From: an uncultured Cytophagales bacterium
GTDB taxonomy: Bacteria; Bacteroidota; Bacteroidia; Cytophagales; Thermonemataceae
Length of the DNA stretch: 59,025 nucleotides
NCBI GenBank assembly: GCA_938002655.1
Contig: CALLAC010000011.1
Span: 1 to 59,025, forward strand
Direction: 5' to 3'
In this document: piece by piece, positions 1-59,025 of the stretch
Layout of the letters: every line of letters begins with the position of its first letter
Numbering within the stretch: position 1 is the first letter of the stretch
The notes under the pieces: model-generated
Told to the model about the DNA's origin: nothing
Databases searched by the model: none
Seen by the model: only the letters and a program-made list of their open reading frames with translations
Program-made: the position numbers and the translations under genes

Positions 1-1100
1 TCGTCCACAATCTTGGCGTATATCTGTGTTGTTTTCAGGTCTTTGTGTCCTAACATTTTGGAAACGGTGTAAATATCTGTTCCGTTAGAAAGTTGCAAGG
101 TTGCGAAGGTGTGGCGAAAACAATGAAAAGTAATGTTTTTAGTTATTCCTGCGGCTCCAATCCATTGGTAAAGGTGTTTGTTATGGTAGGCTGAATATTT
201 CAACCCTTCAAAAACTTTGGTTGTGGGTTCTTTCCTTTCACCCAACAACTTTACTGCTTGTTCTGAAATTGGTAAAACCTCAACGCCTTTGGTTTTCTTT
301 TGGCTGAAATTCAGGAAATACCCTCGCCCCTCAATGTATTCAATTTCACCCCAAACCATTTTTTGAATATCTGAAAACCTTAACCCTGTAAGGGCTGAAA
401 ACAGGGCGGCACGTTTCAATAAATCATTGTTGCACGGGGTTTTTACAAGCGTATTGAGTTCCTCAATAGTTAAGTATTCCCGTCTTGTTTCGGCTACCTT
501 AATGGGGCTTATTTTAGCGTTCAGGTCGGTTTGTAACATGCCGTCCTTATAGGCTTGTTTCAATGCGGCTTTTACCTTATTGAAATACGAAACGACTGAA
601 TTTTGCGAAAGGGTTGTTTTGTTGCTCTTTTGGCTTTTGGTAGTTAATAGGTATTCTTTGAAGTCCTCTAAAAACTTTTCGTTGAGGTCGGCAAACCTCA
701 ATTTTCCGTTTGTAAACGCTTCAATGTAGTTGAGTGCTGAAAACCAATTATCGTGGTTACTCGCCTTGCGTTTGCTCGCTAACTTTCTGAAATACTCAAT
801 AAAACATTGTTCGCCTAATTCCTTTTTACGCAACTGTTCTTTTTCGTATTCGCTGTAAATTTCAGGCTTATTCAAAATGTTTTCCCGTTTTTGGCGTATA
901 CTTTCGCCCAAATACAGGGTTTCAGTATTATGCTGTTTTTCAATGGGTGTTTTGGGCTTCTCAAAAATGTAAAGCCCTAAAAATTCCCTTCTTGTGGGTT
1001 CGCCTGTTTGGGGGTGTGGTATTGCGGGGTAAAAATCTAAATACAGGCTTTGCCGTCCCTTGCTAATTTTCTTTTTCCTTAATGTTACTTTTATAGCCAT
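1..1100 (-). CDS. Tyrosine recombinase (phage-type integrase), 3' end cut by window
   Basis: Site-specific recombinase that would integrate or excise a mobile element by a covalent phosphotyrosine intermediate. I translated it from ATG at 1098-1100 leftwards: 366 codons are visible and the frame is still open at base 1. An N-terminal AP2-like arm and a SAM-like core-binding domain (about residues 95-190) precede the catalytic domain. All catalytic residues of the family are present: R241 (TGLRFSD), K268/K269 (SQKKTKG), H326 and R329 (HCFRH), H352 (LGHKD) and the nucleophile Y361 (TQIYAKIVD). Only a short tail should be missing. The organisation is typical of integrases of Bacteroidota conjugative transposons and genomic islands. 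It lies 34 bp downstream of the HTH gene on the same strand, and a 9-bp repeat cluster fills that gap. The enzyme looks intact; its target site is inferred, not shown. Confidence 0.93.
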   Translation of the reverse strand, partial: MAIKVTLRKKKISKGRQSLYLDFYPAIPHPQTGEPTRREFLGLYIFEKPKTPIEKQHNTETLYLGESIRQKRENILNKPEIYSEYEKEQLRKKELGEQCFIEYFRKLASKRKASNHDNWFSALNYIEAFTNGKLRFADLNEKFLEDFKEYLLTTKSQKSNKTTLSQNSVVSYFNKVKAALKQAYKDGMLQTDLNAKISPIKVAETRREYLTIEELNTLVKTPCNNDLLKRAALFSALTGLRFSDIQKMVWGEIEYIEGRGYFLNFSQKKTKGVEVLPISEQAVKLLGERKEPTTKVFEGLKYSAYHNKHLYQWIGAAGITKNITFHCFRHTFATLQLSNGTDIYTVSKMLGHKDLKTTQIYAKIVD

Positions 1101-1113
1101 TGTCCTTTATGTT

Positions 1114-1139
1114 TAGTTACTAAAGTTACTAAAGTTACT
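1114..1139. repeat. Three tandem AAGTTACT units between HTH gene and integrase
   Basis: The unit AAAGTTACT occurs twice and TAGTTACT once, head to tail, at a 9-bp period. The cluster starts 14 bp upstream of the integrase start codon and runs into the stop codon of the upstream gene. A 9- to 10-bp direct repeat just before an integrase gene suggests a binding site for an excisionase or repressor, or arm sites for the integrase. That role is inference; the repeat itself is directly visible. Confidence 0.7.
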
Positions 1140-1755
1140 CTCTAAAAAAAGTGTCTAAATTTTTTTTGTTCAACTCAAATATTTTGTCAATGATTGGTTT
1201 TGGTACATAGACGTACCAACCTTTTTTTATTTTGGGTATATTTTCCCTTTTGATAAGTTTTTGCAAGGCGGTTTGAGAAATTCCGAACTTTTTTTGTACT
1301 TCACCTATGGTATAACAGTCGTTAATATCAAACGCTCCTGCCTGTTTCCATTCTTTTAAATCCTGTTTTTGCTGTTCGGGTATGTTTTCAATTTCGGGAA
1401 CTTCGTTAAATAGCTTATCAAGGTCGCAACGTCTTACAATGGTTTTTTTTATCAATATGTTTGTTGCTTTCAGCTTTCCCGTATTGATAAGTTTATACAC
1501 GTTTTGACGGGAACAACCTACCAACTTTGAAACATCTGAAACAGTCAAAAACTCTTTTGCTTTCAGCTCCTCAATAGGTTTGTTTTTTATTTGTTTGGTT
1601 TCGGCGTTTGACCTTTGCACCTTTTCGGCTCGTTTCATAGCCTTGTGTGCCAAACTTGCACATCTATGGGAACAGTACTTTGTTACTGTGGTTCGGGCTG
1701 TGAACTCATTACCGCAATACTGACAAATACGCTGAACCTGTATATTACTGCTCAT
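1135..1755 (-). CDS. Mobile-element regulator: zinc ribbon plus two excisionase-type HTH domains
   Basis: Probable DNA-binding excisionase or repressor of the mobile element, 206 residues. It has a four-cysteine zinc ribbon (C11, C14, C28, C32). A MerR/excisionase-like helix-turn-helix follows at about residues 69-117 (LTVSDVSKLVGCSRQNVYK), then a second one at about 147-193 (CYTIGEVQKKFGISQTALQK). Such helix_turn_helix_17 proteins often lie beside integrases in Bacteroidota elements; the combination of a ribbon and two HTHs in one chain is less usual. The gene is read in the same direction as the integrase, 34 bp ahead of it, so the two are probably co-transcribed from the promoter at 1847-1880. 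The protein could act as an Xis, as a transcriptional repressor of int, or as both; the sequence does not decide. Confidence 0.82.
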   Translation of the reverse strand: MSSNIQVQRICQYCGNEFTARTTVTKYCSHRCASLAHKAMKRAEKVQRSNAETKQIKNKPIEELKAKEFLTVSDVSKLVGCSRQNVYKLINTGKLKATNILIKKTIVRRCDLDKLFNEVPEIENIPEQQKQDLKEWKQAGAFDINDCYTIGEVQKKFGISQTALQKLIKRENIPKIKKGWYVYVPKPIIDKIFELNKKNLDTFFRE

Positions 1756-1818
1756 TGTATCTTTTTTTACTGTTTTATCACCCTTGAAAATGTTCCATTC
1801 TGTTTAAAAGTGTGTTAT

Positions 1819-1836
1819 TTTGTAAACTTTGTAAAC
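1819..1836. repeat. Tandem TTTGTAAAC pair upstream of the HTH gene
   Basis: Two perfect head-to-tail copies of TTTGTAAAC lie between the predicted promoter and the start codon of the HTH gene. They lie where an autoregulatory operator would be expected. Their function is inferred. Confidence 0.6.
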
Positions 1837-1842
1837 CAATGA

Positions 1843-1899
1843 GGTACAAATTTACTCAAAAAAATAAAACTTTTCACAAAGGTACAAAAAAGGTACAAA
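1843..1899. repeat. Three copies of GGTACAAA around the HTH-gene promoter
   Basis: GGTACAAA occurs at 1843-1850, 1881-1888 and 1892-1899. One copy overlaps the predicted -7 box and two lie just upstream of the -33 box. The arrangement resembles operator sites for a repressor or arm sites of a recombination complex at the element end. No function is proven. Confidence 0.5.
1847..1880 (-). promoter_or_regulatory. Bacteroidota-type promoter for the HTH-integrase unit
   Basis: On the minus strand a TTTG box (1877-1880) is followed after 22 bp by TAAATTTG (1847-1854), matching the TTTG/TAnnTTTG consensus of the Bacteroidota primary sigma factor. It would give a leader of about 85 nt to the start codon at 1755. 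The tandem TTTGTAAAC pair falls inside that leader. Confidence 0.5.
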
Positions 1900-1944
1900 A
1901 GACAATAAAATAAAACAAAATAAAACAACATAAAAAAAACAAAA

Positions 1945-1968
1945 AAAAGCCTTTTTTTAAAGGCTTTT
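1945..1968 (-). terminator. Hairpin terminator downstream of mnmE
   Basis: AAAAGCCTTT and AAAGGCTTTT form a 10-bp stem with a TTTT loop. On the minus strand it is followed by a long T tract, as expected for intrinsic termination of mnmE, whose stop codon is about 40 bp upstream. Confidence 0.8.
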
Positions 1969-2008
1969 CCACGTTTTTTACTTTTTCGTTTTGCGTTGTT
2001 TTTATTAG

Positions 2009-2026
2009 TTACTTTCCAATGCAAAA
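2009..2026. other. Putative attachment site: conserved 3' end of mnmE at the element junction
   Basis: On the mnmE strand this reads TTTTGCATTGGAAAGTAA, encoding the invariant end FCIGK-stop. The 3' end of mnmE (trmE/thdF) is the integration site of Salmonella genomic island 1 and its relatives, whose 18-bp core, as I recall it, differs from this at about three positions. A tyrosine recombinase unit lies immediately beyond the gene. The second copy of the repeat would be left of the window, so an att site here is inferred. Confidence 0.4.
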
Positions 2027-3382
2027 TTTTGAAAAAATGTAATTCAGCAAGTCTTCGTTGCTTACCTCACCGATAATTTCTCCCAAATGCCGAACAGCCT
2101 CTCGAATATCTGCCGCCAATAAATCCGTTGTAATTGCCGAATCAATATCTAAGAGCACTTTTTGCAGAGATTGTTGCGTTTTGGCAAGTGCTTCGTAATG
2201 CCTTACATTGCTGATAACTATATCTGGATGGTTTATTTTTTGCTCTTTTACAAGCCCAATAAGGGCATTTTTCAGTTTTTCTATTCCTTTTTGCTCTTTG
2301 GCAGAAATACACAAAGCCTTAGGGATTTGTTCAAGTTCGGCAATTTTTTCGGCAGAGAGTTTATCTGTTTTATTGAACAAAATAAAATAAGGTTTTTGCA
2401 ATTTTTGCAATTCTTTTTGCAGAAAATCAAGATTTTCGTTCATTTCCGAGCTATCTATAAGGTATAAAATGAGCGAGGCTTCTTGCATTTTTTGCTTGGC
2501 ACGCTCTACGCCAATAGCTTCAATAGTATCTTGCGTTTCACGCAAGCCTGCTGTATCAATAAATCGGAAACGAGTACCCTCCAGAGTAATTTCATCTTCA
2601 ATAATATCGCGAGTAGTGCCTGCAATATCGGAGACAATTGCCTTTTCTTCTTGTAATAACGTATTGAGTAAGGTAGATTTTCCTGCATTAGGCTTTCCGA
2701 CAATAACCGTAGAGATACCATTCTTGAGAACATTACCCCAAGCAAAAGACTGCAAAAGTTCATTTACATATTGTGTAACATTTTGCAAGAAATTTTTTAG
2801 TTCTGTTCGGTTGGCAAATTCTACATCTTCTTCGGCAAAATCAAGTTCTAATTCTACCAGTGCCGCAAAGCGAATCAGTTCAGCTCTTAATTTTTGGATT
2901 TTCTGTGAAAAGCCACCTCGCATCTGTTTCATTGCAATTTGATGAGAGGCCTGAGAAGTAGCGGCTATCAAATCGGCAACAGCTTCGGCTTGTGCTAAAT
3001 CAAATCTACCATTCAAGAAAGCTCTTTTGGTAAATTCGCCTGGTTCTGCCATTCTTGCTCCTTTGGCAAGTAAAAGTTTCAGAATTTGCTCTACAATATA
3101 TGGCGAGCCATGACAGGAAATTTCTGTGCTATTTTCTTTTGTAAAAGAATGAGGTTCTCGGAAAATACTCACTAAGACTTCGTCAATTATTTCACCATTT
3201 TCGCTCTGAATAGTGCCAAAATGAATGGTATGCGAAGATACCTGGCTTAAATCTTTACCTGAAAAAATTGCATTGGTAATTTCGATAGCTTTTTTGCCTG
3301 AAACTCTAATTACTGCTATAGCTCCTATACCAGCAGGTGTAGCAGGGGCAACAATGGTATCTGTAACTGAATGCCTAAACAT
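2009..3382 (-). CDS. mnmE: tRNA uridine-5-carboxymethylaminomethyl modification GTPase MnmE
   Basis: With MnmG it installs the carboxymethylaminomethyl group at C5 of the wobble uridine of certain tRNAs, in the cytoplasm. At 457 residues it has the family's usual length. The N-terminal tetrahydrofolate-binding domain covers about residues 1-120. The embedded G domain has a P-loop GKPNAGKS at 229-236, a G2 region IAGTTRD, DTAG at 276-279 and an NKTD motif. The chain ends in the invariant FCIGK with catalytic Cys454. It lies 18 bp downstream of the MATE transporter gene on the same strand, and a TAATTTTG box sits in that gap. Its 3' end abuts the mobile element at 1-2008, but the reading frame is complete. 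Confidence 0.97.
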   Translation of the reverse strand: MFRHSVTDTIVAPATPAGIGAIAVIRVSGKKAIEITNAIFSGKDLSQVSSHTIHFGTIQSENGEIIDEVLVSIFREPHSFTKENSTEISCHGSPYIVEQILKLLLAKGARMAEPGEFTKRAFLNGRFDLAQAEAVADLIAATSQASHQIAMKQMRGGFSQKIQKLRAELIRFAALVELELDFAEEDVEFANRTELKNFLQNVTQYVNELLQSFAWGNVLKNGISTVIVGKPNAGKSTLLNTLLQEEKAIVSDIAGTTRDIIEDEITLEGTRFRFIDTAGLRETQDTIEAIGVERAKQKMQEASLILYLIDSSEMNENLDFLQKELQKLQKPYFILFNKTDKLSAEKIAELEQIPKALCISAKEQKGIEKLKNALIGLVKEQKINHPDIVISNVRHYEALAKTQQSLQKVLLDIDSAITTDLLAADIREAVRHLGEIIGEVSNEDLLNYIFSKFCIGK

Positions 3383-3395
3383 TGGATTTTTGAGG

Positions 3396-3403
3396 CAAAA
3401 TTA
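3396..3403 (-). promoter_or_regulatory. Possible -7 box for mnmE
   Basis: TAATTTTG fits TAnnTTTG and lies 14 bp upstream of the mnmE start, overlapping the stop codon of the upstream MATE gene. No good -33 box is visible, so mnmE may also depend on read-through. Confidence 0.35.
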
Positions 3404-4768
3404 CGCAAATTTCAATTTTTCTCTACTTGTAAGATAGAAAAAACGTCCTGTAAGTAGTATGGCCGAAGTAATAAGCCCCAAAGTAAGTCCTAACCATATC
3501 CCTTTTACACCTAAATCGGTGTATTTTCCTAAATAAAAACTTGCAGGAATACCTACTACCCAATAGGCAAAAAGCGTTATCATTGTCGGAATATTTACAT
3601 CGCCAATGCCTCTTAAAATACCAACCCCTACGGCTTGCACTCCATCGGCAAGCAGATAAAAGACGAAAATAAATAGTAAACTTTTAGCTATTTCCATAAC
3701 AGCAAGGCTATTGTTTTTGTAGAGAGCAATAATATTTTCGCCAAAAACTTGTAAAATTACCGAGCAAAGAATCATCAGAAGGCTTACTAGCAATATAGAA
3801 GCCATACCCGAACGCATTACCCGCTCACGACTACCAATTCCCAAAGCTCCTCCTACGGAAATAGCCCCTGCAAATGAAACGCCTGCCGCAATCATATACG
3901 TAATGGTAGCTATGCTCAAAATAATTCCGTGAGCGGCAAGAGCTTCCACCGCCAACCAACCCGAAGCTACCGTACAAAACACAAATACACCTGTTTCAAA
4001 AAAATACTGCAATCCGCTCGGAATACCTAATTTCAGAACCTGCCTAGTTTGCACCTTTATCGAATTGCCCGCCAAAATATTCGGTAAAAAAGACAGAAAA
4101 AAATTAGACTCCAAAACATACACTATCATCAAACAAGCCATTACTACCCTTGAAATCAGTGTAGAAAGCCCCGAACCATACAAGCCCATTTCAGCAAAGC
4201 CCAATCTGCCGTAAATAAGCACCCAATTGAAAAAAACATTTACCAAAAGCCCTACCAAAGTTATCACCATAGCAGGCATCGTAACACCTAAACCATCACT
4301 AAAATGCTTTACAGCTAGAAAAAACATCATCGGAAACATGGAAAAAGCTATTACCTGTAAATAACTTTTCGCCAAATTTTCTACATTTTCTTTTTGCCCA
4401 AACCAATGGAAGTTCCAACTAATAAATAGCAAAAGCAAGGTAAGCAAAAAGCCCAAACTAATAGAAAGCTTCATTCCTGCAAAAAGGTACAAGCCACATT
4501 CCTGCCCCCTACCCGAATTTTTGGCTTTGGCAACTAGCGGCGAAATCGTAGCAAAAACACCTATGCCCAAACAAGCTACCAAAATAAATATAATATTAGC
4601 AATTGCCGCTGCGGCCAAAGGAGCATCGTCACGTAGCTTCCCTACCATGACATTATCAGTCACTCCCATCAACACACTGCTAATTTGTGCTACAATAATA
4701 GGTGAACTAAGCCGTAACATCTTGACGATTTCTCGCCAATACAACCGAATAAAAAAATGAATACGCAT
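3401..4768 (-). CDS. MATE family multidrug/cation antiporter (NorM-like)
   Basis: Integral inner-membrane antiporter of about 12 helices that exports cationic drugs or metabolites using a Na+ or H+ gradient. At 455 residues it has the usual length. The sequence is hydrophobic throughout and shows MATE features: the N-terminal stretch LRLSSPIIVAQISSVLMGVT, a second half beginning near LKLGIPSGLQYFFETGVFVF, and the short linker of the two-fold repeat. It ends 18 bp before mnmE on the same strand, so the two may share a transcript. Substrate cannot be deduced. The start at 4768 gives a short basic N-terminus; a later Met (MLRLSSP) is also possible. Confidence 0.93.
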   Translation of the reverse strand: MRIHFFIRLYWREIVKMLRLSSPIIVAQISSVLMGVTDNVMVGKLRDDAPLAAAAIANIIFILVACLGIGVFATISPLVAKAKNSGRGQECGLYLFAGMKLSISLGFLLTLLLLFISWNFHWFGQKENVENLAKSYLQVIAFSMFPMMFFLAVKHFSDGLGVTMPAMVITLVGLLVNVFFNWVLIYGRLGFAEMGLYGSGLSTLISRVVMACLMIVYVLESNFFLSFLPNILAGNSIKVQTRQVLKLGIPSGLQYFFETGVFVFCTVASGWLAVEALAAHGIILSIATITYMIAAGVSFAGAISVGGALGIGSRERVMRSGMASILLVSLLMILCSVILQVFGENIIALYKNNSLAVMEIAKSLLFIFVFYLLADGVQAVGVGILRGIGDVNIPTMITLFAYWVVGIPASFYLGKYTDLGVKGIWLGLTLGLITSAILLTGRFFYLTSREKLKFA

Positions 4769-4904
4769 AAAAAAGCGATTGTTTGAGTATTATCGCCCTC
4801 AAAGGCAAATATTTTTTTGCTTACTATACAAGGAATGTAAAGTTGTAAGTTTTTTTATAAAAATGCAAAAAAAATTATCAGGGTTTTCGTAAAAACTTTT
4901 TTGC

Positions 4905-6170
4905 TTAAATAATGCGTTTAGTCTTAAAAGCAACTACCTGCAACTTGCCCCCTCGACGAATAAGCAAGTGAAGCGTTTGCTCTTTGGTATCTAAAAGTTC
5001 GTAGATTTGTGAAATATTCAATGAAGAAGTGAAATAATTATTGATAGCCAAAATCTCATCACCTATTTGCAAGCCAGCTTTATAGGCTTCTGAAAGCGGA
5101 TGTATAGCTACAATTTTGTACTCTCGATAAGACTTACCCTGTGAAATTAGTTCTATACCTGAAAAGCCCATATCAAAGTTTTTATTGTATTTCAGATTCG
5201 GCTCCAATATGCAGAGTTGTTGCGAATAACTGAGTGTTATATCAAAACGTTCTAAAATTCCTATTCCAATACTACCATTACGATTGACCCCCTCATTACG
5301 AAAAGCTATCAAAGAGCTATCAGGAAAGGTAGCTAGTACATTGAGCCAAGTAAAATTACCTATCTGAAACTGCTTGATTCGGGCAATTTTACCTAAAACC
5401 ACCCCATTGACCGCCACACCCAAGTTGCTTTCGATATGCTTTTGAGGAAGCTCAATGCCCCTTTGCGAGCCAATATCCAAAGACACCGAATGTCCCGCTC
5501 CTGTATCAATCAGTAAGCGTAAAGGAATGGTATCGTTGCGTTCATTTACATATGAAGCCCCAATATAAGGCTTTTGTCGTTGCAGAGTAATTCTATGCAG
5601 TTGCGAATGTTTGTACTTGGGTAAAATTTTCCTTGTAAAATACTTTGGTTCGTAGACGAGCAATTCTTTTCTGATGTAATCAATTTTTACCACTAAATTC
5701 CTGAAAAAATCGTAGCCTACAATGCCGTGTATTCGTGTACCTGCATACTCGGAAATGTGGTGTAAGCTTTGTGAGCAAACTAAAACATTTTGCCGATGGG
5801 CTACCAAAGCACCTATTCGTAAATGTTGTTTGGGTACAAGGTAGCTTGTAATTACTTCCCCAATCCCTGCTCCTTTTATTATCACTTTTCGTAAGTTTGT
5901 AGTATCTGCTCTCATTATTTGCAAAAAGGCACTATCAATAAAAATACTCGCTCCTACTCCTGTATCAACAACGAAATTCAGTGTATCGATTTGTTCATTA
6001 AGAAATAAAGGCACAACAATAAGATTATTAGCAAGTTGAAAAGGAATTCGTGTAAATTTTCGGTTGGGCTTGGCAAAATTAAACCCACTGCTTAGCTCTT
6101 GGGCAAAAGCAGAAATACCTACACAAAAAAAACAAAAACAAGCAATTTTTAGCATATTTCTAAGAACCAT
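4905..6170 (-). CDS. Secreted retropepsin-like aspartyl protease with C-terminal PDZ domain
   Basis: Probable periplasmic or envelope protease of 421 residues. A signal peptide ends near SAFAQ (about residue 24); a second Met at residue 6 (base 6155) would give a more compact one. There are two aspartyl-protease half domains, each with a catalytic motif: VVDTGVGAS (Asp69) and LLIDTGAGHS (Asp222). This implies an intramolecular pair instead of the homodimer of viral retropepsins. A PDZ domain occupies about residues 335-415 (KAGLQIGDEILAINN). This gag-asp-protease plus PDZ architecture is common in Bacteroidota. The gene is divergent from the M16 peptidase gene with about 110 bp between them. 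The substrate is unknown. Confidence 0.88.
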   Translation of the reverse strand: MVLRNMLKIACFCFFCVGISAFAQELSSGFNFAKPNRKFTRIPFQLANNLIVVPLFLNEQIDTLNFVVDTGVGASIFIDSAFLQIMRADTTNLRKVIIKGAGIGEVITSYLVPKQHLRIGALVAHRQNVLVCSQSLHHISEYAGTRIHGIVGYDFFRNLVVKIDYIRKELLVYEPKYFTRKILPKYKHSQLHRITLQRQKPYIGASYVNERNDTIPLRLLIDTGAGHSVSLDIGSQRGIELPQKHIESNLGVAVNGVVLGKIARIKQFQIGNFTWLNVLATFPDSSLIAFRNEGVNRNGSIGIGILERFDITLSYSQQLCILEPNLKYNKNFDMGFSGIELISQGKSYREYKIVAIHPLSEAYKAGLQIGDEILAINNYFTSSLNISQIYELLDTKEQTLHLLIRRGGKLQVVAFKTKRII

Positions 6171-6263
6171 CTTAAAATCCTATGAGGTTTTTACAAAGCT
6201 CGTAGAGAATCTAGTTGGAAAATGTATGTTTCAGAGAAAAATTACATTTTAGCAATAATTTTT

Positions 6264-6271
6264 TAGCTTTG
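6264..6271 (+). promoter_or_regulatory. -7 box that decides the M16 peptidase start
   Basis: TAGCTTTG matches TAnnTTTG. Transcription would begin about 6-8 nt downstream, only a few bases before the ATG at 6282 but about 30 nt before the ATG at 6306. The latter also gives a more standard signal peptide. Confidence 0.5.
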
Positions 6272-6305
6272 CAAACGTTTTATGAGAAATTCAAAATCTA
6301 ATTTT

Positions 6306-9300
6306 ATGCTACACAAAAAACTTATTTTCTCTGCGTTAGGTTTGCTTGTAGTTTTTGGAACTATGGGACAAGCCAAGTTGGTGCAGAAGGTAACCAAAAA
6401 GGGTAATGAGATAATCATTCCTTACGAAAAGTATGTATTACCCAATGGACTTACGCTCATTATTCACGAAGATCATTCGGACCCGATTGTACACATTGAT
6501 GTTACCTACCACGTAGGTTCGGCACGCGAAGAAATCAACAAATCTGGTTTTGCTCATTTCTTTGAGCACATGATGTTTCAAGGCTCAGATAATGTAGCCG
6601 ATGAAGAGCACTTCAAGATAGTTACCGAAGCAGGTGGAACGCTCAACGGTACTACCAACCGCGACCGCACCAATTACTTTGAAACCTTACCTGCCAATCA
6701 GCTAGAAATTGCTCTTTGGCTCGAAGCCGACCGCATGGGCTTCTTGCTCGATGCCGTTACACAAAAAAAATTTGAAGTGCAAAGAGCAACCGTAAAAAAC
6801 GAACGTGGGCAAAACTACGATAACCGCCCTTATGGCTTGGTGCAAGAAAACATTGCTAAAAACTTATATCCCTACGGACATCCTTATTCTTGGCTTACGA
6901 TTGGCTATGTAGAAGATTTGGACAGAGTTGATGTAAATGACTTGAAAAATTTCTTTTTGCGTTGGTATGGACCCAACAATGCCGTTCTGACCGTAGCTGG
7001 CGATGTAAATCCCAAAGAGGTGGTAAAACTTGTAGAAAAATACTTCGGACCTATTCCTCGCGGACCCGAAGTGAAAAACATGCCTCCTATGCCTGCCAAA
7101 TTAGAAAAAGACCGCTATGTTTCTTTTGAAGATAACTACATTCGTCTTCCTCTTTTGGCAATGGTTTTCCCTGTACCCCAAGCCCGTTCTGCCGATGAAA
7201 CTGCCCTAGATTGCTTGGCAGAAATCCTTGGACAAGGCAAAAACTCTATCCTTTACCAAAAAATGGTAAAAACCCAACAAGCTCTACAAGCCTCTTGCTT
7301 TAATAGTACCAGCGAACTTGCAGGCGAATTCTTTTTCCAAGTTATCCCTTCCCAAGGAAAAAATTTGGCAGAAATGGAAAAAATGCTTCGTGAAGCTATC
7401 GCCGAGTTTGAAAAAAGAGGTGTAACAGATGATGATATCAAAAAATTTGTAGCTCAACGTGAAGCCAATCTCATCAATCGTCTTTCTAGTGTTGCAGGAA
7501 AAGCAAGTTTGCTAGCGGCTTATCAAACTTTTACAGGTAACGCCAATTACATTACAGAAGAATTCAAAAGGCTTCGTAGCCTGAAAAAAGAAGACGTCAT
7601 TCGTGTCTATAACCAATATATTAAAGATAAACCTGCCGTTATTTTAAGCTATTACCCAAAAGGGCAACGCAATCTCATCGCCGCAGAAGATAATTACACC
7701 ATCGATAAATCAGGTTATGTAGCTCCCGACTACGGCTATGCAGGTCTGAAATACAACAAAGCCAAAGATAATTTTGATAGAAGCAAAAAACCCGCACCCG
7801 GTCCTAATCCTGTGATAAAAGTACCCAAAGTATGGCGTTCGGAGCTCAACAGTGGCATTCAGATTTTAGGAACTCAAAACAATGAAATCCCTACGGTTAC
7901 TTTACTTTTGAGCCTAAAAAAAGGTGGACATCTGAACTTGTATCCTGAAAAAGCAGGTACTGCAGACCTTTTGGAAGATATGATGAATGAAGGCACCGAC
8001 AACTACACCGCCGAACAATTTGCCCAAGAACTTGAAAAACTCGGCAGTTCTATTTCGGTAAACGTAAACGACGAAGGATTGGAATTCAGAGTGCAATGCC
8101 TTAAAAAGAATTTGGACAAAACCCTTAACCTTTTTGAAGAACGCCTGTATCGCTCCAAGTTTACGAACCAAGATTTTGAGCGTATCAAAAAGCAAAACCT
8201 ACAAGCCCTCAAAAATCGCCAAACTCAAGCTACTTTTATCGCTTCTGATGTATATGCCAAAGTTTTGCACGGCTTCAAAGAAATTAGAGCCTACGATAAC
8301 GCAGGCACTATTGAAAGCTACGAGCAAATAAGCCTTGATGATGTTCGCTATTTGCACGAAATGGCAAACCTCAAGCCTGGTAAGGTAAGTGGTAATTTGA
8401 TTATTGTAGGCGATATTACCGATAAGGAAATCTTACCTAAACTTACATTCTTGGGCAAAGTAGGCAAAGGTACTCCTGCCGATGATACCCCTGAGGCTCG
8501 TCAAGGTTTCCGTTTTAAATATACTCCAGAACCTATTCAGCCTATTGCCAAAACGCAAATTTATTTGGTAGATAAGCCCAAATCGGCTCAATCTGAAATT
8601 CGTATTGGCTATGTAACGCCTGCTGTCAAGTTTGATGCTCTGGGCGAATCGTATAAAATCAGTTTGATGAACTATACCCTGGGCGGGGCTTTCAATAGCC
8701 GTATCAATCTGAACTTACGTGAAGATAAAGGCTGGACTTACGGAGCAAGGTCTTCGTTCGTAGCAGGCGACTACGATATGCGATACACTGCCAGCGGTGG
8801 TATTAAAATTCAAGCTACCGATAGTGCTGTATATGAGTTTATGAAAGAAATTCGCAATTATGCCGAGAATGGCATCACTGAAAAAGAACTTGCCTTTACC
8901 AAATCTTCTATCGGGCAATCAGAGGCTTTGCGTTATGAAACTCCTTTTCAAAAAGCCACTTTCCTCAATCGTATTCTTACTTACAATCTGCCTACCAATT
9001 ATACCGAAAAACAAAACGAAATCCTAAAAAACATCAGCAAAGCAGAAATTGATGCTCTGGCAAAAAAATATTTGCCCTACAACAATATGGCTATTGTAGT
9101 AGTAGGCGATAAAAATGTTGTGGGCAAAGGACTCATGCGTTTGGGCTATCAGATTACAGAATTAGATGTAAATGGTAAAGTGTTAGTTGAAGACTTAGCC
9201 GAAGCCGAAGCCAAGAAAGCTCGCTTAGAAGCCGAAAAAGCCGAAGCTGAAAAAGCTCGTTTGGAAGCTGAAAAAGCCAAAGCCGAAACTGAAAACCAAA

Positions 9301-9371
9301 AAGGTAAAAAGAAAAAGAAAGAACGTAAGAAAAAGAAATCCAAAGAAAAAGAAGCAGAAGCCGCTCAATAA
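6306..9371 (+). CDS. M16 family zinc peptidase (two-unit, PqqL-like) with charged C-terminal tail
   Basis: Predicted periplasmic zinc protease of about 1021 residues. A signal peptide (MLHKKLIFSALGLLVVFG...MGQA) is followed by two M16 units. The first carries the inverted zinc motif HFFEH (H84, E87, H88) and a downstream acidic ligand in VKNERGQNYD. The second, starting near residue 515, lacks a zinc motif and has the substrate-clamp sequence with the R/Y pair near DKGWTYGARSSF. The last roughly 75 residues are almost entirely Ala, Glu and Lys, first AEAEKAR-type heptads and then a lysine-rich stretch, which is not part of the family fold. I placed the start at 6306 because of the promoter box at 6264; ATG at 6282 is the alternative. 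The gene stands alone, convergent with icmF. Confidence 0.93.
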   Translation: MLHKKLIFSALGLLVVFGTMGQAKLVQKVTKKGNEIIIPYEKYVLPNGLTLIIHEDHSDPIVHIDVTYHVGSAREEINKSGFAHFFEHMMFQGSDNVADEEHFKIVTEAGGTLNGTTNRDRTNYFETLPANQLEIALWLEADRMGFLLDAVTQKKFEVQRATVKNERGQNYDNRPYGLVQENIAKNLYPYGHPYSWLTIGYVEDLDRVDVNDLKNFFLRWYGPNNAVLTVAGDVNPKEVVKLVEKYFGPIPRGPEVKNMPPMPAKLEKDRYVSFEDNYIRLPLLAMVFPVPQARSADETALDCLAEILGQGKNSILYQKMVKTQQALQASCFNSTSELAGEFFFQVIPSQGKNLAEMEKMLREAIAEFEKRGVTDDDIKKFVAQREANLINRLSSVAGKASLLAAYQTFTGNANYITEEFKRLRSLKKEDVIRVYNQYIKDKPAVILSYYPKGQRNLIAAEDNYTIDKSGYVAPDYGYAGLKYNKAKDNFDRSKKPAPGPNPVIKVPKVWRSELNSGIQILGTQNNEIPTVTLLLSLKKGGHLNLYPEKAGTADLLEDMMNEGTDNYTAEQFAQELEKLGSSISVNVNDEGLEFRVQCLKKNLDKTLNLFEERLYRSKFTNQDFERIKKQNLQALKNRQTQATFIASDVYAKVLHGFKEIRAYDNAGTIESYEQISLDDVRYLHEMANLKPGKVSGNLIIVGDITDKEILPKLTFLGKVGKGTPADDTPEARQGFRFKYTPEPIQPIAKTQIYLVDKPKSAQSEIRIGYVTPAVKFDALGESYKISLMNYTLGGAFNSRINLNLREDKGWTYGARSSFVAGDYDMRYTASGGIKIQATDSAVYEFMKEIRNYAENGITEKELAFTKSSIGQSEALRYETPFQKATFLNRILTYNLPTNYTEKQNEILKNISKAEIDALAKKYLPYNNMAIVVVGDKNVVGKGLMRLGYQITELDVNGKVLVEDLAEAEAKKARLEAEKAEAEKARLEAEKAKAETENQKGKKKKKERKKKKSKEKEAEAAQ

Positions 9372-9379
9372 AAAATCTG

Positions 9380-9414
9380 GCGAGCATCTGAAAGGCTAAC
9401 CTTTGGGTGCTCGC
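9380..9414. terminator. Hairpin between convergent M16 peptidase and icmF genes
   Basis: GCGAGCA (9380-9386) pairs with TGCTCGC (9408-9414), and inside it AAAGG pairs with CCTTT around a CTAA loop. There is no strong T tract, so it is a plausible but not certain bidirectional terminator. Confidence 0.5.
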
Positions 9415-9444
9415 TCTGATAATTCAGCCCTTTTACGTTTACTC

Positions 9445-12400
9445 TTACATATTTCGTCTGTACTGCCCACCTACTTCGTAAAGAGCCTTTGACATTTGCC
9501 CCAAACTGCAATATTTTGCTACTTCCATCAATGCCTCAAAAATATTGCCATTTTCTACGGAAATTTTCTGCAAATATTTAAGCATTTCAGGGGCTTTTTG
9601 GGCGTTTCGTTTATGGAAAGCATCACGCATAGCGATTTGGTATTCTTTTTCTTCCTTGGTAGAGCGTATCACTTCGGTGGGTACAATAGTAGGCGAGCCA
9701 TTGGGGTCTAAAAAGGTATTTACACCAATAATAGGCAATTCGCCCGTGTGTTTTTTCATTTCGTAATACATGCTTTCTTCTTGCACCTTACTACGTTGGT
9801 ACATTCGTTCCATTGCCCCAAGCACTCCTCCACGTTCTGAAATAGCCCTAAACTCATTCAAAACGGCTTGCTCTACAAGGTCAGTAAGTTCTTCTATAAT
9901 AAACGAACCTTGCAAAGGGTTTTCATTTTTGGCTAATCCCAGTTCGTGGTTGATAATCATCTGAATTGCCATAGCCCGTCTTACACTTTCTTCGGTAGGC
10001 GTAGTGATAGCCTCGTCGTAGGCATTGGTATGCAAAGAGTTGCAATTGTCGTAAATCGCATACAAAGCCTGTAAGGTAGTACGAATATCATTGAAAGCAA
10101 TTTCTTGAGCGTGCAAGCTGCGTCCTGAAGTCTGAATATGATATTTGAGCTTCTGACTTCTTTCATTGCCTCCATATTTGTATTTGATAGCCTTTGCCCA
10201 AATTCGTCTTGCTACGCGTCCTAAAACCGAATATTCGGGGTCCATACCATTAGAGAAAAAAAAGGAGAAATTAGGAGCAAAGTCGTCAATGTGCATTCCT
10301 CGACTTAGGTAGTATTCTACGAAAGTAAAGCCATTGGAAAGCGTGAGAGCTAGTTGGGTAATAGGATTGGCTCCTGCTTCGGCAATGTGATAGCCCGAAA
10401 TAGAAACCGAATAAAAATTGCGAACCTTGTGGTCAATGAAATATTGCTGAATATCGCCCATCATACGTAAGGCAAATTCTGTGGAAAAAATGCAAGTGTT
10501 CTGGGCTTGGTCTTCTTTGAGAATATCGGCTTGCACCGTTCCACGCACTACCGAAAGCGTTTCAGCTTTTATTTTTTCATACACCTCTTTGGGCAAGACT
10601 TGGTCGCCTGTTACACCTAAAAGCATTAGCCCCAAACCATCGTTGCCTTCGGGCAAAACACCATTGTAGGTAGGACGAGGAACATGGAGATTTTTATAGA
10701 TTTCATCAATTTTTGCCTGTACTTCTGCCTCCAAGCCATTCTTTTTGATATACAGCTCACACTGTTGGTCAATAGCGGTATTCATAAAAAAGGCAAGAAT
10801 CATAGGAGCGGGCCCATTGATAGTCATGGATACGGAAGTTGCAGGGTGGCACAAATTAAAGCCTGAATACAACTTTTTTGCATCATCAAGTGTACAAACA
10901 CTCACGCCCGAATTACCAATTTTTCCATAAATATCGGGGCGGTGGTCAGGATTTTCGCCATAAAGCGTAACGCTATCAAAAGCGGTAGAAAGCCTTTTAG
11001 CAGGCAAACCTTTGGAAACATAATGAAAACGCTTGTTGGTTCTTTCGGGTCCGCCTTCGCCTGCAAACATACGCGTAGGATCTTCGCCTTCACGTTTGAG
11101 CGGAAATACTCCACTGGCATAAGGGAAAAAGCCTGGAGCGTTTTCAGTCAGTAACCATTTAAGAATATCGCCCCAGTCTTCGTATTTGGGCAATGCCACC
11201 TTGGGAATTTTAGTACCTGAAAGAGAAATATGATAAAGCTCTTGCTCTATGATTTTATCACGTACTTGAAACTGATATTTTTCGGCTTTGTAGCGTTTTT
11301 TGGTGGCTTCCCAATCTTTGAGCATTGCCTTACATTCGGGGTCTAACTTCTTTTCAAGGTCGTTGTACTTATTGATAAGGTCGGCAAGGTAGTCGGGTTC
11401 GCCTTGAATATGCTCAATTACATACACCAAATCTTCGCTTTGCTCTTTTATTTCAATTACTTTTTTGCCAATTTCGGCACGAAGCATATCAATAGTACCT
11501 TTGAGTTGATACATCTGACGAGCAATAGTAGTTTGTTCTTTTACAAACTTATCGTAATTTTCAATAGTTTCGCAGATTTCTGCCAAATAACGTACTCTTT
11601 CAGGGGGAATAATATACACTTTCTCCGACATTTTCTCGGTAATCTCAAAATCGGATTGTAGAGCCGTAACACCTGTTTTCTCTACAATTTTATCCATAAT
11701 GTTTCGGTACAAAACATTGGTGCCAGGGTCGTTGAATTGGCTTGCAATAGTTCCGAAAATAGGTAGCTTTTCATCAGGTGTATCCCAAAGATTTTTATTG
11801 CGTTTGTATTGCTTACGCACATCGCGAAGAGCATCGAGTGAGCCTCGTTTATCAAATTTATTGATAGCAATGATATCGGCAAAGTCGAGCATATCAATTT
11901 TTTCAAGCTGAGTAGCGGCACCATACTCGGAAGTCATTACATAAAGCGATACATCAGAGTGTTCTACAATTTCTGTATCGGATTGCCCAATGCCCGAAGT
12001 CTCCACAATAATCATATCGAAACCTGCAAACTTGCAAATATCAATGGCATCTTGTACGTATTTGCTCAAAGCAAGATTGCTCTGACGCGTGGCAAGGCTT
12101 CGCATGTACACGCGTGGGTGATGTATGGAGTTCATACGGATACGGTCGCCGAGCAATGCTCCCCCCGATTTGCGTTTGGAAGGGTCTACGGAAATAACTG
12201 CTATGGTTTTGTCCTCAAAATCTAAGATAAATCTACGAACAATCTCATCAATCATTGAAGATTTTCCTGATCCACCTGTACCTGTAATCCCTAAAACAGG
12301 AACTTTTTTAGGCTGACTGCTCACGATTTCGTTTTTGATAGTTTGATAGACGTCAGGGAAATTTTCAGCTACCGAAATAAGCCTACCAATTGCCAAATGG

Positions 12401-12945
12401 CTTTTTTCACTTGCCATTTGCAAGAGGGTTTGCAAATCTTCTTGGGGCTGGGCAGCGGCAGAAACCGAACTTCCTCCACTACTTTCATTTTTGTAGGGGT
12501 TGAAAGTCGGAAAATCGCATTTTTGAAGTAAATCGTTGATCATACCTTGCAAACCCATAGCTCTGCCATCGTCGGGGTGGTAGATACGTGCAATGCCGTA
12601 GGCATGTAGTTCTTCTATTTCGGAAGGCAAAATAGTACCGCCTCCACCACCGAAAATACGGATATGCCCTGCTCCTTTTTGTTTGAGTAAATCGTAAGCA
12701 TACTTGAAAAACTCAATGTGCCCACCCTGATAGCTGGTAATTGCGATAGCTTGTGCATCTTCTTGGATAGCACAATCTACAATTTCGGCTACCGAGCGGT
12801 TGTGTCCTAAATGAATAACTTCAGCTCCTGTGCTCTGCATAATGCGTCGCATAATGTTGATAGCCGCATCGTGTCCATCAAAAAGTGAAGCCGCTGTAAC
12901 AATACGAATATGATTCTTGGGCTTGTAAGGGGCAACTTGTTGCAT
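9445..12945 (-). CDS. icmF: Fused isobutyryl-CoA mutase with G-protein chaperone (IcmF)
   Basis: Adenosylcobalamin enzyme that interconverts isobutyryl-CoA and n-butyryl-CoA, linking valine breakdown or branched acyl-CoAs to beta-oxidation. At 1166 residues it has three parts in the IcmF order: a B12-binding domain ([11 protein letters not shown], His25 as lower ligand), a MeaB-like GTPase (P-loop GTGGSGKS near residue 225) and the mutase barrel (about 560-1166). By motif comparison with methylmalonyl-CoA mutase, the Tyr of RQYAG is Phe627 here (RMFAGEG) and the Arg of VRNT is Gln815 (DQAQNT). Phe/Gln is the isobutyryl-CoA mutase signature. Compared with methylmalonyl-CoA mutase there are about 70 extra residues between these two positions. 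No other B12 gene or B12 riboswitch is nearby. It has its own promoter and is convergent with the M16 gene. Confidence 0.95.
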
Positions 12946-12986
12946 ACTATCTCAGATTTGCGTGAAAATTCTAAATAAAGTCTGTA

Positions 12987-13025
12987 CAAATATAACCAAA
13001 TTTAGAGCATTTTGCACAAAAACAA
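12987..13025 (-). promoter_or_regulatory. Promoter region of icmF with two overlapping -7 boxes
   Basis: On the minus strand TATATTTG (12987-12994) and TAAATTTG (12997-13004) both match TAnnTTTG. TTTG at 13017-13020 lies 22 bp from the first and TTG at 13023-13025 lies 18 bp from the second. Either or both could drive icmF. The remaining leader is too short for a cobalamin riboswitch. Confidence 0.5.
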
Positions 13026-13040
13026 GAAAAGTTTTTACTT

Positions 13041-13529
13041 TTATTTGATGAGCAGGTTGTCCTTGGAAAAAACAAAAGGCAATAGGTCTTGTACTGAAAA
13101 GATTTTTACAATATGCTCGCCCATGTACAGCAAAACCTCAATAGCTCTGCCCTGCTTATTTTCAAATTCTAACATTACCTGCCTGCAAGCTCCACAAGGT
13201 GAAATATGTTTCCACAAGACTTCTCTGTGGCGAGCCATAATCAAAATTTTTTCAATAACTACATCAGGAAATTGCACACCTGCCCGAAATAAAGCTACTC
13301 TTTCGGCACACAAGCCCGAAGGATACGCCGCATTCTCCTGATTTACTCCTTCTACAAACTCACCATTCGCCAGATACAAACATGAAGACACCAAAAAATT
13401 GGAATAAGGAGCATAGGCTTTTTCGTTGATAGCTTTGGCTTTGCTGATTAAAGTTTGCTCTATTTCTGAAAGTTCTGTCTCACTTTCAAAAATTTCATAG
13501 CGAAAACTAAATTCTTTCAGTTGGCTCAT
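13041..13529 (-). CDS. cdd: Cytidine deaminase
   Basis: Zinc enzyme that deaminates cytidine and deoxycytidine to uridine forms in pyrimidine salvage; cytoplasmic. From MSQLKEF the chain is 162 residues, slightly longer than the 130-140 usual for the tetrameric type. The active-site motif CAE (C74, E76) and the PCGAC pair (C112, C115) supply the three zinc-binding cysteines and the catalytic glutamate. Substrate-contact residues in EGVNQENAAYP are also present. An in-frame ATG 21 bases further upstream is less likely. The gene is divergent from the acetyltransferase gene and lies about 95 bp upstream of icmF on the same strand. Confidence 0.93.
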   Translation of the reverse strand: MSQLKEFSFRYEIFESETELSEIEQTLISKAKAINEKAYAPYSNFLVSSCLYLANGEFVEGVNQENAAYPSGLCAERVALFRAGVQFPDVVIEKILIMARHREVLWKHISPCGACRQVMLEFENKQGRAIEVLLYMGEHIVKIFSVQDLLPFVFSKDNLLIK

Positions 13530-13633
13530 CTTGAATAAAAGTTTTAACAAAATATGCGTTCAAAAAAACAATTCAAAAGCGGCTTTGTTACTTAAAGCCC
13601 TGTTTCTTTTTTCTCAAAACTCCTAAAAAATTC

Positions 13634-13641
13634 TAATTTTG
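13634..13641 (+). promoter_or_regulatory. -7 box for the GNAT gene
   Basis: TAATTTTG fits TAnnTTTG and lies 50 bp upstream of the ATG at 13691. No convincing -33 element is visible. Confidence 0.35.
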
Positions 13642-13690
13642 CTTCTGAATTAACAAAGTTTTTTCCAATTTATTGTAAAAAAACCTCAAA

Positions 13691-14218
13691 ATGCTCCTTA
13701 TTCAGCAAGCTACGCTCAAAGATTTATCCACACTTTTGTACCTTGCCCAAGAAACTTTTCGTGAAAAATGGACACCCATTGATGGCAAAGAACTTGTAGA
13801 AGGCTATATTCAGCAAAATATGCAAATTTCTCATTTTCAAAATTCTCTGCAAAATCCCGATATTTCTTTTTGGATAGCCTTTTGGCAAGATAAGCCCTGC
13901 GGATACCTCAAAATTGTTCGTAATGCAATACCCAACAACTATACGCATTTGGGCAAAAGTTTCCTACAAATCGAAAAGTTGTATCTATTTGCTTTTGCAC
14001 AAAGGCTAAAAATTGGCTCTGAACTAATGAAAATAGCTTTACAAGTTGCTCAAAATGAAAACTTTGATGTAATTTGGCTAGGAGTTTGGAGTAAAAATGA
14101 GCAAGCTATTCGTTTTTATGAAAAATTTGGCTTTCAGAAAATCAGTAATTGGATTTTTGTAATGGGTGATAAAATTTGCGAAGATGAATGGATGATGGCA
14201 AAAGTTCTACCCAACTAA
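13691..14218 (+). CDS. GNAT family N-acetyltransferase
   Basis: Acetyl-CoA dependent N-acyltransferase of 175 residues; the acceptor is unknown. The GNAT fold is visible in the core: strand beta-4 with LQIEKLYLFAFAQRLKIGSE, where R/QxxGxG/A of the acetyl-CoA loop appears as QRLKIGS, then LGVWSKNEQAIRFYEKFGFQ, the classic motif B with its tyrosine. The N-terminus (IQQATLKDLSTLLYLAQETF) is typical of RimI-like members. It stands alone, divergent from cdd. A small protein or metabolite acceptor is equally possible. Confidence 0.88.
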   Translation: MLLIQQATLKDLSTLLYLAQETFREKWTPIDGKELVEGYIQQNMQISHFQNSLQNPDISFWIAFWQDKPCGYLKIVRNAIPNNYTHLGKSFLQIEKLYLFAFAQRLKIGSELMKIALQVAQNENFDVIWLGVWSKNEQAIRFYEKFGFQKISNWIFVMGDKICEDEWMMAKVLPN

Positions 14219-14261
14219 AATACCCCCTTATGAATAAGGTTTATAGAAAAATGTTTGTCCT

Positions 14262-14504
14262 TTGCTAAATTGCCGAAGACGTTTATCTGTAAATCTCAGA
14301 TGCAAACGCAACAAAGCTCTTGATTTGCCAGAAACGTATGATTTCGTTTTGCTCGGTTATCGTATGAACAAAAAACACATAGTGCTAAAAGCAGGTAATC
14401 CAAAAAAGCTACTTTGGCAATGGATTGATAATTTCTACGATTTGGAGTTGCCCAATTGCCTAAAAAAGCTAAAAAATGAAATACTTGGCTACACAGGATC
14501 GTAA
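14262..14504 (+). CDS. Small unrecognised ORF, possibly a remnant
   Basis: An open frame runs from 14247 to 14504 with a TTG at 14262 and the first ATG only at 14364. The translation is basic with a plausible folded stretch ([18 protein letters not shown], then [20 protein letters not shown]). It overlaps the 3' end of fabH on the opposite strand by 16 bp and would fill the otherwise empty gap after the GNAT gene. I do not recognise it. It may be a genuine small protein or the decayed end of a former gene; its missing clear start argues for caution. Confidence 0.25.
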
Positions 14505-15484
14505 GCCCATTTGAGATAGATTGCCCCCCAAGTAAATCCTCCCCCAAAAGCGGCAAGAATAAGATTTTGGCCTTTGCGAAGTTGGCTTTCATAGTCCGTT
14601 AGGCACAAAGGAATAGTGGCGTTTGTGGTATTACCATATTTATGGATATTGATCATTACTTTTTCGGCAGGAAGCCCCATTCTCTGATAAGTAGAATCTA
14701 TGATGCGTTTGTTGGCTTGGTGTGGCACCAGCCAATCTATATCAGAAGATTGTAGGTTATTTCTTTTCATGACATTGAGGCAAGCCTCTGCCATACCTTG
14801 TACAGCGTGTTTGAAAACTACTGCCCCTTCCTGATAGACGAAATGCTCACGTTTTTCTACGGTTTCGTGGGTAGGCGGTCTGCGACTGCCCCCCGCTTTT
14901 TGGTATAAATGTGCCCAGCCTGCTCCATCAGAACGCATCCAAGCATCGATAATGCCCAAAAGCTCGGTGGTAGGTTCAAGTAAAACCGCCCCTGCTCCAT
15001 CTCCAAAGAGGATACAAGTAGCTCTATCGGTATAATCAGTGATAGCAGACATTTTATCTGCTCCTACTACAATGATTTTTTTGTATGTTCCTGTCTCTAT
15101 AAATTTGGAAGCTGTGTGCAGAGCATAAATAAAGCTTGAACAAGCCGCCATTACATCATAGTGAAAGGCTTTTTTGATACCAACTTCATTGGCAATGAGA
15201 TTGGCAGTAGCCGGAAAAACAAAGTCAGCAGTAGCCGTAGCACAAATGAGTAGCTCTATTTCGTCGGGTTGAGTACCTGTTTTTTCTAAAAGAGCCTGCA
15301 CTGCTTTTGCTCCCATGTAAGACGCACCTAGTCCTTCCCCTTTCAGAATACGCCTTTCTTTGATACCTGTTCTTTCTGTTATCCAAGCATCGGTAGTATC
15401 TACCATCTTTTCTAAATCTTGATTGGTGAGTACGTCCTCTGGAACGTAGGTGGCAATTCCTGTAATAGCGGCTTTTATTTGCAT
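14489..15484 (-). CDS. fabH: 3-oxoacyl-ACP synthase III (KAS III)
   Basis: Condenses acetyl-CoA or a branched acyl-CoA with malonyl-ACP to begin type II fatty acid synthesis. The 331-residue chain has the family's length and its triad: Cys115 (MAACSSF), His255 (LVPHQANKR) and Asn285 (YGNTTNAT). It is the last gene of the yceD-rpmF-plsX-fabH run, 14 bp after plsX, the order found in many bacteria. In Bacteroidota this enzyme usually accepts branched primers for iso-fatty acids; that preference is known of the group and not visible here. There is no second fabH copy in the window. Confidence 0.97.
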
Positions 15485-15498
15485 AGCATACGTAATAT

Positions 15499-16434
15499 TT
15501 AAGTGAGAAAAGCATTTTTGATTTTCAGATGAACTTGGCTTTCAGCCATTTTTTTGGCTATACCTATCATATTCTGAATAGCCACAGCCGAAGAGATGCC
15601 ATGTCCGATAATAACATTTCCATTCAAGCCTAAAATAGGGCTTCCGCCAATAGCTTCGTAATTGAGCTGATTGAGGAAATTATCGTTGATTTGCTGTTTT
15701 TGAGCAATATCGTAAATAGATTCTGCCATTTTGAGAATAACATTGCCTACAAAACCATCACAAACGATTACATCGGCTTTATCGAAGAAAATATCTCTGC
15801 CCTCTATATTGCCTGTAAAATTCAGTTGCTTATTTTCTTTGATAAGATTGTAGGCTTCTTTCACTTGTAAGTTGCCTTTTCCTTCTTCTTCACCTACATT
15901 CATCAGGGCTATACGAGGATTGGCAATTTGCAAAACATTTTCGGCATAAATTTTCCCTAAAATAGCAAATTGGGCAAGTACTTCGGGTTTACAATCGGTA
16001 TTGGCTCCTACATCTAAAATGAGTGCTGTTTTGCCATTGAGTTGGGGGACGTGACTAATGATAGGCGGGCGAAAGATACCCTCTATGGCCTTGATACTGA
16101 ACAAAGCCCCAACCATCATTGCCCCTGTATTGCCTGCACCACAGAAAGCATCTATTTTCCGATTTTGTAGCAAGTAAAATCCTACTGCAATACTCGATTT
16201 TTGCTTTTGTTGAAGGGCTTTGGTAGGGTGCTCGCCCATTTCAATTACTTCTTCGGCATGAATTATTTGCAGATTAGGCACAACACCATGCTTATTGAGC
16301 AAGGGTTGAATTTCATCTTGCTTACCAATTAGCAAAATTTGTGCATCTGAAAATTGTTTTGCCGCAAGCACAGCACCTTTTACAATAGCTTGGGGGGCAA
16401 AATCACCTCCCATTGCATCAATGGCAATTTTCAT
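15499..16434 (-). CDS. plsX: Phosphate acyltransferase PlsX
   Basis: Makes acyl-phosphate from acyl-ACP and inorganic phosphate, the donor for PlsY in phospholipid synthesis; peripheral to the inner membrane. The 311-residue chain begins with the signature [14 protein letters not shown] and carries the conserved VDVGAN-like segment ([14 protein letters not shown]), GNTGAMM, and VCDGFVGNV. It lies 14 bp before fabH and 32 bp after rpmF. The operon places phospholipid and fatty acid initiation together with a ribosomal protein. Confidence 0.97.
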
Positions 16435-16466
16435 AAGGCTACTCCAAACATTAAAAGTGAAAAGAC

Positions 16467-16658
16467 TTACACCTTTTCGTAGCCTTCAATCATCAATTTA
16501 CCATTATAATACAAGTTGCCATCTACAACGTAAGCACGATGCATTACGTGAACCTCTCCTGTTTCCTGACAAGTAGTAAGTGGTACAGCTGTAATTTTAT
16601 AGTGTGTTCTTCGCTTATCTCGACGAGTTTTTGATATTTTTCGCTTAGGATGTGCCAT
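16467..16658 (-). CDS. rpmF: 50S ribosomal protein L32
   Basis: Small basic protein of the large ribosomal subunit, 63 residues. The N-terminus MAHPKRKISKTRRDKRRTHY is diagnostic. Only one cysteine (TTCQETG) remains of the four that hold zinc in the zinc-ribbon form, so this is the zinc-independent type. The gene sits between yceD and plsX, its usual place, with a 19-bp gap to yceD. Confidence 0.96.
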   Translation of the reverse strand: MAHPKRKISKTRRDKRRTHYKITAVPLTTCQETGEVHVMHRAYVVDGNLYYNGKLMIEGYEKV

Positions 16659-16677
16659 AGTTGTAAGATTTTAGGTT

Positions 16678-17226
16678 TTATGGTTTCTTATTGTCTAAAA
16701 GTTTTTTAAGTTCTGCCCATCGAGGGTCTATTTCTGTGTTTTTCTCTTGTGTTTCTTTTTGAACTTCCTTTTCTTCACTGCTATACACCAGCTTGATATC
16801 CCCTTGGTTATTTTTTTCTTGATAACGAGGGTGAAGTTTTTTCATAGGTATTGCAAGCATAATCAGCTCATAAATGTACTGAGCTACATTGATTTGCGGC
16901 GTGTTTCTGGCAATAAGTTCAAATTCATCATCAAGTACTTCGTTGTGGTCAGAAAATTGCAGAACCTGCTTGCCTTGCGTTTGAAAAGAGTACCAAAAGC
17001 TATCCAGACTCCTATCGCACACAAGTTCCATGTTTCCCTGAATATCAAAATCTAGTTGTAAAAGAGTTTCAGATTTCCGAAGCCTCAACTTTACTTCAAA
17101 ATTACCCTTATGCACCAAAGATTCCTCAAAAGCATCAAAGAAAGTATCGCTTCCACTCCAAGTATAATGGTAATCTTTGTTGTGCAGTCGGGAAATCTCA
17201 ATGGTATATTCCTGCAAAATATTCAC
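16678..17226 (-). CDS. YceD/DUF177 family protein
   Basis: Member of the DUF177 family (YceD in E. coli), which almost always precedes rpmF and has been linked to 23S rRNA or L32 metabolism. The 182-residue chain shows the family core: LRLRKSETLLQLDFDIQGNMELVCDRSLD, with the conserved C-R/D-x-x-L, and an acidic middle followed by IYELIMLAIPMKKLHP. The C-terminus ends in WAELKKLLDNKK, also family-like. It is the first gene of a four-gene operon with a TAATTTTG box about 20 bp upstream. The molecular function is not settled. Confidence 0.88.
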   Translation of the reverse strand: MNILQEYTIEISRLHNKDYHYTWSGSDTFFDAFEESLVHKGNFEVKLRLRKSETLLQLDFDIQGNMELVCDRSLDSFWYSFQTQGKQVLQFSDHNEVLDDEFELIARNTPQINVAQYIYELIMLAIPMKKLHPRYQEKNNQGDIKLVYSSEEKEVQKETQEKNTEIDPRWAELKKLLDNKKP

Positions 17227-17245
17227 CTTGCTCTAATTAAGGACG

Positions 17246-17253
17246 CAAAATTA
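17246..17253 (-). promoter_or_regulatory. -7 box for the yceD-rpmF-plsX-fabH operon
   Basis: TAATTTTG fits TAnnTTTG and lies about 20 bp upstream of the yceD start codon. A -33 match is not clear. Confidence 0.4.
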
Positions 17254-17291
17254 GAGATTTTTCGGAAAATAAAAAACTTTTTTGGATTTTT

Positions 17292-17579
17292 TTATTTTTT
17301 CTCCTCTTCTTTTTTCTCTTCGGCTTGTTTCTTTTCTTTTTCTTCGCCGCCTGTCATTTTATTCCATACCTCCGCTACAAAATTTTTGGCTTTACCCAGA
17401 GCTTCTCCTGCTTCTTCTGCCAAATCACCTAATTTTTCTTTGGCATCTTCAGCCCAATTGCCGAGCTTTTCCATAAAACCCTCTTGCTGTGCTTCTTTTT
17501 TGAAAATTTCTACGGCCTTTTTGGCTTGCTCTTCTGTAATACCTACTTGAGCAACAAGTTTTTTTACTAATTCTTCCAT
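17292..17579 (-). CDS. Small charged helical protein of unknown function
   Basis: A 95-residue protein beginning MEELVKKLVAQVGITEEQAK, followed by an amphipathic Ala/Glu/Lys-rich helix and an extremely acidic-basic tail ending in EKKKEEEKK-type sequence. There is no signal peptide or membrane span. The first 35 residues look like a small helical domain (GITEEQAKKAVEIFKKEAQ); the rest resembles stress-associated or YtxH-like helical proteins, without enough for a family call. It is read on the same strand as the yceD operon, about 65 bp upstream of it, and may have its own promoter. I do not recognise the function. Confidence 0.7.
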   Translation of the reverse strand: MEELVKKLVAQVGITEEQAKKAVEIFKKEAQQEGFMEKLGNWAEDAKEKLGDLAEEAGEALGKAKNFVAEVWNKMTGGEEKEKKQAEEKKEEEKK

Positions 17580-17702
17580 AAAAATTAAGTTTAATTTTCA
17601 ATTGAAAGCTACAAAAAAAATAACTTATCTACCAACTTTTTGCAAAAACTTATCAAAAATTTTATTTTCGGGCAAATTTGTAAATGCCTAAAATCTAAAT
17701 TT

Positions 17703-18122
17703 ATGCCCCGTATTCTTGCCATAGATTATGGCTCTAAACGAGTAGGAATTGCCGTTACGGATAATGAGCAAATCATTGCTACGGCTTTGAAAACCGTAGC
17801 CACAAGCGAAATTTTTGATTTTCTAGAAAAGTATCTGCAAAAAGAACAAGTAGAAGCTTTTGTAATTGGCAAGCCCCATGCTACCATTCAGAACGAAAGA
17901 ACACTCGCCATAAAGAGTTTCGTTAGCAAAATTCAAAGTAAATTTCCTCAAATACCGCTTTTTTTTGTAGACGAAAGTTTTACAAGTAAAATGGCTATGC
18001 ACACAATGCTTTCAGTAGGTAGCAAAAAGAAAGACCGCCGCAAAAAAACAGGAAATTTAGATAAAATCAGTGCAACGATTATTTTACAAGACTTCTTAGA
18101 ACAACGCAAGCTAACGAGATAG
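17703..18122 (+). CDS. ruvX: Putative Holliday junction resolvase / pre-16S rRNA nuclease YqgF (RuvX)
   Basis: RNase H-fold nuclease that in E. coli trims the 5' end of 16S rRNA and has also been called a Holliday junction resolvase. From MPRILAIDYGS the chain is 139 residues, the normal length. The motifs are present: the first acidic residue in AIDYGSKRVGIAV, the central IGKP, FVDESFTS with its acidic pair, and the end DKISATIILQDFL with the final catalytic Asp. A TTG-type extension to 17640 has no family support. The gene overlaps the tail of the Wza-like gene by 12 bp in convergent orientation. Confidence 0.93.
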   Translation: MPRILAIDYGSKRVGIAVTDNEQIIATALKTVATSEIFDFLEKYLQKEQVEAFVIGKPHATIQNERTLAIKSFVSKIQSKFPQIPLFFVDESFTSKMAMHTMLSVGSKKKDRRKKTGNLDKISATIILQDFLEQRKLTR

Positions 18123-18929
18123 TAAGAAAATTGTAAGTATAAAGGTGGTCATACTTGTTACAAGACTGATAATTGGTGATATATCGCTTACCGCTTCCAA
18201 GAAAGTTTTACGAATTGGCTCTACATAAATAATATCATCGGGCTGGATCTGTAAATTTATTCTTCGCATTCCCTCGATAGTAGAAAGGTCTATGACAAAA
18301 ACATTCGGATTTTTCAAATCACCACGTATCAGGCGAATATTGGTAGCACGTGTATCGTTAGGCATTCCTCCTGTCTGAGCCAAAATTTCTACAAGTGTAG
18401 TATTTTCATTGATCAGAGGCACTACTTCGCCCCTTGCCCCTTTGAAAACAATTACTCTTTTATTGAGAAACTGCGTTCTGACAAAGCAGTTTTTATACAA
18501 AACCGAATATTTAATAGAAAGCAAACTATCGGCTTGGCGAGCCGTAAGCCCTTCTAGCGGCACTGCTCCCACCACAGGCAGATATACGTTGCCATCTACT
18601 TGTACGGTGTAAGCCGTAAAATTGACAGGATTGTTAGGATTTTGCAGCTGTTGGTTTAGTAAATTAGGCGTAATCGTACCTGTGGCAGGGTCTGGCGGAT
18701 TTACCCCTTCCAAAGCACCTATATACTGAATAAGTTGCCCCTGATTGCTATAAAGGCGGAAAACTAATCTATCAAAACGCTGAATACGATAGTTATCCTC
18801 GGCGTTTATTTTGGCAAGAAGCATCTTGTCATAAATCAAATCACCATTGGTTTTGAACATTATATTTTGGTTGTAAATACGACAAGAAGCAAGCAAAGCT
18901 GAAAAAAGTAATAATCGTAAAACTCTCAT
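18111..18929 (-). CDS. Polysaccharide export lipoprotein, Wza/SLBB family
   Basis: Outer-membrane polysaccharide export channel protein. The start at 18929 gives a lipoprotein signal MRVLRLLLFSALLASC with the lipobox Cys. The poly-export domain covers about residues 60-145 (YTVQVDGNVYLPVVGAVPLEGLT and the LLxxKYxxLYKNCFVRTQ segment). A single SLBB domain follows at about 150-225 (GEVVPLINENTTLVEILAQT, DDIIYVEP). A hydrophobic C-terminal helix comes last (SLVTSMTTFILTIFLLS), which in Wza forms the outer-membrane barrel. No Wzc kinase, Wzx or glycosyltransferase gene is adjacent, so this is an orphan export gene here. The polymer is unknown. Confidence 0.88.
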   Translation of the reverse strand: MRVLRLLLFSALLASCRIYNQNIMFKTNGDLIYDKMLLAKINAEDNYRIQRFDRLVFRLYSNQGQLIQYIGALEGVNPPDPATGTITPNLLNQQLQNPNNPVNFTAYTVQVDGNVYLPVVGAVPLEGLTARQADSLLSIKYSVLYKNCFVRTQFLNKRVIVFKGARGEVVPLINENTTLVEILAQTGGMPNDTRATNIRLIRGDLKNPNVFVIDLSTIEGMRRINLQIQPDDIIYVEPIRKTFLEAVSDISPIISLVTSMTTFILTIFLLSR

Positions 18930-18947
18930 AACTTTGTAAAAAAGCAA

Positions 18948-19448
18948 ACAAACTCATTTTCAGAATTTGTCGGCAATATAAGCATTTAGCCAAAAAGATT
19001 TTATTTTTTTTCATTTTTGTTATTGAAAGCTATTCATAATTAGAACCAACATTATTGCCTTATACATTGCTATCAGCATTTCTATCCAAGAATTTCTGTA
19101 TCGATTTATTTCTCACTAAAAAGCTTGCAGTAGCCTTTACAATATTTACCAAGCCTTTTATTTAGACTTTGCTCTTTTTTCTGTTGCCTCAAAAAGCCTA
19201 AAACAACTATGAAAGCCACTAACAAAAATAATTACTTACTTACTTGGGTTGAAACTGACATTGCCCTGCATATTTTTTGCGTGTATTACTTTGTGTTGTT
19301 TTTTCAAGAAACAACGATTATTAATAAAGATGCCACAAGTTGAAAATCTTAGATGAAAAACAGTCAAAACATATCAAAAAATTGTCATTGTTCTGGGTAA
19401 AACCTGTGATAGATAGAGAATAAAAAACGTAGCAAAATAGAATTGTGA
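18948..19448. other. Long intergenic stretch without a recognised gene
   Basis: About 500 bp of AT-rich sequence between the divergent Wza-like and ileS genes. It contains a 44-codon frame (19209-19343, plus strand, MKATNKNNYLLTWVETDIAL...) without a convincing promoter. I see no tRNA cloverleaf, T-box or strong hairpin. A small RNA, a degraded gene or plain regulatory sequence are all possible. Confidence 0.4.
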
Positions 19449-19478
19449 TTGCAGAATTATAATTTTTTCCTAACTTTG
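19449..19478 (+). promoter_or_regulatory. Promoter of ileS
   Basis: TTG (19449-19451), 19 bp, then TAACTTTG (19471-19478): one of the best consensus promoters in the window. The leader to the ATG at 19517 would be about 30 nt, too short for a T-box. Confidence 0.65.
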
Positions 19479-19516
19479 CCTCTCCAATCAGCTCTGAATA
19501 TTTAATTGATTCGCTT

Positions 19517-22500
19517 ATGTTGTATCCCGAATACAAAAATTTGCATTACGCCGAAGTAGCCCAAGAGATACTAAAATTTTGGCAAGAAAACCATATTTTT
19601 GAAAAATCTATAACCCAAAGAGAAAACGCTCCCGAATTTGTTTTCTATGAAGGTCCCCCCTCTGCCAATGGAACGCCTGGTATTCATCACGTAATGGCCC
19701 GCACCATTAAAGATATTTTTTGCCGTTACAAAACCCTCAAAGGCTTTCGTGTAGAGCGTAAAGGTGGTTGGGATACACACGGCTTGCCCGTAGAATTGCA
19801 AGTAGAAAAAGCTTTGGGTATTACGAAAGAAGATATTGGTGTAAAAATTTCTATTGAAGAATACAACCAAAAGTGCCGAGAAACTGTAATGATGTATACC
19901 GACCAATGGAACGACCTTACCGAAAAAATGGGCTATTGGGTAGATTTAGAAAATCCTTACATCACTTACGAAAATTCTTACATAGAAACGCTTTGGTATT
20001 TGCTCAAAAAACTTTACGAGAAAGGCCTGCTCTACAAAGGTTATACTGTTCAGCCTTATTCGCCTGCCGCAGGTACAGGTCTGAGCTCTCACGAACTCAA
20101 CTATCCAGGTACATACCAAGACGTTTCTGATACTTCTATTGTTGCACAATTTAAGGTTATTTTGAATGAAAAATCCTCCTTTCTCTTTGAAACGGAAAGC
20201 GAAGATGTCCGCATTTTAGCTTGGACTACCACCCCTTGGACATTACCTTCTAACTGTGCTTTGGCAGTAGGCGAAGAAATTGCCTATGTCAAAATTAAAA
20301 CCTTCAATCCTTATACATACAAGCCTGTTTCAGTAATTTTAGCCAAAGATTTAGTACCTAAATATTTTTCCGATAAAGCCAAAGACCTCAAACTCTCTGA
20401 CTACAAAGCAGGCGATAAATTCATTCCTTTTCAAATCGTAAAAGAATTTCTCGGAAAAGACTTGCTCGAAATCCGTTATGAACAGCTTATGCCTTATGTA
20501 AATAATGAAGAATTGCAGAAAAATGCTTTCAGAGTAATTGCAGGTGATTTCGTAACTACCCAAGATGGTACAGGCATAGTACATACAGCTTCTGTATTTG
20601 GTGCCGATGACTTCCGTGTTTGCAAAGCAAATGGTGTACCTTCGGTGCTGGTACTTGACGAAAACGGCAAACCCTCTCCACTCGTAGATAAAAAAGGAAA
20701 ATTCGTAAAAGAGGTAGGTAAACATTTAGCCGAAGGCATCAAAAAGTACAACATCAAAACACATAAAGAATTTGGCGAAGATGATTTTTATGTAAAAAAT
20801 TATCTTTCCGAAGACGAAAAAGCAGAGAATTACAAATCTACTGATGTTATCATTTCTATTATTCTCAAAGAAGAAAACAAAGCATTCAAAGTAGAAAAAT
20901 ATCTGCACAGCTACCCGCATTGTTGGCGTACAGGCAAACCTGTTTTATACTACCCTTTGGATAGTTGGTTTATTCGTACCACTGCCCTCAAAGATAGAAT
21001 GGTAGAACTCAATAAGACTATCAACTGGAAGCCCGAAAGTACAGGAACAGGACGCTTCGGCAGTTGGTTGGAAAATCTGGTAGATTGGAACTTATCACGC
21101 TCACGCTATTGGGGTACCCCCTTGCCCATTTGGCGAACCGAAGATGGCAGCGAAGAAAAATGTATCGGCTCACTTGCCGAATTAAAATCAGAAATAGAAA
21201 AAGCCAATCAAGCTCTAGGTTTAGAGCAATCTACCGAACTGCCCGATTTGCACCGACCTTACGTAGATAGGATTATTTTAGTCTCTGAAAAAGGCCAAAA
21301 AATGTATCGTGAGCCAGACCTGATTGATGTTTGGTTTGATAGCGGAGCAATGCCTTACGCTCAATGGCATTACCCCTTTTCATCTCAATCTTTGTTAGCA
21401 GGGCAAAAAGTAAAGCAATTCCCCGCCGATTTTATTTCCGAAGGGGTTGATCAAACAAGAGGCTGGTTTTTCACACTTCATGCTCTTGCCGTGATGCTGT
21501 TTGATAGTGTTGCTTTCAAAAATGTAGTTTCTACAGGGTTGGTTTTGGATAAAAACGGCGAAAAAATGTCTAAATCCAAAGGGAATGTTATCAATCCTTT
21601 TGAAACCCTTCAAAAACATGGTGCCGATACAGTGCGGTGGTATATGGTTGAAAACGCTAACCCCTGGGACAATCTGAAATTTGATTTGGACGGCGTTGTG
21701 GAAGTACGAAACAAATTCTTCGGTACGCTACACAATACTTACCATTTCTTTGCTCTATATGCCAATTTAGACAAATTTGTTCCCCCAAAGCAAACTTTCA
21801 AATTGCCACCCAATGCCTCTGAACTTGATAAATGGATTATTTCTAAACTACAAAGCACCATTTCAGAAGTAGAAAAAGCATATGAAGACTACGAACCTAC
21901 CAAAGCCGCTCGCACTATTAGCGATTTCGTAACAGAACACCTTTCCAACTGGTATGTGCGTCTTTCTCGGAAACGTTTTTGGGTAGGTGAAATGACCACA
22001 GATAAACAAGCCGCTTATGAAACACTTTTTGAATGTTTGAAAGTAGTCTCGCAAATCATGTCACCTATTGCTCCTTTTTACGCCGATTTCTTGTATAAAA
22101 ATCTGACAAACCCTTGGCAGTTAGGAAAAGAAACTTCTGTTCATCTGACCAACTGGCAAAAACCGAGCGAAACCCTCATTGATAAAGATTTGGAGCAAAA
22201 AATGGAACTGGCTCAACGAATCTGCTCACTTACACACGCCTTGCGTAAAAAAGAAAAAATCAGGGTACGACAGCCTTTGAGCCGTATTCTTATTCCTGTG
22301 CTAAACCCCAAACTCAAAGAGCAAATCAGTCAAGTTGCCGAACTTATCAAAACCGAAGTCAATATCAAAGCTATTGAATACGTTGATGATACCTCTGGCG
22401 TGCTTGTTAAGAAAATCAAACCAAATTTTAAGCGTTTGGGCGAGATTTACAAGACTAAAATCAAGGAAATAGCTGGCATTATTCAGAATTTTAGCCAAGC

Positions 22501-22933
22501 CGATATCAACCGATTAGAGCGTGAAGGGCTTTTTGAAATTCAAGTTTCAGATGGTTTTATTACGCTTACAATGGACGATGTAATCATTGAAGCAAGCGAA
22601 ATTGCAGGCTGGTCGGTGATGAGCGAAAAAGGGCTTACCGTCGCTTTGGATATTACAATTACAGACGAATTGCGTTATGAAGGAATTGCTCGCGAAATGG
22701 TCAATCGATTACAAAACTTACGTAAAGAAAAAAATTTGGAAGTAGCTGATAAAATTCAGTTATTTATCGAACGCAGTACCTCTGAAATTGACACCGCTCT
22801 TGAAAAACACAAAGATTATATTGCAGGCGAAGTGCAAGCGGTTGCTTTCTGTCTAATACCTGCTCTTAATGGCAATGCCGATGAAGTAGAAATTGATGAA
22901 CTGAAAGTAAAAGTAGCTATGAATAAAGTGTAG
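19517..22933 (+). CDS. ileS: Isoleucyl-tRNA synthetase, eukaryote-like type (IleRS2), GIHH signature
   Basis: Class I synthetase charging tRNA-Ile; cytoplasmic, 1138 residues. The size and C-terminal region match the IleRS2 (eukaryote-like) group found in many Bacteroidota. The signature that normally reads HxGH is GIHH here (NGTPGIHHVMAR, residues 55-58). I checked this in the codons GGT ATT CAT CAC at 19679-19690. The KMSKS loop is normal (683-687). The editing domain (CP1) is present with TTPWTLPSN and the conserved Asp region GTGIVHTASVFGADD. GWDTHGLPVE and FISEGVDQTRGWF are standard. IleRS2 enzymes are naturally less sensitive to mupirocin, and a GxHH variant has been reported to be more resistant still. 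It has its own promoter. Confidence 0.96.
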   Translation: MLYPEYKNLHYAEVAQEILKFWQENHIFEKSITQRENAPEFVFYEGPPSANGTPGIHHVMARTIKDIFCRYKTLKGFRVERKGGWDTHGLPVELQVEKALGITKEDIGVKISIEEYNQKCRETVMMYTDQWNDLTEKMGYWVDLENPYITYENSYIETLWYLLKKLYEKGLLYKGYTVQPYSPAAGTGLSSHELNYPGTYQDVSDTSIVAQFKVILNEKSSFLFETESEDVRILAWTTTPWTLPSNCALAVGEEIAYVKIKTFNPYTYKPVSVILAKDLVPKYFSDKAKDLKLSDYKAGDKFIPFQIVKEFLGKDLLEIRYEQLMPYVNNEELQKNAFRVIAGDFVTTQDGTGIVHTASVFGADDFRVCKANGVPSVLVLDENGKPSPLVDKKGKFVKEVGKHLAEGIKKYNIKTHKEFGEDDFYVKNYLSEDEKAENYKSTDVIISIILKEENKAFKVEKYLHSYPHCWRTGKPVLYYPLDSWFIRTTALKDRMVELNKTINWKPESTGTGRFGSWLENLVDWNLSRSRYWGTPLPIWRTEDGSEEKCIGSLAELKSEIEKANQALGLEQSTELPDLHRPYVDRIILVSEKGQKMYREPDLIDVWFDSGAMPYAQWHYPFSSQSLLAGQKVKQFPADFISEGVDQTRGWFFTLHALAVMLFDSVAFKNVVSTGLVLDKNGEKMSKSKGNVINPFETLQKHGADTVRWYMVENANPWDNLKFDLDGVVEVRNKFFGTLHNTYHFFALYANLDKFVPPKQTFKLPPNASELDKWIISKLQSTISEVEKAYEDYEPTKAARTISDFVTEHLSNWYVRLSRKRFWVGEMTTDKQAAYETLFECLKVVSQIMSPIAPFYADFLYKNLTNPWQLGKETSVHLTNWQKPSETLIDKDLEQKMELAQRICSLTHALRKKEKIRVRQPLSRILIPVLNPKLKEQISQVAELIKTEVNIKAIEYVDDTSGVLVKKIKPNFKRLGEIYKTKIKEIAGIIQNFSQADINRLEREGLFEIQVSDGFITLTMDDVIIEASEIAGWSVMSEKGLTVALDITITDELRYEGIAREMVNRLQNLRKEKNLEVADKIQLFIERSTSEIDTALEKHKDYIAGEVQAVAFCLIPALNGNADEVEIDELKVKVAMNKV

Positions 22934-23054
22934 TACTTTGTTAAAACTCTGAAAATCAGATTTTTTTGAAAAATTTGTAAGTAAATAATCTAGTTTTTTT
23001 GGTGATTTCGAATGTTTTCTATAAAATAGCAAATCGAACTTTTACATAAAATTT

Positions 23055-23642
23055 ATGAAGTGTACGCTAATACTGGATAAAAGTGGCTCCATGACCATAC
23101 GCGACCAAAAAAATGGACGTTCTCGCTGGGAGGCTTGCAAAGAAGCTATCACAGCTCTTGCCTACAAAGCCGAACAAAAAGACCCTGAAGGAATGACCTT
23201 GTATATGTTTGCAGGGCGTTTCAAAAAATATGAAAAAGTAACTGCCGCCAAAGTGACAGAAATTTATGAAGAAAACGAGCCTGGAGGAGGTACAGAACTG
23301 GGGGAAGTACTAGAAGATGTATTTAACCAAATCGCAGAACGCAAAGACAAAGGTAGCACCGAACCCGAACTAGTGCTAGTAGTTACTGATGGCGAGCCCG
23401 ATAATCGTGAAGCGGTTGCCCAAGCAATAGCTAAAATGTCGCATAAAATCAAAGATAGAAGCGAATTGGCTATTTCTTTTATTCAAGTAGGTTCAGACCC
23501 TGCCGCCACCGATTTCCTTAAAACTCTTGACGATGACCTAACAAAAGCAGGTGCGGCTCTGGATATTGTAGATACTGTTACTTTGGAAGAAATGGAAGAG
23601 TACTCTCTCACGCAAATCTTTGAAAAAGCCTTTACAGATTAA
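23055..23642 (+). CDS. Stand-alone von Willebrand factor A domain protein
   Basis: A 195-residue protein that is essentially one vWA domain, with no signal peptide, so probably cytoplasmic. The metal-ion-dependent adhesion site is complete: DKSGSM near the N-terminus (DxSxS), the conserved Thr in GGGTELGEVL, and VVTDGEPDN (TDGxxDN). The acidic composition and C-terminal LTQIFEKAF are like the TerY-type vWA proteins that work with tellurium-resistance or MoxR-like systems. No such partner is adjacent, and the separate TerC homologue in this window is far away. The ligand and partner are unknown. The gene ends in a strong hairpin shared with the convergent regulator. Confidence 0.88.
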   Translation: MKCTLILDKSGSMTIRDQKNGRSRWEACKEAITALAYKAEQKDPEGMTLYMFAGRFKKYEKVTAAKVTEIYEENEPGGGTELGEVLEDVFNQIAERKDKGSTEPELVLVVTDGEPDNREAVAQAIAKMSHKIKDRSELAISFIQVGSDPAATDFLKTLDDDLTKAGAALDIVDTVTLEEMEEYSLTQIFEKAFTD

Positions 23643-23682
23643 GAAAGCGAAAACATCACTCAAAATGATGTTTTCGCTTTCT
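23642..23682. terminator. Perfect 17-bp stem bidirectional terminator
   Basis: AGAAAGCGAAAACATCA (23642-23658) and its exact complement (23666-23682) enclose a 7-nt loop and are followed by a T run on the plus strand. The stem lies between the convergent vWA and receiver-CRP genes and starts inside the vWA stop codon. Confidence 0.9.
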
Positions 23683-23687
23683 TTTAC

Positions 23688-24737
23688 CTAATATTTCAAA
23701 CTTGCAAGTTTTTGTGGGTTTTTCAAAACAATTTTCCCTTCCTGAATTTCAATTAAGCCTTCCTGCTTAAAATCGCTCAATGTACGAATAAGTGATTCGG
23801 TTGCTGTACCCACCACCGAAGCCAAGTTATCACGAGAAATATACATTCCCACTTGATTTTTGTATTTTTCGTTCAGCATTACCAAAGTTTCGGCAACACG
23901 CTTACGTAAAGAATTGTAAGCCATTGAGGTCAGGAATTTTTCTTTTTCTGCCACCGCCCCAGCCAGCATACGGATAAATTTCTGTGCTACGCCCTGTTTT
24001 TTATGCAGAATGGTGAGAAATTCATTTTTAGGGATAGCTACTAAATCACTTTCTTCCAAAGTTTCGGCAGTATCGGTATGTGGTGTATCTTCTAGGATAG
24101 GGATGTAACCAAAGAAATCTCCTTCGCAAAAAATAGCCGTAATAAACTCTTTACCATCGGCAGTAGTTTGATAGGTCTTTATTTTACCTTTCTGCACATA
24201 ATACAACTTATTTGCCTCGTTGCCTTCGGCATAAATGATTTGCTTTTTCTTAAAATGAAAAATTTTTCTATCCGAAATCAAAGATTGTAACTCAGAGTCG
24301 GCTTTGGTTTCGTTCCAGAAGGCTTCAAATTCGAGTTCAGAGGTGGTGTGCTTTTTTAGATTTTCATTGCGTTTAAGCCGACTTTCTACTGCTCCCAACA
24401 GTTCAGCTTCCGAAAAGGGCTTGGTCAGATAATCGTCTGCTCCCATTTCCATTCCTTTACGAATATCGGAACGCTCTGTTTTGGCAGTAAGGAATATAAA
24501 TGGAATAGGCGAAAGTTCGGGGTTGTGCATAAAAATTTGCAGAACGCCATAGCCATCCATTACAGGCATCATAATATCACAAATTACCAAGTCGGGCTTT
24601 ACGGCAAGAGCTTTCTCTACGCCTATTTTGCCATTTTCGGCAGTTTGTACCCGATAGCCCGCAAGTTCTAGCATCTCGGCTGTATTCTCACGAATTTCTT
24701 CATTATCTTCTATCAGAAGAATGGTTTTAGTAGCCAT
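23688..24737 (-). CDS. Response regulator: receiver fused to CRP/FNR-type transcription factor
   Basis: A 349-residue regulator joining two signalling modules. A receiver domain (1-125) has the acidic pair E10/D11, the phosphorylation site Asp54 (LVICDIMMPVMDGYG) and the conserved FLTAK lysine. A cyclic-nucleotide-binding-type beta-roll follows (about 150-260, KGKIKTYQTTADGKEF, FCEGDFFGYIPIL), then a CRP-like winged helix (about 285-345, SRDNLASVVGTATESLIRTL). The roll lacks an obvious full cAMP phosphate cassette, so a nucleotide may not be bound. No histidine kinase gene is adjacent. The architecture implies that phosphorylation controls DNA binding. Its targets are unknown. Confidence 0.92.
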   Translation of the reverse strand: MATKTILLIEDNEEIRENTAEMLELAGYRVQTAENGKIGVEKALAVKPDLVICDIMMPVMDGYGVLQIFMHNPELSPIPFIFLTAKTERSDIRKGMEMGADDYLTKPFSEAELLGAVESRLKRNENLKKHTTSELEFEAFWNETKADSELQSLISDRKIFHFKKKQIIYAEGNEANKLYYVQKGKIKTYQTTADGKEFITAIFCEGDFFGYIPILEDTPHTDTAETLEESDLVAIPKNEFLTILHKKQGVAQKFIRMLAGAVAEKEKFLTSMAYNSLRKRVAETLVMLNEKYKNQVGMYISRDNLASVVGTATESLIRTLSDFKQEGLIEIQEGKIVLKNPQKLASLKY

Positions 24738-24842
24738 AACGAAAGATTTGGTGTAAAACTATGCAATGGTAAGTAATTTTTCTCAAAAAAGCAAGATGAG
24801 CTGTAAGTAAGAAATAAGATATCAGACATTTGCCCTCAAGTT

Positions 24843-26258
24843 TTACTTTACTTTTCTTTGCATTTGTAAAATATTTTCTACATGGTAGGTATGCGGAAAC
24901 ATATCTACTGGTTGTACTGCTGTAATTTGATATTTTTCGGCAAGCATTGCTACATCACGAGCCTGCGTAGCAGGATTACAACTTACATACACGATTTTTT
25001 GCGGAGCAAGTTTTAAAATTGTTCTTACTACGCTTTCGTGCATACCTGCTCGAGGCGGGTCTGTAATAATTACATCAGGTTTCCCTTGCTTTTGCACAAA
25101 ATTTTCGTTAAGCAAATCTTTAATATCTCCTGCAAAAAATTGAGTATTATGTATACTATTGATTTCCGAATTTATCTTTGCATCTTCAATGGCTTCGGGA
25201 ACGTACTCAATACCTATCACTTTTTTTGCTTTACGAGCTACAAAATTGGCAATTGTGCCTGTACCCGTATAGAGGTCATATACCACCTCATCACCTTGCA
25301 AACCTGCAAAATCCCTTACTACACAATAGAGCCTGTAAGCCTGCTCGGAATTGGTTTGGTAGAAAGCTTTGGGACTGATACGAAATTCTAAATCTTCCAT
25401 GATAGCCCTGATATAGGATCTGCCCGCAAAAACTTGAATTTCTTGGTCGTAATAGCTATCATTCCTTTTCTGATTGATAGCATATTGCAAAGAGGTAATT
25501 TGCGGAAATCTTTCTTGCAAGAACCGCATTGTTTGCTCAATGGCGGGCAAGTTTTTTTCTGCAAAAATTACAAGCACAAGCCATTCCCCTGTATTGGTAT
25601 TGCGAATAACTAAGTTTCTCAGAAAACCTGTATGATTTTTGAGGTCATAAAAACTAAAATTTTGCTTTAAGGCAAAATCTTTCAAGCTATTCCGAATTTG
25701 GTTAGAAAAATTGTCTTGCAGATAGCAAGTTTCTATATCTACGATTTTATCAAAACGTTCAGGGACATGAAAACCCAAAGCATTTTTTTCAAAAATCTGC
25801 CCCGTAGCAATTTCCTTATCAGAAAGCCAACGATTATTGGAAAAAGTAAATTCCAATTTATTCCGATAAAATTGTGTTTGCAAAGAAGCTAAAATTGGCT
25901 TTACTTCAGGAAATGGTATTTTTGCAATTCTTTCGAGAGCATCTATTACTTCTTGCTGTTTTTGCTCTAATTGCTTTTCGTAGCGTAGATGTTGCCACTT
26001 ACACCCTCCACATTCGCCATAATGCTTACAAAAAGGCTCTTGACGAAAAGGTGAGAGCTGATGAATATGGGTAGGTCTGGCAAGCCAATAATTAGATTTT
26101 TTCTTGAAAACTTCAAGGTCTGCAATATCTTGCGGGGCTATATTGCCTTCTACTAAAATCACTCTATCTTTATAGCGAGCCAAACAACGCCCTTCGGCAA
26201 CAGGTTTTTCTATGAATATTTTTTCAAGTATTATTTTCTTTTGCTTCTTTTTTTGCAT
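24843..26258 (-). CDS. 23S rRNA (uracil-5-)-methyltransferase, RlmD/RumA family
   Basis: SAM-dependent enzyme that methylates C5 of a uridine, most likely in 23S rRNA; related tRNA enzymes (TrmA) cannot be fully excluded. The 471-residue chain has an N-terminal TRAM domain and an iron-sulfur cluster site with C77, C83, C86 (FCKHYGECGGCK) and a later cysteine in IETCYLQ. The Rossmann methyltransferase domain shows VVYDLYTGTGTIA and ITDPPRAGMHE. The catalytic nucleophile is Cys427 (YVSCNPATQARD), and the general base lies in FPHTYHVEN. The cluster is retained here, as in RlmD. The gene lies 6 bp after the dihydroorotase gene on the same strand. Confidence 0.92.
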   Translation of the reverse strand: MQKKKQKKIILEKIFIEKPVAEGRCLARYKDRVILVEGNIAPQDIADLEVFKKKSNYWLARPTHIHQLSPFRQEPFCKHYGECGGCKWQHLRYEKQLEQKQQEVIDALERIAKIPFPEVKPILASLQTQFYRNKLEFTFSNNRWLSDKEIATGQIFEKNALGFHVPERFDKIVDIETCYLQDNFSNQIRNSLKDFALKQNFSFYDLKNHTGFLRNLVIRNTNTGEWLVLVIFAEKNLPAIEQTMRFLQERFPQITSLQYAINQKRNDSYYDQEIQVFAGRSYIRAIMEDLEFRISPKAFYQTNSEQAYRLYCVVRDFAGLQGDEVVYDLYTGTGTIANFVARKAKKVIGIEYVPEAIEDAKINSEINSIHNTQFFAGDIKDLLNENFVQKQGKPDVIITDPPRAGMHESVVRTILKLAPQKIVYVSCNPATQARDVAMLAEKYQITAVQPVDMFPHTYHVENILQMQRKVK

Positions 26259-26264
26259 AAATAT

Positions 26265-27602
26265 TTAATTTCTTTGAAAAAGCAACCTTTCTCCTTTTTT
26301 GCTTTCATCAAATTTTCCTTGATGATACACCAGATGCCCCGAAACAATCGTACTTTCTATGGAAGTTTGGAAAGTATATCCTTCCAAAGGCGACCAAGCA
26401 CACTTATAGAGCAAATTTTCTTTTTTTACAACAAAAGGCTTTTCTAAATCTACTACTACCAAATCTGCCCAATAGCCTTCGCGAATAAACCCTCGTTTTT
26501 CTATCTGAAAGCAAACAGCTACGTTATGCGACATTTTTTCTACAATTTTTTCCAAAGAAATTTTACCTTGTTTGTAGAACTCCAACATCATTTGCAGGGA
26601 AAATTGTATTAGCGGCAGACCCGAAGGGGCTTTCCAGTAGTTTTGTGATTTCTCGTCCCAAGTATGAGGGGCGTGGTCAGTGGCTATTACATCAAAGCTA
26701 TCATTCAGAAGTGCTTGCCAAAGAGCCTCTTGATGATACACCTCCTTGATAGCAGGATTACATTTAATTTGATGCCCCAAACGCTCATAATCCTGCTTAC
26801 TGAACCACAAATGATGTACACATACTTCGGAAGTAATACGTTTTTGGTGCAAAGGGATATCATTTCGGAAAAGTGCTACTTCATCGGCAGTAGTAATATG
26901 CAACACGTGCAGGCGGGTATTGTATTTTTTGGCAAGTTCTACGGCAAATTTTGAAGATTTTAGGCAAGCCTCTACATTACGAATTTCGGGGTGGCAAACA
27001 GCAGGAATATTTTCGCCATATTTATTTCTGCAAATTTCGCTTTGCTTACGGATAGTTTCTTCATCTTCGCAATGCGTAGCTATTAGCATAGGGCTTTGGC
27101 TGAACACTGCTTCCAAAGTTTTAGGATTATCTACCAGCATATTTCCCGTAGAACTGCCCATAAATATTTTTACGCCACACACATCACGAGGATTAGTTTT
27201 GAGGATTTCTTTTAGGTTATCGTTGGAAGTTCCCATATAAAAGGAATAATTAGCCAGGGACGTCTGTTGAGCTATTTCGTATTTTTGAGCCAGTAGTTCT
27301 TGTGTAAGCACGTTGGGAATGGTATTGGGCATTTCCATAAAGGTTGTTGTTCCTCCTGCTACGGCGGCTTTGGCTTCGGTATAAATAGTAGCTTTGTGAG
27401 TAAGCCCAGGCTCCCGAAAATGCACTTGGTCATCAATTACACCAGGTAAAACTACTTTTCCTGCCACATCGATTACTTGTTTAGCTAATTGAGCGGAGAT
27501 TTGTGGGGCAATTTTTTCAATGAAACCCTCTTTAATCAGAATATCGGCTGAAAAAATCTTGCCTTCATTGATAATTTGGCAGTTGGTAAGTAGCAGGCTC
27601 AT
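26265..27602 (-). CDS. pyrC: Dihydroorotase (amidohydrolase), with QxH in the metal motif
   Basis: Cyclises carbamoyl aspartate to dihydroorotate in pyrimidine synthesis. From MSLLLTNCQ the chain is 445 residues. Amidohydrolase motifs are in order: a metal motif that reads DDQVHFREPG (residues 57-66), a lysine in GVKIFMGSSTGN that would be carboxylated, ATHCEDE, LHVLHITTADE and the catalytic Asp in ATDHAPHT. The usual HxH is QxH here (Q59, H61; codon CAA at 27426-27428), so one ligand of the buried metal is altered. I recall the same QVHFREPG in other Bacteroidota sequences annotated as dihydroorotase, so it is probably a lineage variant. It follows the BatD-like gene by about 38 bp. Confidence 0.9.
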   Translation of the reverse strand: MSLLLTNCQIINEGKIFSADILIKEGFIEKIAPQISAQLAKQVIDVAGKVVLPGVIDDQVHFREPGLTHKATIYTEAKAAVAGGTTTFMEMPNTIPNVLTQELLAQKYEIAQQTSLANYSFYMGTSNDNLKEILKTNPRDVCGVKIFMGSSTGNMLVDNPKTLEAVFSQSPMLIATHCEDEETIRKQSEICRNKYGENIPAVCHPEIRNVEACLKSSKFAVELAKKYNTRLHVLHITTADEVALFRNDIPLHQKRITSEVCVHHLWFSKQDYERLGHQIKCNPAIKEVYHQEALWQALLNDSFDVIATDHAPHTWDEKSQNYWKAPSGLPLIQFSLQMMLEFYKQGKISLEKIVEKMSHNVAVCFQIEKRGFIREGYWADLVVVDLEKPFVVKKENLLYKCAWSPLEGYTFQTSIESTIVSGHLVYHQGKFDESKKGERLLFQRN

Positions 27603-27640
27603 AAGCGTTTTTGGCAAAATTAAAGACTTTTTCTACAAGA

Positions 27641-28549
27641 TTAACCATTTTTAATGACTTGTTTTTTGAGGCGATAGCGTTCTTTGGCAAGAGATTTGAG
27701 AAAAGCCAAATCTTTATCCAAACTCTCTTCGACAATAGTTCCGTAAATAGCTCTATCAATGTTTTGCAGACTTTCGGCAAGTTTTTCTATCTGCAAAACC
27801 TCTACAATTTCGCTAGACGTAAAAGAGCTATAAGGTTCTTCTTCAATTTGCTCTAAATGTTTTTTCCACAGTATAAAGGCTTTTTCAATATCTTTTAGTT
27901 GCTTTCGGGTGCGGATTTTGAGCATTTCTTTTTCAAAAGCGTCTTCAAAAACTATTTGCTTGCGTTTGAGATTGAACAGCATAATTTGTTTTCTTATCCA
28001 ATCACCCAAGAAAAGCCAAATAATAGCCAAAATAAAAAATGAAGTAATTAGCCCCAACACCCAAGCATGAAAATTGGGTTTGGTAGGCAGTGAAGCATAT
28101 TGTGTATTTGCTTTTAGAGGAATGGTATCTAATCGAGTAGAATGAATATACTGCTTTAAGAAAATAGAGTCTACATTAGAAAAAATTGAAACAGAATCGC
28201 CGTTGGGTTGTATGTAAAAAGCAGGTAAACGCAGTTTCTGTACAGGTTCAATTTCAAAACTTTTTAGCCAAAAAATAGCACTATCTTTGCTAATTGAGCC
28301 TTGGGTTTGGGTAGGGAAGAAATCTTTTCTATGCCATTCAAAGGGGCTATATGGATAAGCTGTATCAGGGAAAACTACCTGCCAATGTTTAGGATACTCA
28401 AAAGACAAGGCCACAGGCACGGGCTTACCCAAAAGTAAAGTATCTGTAAGAAATGAAAGTTTAGGTTTGTAAACAATACTATCTTGTTGAGAAAAGCCGA
28501 AAGCGTGGAAAAAAATACATACTCCTAAACAAGCATTCGCTTTTGTCAT
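27641..28549 (-). CDS. BatD-like single-pass membrane protein
   Basis: A 302-residue protein of uncertain function. It has a signal peptide (...FHAFGFSQQ) and an extracytoplasmic beta-rich region of about 140 residues, in the style of BatD (LGKPVPVALSFEYPKHWQVV, then LRLPAFYIQPNGD). A transmembrane helix follows at about 163-187 (WVLGLITSFFILAIIWLFLG), then a cytoplasmic charged helical tail of about 110 residues. Its start codon overlaps the stop of the SpoIIE-type phosphatase gene (ATGA), so translation is coupled and the two proteins probably act together. The resemblance to BatD or DUF4381 proteins is a weak pattern match. No BatA/MoxR genes are adjacent. Confidence 0.7.
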   Translation of the reverse strand: MTKANACLGVCIFFHAFGFSQQDSIVYKPKLSFLTDTLLLGKPVPVALSFEYPKHWQVVFPDTAYPYSPFEWHRKDFFPTQTQGSISKDSAIFWLKSFEIEPVQKLRLPAFYIQPNGDSVSIFSNVDSIFLKQYIHSTRLDTIPLKANTQYASLPTKPNFHAWVLGLITSFFILAIIWLFLGDWIRKQIMLFNLKRKQIVFEDAFEKEMLKIRTRKQLKDIEKAFILWKKHLEQIEEEPYSSFTSSEIVEVLQIEKLAESLQNIDRAIYGTIVEESLDKDLAFLKSLAKERYRLKKQVIKNG

Positions 28550-30723
28550 CTTGTAAATTTGAAAGGTTGCGACATTTTACGTTCTACCCATTCTTTACCT
28601 TTACGTGCTTCGGCAAATTGTCTACTAGCATTTGCCGAAATTTTGAAGCCGATAATGAGTTGGTCATCGAGTTGGCGTTCGTTGCCTTTCCACTCTTCCA
28701 TTGTTTTATTCAGATGTAAGTGTTGAGCTTTAAAGTTAGGCATTTTAGATAGTTCTACAAATAGTTTTTTAAGATTGCTACCCAAAAATTTTTTACCTTT
28801 TGCTCCTCCAAATTGGTCGGCATAGCCATCGGTAGCTAAATAGACGTAGGTATCTACTTCGCCTAATTTGATAACTCGGTTATGAAAATGTTCTTGTCCG
28901 TGCTTTCTTGTGCCGCCAATTCCCATTCTATCTCCCGGAATTTCTTCCAACTCTCCATTTCTGATAAGGTACAAAGAACTGTTTGCTCCTGCAAATTCTA
29001 AAATGTTATGCAATTCGTGAAAAACTACCAGGGCAATATCCATTCCGTCTCGGGCACTTTCTTCTACCAAATCATCTTGTTTGAGAGCAAATTTGATTTC
29101 TTCGTGAAGTTGGTTTAAAATTTCTGCGGGGCGTGTAATCCCTCTTTCCAGAATTATCTGATTGAGTAGTATATTACCTATCATACTCATAAAAGCACCT
29201 GGAACGCCATGCCCTGTGCAATCAACTACTGCTACGATGGCTTTGTTATCTTTTTCGGCAAACCAATAAAAATCGCCACTCACAATATCGCGAGGCTTAA
29301 AGTAAATAAAGGCTTCAGGGAATACGCGTGTAAGTTGTGTTTTAGAGGGCAAAACGGCTTGCTGGATACGTTGGGCATAATAGATGCTATCTGTAATTTG
29401 TTTATTTTGCTCGTAAAGCTCTTGGGTACGAGCGGCAACTAATTGCTCCAATTTCTCATTTTGTTGCTCTATTAGCTCTCTCCGTTCTCGCTCTTTTTCT
29501 TTTTCTAAACGTTCTTTTTCTAGGGCTCTTTGTGCTATTTCTCGGCGAAGGGTGTTAATTTTATCAGCAAGAGCCAAAGAAAGCAAAATCACTTCCATTG
29601 CTGAACCTATCTGAATAGAGTAAGTAGTAATAAAATTTGTAGGGGCAATTCCTAAACCTCGTAAAGCTACCAAAATTGCTCCAATCAGGTATACAAGCCA
29701 AGCAATTACAAAAAAGCGTGCAGGGCGAAAACCTGCTTTGAGCGAAGAAAAGCCTCCATACAAAAGAGCTAAACAACTGGGTAAAACAAAAAATGTAGCA
29801 ATCCGTAGAACAATACGCTGTGTAAGTACGAAAGATAGAATCAGTCCTATCAAAGAAATGCCTATCAGTATCAATAGAATTTTATCTAACACTTTTTGCT
29901 TGGTAGCTGTATTCAAAAAATCTCTTGAAAAGGCAATTCCACCGATAATGAGCAAATTTGCCGCTATTGGCATATTAAAACGATTGAAGTCGGGAAAATT
30001 GCTCCACAAAAATTGAAAGCCAATACCATTGAAAGTAAGCTGAAAAAGTAAGATTGCCAGAATATTGAAAATATAAAACAAGTAATTTCTCTCTCTGAGT
30101 ACGCTGTAAATAAATAAATTGTAAATCAACATTACTATCATTATTCCATAATAAATACCAAAAAACCACATTGAAAGGCTTTCTGCCTGGATAAACTTAT
30201 CGGGTTGCCATACATACACAGGAAAAGCAACCGTACTATCGTTTTTGATACGTATCAGCACATTATAATTGCTGAAAGCAGGCAAATTTACTCGGAAAAC
30301 AAAATTTCTAGTTTTCAAATCTCGCTGTTCGAACGGCTTCCAATCTCCTGTTTGTACTTCTTTTACTATTTCTCCATTTTCATTAAAAACATAAAAACGA
30401 ACTTCATCTAATATAGGATAATCTACTTCTATAAAAATCTCTTTTTCAAAACGATGCGGATTTTGAAGCTGAAATTTTGCAAAAAAAGCCGCTTTGCTGT
30501 ATCCATAGTTAGGGCTTTCTTCATTAGGCGGCAAAAATTTATCGATATTCTGTAAGACCTCTTTGATAGTCATATAAGTAGTGCTATCCTTAAAAATTCG
30601 TAAATACTTCTTTCCTACTTGTATTTTTTCAAATTTTTCGGCAATAACCACAGGCTCTTGTTCTTGGGCAAGTAATAATAAGCCATGCAAAAGCAAACTG
30701 AGTAAAGGTACTATTATTTTCAT
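28546..30723 (-). CDS. 7TMR-DISM sensor with SpoIIE/PP2C phosphatase output
   Basis: Membrane signalling protein of 725 residues. A signal peptide is followed by an extracellular 7TMR-DISM ligand domain (about 45-175). Seven transmembrane helices follow (about 185-390), then a long coiled coil rich in Glu, Arg and Lys (about 393-445), and a SpoIIE-type PP2C Ser/Thr phosphatase domain (about 475-690). That domain carries metal-binding aspartates in DIVSGDFYWF, VVDCTGHGVPGAFMS and YLATDGYADQFGG. Such proteins usually control anti-sigma/anti-anti-sigma partners by dephosphorylation. No STAS or HPK partner is adjacent. The gene overlaps the next one by 4 bp, which suggests that the BatD-like protein is a dedicated partner. 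Confidence 0.92.
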   Translation of the reverse strand: MKIIVPLLSLLLHGLLLLAQEQEPVVIAEKFEKIQVGKKYLRIFKDSTTYMTIKEVLQNIDKFLPPNEESPNYGYSKAAFFAKFQLQNPHRFEKEIFIEVDYPILDEVRFYVFNENGEIVKEVQTGDWKPFEQRDLKTRNFVFRVNLPAFSNYNVLIRIKNDSTVAFPVYVWQPDKFIQAESLSMWFFGIYYGIMIVMLIYNLFIYSVLRERNYLFYIFNILAILLFQLTFNGIGFQFLWSNFPDFNRFNMPIAANLLIIGGIAFSRDFLNTATKQKVLDKILLILIGISLIGLILSFVLTQRIVLRIATFFVLPSCLALLYGGFSSLKAGFRPARFFVIAWLVYLIGAILVALRGLGIAPTNFITTYSIQIGSAMEVILLSLALADKINTLRREIAQRALEKERLEKEKERERRELIEQQNEKLEQLVAARTQELYEQNKQITDSIYYAQRIQQAVLPSKTQLTRVFPEAFIYFKPRDIVSGDFYWFAEKDNKAIVAVVDCTGHGVPGAFMSMIGNILLNQIILERGITRPAEILNQLHEEIKFALKQDDLVEESARDGMDIALVVFHELHNILEFAGANSSLYLIRNGELEEIPGDRMGIGGTRKHGQEHFHNRVIKLGEVDTYVYLATDGYADQFGGAKGKKFLGSNLKKLFVELSKMPNFKAQHLHLNKTMEEWKGNERQLDDQLIIGFKISANASRQFAEARKGKEWVERKMSQPFKFTR

Positions 30724-31030
30724 TGATGATAAAGTTATGGTTTATTTTCAGGAAGAGGCTTTTAATTTAGGATAAAAAAAACTATCATGCAAGTTTTTTG
30801 CGATTTTTTTATAGTTTTCTTTCTACAAAGGCATATGTCTTTTTCATTAGCTCCTGAAAAAAAGATCTTTCAAAACTACTCACTTACCCACAAACTCTGT
30901 TAGTTCAAAATGCTCAATATGTTGGTAAAACGATTACAGAAAAAAGTAATATTTTTGAGCGAATTGTTTAGCAAGTTTTACAGATTTGCACTTTTTTTGC
31001 ATACTAGCATTTCAGAAATGCCGCCGATTT
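30724..31030. other. Intergenic region between divergent SpoIIE and TPR genes
   Basis: About 300 bp of AT-rich sequence. I see no strong hairpin, no RNA gene and no consensus promoter; the nearest box for the TPR gene is the imperfect CAGATTTG at 30981-30988. It presumably holds both promoters. Confidence 0.4.
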
Positions 31031-32254
31031 ATGTTTTTTACGAAGCTTTCATATTTTTTATTTTGCTTTATACTTGTAAGTACAAATCTTGCTTTTGCTC
31101 AGAAAAAAACTAAAAATGAGCAGATACAGCTATGGATAGAACAAGGCGAAGCCGAGTGGGAGGTATCTAATTATCTTGATGCTATTGCTTGGTTCGATAA
31201 AGCTATCAAGGCAGACTCAAACAGAGCAGAAGTTTATTTCAAAAGAGCAAAATCTTGGGTTCAGCTCAAGAAATACGAAAATGCTCTTAAAGATTTGCTT
31301 ATCGCCGATAGTCTGGGTTACAAAGATAGCGAACACGATTTGTATTTAGGGGTGAGTTGGTTTGGCTTAAAACATTACGATAAAGCCTTAAATTTTTTTA
31401 AGAAATTTGAAGAGACAGTTCCCAAAGATAGCCTGCAAGAAGCTTCCTTGTATGTGTATTTAGCAGAATCTTACAAAGAATTAGGCAAGAAAAAAAATGC
31501 CGCCAAAGCCTATCAGAAAGCCGTAGAACTCAAACCCGACGATGCTGATATCTATTTTTTGAGGGCTAATTTTTGGGCTATGCAAGAAGAGTGGAAAGAG
31601 GCCTTGGAAGATGTAAAAAAAACACTTGCTCTCAATCCTCGTTTTTGGAAAGCCTATAAGCTCAAAGCCGAGATTTTATTTAAGCAAGGCAAAGACCAAG
31701 CCAGTACCGAAGCGTGGCAAGTGTATTTTTCCAAACAGCCTGATAAGAAAAAAATTACAGCTCAAGATTATAGCTTGTATGCATATAGCCTTGCTCAGCT
31801 CAAGCAGTATCCTAAGGCTATAGAAGCTATTGGCAAAGCTATAAGTTTGAATAAGGATAATCCCGAATGGTACTTTGAGAGGGCTAATTATTACATTTTG
31901 CAAAAAAAATTTTCTAAAGCTCTGCAAGATACACAACAAGCCATTGCCCTAGATAGCAAAGATTTATCTTACTTTCAACAAAGAGCATTTTTATACTACC
32001 AGCTCAAACGCTACGAGGAAGCTCTTTCCGACTATACTTTTTTAGCTCAACAAGATGAGAAAAACCCCGAAAACCATTACCGAGTAGCAGAACTGAAATT
32101 CTTACTCAACAAAACACCGCAAGAGTATCATCAAGATGTTCTTGCGGCGTATCAACTTGGCTATCCCAAAGAAAAAATGCTTCCTCAACTGCAACCTTAT
32201 ACCGAAAAAAAACTTGGCAAGCCCAAAAGAAAGCGGTTTCTGTGTTTTTTTTAG
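31031..32254 (+). CDS. Secreted tetratricopeptide repeat protein
   Basis: A 407-residue protein, periplasmic or surface-exposed. ATG at 31031 gives a clean signal peptide (MFFTKLSYFLFCFILVS...LAFAQ). About nine TPR units follow, with W/A/Y spacing such as YLDAIAWFDKAIKADSNRAE, AAKAYQKAVELKPDDADIYF and ALEDVKKTLALNPRFWKAYK. The C-terminus becomes basic (KPKRKRFLCFF). TPRs mediate protein-protein contacts; no catalytic domain is present. It is convergent with the E2 gene and ends before a hairpin. The partner is unknown. Confidence 0.88.
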   Translation: MFFTKLSYFLFCFILVSTNLAFAQKKTKNEQIQLWIEQGEAEWEVSNYLDAIAWFDKAIKADSNRAEVYFKRAKSWVQLKKYENALKDLLIADSLGYKDSEHDLYLGVSWFGLKHYDKALNFFKKFEETVPKDSLQEASLYVYLAESYKELGKKKNAAKAYQKAVELKPDDADIYFLRANFWAMQEEWKEALEDVKKTLALNPRFWKAYKLKAEILFKQGKDQASTEAWQVYFSKQPDKKKITAQDYSLYAYSLAQLKQYPKAIEAIGKAISLNKDNPEWYFERANYYILQKKFSKALQDTQQAIALDSKDLSYFQQRAFLYYQLKRYEEALSDYTFLAQQDEKNPENHYRVAELKFLLNKTPQEYHQDVLAAYQLGYPKEKMLPQLQPYTEKKLGKPKRKRFLCFF

Positions 32255-32282
32255 TTTTTATATGTGCACTTCACAGAACAGC

Positions 32283-32319
32283 AAAGCGATAACTTCATTA
32301 CAAGTAAAATTATCGCTTT
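32283..32319. terminator. Hairpin between TPR and E2 genes
   Basis: AAAGCGATAA (32283-32292) pairs perfectly with TTATCGCTTT (32310-32319) around a 17-nt loop, between convergent genes, with a short T-rich tail. It can serve both directions. Confidence 0.65.
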
Positions 32320-32333
32320 ATTTTGCCAAAGAG

Positions 32334-33683
32334 CTAAAACAGGCTCTTGTTCAAATCAAACTCTTCCAGATAATCAGCCACACGTCTGACAAACATTCCG
32401 CCCAGAGCCCCATCTACTACACGATGGTCGTAAGAATGAGAAAGGAACATTTTATGTCTTACGCCAATAGTATCACCGAAAGGAGTTTCTATCACAGCAG
32501 GAATTTTGCGTATAGCTCCCAAAGCCAAAATACCTACCTGAGGTTGCATAATGATAGGCGTACCCAAAACATTACCAAAAGAGCCAACATTAGAAACTGT
32601 GTAAGTGCCCCCCACAAGTTCATCAGGTTTGAGCTTATTATCTCTTGCTCTACGAGCCAAATCATTGATTTTCTTGGTAAGCCCTACCAAATTAAGTTGG
32701 TCGGCATTATGGACAACAGGGACAATCAGATTGCCATTAGGTAAAGCCACTGCTATTCCGATATTGATTTGCTTCCGTTTGATAATTTTATCACCATCCA
32801 CAGAAATATTCATCATTGGATAATCTTTGAGAGCCTTTACGATAGCCTCTACAAACATGGGCATAAAGGTAAGCGTTTCGCCTTCTCGTTGCAGCATTTC
32901 ATCTTTCACTTTTCTACGCCAATACACCAGATTGGTTACATCAGCTTCTACAAAAGAAGTAACATGAGGAGCTGTATGTTTAGATTCTACCATCCTTTGG
33001 GCAATGATTTTCCGCATTCTATCCATTTCTACAATTTCATCACCTTCGTAAATAGGCACAGGTGTAGAGGTTTTCTTCGTTTCTATGGGCTTCGTTTCTT
33101 GTACGGGCTCACTTGCTTTTACTTCTACGATGGGTTTTTCTTGTACAAAAATATCTTTTTTAGCTTCAACAAATTGGGGCTGTGGAGCTATTTTTTGCGA
33201 TTTTTTAGCTTCTACATAAGCTAAAATATCATTTTTAGTAACTCTGCCTTCTTGCCCTGTACCTTGGATGGTTTCCAATTCCATCATTGAAATACCTTCT
33301 TCTTTGGCAATGCTAAGCACCAAAGGCGAATAAAAACGCCCTTCGCTACTTACAGGTTGAGCCTGTATTTTTTCAGAAATTTCGGCAATTTGGTTAGCAA
33401 TTACTTCTATTTCAGGGCCTGACATAGGCTCGTCAGAACCTCCTGCTGTATCGATGATAGCAATGGGTTTGCCTACCTGCACTACATCTCCCTCCTTCAC
33501 AAGAATTTCTTTCAATACTCCTGCGTGGGTAGAAGGGATTTCGGTATCAACTTTGTCAGTAGCAACTTCCAAAATAGATTCGTCTTGTTCTACTTTATCG
33601 CCAACTTTTTTGAGCCAGTTCAGGATAGTTCCTTCCATTACGCTTTCGCCCATTTTGGGCATCAAAAGTTCTACAAGAGCCAT
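32334..33683 (-). CDS. 2-oxo acid dehydrogenase complex E2 (dihydrolipoyl acyltransferase)
   Basis: Core of a 2-oxo acid dehydrogenase complex, transferring the acyl group from lipoamide to CoA. From MALVELLMPKMGE the chain is 449 residues with one lipoyl domain (lipoylated Lys44 in VATDKVDTE), an E1/E3-binding domain (PLVLSIAKEEGISMMELE...GRVTKNDIL) and the catalytic domain with HRVVDGALGG near the end. The linker is rich in Pro, Glu and Lys. Whether the substrate is branched-chain 2-oxoacids, pyruvate or 2-oxoglutarate cannot be told; MPKMGESVMEGTI resembles Bacteroidota branched-chain E2 proteins. E1 and E3 genes are not in the window. Confidence 0.93.
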   Translation of the reverse strand: MALVELLMPKMGESVMEGTILNWLKKVGDKVEQDESILEVATDKVDTEIPSTHAGVLKEILVKEGDVVQVGKPIAIIDTAGGSDEPMSGPEIEVIANQIAEISEKIQAQPVSSEGRFYSPLVLSIAKEEGISMMELETIQGTGQEGRVTKNDILAYVEAKKSQKIAPQPQFVEAKKDIFVQEKPIVEVKASEPVQETKPIETKKTSTPVPIYEGDEIVEMDRMRKIIAQRMVESKHTAPHVTSFVEADVTNLVYWRRKVKDEMLQREGETLTFMPMFVEAIVKALKDYPMMNISVDGDKIIKRKQINIGIAVALPNGNLIVPVVHNADQLNLVGLTKKINDLARRARDNKLKPDELVGGTYTVSNVGSFGNVLGTPIIMQPQVGILALGAIRKIPAVIETPFGDTIGVRHKMFLSHSYDHRVVDGALGGMFVRRVADYLEEFDLNKSLF

Positions 33684-33794
33684 AATTTTTGATTTTTTCT
33701 TTTTGCATGGCAATTTACAAATTAAACTGAATTTGCCAAACAAAAAAGCACAAATACCCGCAAAGAATATTTGTGCCCGCCAGAAAATTACTTA

Positions 33795-35663
33795 TCAATT
33801 TTTCTTTTCGCCTTTCAAAGAAATACTCTTAAAGGGATACACATTATTAGCTCTATCTACATCTGCCATTCTTTCGGTAGCATCTATTTCAATTTTTTCA
33901 ATATCATCAAAGTTGGCAGGGATTTTAAAAGTATATTCGGGATAAGTCCAGCCCCAGTCTGAAAGTAAAATCAGAGGAATGTTGTTGATGCTTTCTTTCT
34001 TTTCCCCTCTCATCAAATCCAAAGGTATGTTATAGATTTCTTTCTTGCCATTTTTGTAGCTAACCCATACATCGATAGGCATTATCATTTCGCCTTTACG
34101 TTCCAAGATTACTTCGGTTTCACTTCCCATTTTATTTACAGCTTTTATGCCATAATCAATAGTTTTGGTAGTGTAAATCCAGTACTCTTTGTACCAGTCC
34201 AATTCTAAGCCTGAAACTTGCTCCATAATACGTACAAAATCATTCGGATTAGGGTGTTTGAACTTCCATGTATTAAAGTAGTGTAGCATTCCTTTTTCAA
34301 AAGCCTCTTTTCCGATAATATAACTCAACTGATTCAAGAAAATCGAACCTGCCGAGTAGCTTGCTACACTATAAGCTCTATTAGTGCGGTAGTGGTCGGC
34401 ATGAGTGCTCAGCGGCTCGTTTTGTCCTGCTTTTACAAGTGCAAAATAACTGCGATAGCTATCAATATGAGGATTTTCTTTATTGATACCCATTATTTCA
34501 GCCATTACATAATCTTCGGCAAATGTAGTAAAGCCTTCGTCCATCCAAGGATACAAACTTTCGTTGGTTGCTAAAACGCCATAAAACCAATTGTGAGCGG
34601 CTTCATGCACAGCTACTCCTACGAGCCCTGCCATTTCTTTGTGTCTGCCTAAAATGAGCGTTGCCATAGGGTATTCCATTCCCCCATCACCTCCCTGAAT
34701 AAATGAAAATTGTTCATAAGGATATTTTCCAAATTTTTCGTTCATAATTCTAAAAAAGCGAACCATATAGTTGGGCAGTTCTCTCCACTTTTCTACGATT
34801 TGTGGCTCATTTTTGTAAAAAAAATGCATTTCGGGCAAATCAGCTTCTTTGCGAATGGTATGCAGAAACGCAGGGTCTGCCGCCCAAACAAAATCGTGAA
34901 CATTACTGGCTTTAAAGTGCCAAGTAAGTTTGGGCGAACTAGGACGCTTTACAGGTTTACCTTTGGTATCGTAACCTTTGCCTATTTCTTGCGGATTTTG
35001 CAAAATGCCCGTTGCCGCCACCATATACGAAGAGTCTATGCTGATTTTTACATCAAAATCGCCAAAAATTCCATAAAACTCTCTACCAATGTAAGGATGA
35101 GCGTGCCAGCCCTGATAGTCGTATTGAGCCATTTTAGGATACCATTGAGCCATAGAATAACGCACACCTTCGGCATTATCTCTACCTGTACGGCGGATTT
35201 GAATAGGCACTTGTGCCTCAAAATCCATTTCAAAAACTACTTGCGATTTGGGGGCGATAGGCTTGGCAAGTTCTACCTCCAAAACTGTACCTTCTACTTT
35301 GTATTGCAAAGGCTTTCCATCTTGTTTGAGTGAAAGAACTTTCTGATAACCTATTTCATTTGCTTTAAGCTTAGAGATTCTATCACGCACACGCCCATCG
35401 GGGTCTGCAATAGTACGCGAGCGAACGTCCATTAAACTATTAGGCTGAAAAGCATTGAAATATAAGTGATAAAAAACTTTATCAAGCACATCTGGCGAAT
35501 TGTTGAAATAAACTAATTTTTGCTTACCCTTGAAACGATTGGTTTGCACGTCCATATCTATTTCCATAGTATATTGGACACGCTGTTGCCATCTATCGGG
35601 TTGAGCAATTGCACCCAAACAAATAAAGCTCAAAACAAACAATAATAGCAGATTTTTATTCAT
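33795..35663 (-). CDS. M1 family zinc metallopeptidase, secreted
   Basis: Periplasmic aminopeptidase of 622 residues. A signal peptide ends near LGAIAQ. The N-terminal beta domain includes YFNAFQPNSLMDV, and the gluzincin motif HEAAH (353-357) is followed after 18 residues by the third ligand Glu376. The exopeptidase motif appears as GGMEYP where aminopeptidase N has GAMEN. The C-terminal part has no ARM repeats of full-length M1 enzymes and ends in a beta-rich segment, typical of Bacteroidota M1 proteins of this size. A TATATTTG box lies about 30 bp upstream. A second M1 peptidase is at 49199. Confidence 0.93.
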   Translation of the reverse strand: MNKNLLLLFVLSFICLGAIAQPDRWQQRVQYTMEIDMDVQTNRFKGKQKLVYFNNSPDVLDKVFYHLYFNAFQPNSLMDVRSRTIADPDGRVRDRISKLKANEIGYQKVLSLKQDGKPLQYKVEGTVLEVELAKPIAPKSQVVFEMDFEAQVPIQIRRTGRDNAEGVRYSMAQWYPKMAQYDYQGWHAHPYIGREFYGIFGDFDVKISIDSSYMVAATGILQNPQEIGKGYDTKGKPVKRPSSPKLTWHFKASNVHDFVWAADPAFLHTIRKEADLPEMHFFYKNEPQIVEKWRELPNYMVRFFRIMNEKFGKYPYEQFSFIQGGDGGMEYPMATLILGRHKEMAGLVGVAVHEAAHNWFYGVLATNESLYPWMDEGFTTFAEDYVMAEIMGINKENPHIDSYRSYFALVKAGQNEPLSTHADHYRTNRAYSVASYSAGSIFLNQLSYIIGKEAFEKGMLHYFNTWKFKHPNPNDFVRIMEQVSGLELDWYKEYWIYTTKTIDYGIKAVNKMGSETEVILERKGEMIMPIDVWVSYKNGKKEIYNIPLDLMRGEKKESINNIPLILLSDWGWTYPEYTFKIPANFDDIEKIEIDATERMADVDRANNVYPFKSISLKGEKKN

Positions 35664-35692
35664 TTCTGTATGATTTAGTAAACTTTGGAACG

Positions 35693-35700
35693 CAAATATA
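35693..35700 (-). promoter_or_regulatory. -7 box of the M1 peptidase gene
   Basis: TATATTTG matches TAnnTTTG, 30 bp upstream of the start codon. A -33 element is not evident at normal spacing. Confidence 0.4.
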
Positions 35701-35829
35701 ACGAAAGCACACAGACTTTTATTTTCAAGAGCCGAAAAAGTTCAAAATAGCTAAAAAGTACTATTCTCAAAACAAAAAAGCAATTTGCTTGTGGCAAACT
35801 GCCTCTAAAAAATTGGCTTGTTGAAAAAT

Positions 35830-36036
35830 TTATTTTTCTTTGGTGGGGGTTTCGGAAATTTCTTCTTCAATATTCTTTTTCACTTCTTTGGTTGCATCTT
35901 TAAATTCGCGAATACCACGCCCCAACCCACGTGCCAGTTCAGGGATTTTCTTTGCACCAAAAAGAAGTAGCAAAGCGAATACTATAAGAAAAATCTCGGT
36001 GGGCTGTAATCCTAAAAACAAAAGACTTGCTTGCAT
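35830..36036 (-). CDS. tatA: Twin-arginine translocase subunit TatA
   Basis: Pore-forming subunit of the Tat pathway for folded proteins, 68 residues from [16 protein letters not shown]. It has one transmembrane helix with the hallmark FG hinge ([17 protein letters not shown]), then an amphipathic helix and an acidic-basic tail. The promoter -7 box at 36058-36065 overlaps the upstream ATG at 36060, which rules out that start. TatC is not nearby. TatA/TatE type is indicated by the length; TatB would normally be longer. Confidence 0.93.
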
Positions 36037-36057
36037 ATAAAAGCGATTTAATTGGGG

Positions 36058-36089
36058 CAAAGTTAAACATTTTTTGCAAAACCTACAAA
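36058..36089 (-). promoter_or_regulatory. Promoter of tatA
   Basis: TTTG (36086-36089), 20 bp, then TAACTTTG (36058-36065): a near-perfect Bacteroidota promoter. The leader would be about 15-20 nt to ATG at 36036. Confidence 0.65.
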
Positions 36090-36097
36090 AAATGTTT

Positions 36098-36787
36098 TTA
36101 TTTTGGCAGATACACCACTTGCTTTTCCAGCTTTTCTTTACTCAAAGCAAATATTTCTTTGTTTCGCAAACAAGGATAAAACTGATAAGCCTTGTTGGCA
36201 AAGGAAAGCGAAGCCACAAAGTTTTCATCTGTATATGCTTTTACAGCCTCATTGTAATAAAAGATACCCACAAGATTTTCCAAAGAAATGATTGAAAGAT
36301 AAGCCAAATCCTCAATTCGTAAGTTATCTGAAAGCAAACCTTCTGAAAAGAATGCAGTTGTTTCTATCATAAAAACCTCCCCTGTTTCGCCAATTGCACA
36401 CAAAAAAACGTGATTATTTGTTTCATGTATCTGACAGACAAAACCTGTTTTTTCAAGAAAATAAGCAAAAAGAGCCACTCCACCTACGCAATTGTAAGTA
36501 CCATTCTGAAAAATATGATGCCAAGAGGCATTTTTTTCGTAAGTTTTCAAATACTTTTGATGCAAAAAGTGGAATAAATGTCTCAAAAATGCCTTTTCAC
36601 TCTTGAAGCGTAGCCGTTTGTGATAAAGTCTTTGAGCATCTTTTTCTAACTTTTTTTGCCAATTTGTTACTTGTTCATCAGAAGTAAAAGCCTGAGAAAA
36701 TGCCCATAATTGCTTCCAAGACAGCTCTTGCGAAAAAGCCTCCATAAAAATAGCTGTGTAAAGCAATATGGTAACAAGTAATTTCAA
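36098..36787 (-). CDS. Secreted transglutaminase-like (papain-fold) protein
   Basis: A 229-residue protein with a signal peptide ([15 protein letters not shown]). A transglutaminase-like core is recognisable: a Cys at the start of a helix in [14 protein letters not shown], a His in [10 protein letters not shown] and an acidic residue in VFMIETTAF, the expected Cys-His-Asp/Glu order. Such bacterial proteins are usually cysteine proteases or related acyl transferases. The C-terminal 60 residues look helical (a TPR-like tail: [20 protein letters not shown]). It is transcribed towards tatA on the same strand but with its own spacing. The substrate is unknown; the assignment rests on motif order only. 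Confidence 0.7.
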
Positions 36788-36863
36788 TGTTAATTTTATG
36801 TTAAATTTTCAACTTCCTAAACTTAACAAAAAATTAACAAAGAAAAAAGTATAAAATGTAAAT

Positions 36864-36894
36864 TTTGCTTACATTTGGCTTTTGGCTAAATTTG
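36864..36894 (+). promoter_or_regulatory. Promoter of the alpha/beta hydrolase gene
   Basis: TTTG (36864-36867), 19 bp, then TAAATTTG (36887-36894). The ATG at 36906 lies just 12 bp beyond the -7 box, so the leader is at most a few nucleotides; a TTG start at 36882 would be inside the promoter and is excluded. Confidence 0.65.
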
Positions 36895-36905
36895 GATACT
36901 TATCT

Positions 36906-37706
36906 ATGAAACACCAACTTCCTTGCGGCAACTATTTGTATTACGAGCTACACGGAAATACCAATGCAGAAATTACCCTTGTATTTCTGGGCGGTCTTTC
37001 GCAATCTACAATAGCTTGGCAGGCTTATTTACCCGCTTTTTCCGAAAATTATAGAATTTTACTTGTAGATTTAATGTTTCAGGGGCAATCGGATAATCCT
37101 TCGCAGTTTAGAACTTTCAAAGAGCATGCCGAAGACCTCCACCATCTCTTACAAAATTTGCAAAGTAAAAAGATTGTACCCATTGGCATCTCGTATGGAG
37201 GAGCAGTAGTAATGCGTTTGATGTACTACTTTCCTGAAAATATTTACAAAGCAGTTCTTATGGCTACCTTTGCACACAAAACTCCTTTTTTTGATGCCGT
37301 AGGCGATGCCTGGCAGAAAGCCTTGCAAGCAGGCGGATATCCTTTAATGCTCGATGTAATGCTTCCTTTTGTGCTTGGGCAACACTATTTCCAAAATCCG
37401 CTTATTCCTATTGAAACACTTAAACAACTCCGTATCAGCAACGATTTAAGCATCGACCGCCTCTCTAAACTCATGACAGCCACCGCTATCAGCGAAGATT
37501 TCCGTTCTTATTTGCAAGAAATTCAAATCCCTACACTTGTGATTTGTGGAGAAGAAGATATTCTATGCACGCCCGAAATGCACCAAGAAATTGTAAAAGC
37601 TATGCCCCAAGCCATTTATCAGGAAATACCTAACGTAGGACACACTCTTAATCTTGAAGCCATTCCGCAAACTATCAAACTTATCAAAGCATTTTTGGCT
37701 ACATAA
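36906..37706 (+). CDS. Alpha/beta hydrolase
   Basis: A 266-residue serine hydrolase, cytoplasmic. The nucleophile is Ser96 in the elbow GISYGGAVV; the acid is in VICGEEDILCTPEMH, and the catalytic His is in NVGHTLNLE. The oxyanion loop FLGGLSQS follows the first strand. The closest general relatives are esterases, lipases and haloalkane-type hydrolases; substrate cannot be named. The start is fixed by the promoter. A 330-bp gap separates it from the next gene. Confidence 0.9.
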   Translation: MKHQLPCGNYLYYELHGNTNAEITLVFLGGLSQSTIAWQAYLPAFSENYRILLVDLMFQGQSDNPSQFRTFKEHAEDLHHLLQNLQSKKIVPIGISYGGAVVMRLMYYFPENIYKAVLMATFAHKTPFFDAVGDAWQKALQAGGYPLMLDVMLPFVLGQHYFQNPLIPIETLKQLRISNDLSIDRLSKLMTATAISEDFRSYLQEIQIPTLVICGEEDILCTPEMHQEIVKAMPQAIYQEIPNVGHTLNLEAIPQTIKLIKAFLAT

Positions 37707-38039
37707 ATCCTTGTCTCAATAAATAAGCACCAACCTACTCTTACAAAAAATACTTTCAAATCTGCTTGACTTTCGTGTTGCACCCTGTACACCTTCAAAT
37801 CTGTCTAATTTTCATATCTGAAAACAAATACCTTGATATCTGCTCGCAAAGCATATTTAGTTTCATATACTTTTTGTGCTTGTAACACACTAGGCAAAGC
37901 AAAAGTAAAGATTAAAATTCACACAACTTTTAGCATAAATTTTCGTTACTTAAAGGTAAAATTATGTAATTTTTATGTAATTTTTTTTGCTTTTTCTAAT
38001 CTTTTTCTCTATCATTGTACGCAAAAAGTTTATTGAACA
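37707..38039. other. Intergenic region before the unknown helical protein
   Basis: About 330 bp, AT-rich. A short direct repeat (TTCAAATCTG at about 37756 and 37795) is visible. There is no RNA gene, no clear promoter consensus and no strong hairpin. The promoter for the 38040 gene should be in the last 100 bp. Confidence 0.4.
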
Positions 38040-39464
38040 ATGGCAAAACTAAAAAACATCATTAAACAACTTACCAAACAAGACTTTGAAGTGATTTTCA
38101 ATAACTTAATGGAAAGTAATGCAGAAAAGTCAGCCTATTTACTGCAAATGCTTTATCAAGAAAAAATGTCTGACTCGCAAATTATGGAGCGTTTAGATGT
38201 GAATAGCAATGCCTATTACACACTCCGCTCTCGCCTGAATCAGCGTATAGAAGAATATCTTTTAGAGCAAGTAGAAAACCCGCGTGCCAATTTGCTCAAA
38301 AAAGTTGCCAATATCCCTGAAATTATTTTTACCAAAAAAAGAACTATTGTAATAGCTACGCTCAAAAAACTTGAAAAAGAACTAATAGATTACGACCTTT
38401 CCAACGAACTTACTATTGTCTATAAAACACTTAAAAGACTTCACGCTCACACTTCCGACTACTTCACTTATTCCCAACTTTACAACAAGCATGTTGCCTA
38501 TATGCTTTCGGTGGATAAAGCCGAAACGCTCATCACCGAATACTTCCGTAAGTTTGGTAGTTTTTTCTTTTCGGGCAACGAAACCGAAAAACTCGAACTT
38601 ACACTTATTCACAAAGAACTTCAATCTATCCGTAATCTTTACAATTCGCACCGCTTGTTTGTGTATCAAAGTTGCGTTGGTATTTTTCATTTGCTTTTTG
38701 TAGAAGGAAAAGATTCAATGGACGAAGAAGCCATTGAAAATACTATTGCCAAAGTAGAAAGAATTTTTGGTATGTATCCGATGGATACCATTTACCATCA
38801 TCTCAAAATTGTGTTTGAGTTCCTAAAACTTGAATATTACAATAACTACAAGCTGTACCGCAAAGCCGAAGATTACTACGACGAAGTCAATGATTCCATC
38901 AGTACGCTTCTTTCTAGTTATACTATTTACACCTTCCCTGCTCGTTTTCTTTTTACTAAAATTGAAAGAGCATTACGTTTGGGCTTGCAAAAAGATCTTT
39001 ATGCCGAAAATATTCACATTTTTGAAGATATAGAAATGGATACCCAAGATACACCCAACTACGTGAGCTATGTGGTTTATCGGGCGTTGGGATGCCATTA
39101 TGCCGAAAGGCACGAAGAAGCGGCTCGCTTGCTCAATAATTTGCTCAATGATGTTTCTATCAAGAAATATCCTCTAGCTCTTATTGAAGTAAAATTGATT
39201 TTAGCTTTGCAATATGCTATCAATAAAGAAAATGAACTGCTCACCCAACTGCTCGGTAGCATACAAAGGCAAATTCGTATGATAGGTAAACAGCAATGTG
39301 CGGCGGCGGCTTTGTTTATCAAACTTATCAAACTTATTGTCAATCAGAGCAAGTCTGATAGAGCTAACAAAGCTCGTGCTTTAATAGATAGGATTAGCCA
39401 AATTCCACGAACAGGCTTTGCCCCTACCAAATATCTTTCTATTGATGAAAAATATTTCAAGTAA
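38040..39464 (+). CDS. Large helical protein of unknown function with HTH-like N-terminus
   Basis: A 474-residue protein I do not recognise. Without a signal peptide or membrane span it is probably cytoplasmic. Residues 1-85 include a segment like a helix-turn-helix (DSQIMERLDVNSNAYYTLRSRLNQRIEEYL). The rest is almost all alpha-helical with repeats reminiscent of TPR/HEAT solenoids (LYRKAEDYYDEVNDSIS, RALGCHYAERHEEAARLLN). The stop is 3 bp before the LolD-like ATPase gene, so the two are translationally close and likely co-transcribed. It might act as a regulator or as an adaptor of the ATPase; there is no direct evidence for either. Confidence 0.75.
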   Translation: MAKLKNIIKQLTKQDFEVIFNNLMESNAEKSAYLLQMLYQEKMSDSQIMERLDVNSNAYYTLRSRLNQRIEEYLLEQVENPRANLLKKVANIPEIIFTKKRTIVIATLKKLEKELIDYDLSNELTIVYKTLKRLHAHTSDYFTYSQLYNKHVAYMLSVDKAETLITEYFRKFGSFFFSGNETEKLELTLIHKELQSIRNLYNSHRLFVYQSCVGIFHLLFVEGKDSMDEEAIENTIAKVERIFGMYPMDTIYHHLKIVFEFLKLEYYNNYKLYRKAEDYYDEVNDSISTLLSSYTIYTFPARFLFTKIERALRLGLQKDLYAENIHIFEDIEMDTQDTPNYVSYVVYRALGCHYAERHEEAARLLNNLLNDVSIKKYPLALIEVKLILALQYAINKENELLTQLLGSIQRQIRMIGKQQCAAAALFIKLIKLIVNQSKSDRANKARALIDRISQIPRTGFAPTKYLSIDEKYFK

Positions 39465-39467
39465 AAA

Positions 39468-40121
39468 ATGATTATCGCAGAAAATATTTTCAAAAGTTAT
39501 GGCAAATTGCAAGTGCTGAAAGGCATTAGCTTGCAAATAAAAAAAAGCGAAATTGTGACTATCGTAGGAGCTTCGGGTGCAGGAAAAAGCACCCTTTTGC
39601 ATATATTAGGCACTTTGGATAAAGCCGATTCAGGTAGCATTTATATTGCAGGCGAAGCAATTCAAAAACTCTCCGATAAGAAACTTGCACAATTTCGTAA
39701 TGCTAAAATTGGCTTTGTATTTCAGTTTCATAACCTTTTGCCCGAATTTACAGCACAAGAAAATGTAGCTTTACCTGCCTTACTGGCAGGTAAAAAAAGC
39801 CAAGATGCGTATCAAGAAGCTGAAAAATTGCTCGTAATGCTGGGATTAGCAGAAAGAATGAAACATCTGCCCGGCGAACTATCGGGCGGAGAGTGCCAAA
39901 GAATTGCCGTAGCTCGTGCTTTAATCAATAAGCCAGAAGTCATTTTTGCAGATGAACCTAGCGGCAATCTGGATAGCCACAATGCCGAACAATTGCACCG
40001 CATTTTCTTTCAAATTCGTGAAAAGTTTCAAACTACCTTTGTCATAGTTACGCACAGCCATACCCTTGCTCAAATGGCAGATAGAAGCCTCTTGATAAAA
40101 GATGGACAAATACAAATCTGA
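39468..40121 (+). CDS. lolD: ABC transporter ATPase, LolD/MacB type
   Basis: A 217-residue nucleotide-binding subunit. Walker A is GASGAGKST, the signature is LSGGECQRIAVARALI and Walker B is VIFADEPSGNLD, the last typical of the LolD/MacB/FtsE clade. LolD releases lipoproteins from the inner membrane together with LolC/E. No FtsX-like permease gene lies in the window; the preceding gene is the unknown helical protein and the next one is a beta-oxidation enzyme. The gene symbol is therefore the best family guess. MacB-like or other FtsX partners elsewhere in the genome would be equally consistent. Confidence 0.88.
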   Translation: MIIAENIFKSYGKLQVLKGISLQIKKSEIVTIVGASGAGKSTLLHILGTLDKADSGSIYIAGEAIQKLSDKKLAQFRNAKIGFVFQFHNLLPEFTAQENVALPALLAGKKSQDAYQEAEKLLVMLGLAERMKHLPGELSGGECQRIAVARALINKPEVIFADEPSGNLDSHNAEQLHRIFFQIREKFQTTFVIVTHSHTLAQMADRSLLIKDGQIQI

Positions 40122-40170
40122 AACGAATGCAAACAAAATTTTACTAGAAACGTTTAACACCCAAAAACTA

Positions 40171-42336
40171 ATGCTTATGATTCGCTACAATGTAGAAAAC
40201 CAAATTGCTACCATTGCGTTCAATATGGAAAACGCCCCAATGAACGTTCTCAATGAAGATTCTATTAAAGCCTTTGACAAAGCCATCGATAAGGCTATCA
40301 ACGATACCAATGTGAAAGGTATCATCATTACTTCCGACAGAAAGGAATTTGTAGCAGGTGCTGACCTGAATATGCTACTTAAAAATGCTTCTTTGGAGCA
40401 AAGCTATGCAATGATAAGCTATCTGCACAAAGTTTTTAGAAAATATGAAACTTGTAAAAAACCCGTAGTAGCCGCTATCAATGGAACAGCACTCGGCGGA
40501 GGCTATGAATTGTGTTTGGCTTGCCACTATCGTATCGCTCTAAACGATAGCAAAATACAAATTGGCTTACCCGAAGTATTGATAGGGCTTTTCCCAGGTG
40601 GAGGCGGTACACAACGCCTCCCTCGTATGATTGGCATCGAAAAAGCCTTGCCCTTGCTTTTAGAAGGTAAAAAGCTCAACCCAGAACGTGCCTTGAAAGA
40701 AGGGCTTATCAACGAACTCGCCCAAAGCAAAGATGAACTTTTGGAAAAAGCTAAAAATTGGATTTTGGCTAATCCTCGTGCTTTACAGCCCTGGGACGAA
40801 ATTGATAAAAAAGGCAATGTGGTAGGTATGCAAAACTACAAAGTTCCTGGTGGCAATGTGCAATCGCCCAAAGGCGTACAAACGTTTATTGCAGGAACAG
40901 CTCTTTTGCAAAGCAAAACACAAGGCAACTACCCCGCCCCACAAGCTATTATGGAGTGTGTATACGAAGGCTTACAAGTTTCGGTGGATAATGGCTTGAT
41001 GATAGAAGCTAAACATTTTGCTCGTATCAGCCAAACCCCCGAAGCAAAAAATATGATAAGAACACTCTTTTTTGCAATGAACGAAGCCAATAAAGGAGCG
41101 GCTCGCCCCAAAGATATTCCTACTGCCGATGTGAAAAAAGTAGGTATTTTAGGAGCAGGTATGATGGGTGCAGGCATTGCCTATGTAAGTGCAACAGCAG
41201 GCATTGAAGTAGTGCTTAAAGATATAAGCCTAGAAAACGCCGAAAAAGGCAAAGACTATTCTCGCAATTTGCTTAAAAAGGAAATGGAAAAAGGTAGATA
41301 TTCGCAAGCACAAGCCGAAGAGATTTTGGCTCGTATCCATACCACAGCTTCCGCCCAAGATATGCAAGGTTGCGATTTGGTTATTGAAGCCGTTTTTGAA
41401 AACCGAGAACTCAAAAACCAGGTTACCCAAGAAACAGAAGCCTTTTTGAGCCCAAAAGCTATTTTTGCCTCCAATACTTCTACTTTACCTATCACAGGAC
41501 TTGCCGAAGCCTCCAAACGCCCTGAAAACTTTATTGGTTTGCATTTCTTTTCGCCTGTGGACAAAATGATGCTCGTAGAAATTATTATGGGCAAGAAAAC
41601 CTCGCCTTATGCTTTGGCAGTAAGTATTGATTATGTGAAAAAAATCAAGAAAACGCCCATTGTAGTCAATGATAGCCGTGGGTTTTACACTTCAAGAGTA
41701 TTTGGCACTTACACTGCCGAAAGTATTACGATGCTTTCCGAAGGCGTTGCCCCTGCCCTCATTGAAGCCGCAGGAAAAGCGGCAGGTATGCCTGTGGGTG
41801 GGCTTGATGTCTCCGATGCAGTTTCTCTTGATTTGATGTACAAGATTTACCTACAAACCGAAAAAGATACAGGAATTAAGATTACCGATACGCCTGACGG
41901 CAGAGTCGTGAAAAAATTCGTAGAAGAACTTGGCAGGGTAGGTAAAAAAGCCAAAAAAGGGTTTTATGAATATCCCGAAGATGAGCCCAAGCGTCTTTGG
42001 AGCGGCTTGAAAGAGATTTTCCCGCCTGCACCTGCTCAACCTGATATTGAAGAACTTAAAAAGCGTATTCTGTACCGACAAGTAATTGAAACCGTCAAAT
42101 GTTTTGAGGAAAATGTTGTTACAACACTTCGCGATGCTGATGTAGGTTCTATTTTGGCTTGGGGCTTTCCGCCTTATACGGGAGGGGCTTTGTCTTTCAT
42201 TGATTATGTTGGTGTAGAAAATTTCGTAAAAGAAGCCGATAGACTTGCCGATACTTACGGCGAACGTTTCCGACCTACGGCTCGCTTGCGAGAAATAGCT
42301 CAAAGTAGAAAAACATTCAGAGCTTTTTACGAATAG
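40171..42336 (+). CDS. fadJ: Fatty-acid oxidation multifunctional enzyme (enoyl-CoA hydratase / 3-hydroxyacyl-CoA dehydrogenase)
   Basis: Bifunctional beta-oxidation enzyme of about 721 residues. The N-terminal crotonase domain has both catalytic glutamates (GGGYELCLA and LPEVLIGLFPGGGGTQ). The NAD-binding domain begins near residue 325 (VGILGAGMMGAGIAYVSA). The dehydrogenase His lies in FIGLHFFSPVDKM, and both C-terminal 3HCDH domains are present. The start at 40171 (MLMIRYNVENQIA) is preferred to an upstream ATG at 40102, which lies inside the ATPase gene; ATG at 40177 is also possible. The thiolase subunit gene is not nearby. Confidence 0.95.
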   Translation: MLMIRYNVENQIATIAFNMENAPMNVLNEDSIKAFDKAIDKAINDTNVKGIIITSDRKEFVAGADLNMLLKNASLEQSYAMISYLHKVFRKYETCKKPVVAAINGTALGGGYELCLACHYRIALNDSKIQIGLPEVLIGLFPGGGGTQRLPRMIGIEKALPLLLEGKKLNPERALKEGLINELAQSKDELLEKAKNWILANPRALQPWDEIDKKGNVVGMQNYKVPGGNVQSPKGVQTFIAGTALLQSKTQGNYPAPQAIMECVYEGLQVSVDNGLMIEAKHFARISQTPEAKNMIRTLFFAMNEANKGAARPKDIPTADVKKVGILGAGMMGAGIAYVSATAGIEVVLKDISLENAEKGKDYSRNLLKKEMEKGRYSQAQAEEILARIHTTASAQDMQGCDLVIEAVFENRELKNQVTQETEAFLSPKAIFASNTSTLPITGLAEASKRPENFIGLHFFSPVDKMMLVEIIMGKKTSPYALAVSIDYVKKIKKTPIVVNDSRGFYTSRVFGTYTAESITMLSEGVAPALIEAAGKAAGMPVGGLDVSDAVSLDLMYKIYLQTEKDTGIKITDTPDGRVVKKFVEELGRVGKKAKKGFYEYPEDEPKRLWSGLKEIFPPAPAQPDIEELKKRILYRQVIETVKCFEENVVTTLRDADVGSILAWGFPPYTGGALSFIDYVGVENFVKEADRLADTYGERFRPTARLREIAQSRKTFRAFYE

Positions 42337-42344
42337 TTTTTCAG

Positions 42345-42369
42345 AACTCTCGATGAAACATCGGGAGTT
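42345..42369 (+). terminator. Terminator after the fadJ-like gene
   Basis: AACTCTCGATG (42345-42355) and CATCGGGAGTT (42359-42369) form an 11-bp stem with one U-G pair and an AAA loop, followed by TTATTTTTG on the plus strand. It lies just before the end of the convergent fahA gene. Confidence 0.75.
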
Positions 42370-42401
42370 TTATTTTTGTAACACTTTTCCCAACAGTGTT
42401 T

Positions 42402-43688
42402 TTATTGCTTGGCAGGCAAAATTGTTCCTTCACACTCGCCGAAGCCAATTCTAATGCCATTTTTTTCAGCAAAGCCCCGAATAATTACGCTATCTCCGTC
42501 TTCAATAAATTTTCGCTCTGAGCCATCGGCAAGTTTGAGCGGCTTTGTACCTTTCCAAGTAAGCTCAAGCATCGAACCATAAGAATTAGGCTCTTTGCCG
42601 CTGATAGTGCCCGAAGCACACATATCGCCTACACGTACATTGCACCCATTGATAGTATGATGAGCCAATTGCTGACACATATTCCAATACATATACTTGA
42701 AATTGCTCTGACAAATAAGTGTTTCTTTTTGAGCATTTTCAGGCTTCAAATATACCTCCAAATGAATATCATAGCTTTTTTTACCCCTAAACTTCAAATA
42801 GTCGAGTACTTCGGGTTTTTGCTTGGGCGAAGCTACACGAAAAGGCTCCAGAGCATCAAGAGTTACAATCCAAGGTGAAATAGTTGAGGCGAAGTTTTTT
42901 GCTAAAAAAGGTCCCAGTGGTACATATTCCCATTGCTGTATATCTCTTGCCGACCAATCGTTGAAAAGTACCAATCCAAAAATATAATCTTCGGCTTCGG
43001 CAGTGCTAATACTTTCGCCAAGTTGGCTTTCTTTACCAATAATAAAAGCAACCTCCAATTCAAAATCTAAAAGTTTGGTAGGGGTAAAATAAGGCTTTTC
43101 GGCATCAGCAGATTTTACTTGCCCTTTGGGGCGATAAATAGGCGTACCCGAAACCACAATAGACGAAGCTCTGCCGTGATAACCCACAGGCAAATGCAAC
43201 CAATTGGGCAAAAGTGCATTTTTCGGATCTCTGAACATTGAACCAACATTGCTAGCGTGCTCTTTGCTGGAATAAAAATCGGTGTAATCGCCAATATGCA
43301 CGGGTAAGTGCATTTGTACGTCTTTAACATTGTAAAAAGCTAATTTTTGCGTTTCTTTATCTTTTTGCAAAGTTTCATTTTCTTTCTGAAAAAGTGAAGA
43401 AAGCAAATTGCGTGTTTTACGCCAAAAAGGTTTGCCCAAAGCAATAAAATCGTTGAGTGTTTCGGCATGAAACACAGAAGCATCGGGCAATCGTAGACTA
43501 TCCAAATAGCCTTGCTCCATAAGCACGCTCAAGTCTATGACTGTATCGCCTATGCGTGTGCAAGCTCGTGGCGTACTATTTTCAAAAGAAAAAATACCAA
43601 AAGGAATATTCTGAATAGGAAAATCACTTTGCACAGGAACTTCTATCCAAGAACAAAGAGCAGGATTATTAGCTTTGATAGTAGGCAT
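42402..43688 (-). CDS. fahA: Fumarylacetoacetase
   Basis: Last enzyme of tyrosine and phenylalanine catabolism: splits fumarylacetoacetate into fumarate and acetoacetate. The 428-residue chain matches the family in length. The active-site region is intact: GDYTDFYSSKEHASNVG with metal Asp and catalytic His, GYHGRASSIVVSG, LDFELEVAFIIG with two metal glutamates, and LFNDWSARDIQ with the last metal Asp. No other tyrosine-catabolism gene is adjacent. It is divergent from the lipoprotein gene at 43806. Confidence 0.96.
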   Translation of the reverse strand: MPTIKANNPALCSWIEVPVQSDFPIQNIPFGIFSFENSTPRACTRIGDTVIDLSVLMEQGYLDSLRLPDASVFHAETLNDFIALGKPFWRKTRNLLSSLFQKENETLQKDKETQKLAFYNVKDVQMHLPVHIGDYTDFYSSKEHASNVGSMFRDPKNALLPNWLHLPVGYHGRASSIVVSGTPIYRPKGQVKSADAEKPYFTPTKLLDFELEVAFIIGKESQLGESISTAEAEDYIFGLVLFNDWSARDIQQWEYVPLGPFLAKNFASTISPWIVTLDALEPFRVASPKQKPEVLDYLKFRGKKSYDIHLEVYLKPENAQKETLICQSNFKYMYWNMCQQLAHHTINGCNVRVGDMCASGTISGKEPNSYGSMLELTWKGTKPLKLADGSERKFIEDGDSVIIRGFAEKNGIRIGFGECEGTILPAKQ

Positions 43689-43805
43689 ATTTTCGGGTAT
43701 TTAGCAAGTAGAACTTCGCAAAATAAAAGATTTTTTTCAGCTTTCGAGCGTAAGATATTCAAAAAAACTTTACTTTCGCAAGGTTTTTCAAAAATAAAAC
43801 AAGAT

Positions 43806-45056
43806 ATGCAGTATTTAGGTCTGATTGCCATTTGTGCAACTACTTTACTTACGTTTGCTTGCAAGGAAAAAGATAGCCCTAAAAAACAGGAGGGCAGTAG
43901 TAGCCAAGTTCAGAAAGTAGAGGAAAAACCTATTCAGATTGATAGGCTCGCTACCAGCCAAGCCGAAGTTTTGGCGGCTCTTATACCCCAAGATACTACA
44001 AAATATAGCAGAATTATCAATAGCGATATATTCAAAAAACATCAAGAAGCCTTCAATAAAGGTTGGGAAAATTTAGAAAACCAATATTTGAGCAAAATTC
44101 GCCCTTGGCGAGATAAAGAACTTGCTGATATGAACAAAGAAGGCGTTACGGTATTTTATCCGTTCAGCGGTCCTGATATTCTCAATGCCTACAATCTTTT
44201 TCCGAATGCAGATAATTTCATCATGTTTGGCTTGGAAATGCCTGGGCTCTTAGAAAAAGATTTGTATGCCAAAGACAATAAATTTATCAATGCCTATTTT
44301 ACTGATGTTCGGAATGCTTTGGAAGATATTTTTGCTCGTAATTATTTTATTACCAGCTATATGGGTTCAGATTTGTATCGGCGTGCCAATGGAGTTGCTC
44401 CCCTCATGTGTGTATTTTTAGCTCGCACAGGCAATGAAATTGTAAATATCCAAAGGGTAGGTATAGATAAAGATGCCAAACCCATTTTCAAGGATATTTA
44501 TAACTCCAAGCCTGATACAACCTATTTTGGGCTATTTTTTGAGATAAAAAACAAAAATCGCAAAACAACGCAAAAAATTTACTATTTTTGGGGTGATGTC
44601 AGCGATTTTGCTCTTGTGAAAAAGCCTCAATTTGATAAATTCATTCGCAGCTTCCCCAATAAAGTAGGATATTTGAAATCAGCCTCTTATGTGCTTTTCA
44701 ACCCTAATTTTCAGATAATTAAGAAAATTCTTTTGGAAGATACGAGTATCATTTTCCAAGATGATACAGGTGTGCCATATCGCGATTTTCTTGCCGCAGG
44801 CAACTGGGATATACAACTTTATGGCAAATATTCGCGTCCGATTGCCGATTTCGGTAGCTACACGTACCAACCCGACCTACGCGATGCTTTCAAAGACAGT
44901 AGCAAAGTCAAGAAAATTGATTTTCGTTATGGCTATCATTGGAAAACAGACGGAGCAAGCCTTATTGTAGCTCGCCGAAACAGCAATCCGCCCAAGTACA
45001 TACAACCTACGGCAGAAGAAAACATGAAAAAATACCCCCCTTCCAAAAAGAAATAA
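43806..45056 (+). CDS. Lipoprotein of unknown function
   Basis: A 416-residue lipoprotein from MQYLGLIAICATTLLTFACKE, a type II signal with the lipobox Cys (LTFAC). The rest is soluble and probably periplasmic or outer-membrane. There is a repeated notion of a globular fold (VTVFYPFSGPDILNAYNLF, FIMFGLEMPGLLEK) but no family I can name. An upstream frame to 43512 overlaps fahA and lacks sense. It is followed after 61 bp by the RsmB-like gene on the same strand. Confidence 0.8.
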   Translation: MQYLGLIAICATTLLTFACKEKDSPKKQEGSSSQVQKVEEKPIQIDRLATSQAEVLAALIPQDTTKYSRIINSDIFKKHQEAFNKGWENLENQYLSKIRPWRDKELADMNKEGVTVFYPFSGPDILNAYNLFPNADNFIMFGLEMPGLLEKDLYAKDNKFINAYFTDVRNALEDIFARNYFITSYMGSDLYRRANGVAPLMCVFLARTGNEIVNIQRVGIDKDAKPIFKDIYNSKPDTTYFGLFFEIKNKNRKTTQKIYYFWGDVSDFALVKKPQFDKFIRSFPNKVGYLKSASYVLFNPNFQIIKKILLEDTSIIFQDDTGVPYRDFLAAGNWDIQLYGKYSRPIADFGSYTYQPDLRDAFKDSSKVKKIDFRYGYHWKTDGASLIVARRNSNPPKYIQPTAEENMKKYPPSKKK

Positions 45057-45117
45057 CGCTTTTTTTAAATACTTTTCAGGGTGGGCTTCTCAAAGCTCAT
45101 CTAAACTTTCAAACATT

Positions 45118-46338
45118 ATGAAACTTCATCGCAATCTTTGCGAAGCAGTAGTTTTAGCCTTGCAAGCCATTTTCAACCAAAAGCAGTATGCCGATAAAGT
45201 TTTAGAAAAACTGCTCAAAAGTAATCCGAAATGGGGGGCAAGAGATAGAGCATTTATTGCCGAAAATACTTATGAAATAGTGCGTTGGTGGCGAAAGTTA
45301 CTATTTTTGGCGAATGAAACTTATGACGAACATGATTCTAACTATGAAAACAGTGTTTTTTGGCAAGTTTTAGGGGTGCATTTGCTTTTACAGTATAAAA
45401 ATGTTCCTACTTGGCAAGAATGGCAAAATCTTTCTCTGAAAGAAATTGAGCAAAAAGTCGCAAATATTCGTGAAAGAGCCGTTTTGTATGCTATTCCAGA
45501 TTGGCTGGATGAGCTGGGTGAGCAAGAACTTGGAAAAGACGCTTGGGAAAAAGAACTCAAAGCACTCAATACACCCGCCGAAGTAGTCTTGCGAGCTAAT
45601 ACACTCAAAATCTCTGCCTTTCAGCTTCAAAAACTATTGCAAGAGCAAAAAATTGAGACAAAATTTACTCCACATAGCCCCGATGCTCTGATTTTGACTG
45701 CAAGGCAAAATATCTTTCAAAATCCTTTGTTCAAACAAGGCTATTTTGAAATACAAGATGTAGGCTCGCAAGCAATTGCTCATTTCTTGCGAGTACAAGC
45801 AGGCGAACGCATCGTAGATGCTTGTGCAGGTGCAGGCGGAAAAACTCTACACTTGGCAAGCATAATGCAAAACAAAGGCAGAATTATCGCAATGGATACC
45901 GAAGAGTGGAAACTTGCCGAACTCAAAAAACGAGCTAAACGCAATGGCGTAAATATTGTAGAAACTCGCCTTATTGAAAGCAATAAAACTATCAAAAGAT
46001 TAGCCAATTCGGCAGATAAACTGCTTTTAGATGTACCTTGCAGTGGTTTGGGGGTGCTTCGTCGCAATCCCGATGCAAAATGGAAATTATCAGAAAAATT
46101 TATAGCAGAAGTGCAGGAAAAACAAAAACAGATTTTACAGCAATATTCACAGATGCTCAAAAAAGGAGGTTTTTTGGTATATGCTACATGTAGCATATTG
46201 CCTTCGGAAAATGAAAAACAAGTAAATAACTTTCTGATGCAAAATAAAAACTTTCGACTTCTTGAAAGCAAGCACCTCTTGCCTTCTGAATATGGATTTG
46301 ACGGCTTTTTTATGGCTTTGTTGGAAAAAACGAGCTAA
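45118..46338 (+). CDS. RsmB/NSUN-type RNA (cytosine-5) methyltransferase
   Basis: SAM-dependent C5 methyltransferase acting on rRNA, of the RsmB/RsmF (Nop2/Sun) group, 406 residues. It has the SAM motif VDACAGAGGKTLHLAS, the catalytic Cys358 in YATCSILPSEN and the second Cys308 in LDVPCSGLGVLRRNPD. The N-terminal 140 residues are helical and could be a reduced NusB-like domain. Which cytosine is modified is not evident. It is convergent with the ferritin gene. Confidence 0.92.
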   Translation: MKLHRNLCEAVVLALQAIFNQKQYADKVLEKLLKSNPKWGARDRAFIAENTYEIVRWWRKLLFLANETYDEHDSNYENSVFWQVLGVHLLLQYKNVPTWQEWQNLSLKEIEQKVANIRERAVLYAIPDWLDELGEQELGKDAWEKELKALNTPAEVVLRANTLKISAFQLQKLLQEQKIETKFTPHSPDALILTARQNIFQNPLFKQGYFEIQDVGSQAIAHFLRVQAGERIVDACAGAGGKTLHLASIMQNKGRIIAMDTEEWKLAELKKRAKRNGVNIVETRLIESNKTIKRLANSADKLLLDVPCSGLGVLRRNPDAKWKLSEKFIAEVQEKQKQILQQYSQMLKKGGFLVYATCSILPSENEKQVNNFLMQNKNFRLLESKHLLPSEYGFDGFFMALLEKTS

Positions 46339-46343
46339 AAAAA

Positions 46344-46361
46344 GGCAAATTTGCATTTGCC
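46344..46361. terminator. Terminator between RsmB-like and ferritin genes
   Basis: GGCAAAT (46344-46350), loop TTGC, ATTTGCC (46355-46361), followed by CTTGTTTTT on the plus strand and by an A/T tract on the other. It fits bidirectional termination of two convergent genes. Confidence 0.7.
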
Positions 46362-46368
46362 CTTGTTT

Positions 46369-46893
46369 TTAGCCCTCGTATTTGATTTTGGTAACTTCTT
46401 CATCAATCATAAACCTACCTACACCTTCTTCACCGATTACATCAAAAAGTTCTAAGGCACGGCGAGCTTTGAACTCTTCTTCAATTTGCTCTTGCAAGAA
46501 CCAGTGCAAAAACTTTTCAGTCATATAATCGTGATTTTTACGACATACATCAATAAGGCGATTGATGGCAAGACTTGTTTCTACCTCCGATTCGAGTGCT
46601 TTTTCAAAAACACTTCTGAAAGAATCAAAGTCATTAGGAACATTTTTTACATCAGGCGAGATAGCTGTGCCACCCATATCGGCTACATAACGAAATATTT
46701 TGAGCATATGCTCACGCTCTTCTTCCGATTGCTTATAAAAATATTCTGCACTGTTATCGTAGCCGTTTCTATCGCACCAAGAACCCATTGCCAAGTAATG
46801 AGCCGAATTAAAGGCTTCCATAGCAATTTGAGCATTGAGGGCTTTTTCTACATCTTCTTTCAGAGAAGATTTCAAACGCATTACATCTTTCAT
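46369..46893 (-). CDS. ftnA: Non-haem ferritin (FtnA type)
   Basis: Iron-storage protein, a 24-mer shell with a diiron ferroxidase centre; 174 residues. Helix A has the metal ligand in LNAQIAMEAFNSAHYLAMG, and helix B has ligands in SEEEREHMLKIFRYV with EREH. Helix C carries EVETSLAINRLIDVC, and the last conserved Glu/His region follows in LHWFLQEQIEEEFKAR. There is no haem-coordinating methionine of bacterioferritin at the usual place, in line with the FtnA type. It is a lone gene. Confidence 0.95.
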   Translation of the reverse strand: MKDVMRLKSSLKEDVEKALNAQIAMEAFNSAHYLAMGSWCDRNGYDNSAEYFYKQSEEEREHMLKIFRYVADMGGTAISPDVKNVPNDFDSFRSVFEKALESEVETSLAINRLIDVCRKNHDYMTEKFLHWFLQEQIEEEFKARRALELFDVIGEEGVGRFMIDEEVTKIKYEG

Positions 46894-46990
46894 ATGACTT
46901 GGTATGTTTAATTTTTAAAATAAGACAAGTTTGTTTGCAATTTAGTTTCAAAAAATTACTCACAAAAACTAATTTATAGCAAGTCTAAAT

Positions 46991-49186
46991 TTACGATGCT
47001 TCTTTTTTAGTACGCTTAAAAGCCTCTAAACCCGCTTTCAAGTACTTTTCAAACTCTTTTACATCGGGTTCGTAGCCTTTGGGAGGGCTAACAAGCAGAT
47101 TGCCATCTGTATCCAAAAGGCAATAATAAGGCTGAGCAATATTGCCAAAACGCTCTGCTTCAAAATGTAAATTGATTTTCCCGATGGTTTTTTTCACTTT
47201 CCCGTCCATTTTAGAAACAACCCATTCGCTTTCAGGGAGTTCGGTTTTGTCGTCGGTATAAAGTGAAATAATCACGTAATCGTTTTTGAGCATAGAAAGA
47301 ATTTCGGGTTTTACCCATACGTATTCTTCCATTTTGCGGCAGTTGGCACAGCCGTGCCCAGTAAAATCCAAGAAAACAGGTTTATTCACCTTTTTGGCAT
47401 AAGCCATACCTTCTTTGTAATCAAAGAAACCTTTTAAGCCATAAGGCAAGTGTAAAAAATCCCCATATTTGACTGATTGGGGGAAGTCATCTGTGGTAGA
47501 AGGGGTTAAATTGTAAGAAATTTTTTCAATTTGTGTATCTAAACTAAAATCTTGGGTAGTTTCAGGTGGAATGATACCGCTTAAAAGTTTCAGATTGGCT
47601 CCCCACAAGCCAGGTAACATATAAATTGTAAAAGCAGAAATTAAAATAGCTAGCAAAGTGCGAGGAACAGAAAGGCGTTCTATTTTGCTATCGTGAGGCA
47701 GTTGGATAAAACCAAACAAATACAAGGCAAGTGTCCCAAAAATGGCTATCCATATTGCTAAAAAGATGTCTCTATTAAGAATACCCCAATGGTGAGCCAA
47801 ATCGGCGGTACTCAAAAACTTAAACGCCAAGGCAAGTTCTAAAAATCCTAGAAATACTTTTACAGTGTTGAGCCAACCTCCTGATTTGGGCAAACTTTTC
47901 ATTGCTGTAGGGAACAGAGCAAAAAAGGTGAAAGGAATAGCAAAAGCAAGCGAGTAGGCTACCATTCCTACCAAAGGCTTTATGACTTCCCCCTGTACCG
48001 AAAGCAAGATAATACTACCTGCAATAGGTGCAGTACAAGAAAAAGATACCAAAACCAAAGTGAAAGCCATAAAAAATACTGCTCCATAGCCACCTCCATC
48101 CGCCTTACGGTCAATTTTATTTACAAAACTGCTAGGAAGCATAATTTCAAACATTCCAAGAAAAGACATTCCAAATAAAATAAAAATTGCAAAGAACAAG
48201 AGGTTGGGTATCCAGTGGGTACTAAAATCGTTGTTGAACTCAATTCCAAAAACCAACGAAGTAAGAAGCCCCAAAATACCATAAATAAAAACAATAGAAA
48301 AGCCATAAATTATCGCTTTGATAATTGCTTTTCGGCGGTTTGCTTTTATTTGTTTTTCTTGCTCGGCAAAGTCAGTTTGTAAATTGATGGGCTTATCACC
48401 TTTCATAAAAATAGATACCGTCATGGGTATCATCGGATACACACAAGGTGTAAGCAAAGCCAAAAAACCTGCAAAAAATGCTCCCAAAGCAAATAACCCT
48501 ATACTTCCTCCGTCTTGCTTTTGCGTATTTTTTAGCGTTGCGGTAGTATTTTCCGTTTTCAGATTACTTTTACCTGCCTGATTTTCGGTATTTGAAGTCT
48601 GAACAATAGTTTTTTCTGTGCTATCGGGATTTAACTCTTGCTTTGTTTGAGGATGATTTTCTGTTTGAATTTTGTTTTGGGCTTGGATATTTTCATTTTT
48701 TTTCTCGGTGTCATTGCTTATGTTTACAATGAGATTGCTGAAATTAAAGTCATATTCACAAGGAATGCACTGCCCTGTTTTATCTGAGCAAGTTTGGTAT
48801 TCGATGGTACCTGCGAGTTGAAAATCTTTTTTTAGAATTTTTACTTTTTGCCGAAATTCACCTTTCTTTTTGAAAAAACGAACTTCCATGTCAAAAATAT
48901 CATCGTACTTTTTTTCTGCACCTATGGCTTCCAGATTGCCCAGCAAAGCATATGAAGCATTCGGTCTGAATTTGAATTTGGTTACTTGAGGACCGCCTTC
49001 CTCAAAATCAGACGAATAAACATACCAATTGGGTTTAGGAGTTACAAAGAAACGAATTGTAACTACATCGCCAATTTTAGCTTCTTTGGGAGTGGCTTCT
49101 ATTTGCCAATCAGCACAACTGTTTTGTGCGAAAAGTTGAGTATTCACAAAGAAAGCTAAAAAAACAAAGAGAAAATACAACTTCAT
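46991..49186 (-). CDS. dsbD: Thiol:disulfide interchange protein DsbD
   Basis: Membrane electron carrier that passes reducing power from cytoplasmic thioredoxin to the periplasm; 731 residues. A signal peptide (FVNTQLFAQNS) precedes an N-terminal Ig-like DsbD-alpha domain. A Gln/Asn/Thr/Glu linker and a membrane domain with the conserved cysteines LLTPCVYPMIPMT and SFSCTAPIAG follow. The C-terminal thioredoxin domain carries CANC at 613-616 (GHGCANCRKME). It is the last gene of terC-M1-dsbD, 12 bp after the M1 peptidase gene, so the peptidase or another exported protein may depend on it. Confidence 0.94.
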   Translation of the reverse strand: MKLYFLFVFLAFFVNTQLFAQNSCADWQIEATPKEAKIGDVVTIRFFVTPKPNWYVYSSDFEEGGPQVTKFKFRPNASYALLGNLEAIGAEKKYDDIFDMEVRFFKKKGEFRQKVKILKKDFQLAGTIEYQTCSDKTGQCIPCEYDFNFSNLIVNISNDTEKKNENIQAQNKIQTENHPQTKQELNPDSTEKTIVQTSNTENQAGKSNLKTENTTATLKNTQKQDGGSIGLFALGAFFAGFLALLTPCVYPMIPMTVSIFMKGDKPINLQTDFAEQEKQIKANRRKAIIKAIIYGFSIVFIYGILGLLTSLVFGIEFNNDFSTHWIPNLLFFAIFILFGMSFLGMFEIMLPSSFVNKIDRKADGGGYGAVFFMAFTLVLVSFSCTAPIAGSIILLSVQGEVIKPLVGMVAYSLAFAIPFTFFALFPTAMKSLPKSGGWLNTVKVFLGFLELALAFKFLSTADLAHHWGILNRDIFLAIWIAIFGTLALYLFGFIQLPHDSKIERLSVPRTLLAILISAFTIYMLPGLWGANLKLLSGIIPPETTQDFSLDTQIEKISYNLTPSTTDDFPQSVKYGDFLHLPYGLKGFFDYKEGMAYAKKVNKPVFLDFTGHGCANCRKMEEYVWVKPEILSMLKNDYVIISLYTDDKTELPESEWVVSKMDGKVKKTIGKINLHFEAERFGNIAQPYYCLLDTDGNLLVSPPKGYEPDVKEFEKYLKAGLEAFKRTKKEAS

Positions 49187-49198
49187 AGCCGTAAGGAA

Positions 49199-50842
49199 TT
49201 ATTTTTTTTGAACATTTACAAAGAATAAATCTGTTCTAACGGAAAAAGGTTCATCAAAAAGCGAGTTATTTCTGTCTTGGCTATCCGAAACAATAATTTG
49301 CCACTCTGTAGAAGTATTGAGTATCATTTCGGTAGAGCCAAATTTTACCACAATAGGCATACGAAAATCTTTTACGTCAGCCTTGAAACGATACTGCAAT
49401 TTTCCTTCTTCCATTTTATACTCGAAAGTGGGTATTTGCGTAAATTTGAGATACTGCATAAAAAAGGGATACAAGTCCATATTTGTTTTTTTGCTCCAAA
49501 AAGCAACTACTTCATCAGTATTTGTAGATTTTCCTTTGAAGCTGTGATAGAACTCTTTCAGATAAGCAAACCACTTTCCATCGTCAGCAATCATATTTCG
49601 CAGGGTATGTAGCATCAAAGCACCTTTGAAATACATATCACTACTGCCTTCCTGATTTACATGGCGAGGTGGCAAAATGGATTTATCATTTCGAACGTTT
49701 TTTTTCCAACCATTGGCATACGCATAGGCTTTGGCTTTTCCCCACATACATTCTACGTAGAGAGCTTCGGTATAAGTACAGAAGGCTTCGTGTATCCACA
49801 TTTCGGCACGGTCGTCGGCAGAAACACTATTTCCCCAATACTCGTGCCCAGTTTCGTGAACAATAATAAAATCAAAGAGCTTACCAATGCCTGTACTGGT
49901 AAGGTCGCCGCCTAGATATCCTTGCAGATATTGATTTCCATAGGCAATCGCCCCTTGATGTTCCATACCTAAATAAGGTGTTTCTATTAGTGCAAAACCA
50001 TCGTTCCAGAAAGGATATTTATCGAAGAGTTTTTCATAACAAGCAAGCATAGGCTTCACCTGTTGAAAGTGTTTTTGGGCTTTTTCTATATTTTCGGGCA
50101 ACACATAGTAATCTATTGATAGCTTGGAACCATCTTGGGCGGTGTAAATATCTGCGAAATGGGCATATTGAGCAACGTTCAATGTTATATTGTAATTGTT
50201 GATAGGATAACTGACTTTCCAGACGTAGCGGGTATAGCCATCAGTCAGGTTTTCTATTTTCACCAAATTTCCATTTGCTACTGCTACAAGCCCTTTGGGA
50301 ACTTCGTAGGTGAGTGTTACACTATCAGGTTTATCTGCCCAGTGGTCTTTGTTTGGAAACCAAATGCTTGCCCCCACGTTTTGGCAGGCTACGCCAATCC
50401 AAGGGTTGCCTTGTTTATCTGTTTGCCACACAAAGCCACCGTCCCAAGGAGCTTTTTTAGCTTCTTGGGGCTTTCCTTCATAAATAATGGTAATTTTGTC
50501 TAAACTTTCTTTTTTTTGCCTTTTGAGCAGACGAACAAAAACGGCTCTTTCGTCTCGTTTGAAAGACAAAGATTTTTTTCCTTGTAAAATTTTTTTGATG
50601 TAAAGTTCTGGGGCTAAATCTATTTGTATTTCTTGGGTATCATCGTTGAGCAAGTAAGTAATGGTATTTTGTCCTGAAATAAACTTTTTTTCGGGGTTGA
50701 TGCGTAGGTGTAAATCATAATGTTTTACATCATAACAAGCTCGAGCAGGAGACAGATAGCCCAAAAGACTATCGTTGCGAGAAAATTGGGCTTTTATCTC
50801 CAAAGGAAAAACAAGGGCTAAAAAAAAAGCAAATTTATTCAT
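49199..50842 (-). CDS. M1 family zinc metallopeptidase
   Basis: A 547-residue exported aminopeptidase. A signal peptide ends near LEIKAQ. The motif HETGH (329-333) is followed by Glu352 after 18 residues. GxMEN is degenerate (LGMEHQGAIAYG). The N-terminal domain is of the M1 saddle type (KHYDLHLRINPEKKFISGQN) and no long C-terminal domain is present, so it belongs to the shorter Bacteroidota M1 group. It overlaps the terC gene by 4 bp (ATGA) and precedes dsbD, so the three are translationally coupled. The substrate is unknown. Confidence 0.92.
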   Translation of the reverse strand: MNKFAFFLALVFPLEIKAQFSRNDSLLGYLSPARACYDVKHYDLHLRINPEKKFISGQNTITYLLNDDTQEIQIDLAPELYIKKILQGKKSLSFKRDERAVFVRLLKRQKKESLDKITIIYEGKPQEAKKAPWDGGFVWQTDKQGNPWIGVACQNVGASIWFPNKDHWADKPDSVTLTYEVPKGLVAVANGNLVKIENLTDGYTRYVWKVSYPINNYNITLNVAQYAHFADIYTAQDGSKLSIDYYVLPENIEKAQKHFQQVKPMLACYEKLFDKYPFWNDGFALIETPYLGMEHQGAIAYGNQYLQGYLGGDLTSTGIGKLFDFIIVHETGHEYWGNSVSADDRAEMWIHEAFCTYTEALYVECMWGKAKAYAYANGWKKNVRNDKSILPPRHVNQEGSSDMYFKGALMLHTLRNMIADDGKWFAYLKEFYHSFKGKSTNTDEVVAFWSKKTNMDLYPFFMQYLKFTQIPTFEYKMEEGKLQYRFKADVKDFRMPIVVKFGSTEMILNTSTEWQIIVSDSQDRNNSLFDEPFSVRTDLFFVNVQKK

Positions 50843-51726
50843 TCTCGTTCAGGTTTGCCTTTGAGATGTTTCACGTTGAGGTGCTTGCGTATCATTTCTG
50901 TATTTATCAGTTGCGATTCGGCGGCATTATCCTCTTCAATATCTTTTACGTATCGCATACGCAAGCGAACAGCTTGGGCTTTTTTTACCATCCGCATATT
51001 AAGCATTTCTACAAGCAAGGCGAAAAACATCGCAAAGTATACATAGCCTTTAGAAATTTCCTTTTTTAGTCCTTCCATAATGAGTACTGTGCCAATCATT
51101 ACCAGAAATGCCAAAGCAAGCATTTTTACGGTAGGGTTTCGGCCCACAAAATTATTGACAGGATTAGCAAAAAATATCATTACCACCATAGAAAGCACTA
51201 CAGCTATAATCATTATCCATAAGTTTTCGGGTTTAGAAGCATCTACCATACCAATAGCCGTCAGAATAGAATCAAAAGAAAACACAATATTTAACAACGC
51301 TATTTGAGTAATTACAGCAATAGGAGAGGTGCCTTTGCCATCTGCCTTGATGACCTCTTCGTGCCCTTGCAACTTGTGATGAATTTCAGAAGTAGCCTTG
51401 TAGATAAGGAAAAGACCTCCTGCTAAAAGAATCAAATCTCTGCCGCTGGGGTGAAAATCGTAGTCAATGAGTGGCATTTGCCAGTGGAAAAGCGGCTTGG
51501 TAAGCCCTATGATAAAAGAAAGCAAAAAAAGCAAAAATACACGAGGAATAATCGCAATGATTAGCCCGATGTTGGTAGTTTTCTTGCGTTGCGATTTTTC
51601 TAGCTTATTGGCAATCACGGAAATAAAAATGATGTTATCAATCCCAAGCACTACTTCCATAAGTGTCAGGGAAATAATCGCAATGAGCGACTCGGTAGTA
51701 AGTAAATGGCTAATCACTTCGTTCAT
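50839..51726 (-). CDS. TerC family membrane protein
   Basis: Integral membrane protein with about seven to eight helices, 295 residues from MNEVISHLLTTES. The TerC signature is clear: MEVVLGIDNIIFISVIANKL, a conserved Asp-Asn in the membrane, repeated in VFSFDSILTAIGM. TerC proteins export manganese or calcium, in part to support metallation of exported enzymes, and some were found through tellurite resistance. It is the first gene in the operon with an M1 metallopeptidase and dsbD, which suggests metal or redox supply for exported enzymes. A 19-residue longer N-terminus from 51783 is less likely. Confidence 0.92.
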   Translation of the reverse strand: MNEVISHLLTTESLIAIISLTLMEVVLGIDNIIFISVIANKLEKSQRKKTTNIGLIIAIIPRVFLLFLLSFIIGLTKPLFHWQMPLIDYDFHPSGRDLILLAGGLFLIYKATSEIHHKLQGHEEVIKADGKGTSPIAVITQIALLNIVFSFDSILTAIGMVDASKPENLWIMIIAVVLSMVVMIFFANPVNNFVGRNPTVKMLALAFLVMIGTVLIMEGLKKEISKGYVYFAMFFALLVEMLNMRMVKKAQAVRLRMRYVKDIEEDNAAESQLINTEMIRKHLNVKHLKGKPERE

Positions 51727-51802
51727 AAGTAGGACAGCTATTTGGGCAAAAGTAAGAAAATACTTTGGGTATAAAAACATCACAATTAAATTTTAGTGTA
51801 TC

Positions 51803-51835
51803 AAACCTGATAGGTTTTAAAAACCTATCAGGTTT
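51803..51835. terminator. Near-perfect palindrome, AAACCTG family
   Basis: AAACCTGATAGGTTTT and AAAACCTATCAGGTTT form a 16-bp stem around one central A and run into a T stretch on the plus strand. It lies downstream of the adhesin gene and upstream of terC. It can end adhesin transcription, though the arm AAACCTG recurs in the hairpin at 56234-56269. Confidence 0.75.
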
Positions 51836-51852
51836 TTGAGTACACAAAACTT

Positions 51853-54800
51853 TCATCGCTTGATAACCAAATAGCTACTTACAGGCTTTGAGCCATCATT
51901 GAAATCAATCACATAATAGTAAGTACCATCGGGCAGATTTTCGCCTGTGTGTAAGCCTATGTTAGCTGTTCCGTTCCAATCATTCTTATAATTTTCATTC
52001 TGATAGACCAAATTCCCCCAACGATTGAAAATTTTTAGGGTTACTTTTTTCTCTTCTATGCCTTCAATTTTAAAAGTATCATACAAACCATCTCCGTTGG
52101 GTGAAAAGGCTTCGGGGATAAAAATTTTATCACTATTTTGCACTACAATACAAACATTGGCTTTGGCACAAGCATTTTGGGGATCACATACAGTGTATTC
52201 GAAACAATCGGTGCCTGCAAAACCATAAGCGGGAGTGTAGGTGAAAGAACCATTAGGCTCAATTTTGATAGTACCTTGTGCCGAAGTTGTAAATGTACCT
52301 GCTTGATAGTTGAGCCTATCGCCATCTACATCAAAATCATTTGTAGCAAGAGAAGCAGAAATAGGCTGACTTTGTTTGGTGGAAAACTCGTCATTTTGAG
52401 CCACAGGAGCATCATTTACAGGACGTATCGTAATACTCACGTCAGCTTGCGAACAATTGTTTTGCAAATCGCAAACGCTGTAAGTAAATTGAACTACCCC
52501 ATTAAAATTTCGATTAGGCACATAAGTAAAATTGCCATTAGGTAGCAATGTCAGACTACCATTTTGCACAGCAGTATTTCCATTTACCAAACTGCAAGAT
52601 AGTTCGTTGGGGGGGCTATCGGGGTCGGTATCATTGCTCAATACATTTTCTTGCAAAGTAGTATCCTCGTCCATTGTAAAGTTATCAGCATTTGCCACAG
52701 GTGGCTGACTTTGTACATTGATAGTAACTATTGCTTGCGAACAGAGATTACTGGGGTCGCAGACCTGATAGACAAAAGTTACAATCCCTGTAAAATTTGC
52801 ATTGGGCTGATAGAAAAAAGTGCCATCTGAATTAAAAATAAGCATACCATTTACTCCCGCCGAAGAAGTATTCACAACTGAAAAAGTCAGTTCAGCAGGG
52901 GTATTATCCACATCTGTATCGTTCAGAGCTACATTTCCGTTCAAAAGTGTATTGGCAGGTATGGTGAAGTTATCATTTTGGGCCACGGGAGCATCATTTA
53001 CAGGATTTATGGTAATGGTAGCTGTCGCAGTTGCACAAAGAACAGGCGTGCCATTATCACAAACTTGATACACAAAGCTCACCGTCCCATTGAAATCTGC
53101 ATTCGGAGTGTAGGTAAATGTGCCATTTGTATTCAGCATCAAAGTCCCATTTGCCGATGCCGTGCCGCCGCTTATCAGTGTATAGGTTAATGTTTGTACA
53201 ATTTCAGGGTCGCCGTCATCATCATTCAAACTAACATCGCCATTCAAAACCGCATCTTCATTCATGGTAAAATTATCATTTTGAGCCACGGGCGGGTCAT
53301 TTACAGGTAAAACCAGAATAGTAATGGTTGCCATAGCACACTGGTTGGTAGGTTGTCCATTGTCGCAAACCGTATAAAGGTAGGTATCTGTTCCGTTGAA
53401 ATTTAGTAAGGGTGTGTAGCTAAAAGTTCCATTGGTATTGATGACAATCGTTCCCCCTTGCGAAGTGGTAAATGTACCTGCCTGATACGTAAAAGTCAGA
53501 CTTTCTAAATCGCTATCGTTGCCTGCTACACTACCACTCAAAGGAGTATCTTCGAGGGTGGTGAAGTTATCATTTTGAGGTGTTGGAGGCAAATTGCAAG
53601 AAAGAATAAAATTGGGCACAGCTGAAAAAAGGCTTCCAATATTGCCAGAAGTAGCCCCATTGGCAGGAAATTCAGTAAGGGCGGCAGAGGTAGTTGTTCC
53701 GTTGCTACCTCCTGCCACATTTTTGCTTGAAAGGTCGGAAGTAGCTAAAACGGCTATAACGCCGCCGCCACCGCCACCGCCTGGTCCTTGGGCCTGATTG
53801 GTTGTAATTAGCTGATTTCCACCATTACCACCTTTTGCTTGAATGTTGATATTACTTACGGTATTAGCCTTAATCACCACTGTACCACCTGCACCGCCCC
53901 CACCTGCACCGTCGGCATGTGTATTACGGGTATTTTCGCCATCTTCGCCATTAGCGAGTATTTGCCCGTTTCCTGTAATTTGGTTAGCCACCAAAAAAAC
54001 AATTCCCCCACCGTTTCCTCCTCTACCGCCTGCATTGTTGTTTTGGTCGCCTGCACCGCCACCACCACCGAGAAATATTCTATTTTCAGGATTAGAGTTC
54101 AAAGGTCTACCGCCTAATCCTCCGTGAGGTCTGCGGGCATCACCTGCCCAAGAGGCTGTACCAGGAGCAATCACCAAAGCATTTTGATTAGAGGTAGAAG
54201 TAGTATAACCACCTCTCCCTCCTCCTGACGAATTCGTAAGAGCATTTCCATTAGCAGTATAATCGGGGTCTATACTCCAAGCGGCACTGCCTATACAAAC
54301 ACTACACATTACCCCTGCCCCACGAAACCAATTAGCAGGATTTCCTCCGTTGGCACCACCACCGCCGCCAGCATTGTTACCGTTTCCACCGCCACCGCCA
54401 TTAGCAGGTGCCCCTCTTCCGAAACGTCCTCCTAAAGCGGTGTATTCAGTTTGATAGCCTGCAATACTTTCACCTTTTTCTGCTCCTGCGGTAGCATTGG
54501 GCGAAAAATAAATGGTTTGGTTATTCGCAGTGCTATTATCTAAAACTCCACCTCTAAAGCCTAAATTGGAAACATTGATAGTTCCATTGAGTTGTAAATT
54601 TTCAGCATAAATAGCAACTATACCTCCTCTTGTGCCGTTCCAAGCAAGAGCAGTAATAGACGCACTCGGCGAAATAGTCAGATTCTGGTATTGAGGTACT
54701 TTTACAACTTGCGTTCTACCTGATACACTATAGCTCTGACTTAAAGGGCAAGAAAGATAAATCGTATTTCCTACTACTTGTGTAACATAGGCAAATTCGT

Positions 54801-55110
54801 AATTGCCAGCTCCATTGTAACTCAAAATATTACCGTAATCGATACTATTACTGTTATCAATAATTGCTCCTTGCATTTGAATGATTAAGAGCAAATCGCC
54901 TCGTTCAAGTGGCTGAGGGCTATTAAGGTCTGCAACATTAGTAACCGTAATTTGCGTACTACCCGAAGGAGCATTTACTTGCAGAATAGCGTATTGATTG
55001 AGAATCGTACTTGGTGAGCTAATAACTTGTGAGCCCAATTTGCCGAATTGAGCAAGAGAAAAGCGAAAAAGAAAGGAGAAAAAGCATAAAAAAAGTAATA
55101 GTTTTTTCAT
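51853..55110 (-). CDS. Surface adhesin: glycine-rich domain, five cadherin-like repeats, type B T9SS sorting domain
   Basis: A 1085-residue protein exported by the type IX system. A signal peptide (FSLAQ) precedes an N-terminal beta-rich region. A very glycine-rich segment (about 230-470, runs such as GGGGGNGNNAGGGGG) follows, then five tandem repeats of about 98 residues that begin NDNFTxxEDTxLxGxVxxND-like and end in an aromatic VYQVCDN-type strand. These match cadherin-like/VCBS Ig-17 modules of bacterial adhesins. The last 90 residues are the gliding-motility type B sorting domain (FIPEAFSPNGDGLYDTF, FNRWGNLVYQNENYKN, DGTYYYVIDF). It probably binds a surface or neighbouring cells. It ends in a hairpin and is separated from the lipoprotein gene by another. 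Confidence 0.93.
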   Translation of the reverse strand: MKKLLLFLCFFSFLFRFSLAQFGKLGSQVISSPSTILNQYAILQVNAPSGSTQITVTNVADLNSPQPLERGDLLLIIQMQGAIIDNSNSIDYGNILSYNGAGNYEFAYVTQVVGNTIYLSCPLSQSYSVSGRTQVVKVPQYQNLTISPSASITALAWNGTRGGIVAIYAENLQLNGTINVSNLGFRGGVLDNSTANNQTIYFSPNATAGAEKGESIAGYQTEYTALGGRFGRGAPANGGGGGNGNNAGGGGGANGGNPANWFRGAGVMCSVCIGSAAWSIDPDYTANGNALTNSSGGGRGGYTTSTSNQNALVIAPGTASWAGDARRPHGGLGGRPLNSNPENRIFLGGGGGAGDQNNNAGGRGGNGGGIVFLVANQITGNGQILANGEDGENTRNTHADGAGGGGAGGTVVIKANTVSNINIQAKGGNGGNQLITTNQAQGPGGGGGGGVIAVLATSDLSSKNVAGGSNGTTTSAALTEFPANGATSGNIGSLFSAVPNFILSCNLPPTPQNDNFTTLEDTPLSGSVAGNDSDLESLTFTYQAGTFTTSQGGTIVINTNGTFSYTPLLNFNGTDTYLYTVCDNGQPTNQCAMATITILVLPVNDPPVAQNDNFTMNEDAVLNGDVSLNDDDGDPEIVQTLTYTLISGGTASANGTLMLNTNGTFTYTPNADFNGTVSFVYQVCDNGTPVLCATATATITINPVNDAPVAQNDNFTIPANTLLNGNVALNDTDVDNTPAELTFSVVNTSSAGVNGMLIFNSDGTFFYQPNANFTGIVTFVYQVCDPSNLCSQAIVTINVQSQPPVANADNFTMDEDTTLQENVLSNDTDPDSPPNELSCSLVNGNTAVQNGSLTLLPNGNFTYVPNRNFNGVVQFTYSVCDLQNNCSQADVSITIRPVNDAPVAQNDEFSTKQSQPISASLATNDFDVDGDRLNYQAGTFTTSAQGTIKIEPNGSFTYTPAYGFAGTDCFEYTVCDPQNACAKANVCIVVQNSDKIFIPEAFSPNGDGLYDTFKIEGIEEKKVTLKIFNRWGNLVYQNENYKNDWNGTANIGLHTGENLPDGTYYYVIDFNDGSKPVSSYLVIKR
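52389..53580 (-). repeat. Coding tandem repeats of the adhesin, ~295-bp period
   Basis: The nucleotide core around CATTTTGAGCC recurs at about 53567, 53273, 52970, 52682 and 52389, with spacings of 288-303 bp. It encodes the NDNF-type start of each cadherin-like module. Copies two, three and five keep long stretches of sequence identity (ATCATTTAC after the Pro-rich joint), so copy number could vary by recombination. Confidence 0.75.
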
Positions 55111-55141
55111 AAAATTTTTGTTTTTAAGCTACCTAATAGGC

Positions 55142-55174
55142 AAAAAGGCAGAACAAGTTTAGTTCTGCCTTTTT
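55142..55174 (-). terminator. Terminator between lipocalin-like gene and adhesin gene
   Basis: AAAAAGGCAGAAC (55142-55154), loop AAGTTTA, GTTCTGCCTTTTT (55162-55174). The perfect 13-bp stem closes the lipoprotein transcript on the minus strand, so the adhesin needs its own promoter. Confidence 0.8.
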
Positions 55175-55199
55175 TTGAAAGAGTACTTACATTAGCATA

Positions 55200-55637
55200 C
55201 TATTCTTGCTTTTGCAACTGAACTGTGATGATATTTTCAGGCTTACTTGGTGGTGCAACATTTACTCGCAAGGTAAGATTAGGTGAAGCCAACTCTGCTT
55301 GAAAGGTATAAGCGGCATTGCTATTGGTAAATTTAGAAGTACCAGCAGGTGTAGCAGTCAAGGTTTTAGCAGAAGCATCATATACATATGAGCCTGTTTC
55401 TGCATTGGCACCTGTATTATTTTTGAATTCATAGTTAGTATCACCAAATATAGCCGTACCATTCACCATATCAGCAAGATTGGCAGGAGTGCTACCCGCA
55501 GAATTCGTTACAGAGACTATTTTCCAGTTGCCTTTGATGCTTGGAGCAGGTTCATCTTTCTTTTTCTTTTTGCATTGTCCTGCTGAGAAAACTATCCCTA
55601 AAAGAGCTACAAAGAGTAGAATTTTCGTGCTTTTCAT
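55200..55637 (-). CDS. Small lipocalin-like lipoprotein
   Basis: A 145-residue lipoprotein. The signal peptide MKSTKILLFVALLGIVFSAG ends in the lipobox Cys (AGQC). The mature part begins with a lysine run and the motif GNWKIVSVTN, the strand that opens lipocalin-like domains of Bacteroidota; later GTAIFGDTNYEF and GSYVYDASAKTL give the antiparallel beta pattern. There are no catalytic residues. It is likely periplasmic or surface-attached. It lies between the adhesin and another small lipoprotein on the same strand. Confidence 0.82.
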   Translation of the reverse strand: MKSTKILLFVALLGIVFSAGQCKKKKKDEPAPSIKGNWKIVSVTNSAGSTPANLADMVNGTAIFGDTNYEFKNNTGANAETGSYVYDASAKTLTATPAGTSKFTNSNAAYTFQAELASPNLTLRVNVAPPSKPENIITVQLQKQE

Positions 55638-55770
55638 AAAATTAACAGTTTTAAGTTTTTACTTGAACAGAATTATTATTGCAATATAAGCGATTTTTCT
55701 GAAAACTACCAAAAAAAATTTTGTTTTTTTTTATAAAGTTTGTTATTTACTGCTTTGGGGTATTTTTATA

Positions 55771-56196
55771 TTACCTAAATGCAACCAATTCAAACTTGAA
55801 AGTTCGATCGGGTATTCTTCCATTGATAGTTCTACCTTTTCGTGTAAAGGTAAAGTGCAAATTACTTGCGTCTAACTTTGTAACTGTGGCTTTTACTTGC
55901 CCATCAAAATCAATCACTGAAAGTGCGGCGTTATCAAAGCCCCAACGCCCCTCGGGAAGCGGGAACGCCTCGTATCCATTGCTTACAAAATACTTTTCTC
56001 CTTGAAAAGCAATCGTAAAACCATTGTATTTTGCCACATCATCAGCAGGCAAACCATTTTCAGTAACTTCTATTCTTTGCAAAATCCAAAGCTTTTGGAT
56101 AGTTTCTCGTAAGCTTACAGGTTCTACAAATTCATACTTTTTGCAGGCAAAAAGTAGTCCAAAAAGAGGTAAAATCAGCAAAATATTTTTTTTCAT
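55771..56196 (-). CDS. Small lipoprotein, lipocalin-like
   Basis: From MKKNILLILPLFGLLFACKK (lipobox LFAC) the chain is 141 residues. The mature part contains LWILQRIEVTENGLPADD and GRWGFDNAALSVIDFDGQ, a beta-rich pattern like the neighbouring lipoprotein and DUF5004/lipocalin-like proteins. There are no active-site motifs. An upstream Met at 56220 is less likely, since it would lengthen the basic end. It lies 133 bp upstream of the other lipoprotein gene, read in the same direction, and downstream of the hairpin at 56234-56269. Confidence 0.75.
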   Translation of the reverse strand: MKKNILLILPLFGLLFACKKYEFVEPVSLRETIQKLWILQRIEVTENGLPADDVAKYNGFTIAFQGEKYFVSNGYEAFPLPEGRWGFDNAALSVIDFDGQVKATVTKLDASNLHFTFTRKGRTINGRIPDRTFKFELVAFR

Positions 56197-56233
56197 AAGC
56201 CTTAAAATTTTGAAAATCAACTTTTATTTTTGA

Positions 56234-56269
56234 AAAACCTGCGAGTTTGCCGCCAAACTCACAGGTTTT
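56234..56269 (-). terminator. Hairpin closing the PLD gene, AAACCTG family
   Basis: AAAACCTGCGAGTTTG (56234-56249), loop CCGC, CAAACTCACAGGTTTT (56254-56269), with one mismatch in 16 pairs. The palindrome lies 4 bp after the PLD-protein stop codon. Its outer arm, AAACCTG/CAGGTTT, is shared with the palindrome at 51803-51835. Confidence 0.75.
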
Positions 56270-56273
56270 AGGT

Positions 56274-58694
56274 TTATTCAGTGATAACTAACTTTCTTGT
56301 AAAGATTTTTCCCTCGATATTTAGTTGCAAGATATACATTCCTTTGGGCAGGCGAGTATCTACTTGCAAGTTTTTACCATTGATAGCAAGCATTTGCTCA
56401 CAAGCTATCTTTCCTTGCAAATCTACAATACGGACCTGTGCAGAAGTGTAGAGATTATCGCTCAAGCGAATAGTAAACTTGCCTTGCGAAGGGTTAGGGT
56501 AAACCACTGCTCCACTAATGTCGTTAGGTTCATCAAGAGCGAGCAGATAAGCATCACGGAAGTTGGTAGCCTCAAACCAACGCTCTCCGAACTCCTGACG
56601 ATACATATTGGCAATTTTAGCATCATGAATGATAAGCAGATTCTCATCGTTTGTTGTTTCGGCGGCACTTGTCCAGTTGAATGAACCTGTGATCACAAGC
56701 GGGTCTGAGTCGGTACGTACTGCATCAATTACAGCATATTTGTGATGGAATTGGCGTGTAGGTCCGCTTGGGTAAGATTGTACATTTACGCCTCTATCAC
56801 GAAGCCAAATAAAATCGCTTCCTGGAACAACATTATCCGCAACAGCATTTTCATCTTCAATCAAACCTTTTACGTCCCAACCTACGTTTTGCATAGAGTC
56901 TATGGGGACTCTCAATTCATCGGCAGTAAGAATTAGCAAGGCAAAACGCAAATCGTTATCAGTACTATAAATAGCATTGCGAATGGCATTGGTAGGTCCA
57001 TCGGTAGGCGAGAAGTAAAGCTCTACCAATCTATCCCCAATCAGGAATTTGGAAGGCGTATTTTTAATTTTCTGCCCACCAAAACGAGAACGAGGCTGTC
57101 TGTTAAAATCCGGATGACCGGGACTTGCTTCAGTACTACTCGAATTTACAGGACCTTCGCCCCACATTTCATCAAATTCTATTCGGTAGGCTCTGGCAAG
57201 TGCTTGGTCTTGGATAATAAGGAAATTGTTGGGGTCATCAAAAAATCCATTATTGGTAAAGTTCCCTGAGCCTGTAATTACGTAAGAGTTCAAGCGGCTA
57301 TCAGGGTCTATTACTATAAATTTATTGTGGTTTCCTGTACCTGTTCTTTGCAGAGCGGCAGGACCGCCTACGTTTCTATCTCTCATTCTTGGAATACCAT
57401 CGAGCAAAGGATGAACTAAATTGGCAAGCTCTCCACCAAAAATATAACGCACCTGAACCCCTCTGGCTTTGGCATTTTGTAAGGCAGTGGCTATTCTGGT
57501 TCCTCCTGCTATGTTAGAATTGTAAATGGCTACATCTACTGAAGTATTGGCTCTATCAATATAGCTTGCAATAATCGCGTCCATATTATTTACTACGATA
57601 GCTACCGCCCCATTACGAGAAAGAGAAACATCAACAGGTTTATTGAAAAATACTTTTATTTCGCCTGTCGATTCAGAAGCGGTTGTGTAGACGTCGGTAT
57701 AAGTTACTTTTTTGCCTCTTGCATTTTCGCAATATATTTCTACAAAGTAAGGAGTAGCTACGTTTAATCCTGTAATACGAGCTATATGATCTCTTTTGAA
57801 TTCATTATCAACGATTTCACCTACGAATGTAGTATCGTAATCAGCAATGTAATTACTAGGGTCTGATGTGTCAACATTGACAAGGAAAATCGTTCCCCAG
57901 CGTACACGAGATTTAACACTTTGGTTGGTAGAAAATGCAAGCTCAAAAAAGGTTGTTTGTATAACGGTTTGCTCTACTTTTTCTATGGTAAGACCCACTT
58001 CAAAATCTTTAATACCTCTTACTACAATCTGATAAGCGGCGGCAAACTGCCCCAAATTTCCTGTAAGGCTTACCAAACCACGAGGTACTTCTACGCCCAC
58101 CAAGCTATTTCCAGGGTTAATACGCATTACAGGACCCGCATTACAATCTGCTGATACAGGGAAACAATTTCCTGGTACTCTGTTATTAGGTTCATCAATA
58201 TCATAGCTTCTACCCGCAGAACCACTACCAAAAATTCTATCGCCTGTATCTATGATTACATCCTCCAAACGCACCAACATACTTTCCAATGGCTCGGCAA
58301 CCGCAGGATTTTGCAAATCTGCAAAACTCACTAAAATTGGGGCAGGTACAGGCCGATTGGTAGCTACCACCTGAATGTTGAGTGGTTCAACAAGTTGTTT
58401 CAAGTTATTAAACTCTGCTAATACACCAGTAACTACAATACTATCTCCAGGCTTGAGAGCTTGTAGGGCAGGTGCCGATGGTGAGTTTTGAGCAAAAATG
58501 TTCAAACCTCCCGTCGCATCTTGAAAGCATCGCGTACGGTTACGATTGTCGAAAAAAGCATCATTGGTTACAATCCCCGTGACCGTAACGCTTACACCAT
58601 TTGCCTTCAACCGAGCCGTTCCGATAGGCTCAATAGTTTGCGATAGTGCAAAATTTGCAATAAATAGCGTGAGAAACAGACAGATTTTTTTCAT
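56274..58694 (-). CDS. Secreted phospholipase D-like/nuclease protein with OB-fold and type A T9SS sorting domain
   Basis: An 806-residue exported protein. After a signal peptide (LSQT) comes an OB-fold, nucleic-acid-binding-like region (about 20-225: VSVTVTGIVTND, GDSIVVTGVLAEFNNL). A fibronectin-like domain (about 235-345) and two PLD-superfamily halves, each with a complete HKD motif, follow: HNKFIVID at 456-463 and HHKYAVID at 650-657, with the GSGNF/GSFNW asparagines. The C-terminal 80 residues are a type A Por sorting domain (VYPNPSQGKF...KGMYILQL). It may be an extracellular nuclease or phosphodiesterase; a phospholipase cannot be excluded. It is a single gene ended by a hairpin. Confidence 0.92.
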   Translation of the reverse strand: MKKICLFLTLFIANFALSQTIEPIGTARLKANGVSVTVTGIVTNDAFFDNRNRTRCFQDATGGLNIFAQNSPSAPALQALKPGDSIVVTGVLAEFNNLKQLVEPLNIQVVATNRPVPAPILVSFADLQNPAVAEPLESMLVRLEDVIIDTGDRIFGSGSAGRSYDIDEPNNRVPGNCFPVSADCNAGPVMRINPGNSLVGVEVPRGLVSLTGNLGQFAAAYQIVVRGIKDFEVGLTIEKVEQTVIQTTFFELAFSTNQSVKSRVRWGTIFLVNVDTSDPSNYIADYDTTFVGEIVDNEFKRDHIARITGLNVATPYFVEIYCENARGKKVTYTDVYTTASESTGEIKVFFNKPVDVSLSRNGAVAIVVNNMDAIIASYIDRANTSVDVAIYNSNIAGGTRIATALQNAKARGVQVRYIFGGELANLVHPLLDGIPRMRDRNVGGPAALQRTGTGNHNKFIVIDPDSRLNSYVITGSGNFTNNGFFDDPNNFLIIQDQALARAYRIEFDEMWGEGPVNSSSTEASPGHPDFNRQPRSRFGGQKIKNTPSKFLIGDRLVELYFSPTDGPTNAIRNAIYSTDNDLRFALLILTADELRVPIDSMQNVGWDVKGLIEDENAVADNVVPGSDFIWLRDRGVNVQSYPSGPTRQFHHKYAVIDAVRTDSDPLVITGSFNWTSAAETTNDENLLIIHDAKIANMYRQEFGERWFEATNFRDAYLLALDEPNDISGAVVYPNPSQGKFTIRLSDNLYTSAQVRIVDLQGKIACEQMLAINGKNLQVDTRLPKGMYILQLNIEGKIFTRKLVITE

Positions 58695-58721
58695 ATCAGT
58701 TATTTTTTTTGCCTATCTCCT

Positions 58722-58764
58722 ATCCCCTCTCTTTATTCCAAAAAAAGGATAAAAGAGAGGGGAT
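58722..58764 (-). terminator. Imperfect hairpin after the truncated T9SS gene
   Basis: ATCCCCTCTCTTTATTCC (58722-58739) and GGATAAAAGAGAGGGGAT (58747-58764) pair with an A/T imperfection around a 7-A loop. It would end the partial gene upstream of the PLD gene. Confidence 0.65.
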
Positions 58765-58776
58765 AAAAGAAGTAAA

Positions 58777-59025
58777 TTATTTTTGAAGTACCAAACGTTT
58801 TACAAATCTTACATTTTCGTTGGTGAATTGTAAGAAATACAATCCATTAGGCAAACTTTCTACATTGAGGCTCTCATTGCTACTGAATTGAGCTACTTTT
58901 CTGCCTGTAATATCTTGCATTTCTACCTGATAAGTTCTATCGGTTTTTATTTGGATAGATTTATAGGCAGGATTAGGGAAAATTTGCGTCTGGGCGGCAA
59001 GTTCATCGGCAAGGGAGAGCGGTGC
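58777..59025 (-). CDS. C-terminal end of a type A T9SS cargo protein (5' part outside window)
   Basis: The last 82 residues plus stop are visible, in frame with the window end. The sequence IFPNPAYKSIQI ... GRKVAQFSSNESL ... LPNGLYFLQF ... VKRLVLQK is a type A Por secretion sorting domain. The preceding residues (PLSLADELAAQTQ) are a short linker. The function of the missing part is unknown. It is read in the same direction as the PLD-type cargo gene, 82 bp upstream of it. Confidence 0.85.
   Translation of the reverse strand, partial: APLSLADELAAQTQIFPNPAYKSIQIKTDRTYQVEMQDITGRKVAQFSSNESLNVESLPNGLYFLQFTNENVRFVKRLVLQK

Follow-up and report, generated by a model that had tools for sequence, protein, structure and literature searches.

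The question raised by the start of this contig is whether the tyrosine recombinase and HTH genes lying directly beside mnmE belong to a mobile element that has used the end of this gene as its insertion site. The window, which is the whole stretch of 59,025 nucleotides analysed, is an entire contig (C11), and its first 2,026 bases adjoin the mnmE stop codon. Our results indicate, with a probability of about 0.93, that a compact integrative element (~8 kb as reconstructed below) has been inserted by its own tyrosine recombinase at the final 18 bp of mnmE and that bases 1-2026 form one of its ends. The basis of this reading is sequence: tail repeats bounding the element on either side, two congeners in which the site is empty, a repeated arrangement in many Bacteroidota and discordance between integrase and mnmE. 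The features concerned are as follows.

1-2026, strand not assigned: mnmE-side part of the proposed integrated element; the remainder would be C27:41955-47422 plus an assembly gap
3-1100, minus strand: tyrosine recombinase (integrase) with Arm-DNA-bind_5, Phage_int_SAM_5 and Phage_integrase (7.1e-21) domains; C-terminus missing at the contig start
1117-1149, plus strand: 33-bp element repeat TTACTAAAGTTACTAAAGTTACTCTCTAAAAAA; one copy on C11 and three on C27
1135-1755, minus strand: Zn-ribbon-like and HTH_17 protein of 206 aa; HTH_17 2e-16, PHROG phrog_66 'excisionase and transcriptional regulator' 1.8e-13
2009-2026, minus strand: mnmE-side attachment repeat TTTTGCATTGGAAAGTAA, the final 18 bases of mnmE; repeated exactly at C27:41955-41972, minus strand
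2009-3382, minus strand: mnmE, the host gene with the insertion site; complete by Pfam profiles, 457 aa, frame intact

The host gene is well supported by its domain matches (MnmE_helical 1.3e-54, TrmE_N 2.1e-44), and its protein ends in FCIGK followed by TAA. The initial annotation had placed the edge of a mobile element at these last 18 bases, next to a ribbon/HTH protein and an intact-looking tyrosine recombinase. The 18 bases and the HTH protein, whose N-terminus is rich in CxxC motifs, were found as described, but the recombinase was so only in part: its domains are recognizable and the residues R, K, HxxR, H and Y, which we take to be catalytic, are readable, while the contig start interrupts the frame after 366 codons. 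Since a relative that is 91% identical has 380 aa, about 14 C-terminal residues should lie outside the window. With up to 3 mismatches allowed, the 33-bp repeat has no match in the rest of the genome.

The same annotation had noted that a single end of the element lay inside the window and had suggested looking for a second copy of the mnmE tail as a direct repeat. That opposite end was located on contig C27, where the exact 18-mer, which occurs at only two places in the 2.64 Mb genome, stands in direct-repeat orientation and bounds the far end of the element; the reversed 18-mer pattern, used as a control, gave 0 matches. One more 18-mer-like place, with 2 mismatches, is present on contig C1. 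Past the repeat, C27 carries an epimerase gene and a CAAX protease gene. In two of three congeners (G026 and G028, with mnmE 88% and 85% identical) these two genes follow mnmE directly, with neither the element nor its int/HTH genes in between, as anticipated for related genomes without the insertion. The third congener (G027, mnmE 71% identical) has neither integrase nor epimerase within ~1.5 kb of mnmE and counts for neither side. Both the repeat and the empty sites thus agree with an element edge at the 3' end of mnmE. In a related locus (L054), the gene after the integrase is matched at residue 127 by the gene that breaks off where C27 stops; the assembly gap would therefore be ~0.46 kb, if nothing else lies inside it, and we infer that the C11 and C27 halves join into an element of ~8 kb in total.

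This arrangement is not restricted to one genome, and its carriers include cultured, non-pathogenic bacteria such as Pedobacter sp. BS3 and Cyclobacterium roseum. Among 27 GTDB loci with a related integrase, mnmE was present in 23, of which 22 passed a check of strand and distance (L041 has only an integrase fragment), and absent in 4 (L028, L038, L040 and L042), with L028 and L040 at other sites. Fourteen elements, from 25 genomes, were complete on a single contig; they span 6.2-15.2 kb and all 14 have mnmE-tail copies at both ends, so that direct repeats at both ends, one of them from the end of the target gene, are seen in our element and in 14 others. No second tail copy with up to 2 mismatches was found in any of five further loci (L058-L062), where the contig ends 8-11 kb past mnmE in L058, L060 and L061, ~18 kb was read in L059, and ~11 kb was read in L062, which has a broken integrase. 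In an evenly drawn sample of 395 Bacteroidota genomes, 63 gave an integrase match at E<=1e-40, and 16 of the best 29 loci read from that sample (our own excluded) adjoin mnmE, with integrase identities of 39-50%. Judged from these genomes, the same 18 bp and the same tail-replacement geometry recur in small elements that form a distinct set and are spread over several Bacteroidota orders. No report of mnmE/trmE insertions in Bacteroidota was found by title and start of abstract, a search whose scope excluded subscription papers and supplements; some of these elements may be present already in automatically compiled catalogues of islands (TIGER, for example).

Comparison of the attachment pairs suggests how the insertion might proceed. 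By hand count over 14 pairs, the stop codon is TAA in all proximal copies and in 9/14 distal copies. The two copies differ at position 3 in 6/14 pairs, at position 12 in 4, at position 15 in 4 and at positions 17/18 in 5, and at positions 6 and 9 in 1/14 each, in a search whose pattern demanded FCIGK-stop coding in the distal copy so that variation could show only in third codon positions and in the stop. On the element side, the final 9 bases are GGAAAGTAA in 11/14 elements. We propose that recombination by the integrase takes place between attP on a circular form and attB, the mnmE tail, with strand exchange probably falling roughly between positions 4 and 11 of this 18-bp sequence. Bases past the exchange, including the stop codon, would then come from the element, and the FCIGK protein end would stay unchanged because the element supplies the final bases and stop of mnmE. 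The host's original tail would be displaced to the far end, here right before the epimerase gene that may formerly have been in a unit with mnmE. In our own genome the 18-mer copies are identical on both sides, and therefore the element-supplied bases cannot be read from it. The HTH proteins may serve as excisionase and regulator, and a D5-type primase/helicase module may replicate the excised circle.

The gene content of these elements consists of an integrase, HTH proteins and a replication module. Scans with Pfam, PHROGs, NCBIfam and PADLOC detected no transfer or packaging genes in the core, and a full conjugation set is unlikely in elements of 6.2-15.2 kb. As the core genes yielded neither a transfer nor a capsid gene, movement between cells probably relies on a helper, either a conjugative element or a phage. 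A small protein present in some elements (cluster c7), which clusters with a DUF5681 protein of L055, was considered as terminase-like; it gave no terminase match in the scans, and this reading was abandoned.

Which helper this would be separates the main alternatives. There is close to an even chance that the element is an integrative mobilizable element that travels via an oriT with the aid of a conjugative helper and may have no relaxase of its own. Such elements are common in Bacteroidota and some hitch a ride with oriT alone, according to the excerpts available of two papers (PMC5704250, PMC11389934), and Salmonella genomic island 1 (SGI1), at the same site, is described in the available part of another as moved by conjugative plasmids (PMC2297512). 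Against this, neither a relaxase nor conjugation genes were found in the core clusters scanned or among the 25 of 76 Pfam families listed for 119 element proteins. A phage satellite that relies on a helper phage for packaging is less likely. The combination of integrase, AlpA-like/HTH_17 genes and primase/helicase resembles phage-satellite gene content, and the compact size and the Phage_AlpA match in 3/119 proteins agree with it; however, no terminase, capsid or packaging family appears among the families listed in the element scans, no integrase relative was confirmed in IMG/VR viral contigs, and the full-length matches listed from a phage collection are 33-43% identical. We also consider it doubtful that the element is a stranded remnant, immobile now. 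Its DUF6371 gene is short (262 aa versus 329-560 in most relatives) and has a duplication of ~170 bp next to it, but no interruption was seen in the parts read of the integrase, HTH and primase genes and of the ends, and the 18-mer copies do not differ from each other.

Comparison of integrase and host-gene histories also argues for an integrative element. Integrase identity reaches 97% where mnmE identity is 52%, which indicates that integrases have moved between orders, and it exceeds mnmE identity in 230/231 pairs from 22 loci. A rival in which mnmE simply has the integrase and HTH genes as stable core neighbours, with the second 18-mer arising by chance or as an unrelated repeat, is very improbable. 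An integrase next to mnmE in many genomes could by itself reflect old synteny, but the second copy is correctly oriented and flanked by the expected gene, no integrase match adjoins mnmE in 28/30 mnmE loci of relatives, integrase and mnmE identities do not track each other (correlation 0.10), and the empty sites of G026 and G028 rule this explanation out. In the integrase tree, built without L041 (dropped) and L042 and with flanks of ~1.5 kb that may conceal some mnmE neighbours, the mnmE label is clustered, with 8 changes against a shuffled mean of 14.2 (0/500 shuffles so low). A single clade of mnmE users is not supported, as these 8 changes leave integrases at other or undetermined sites interspersed.

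A broader picture, which we offer tentatively and hold to be somewhat short of even odds, is a phylum-wide Bacteroidota family of relaxase-less hitchhikers at the mnmE tail, moved by helpers, which would rewrite its final codons with a tail from earlier hosts and carry exchangeable replication modules and element-specific short tandem arrays. That SGI1 and related elements of Gammaproteobacteria use the mnmE tail as an insertion hotspot is already known, and use in Bacteroidota adds to it. The gene is a candidate general safe harbour, because the strong constraint on its final codons means that an element with a matching end can rebuild it. To our knowledge, site-specific tools are scarce in Bacteroidota, and these elements provide natural pairs of integrase and attachment site. 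Elements without known transfer genes are also a testable case of mobile elements moving by an unexplained route.

Among known systems, SGI1 integrates through a tyrosine recombinase at the mnmE/trmE/thdF 3' end with 18-bp direct repeats; its attP tail replaces the final bases of the gene and the host's own tail is found at the far end, as far as the excerpts available describe it (PMC2297512, PMC9035990, PMC5704250). On that description, the element here shares both the insertion in the final 18 bp of mnmE and the replacement of the tail. The element-side final 9 bases of the SGI1 cluster are given as GGGAAGTAA in the available part of one source (PMC9035990), compared with the GGAAAGTAA of most elements here. 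The hosts are Gammaproteobacteria for SGI1 and Bacteroidota here, and the genes of our element form a short integrase-HTH-replication set whose core yielded no relaxase, so it is not filed as a member of the SGI1 family. Both integrases are tyrosine recombinases, ours of Arm-DNA-bind_5/Phage_int_SAM_5 build and IntSGI1 known here by description, and the initial annotation's suggestion of an unrelated integrase family claims more than these data show. Islands with a trmE integrase in Proteus, Vibrio and Shewanella (GIPmi1 and others), which carry integrase, excisionase, helicase and restriction genes in the excerpt at hand (PMC9035990), use the same site in gammaproteobacterial hosts and are likened to our element by description. 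The 10K genomic island of Riemerella anatipestifer, whose tyrosine integrase was shown to integrate and excise according to the available portion of that report (PMC6764341), differs in its target, a 53-bp site within an Arg-tRNA gene, but resembles the element described here in its size and in its Bacteroidota host.

The window, one of the 44 contigs (C11) of a 2.64 Mb genome, carries on its minus strand, in this order from the right:

2009-3382, minus strand, mnmE, with a reading frame ending FCIGK-TAA
1135-1755, minus strand, 206-aa protein with a CxxC-rich N-terminus and HTH_17 (domain search)
3-1100, minus strand, tyrosine recombinase with Arm-DNA-bind_5, Phage_int_SAM_5 and Phage_integrase (domain search)

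The recombinase is cut by the contig start after 366 codons (a 91% identical relative has 380 aa). The initial annotation placed the edge of a mobile element at this mnmE 3' end, and our results show that the mnmE tail indeed has a second copy: the genome has two exact copies of the 18-mer TTTTGCATTGGAAAGTAA, at C11:2009-2026 (-) and, on another contig, at C27:41955-41972 (-), while its reversal, used as a control pattern, gave 0 matches. A third match to the tail, with 2 mismatches, lies at C1:410806-410823. To the left of the far 18-mer, C27 is chromosomal, coding for a NAD-dependent epimerase (Epimerase, 7.5e-41) and a CAAX protease (Rce1-like, 2.8e-19). To its right, the 5.45 kb up to the contig end hold element genes:

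C27 element part, 213-aa protein, no Pfam match
C27 element part, DUF6371/Zn_ribbon_16 protein (domain search)
C27 element part, 709-aa protein with BT4734-like_N, D5_N and DUF5906 (best PHROG, DNA primase, 2.3e-92)
C27 element part, HTH_17 protein (domain search)
C27 end, further protein cut by the contig end, C-terminal 160 aa only

A 33-bp sequence is present once on C11 (1117-1149) and three times on C27, with no further copy in the genome even when 3 mismatches are allowed, and because it is confined to these two contigs we take them to carry the halves of one element. No second copy of the window's first 150 bases was found in the assembly. In a related locus (L054), the gene following the integrase codes for a protein whose residues from 127 onward align with the truncated protein at the end of C27. 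From this alignment, the L054 spacing and the 14 codons that our integrase lacks, we estimate a gap of about 0.46 kb between C27 and C11 and an element length of about 7.95 kb, if the gap holds nothing else. About 170 bp inside the element (C27; about 2787-3128 of the fetched locus L006) are tandemly duplicated beside a shortened DUF6371 gene.

Relatives show the site without an insertion. Of three congeneric genomes, G026 and G028 (mnmE 88% and 85%, epimerase 85% and 80% identical to ours) have a single base between the mnmE stop codon and the epimerase start codon, and the CAAX protease follows; in our genome the epimerase start codon lies two bases beyond the far 18-mer. Since the epimerase adjoins mnmE in these two congeners and the far 18-mer here, the element has split mnmE from its next gene. 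Neither epimerase nor integrase was present in the 1.5 kb read in the third congener (G027). Among 30 mnmE loci of relatives, ours included, 2 carry the integrase (ours and G036), 2 the epimerase and 26 neither.

When 84,980 GTDB species genomes were searched with the integrase, 27 loci were returned. Of these, 23 contain mnmE (absent from L028, L038, L040 and L042), and 22 were confirmed when strand and distance were checked. The FCIGK-stop pattern was then searched in the 25 genomes behind 26 loci (L042 left out), and in 14 of them a single contig carries a pair of copies 6,190-15,175 bp apart, the first being the mnmE end; one of these (L056), whose integrase frame is short and broken, is an additional site in the L040 genome. 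For five further loci (L058-L062) no second copy at up to 2 mismatches was found in the available stretch, which ends with the contig 8-11 kb on in L058, L060 and L061 and covers about 18 kb in L059 and about 11 kb in L062 (integrase broken). Contigs end 1.8-2.6 kb from the mnmE tail in G010, G016, G019 and G023 and within 3.9 kb in G020, and G022 has no mnmE at its integrase. G004 has a third pattern copy 29 kb further on, with no mnmE, integrase or HTH match in the surrounding stretch fetched. Two genomes (L028/L031 and L040/L056) have mnmE occupied plus a second integrase copy elsewhere. The one in L028 (5020-5300) adjoins a phosphoesterase-like gene and has a degenerate core; in L040 (5690-5860; integrase broken) the junction reads far end, core and near end, as an attP or the remnant of a tandem insertion would. 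SGI1, too, is reported to have a secondary site and to form tandem arrays (PMC2297512).

Of 395 genomes drawn evenly from the phylum, 63 had an integrase match at E <= 1e-40, our integrase alone exceeded 55% identity, and mnmE was directly upstream in 16 of the 29 best-matching loci examined other than our own. A random draw thus rarely yields a close relative of our integrase, while use of mnmE reaches down to integrases that share 39-50% identity with it. When 57 integrases were placed on a tree, the mnmE label was clustered (8 changes against a shuffled mean of 14.2; 0/500 as low) but did not mark one single clade. In pairwise comparisons of the 22 mnmE-linked loci, the integrases are more alike than the mnmE proteins in 230 of 231 pairs (median identities 72.6% and 50.6%; correlation 0.10), which points to horizontal movement; the integrases of Pedobacter and Vaginella, for instance, share 97% identity, against 52% for their mnmE proteins.

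In mnmE orientation, the recurrent genes code for an HTH protein, the integrase, a variable 240-520-aa protein, a second HTH_17 protein and then a replication module of one of three types (D5_N/DUF5906 primase-helicase, AAA_25 or DUF3987). Next come a DUF6371 protein and one of 195 aa that had no match. The 14 elements contain 139 frames of at least 60 aa, and the 119 of these that reach 100 aa were scanned with Pfam. Among the 25 of 76 families listed, HTH_17 occurs in 27 proteins, Phage_integrase in 14, DUF6371 in 13, AAA_25, D5_N and DUF5906 in 5 each and DUF3987 in 3. Cargo of single elements includes restriction-modification genes and metal-efflux-type families. Neither a relaxase gene nor one for conjugation or packaging appeared among the core clusters or the 25 of 76 families listed, a scope outside which genes of single elements may still include them. 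Judging from this gene content, these are most likely integrative elements with their own integration and replication functions that would use a helper for transfer. A DUF5681 protein (3e-9; L055 15120-15395) clusters with a small protein (c7) of other elements; a terminase-like reading of c7 was dropped, as no terminase match was found.

Several elements among those listed (L043-L051) have tandem arrays of short units, in many cases 9 bp long, and the unit differs between elements (AAAGTTACT; CGTAACACC/GTACGAACG; AAGTGACTC). Several of these arrays lie near the junction of the replication and DUF6371 genes, and 10-bp arrays precede the HTH gene in some elements; sites given with the arrays in our element are C11:1117-1149 and C27:42896, 43067 and 44134. 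AAAGTTACT occurs in 6 of the 14 complete elements and in ours (0.02-0.19 expected on one strand from letter shuffles). In appearance, the arrays resemble iterons or regulator sites.

In the 14 complete elements, each end can be recognised by the sequence next to its repeat: one like CCACCACAAAACAAAC follows the mnmE-side repeat, and (A/G)TTACT mostly precedes the far one. The stop codon is always TAA on the mnmE side (14/14) and TAA in 9, TAG in 4 and TGA in 1 on the far side, and the last nine bases have three variants beside mnmE (GGAAAGTAA in 11/14) and six at the far end. Counted by hand, the repeat pairs differ at position 3 in 6, 6 in 1, 9 in 1, 12 in 4, 15 in 4 and 17/18 in 5, the search pattern having fixed first and second codon positions so that no variation could appear there; only L047 has identical copies. 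This fits strand exchange at about positions 4-11 of the 18 bp, left of which the mnmE side would be host DNA and right of which element DNA, with the reverse at the far end.

Judged by title or abstract opening, no literature report of mnmE insertion in Bacteroidota was found, and the available part of a review of integrative mobilizable elements names trmE for SGI1 and MGIVchHai6 only (PMC5704250). In E. coli, for the region from mnmE to tnaC, 777 of 5,374 genomes with a match lacked a single place at which 80% or more of the 1,001-base mnmE-tail region was covered; the interrupted matches listed stop near the mnmE end, and in the two genomes opened the gene beside mnmE was another gene, with no integrase. 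For SGI1, the parts of the reports available to us state that attP is distinguished from attB by positions 9 and 12, that the differences remain in the far repeat, and that exchange takes place upstream of position 9 (PMC2297512). They also describe the last nine bases beside trmE as element-derived and nearly constant, and those of the far repeat as varying with the host (PMC9035990). The pattern of exchange and tail replacement in our 14 elements agrees with these data. The element thus behaves like SGI1 at its attachment site, but because the gene content seen here differs and the comparison with SGI1 covered that site and gene content, we do not class it as a member of SGI1.
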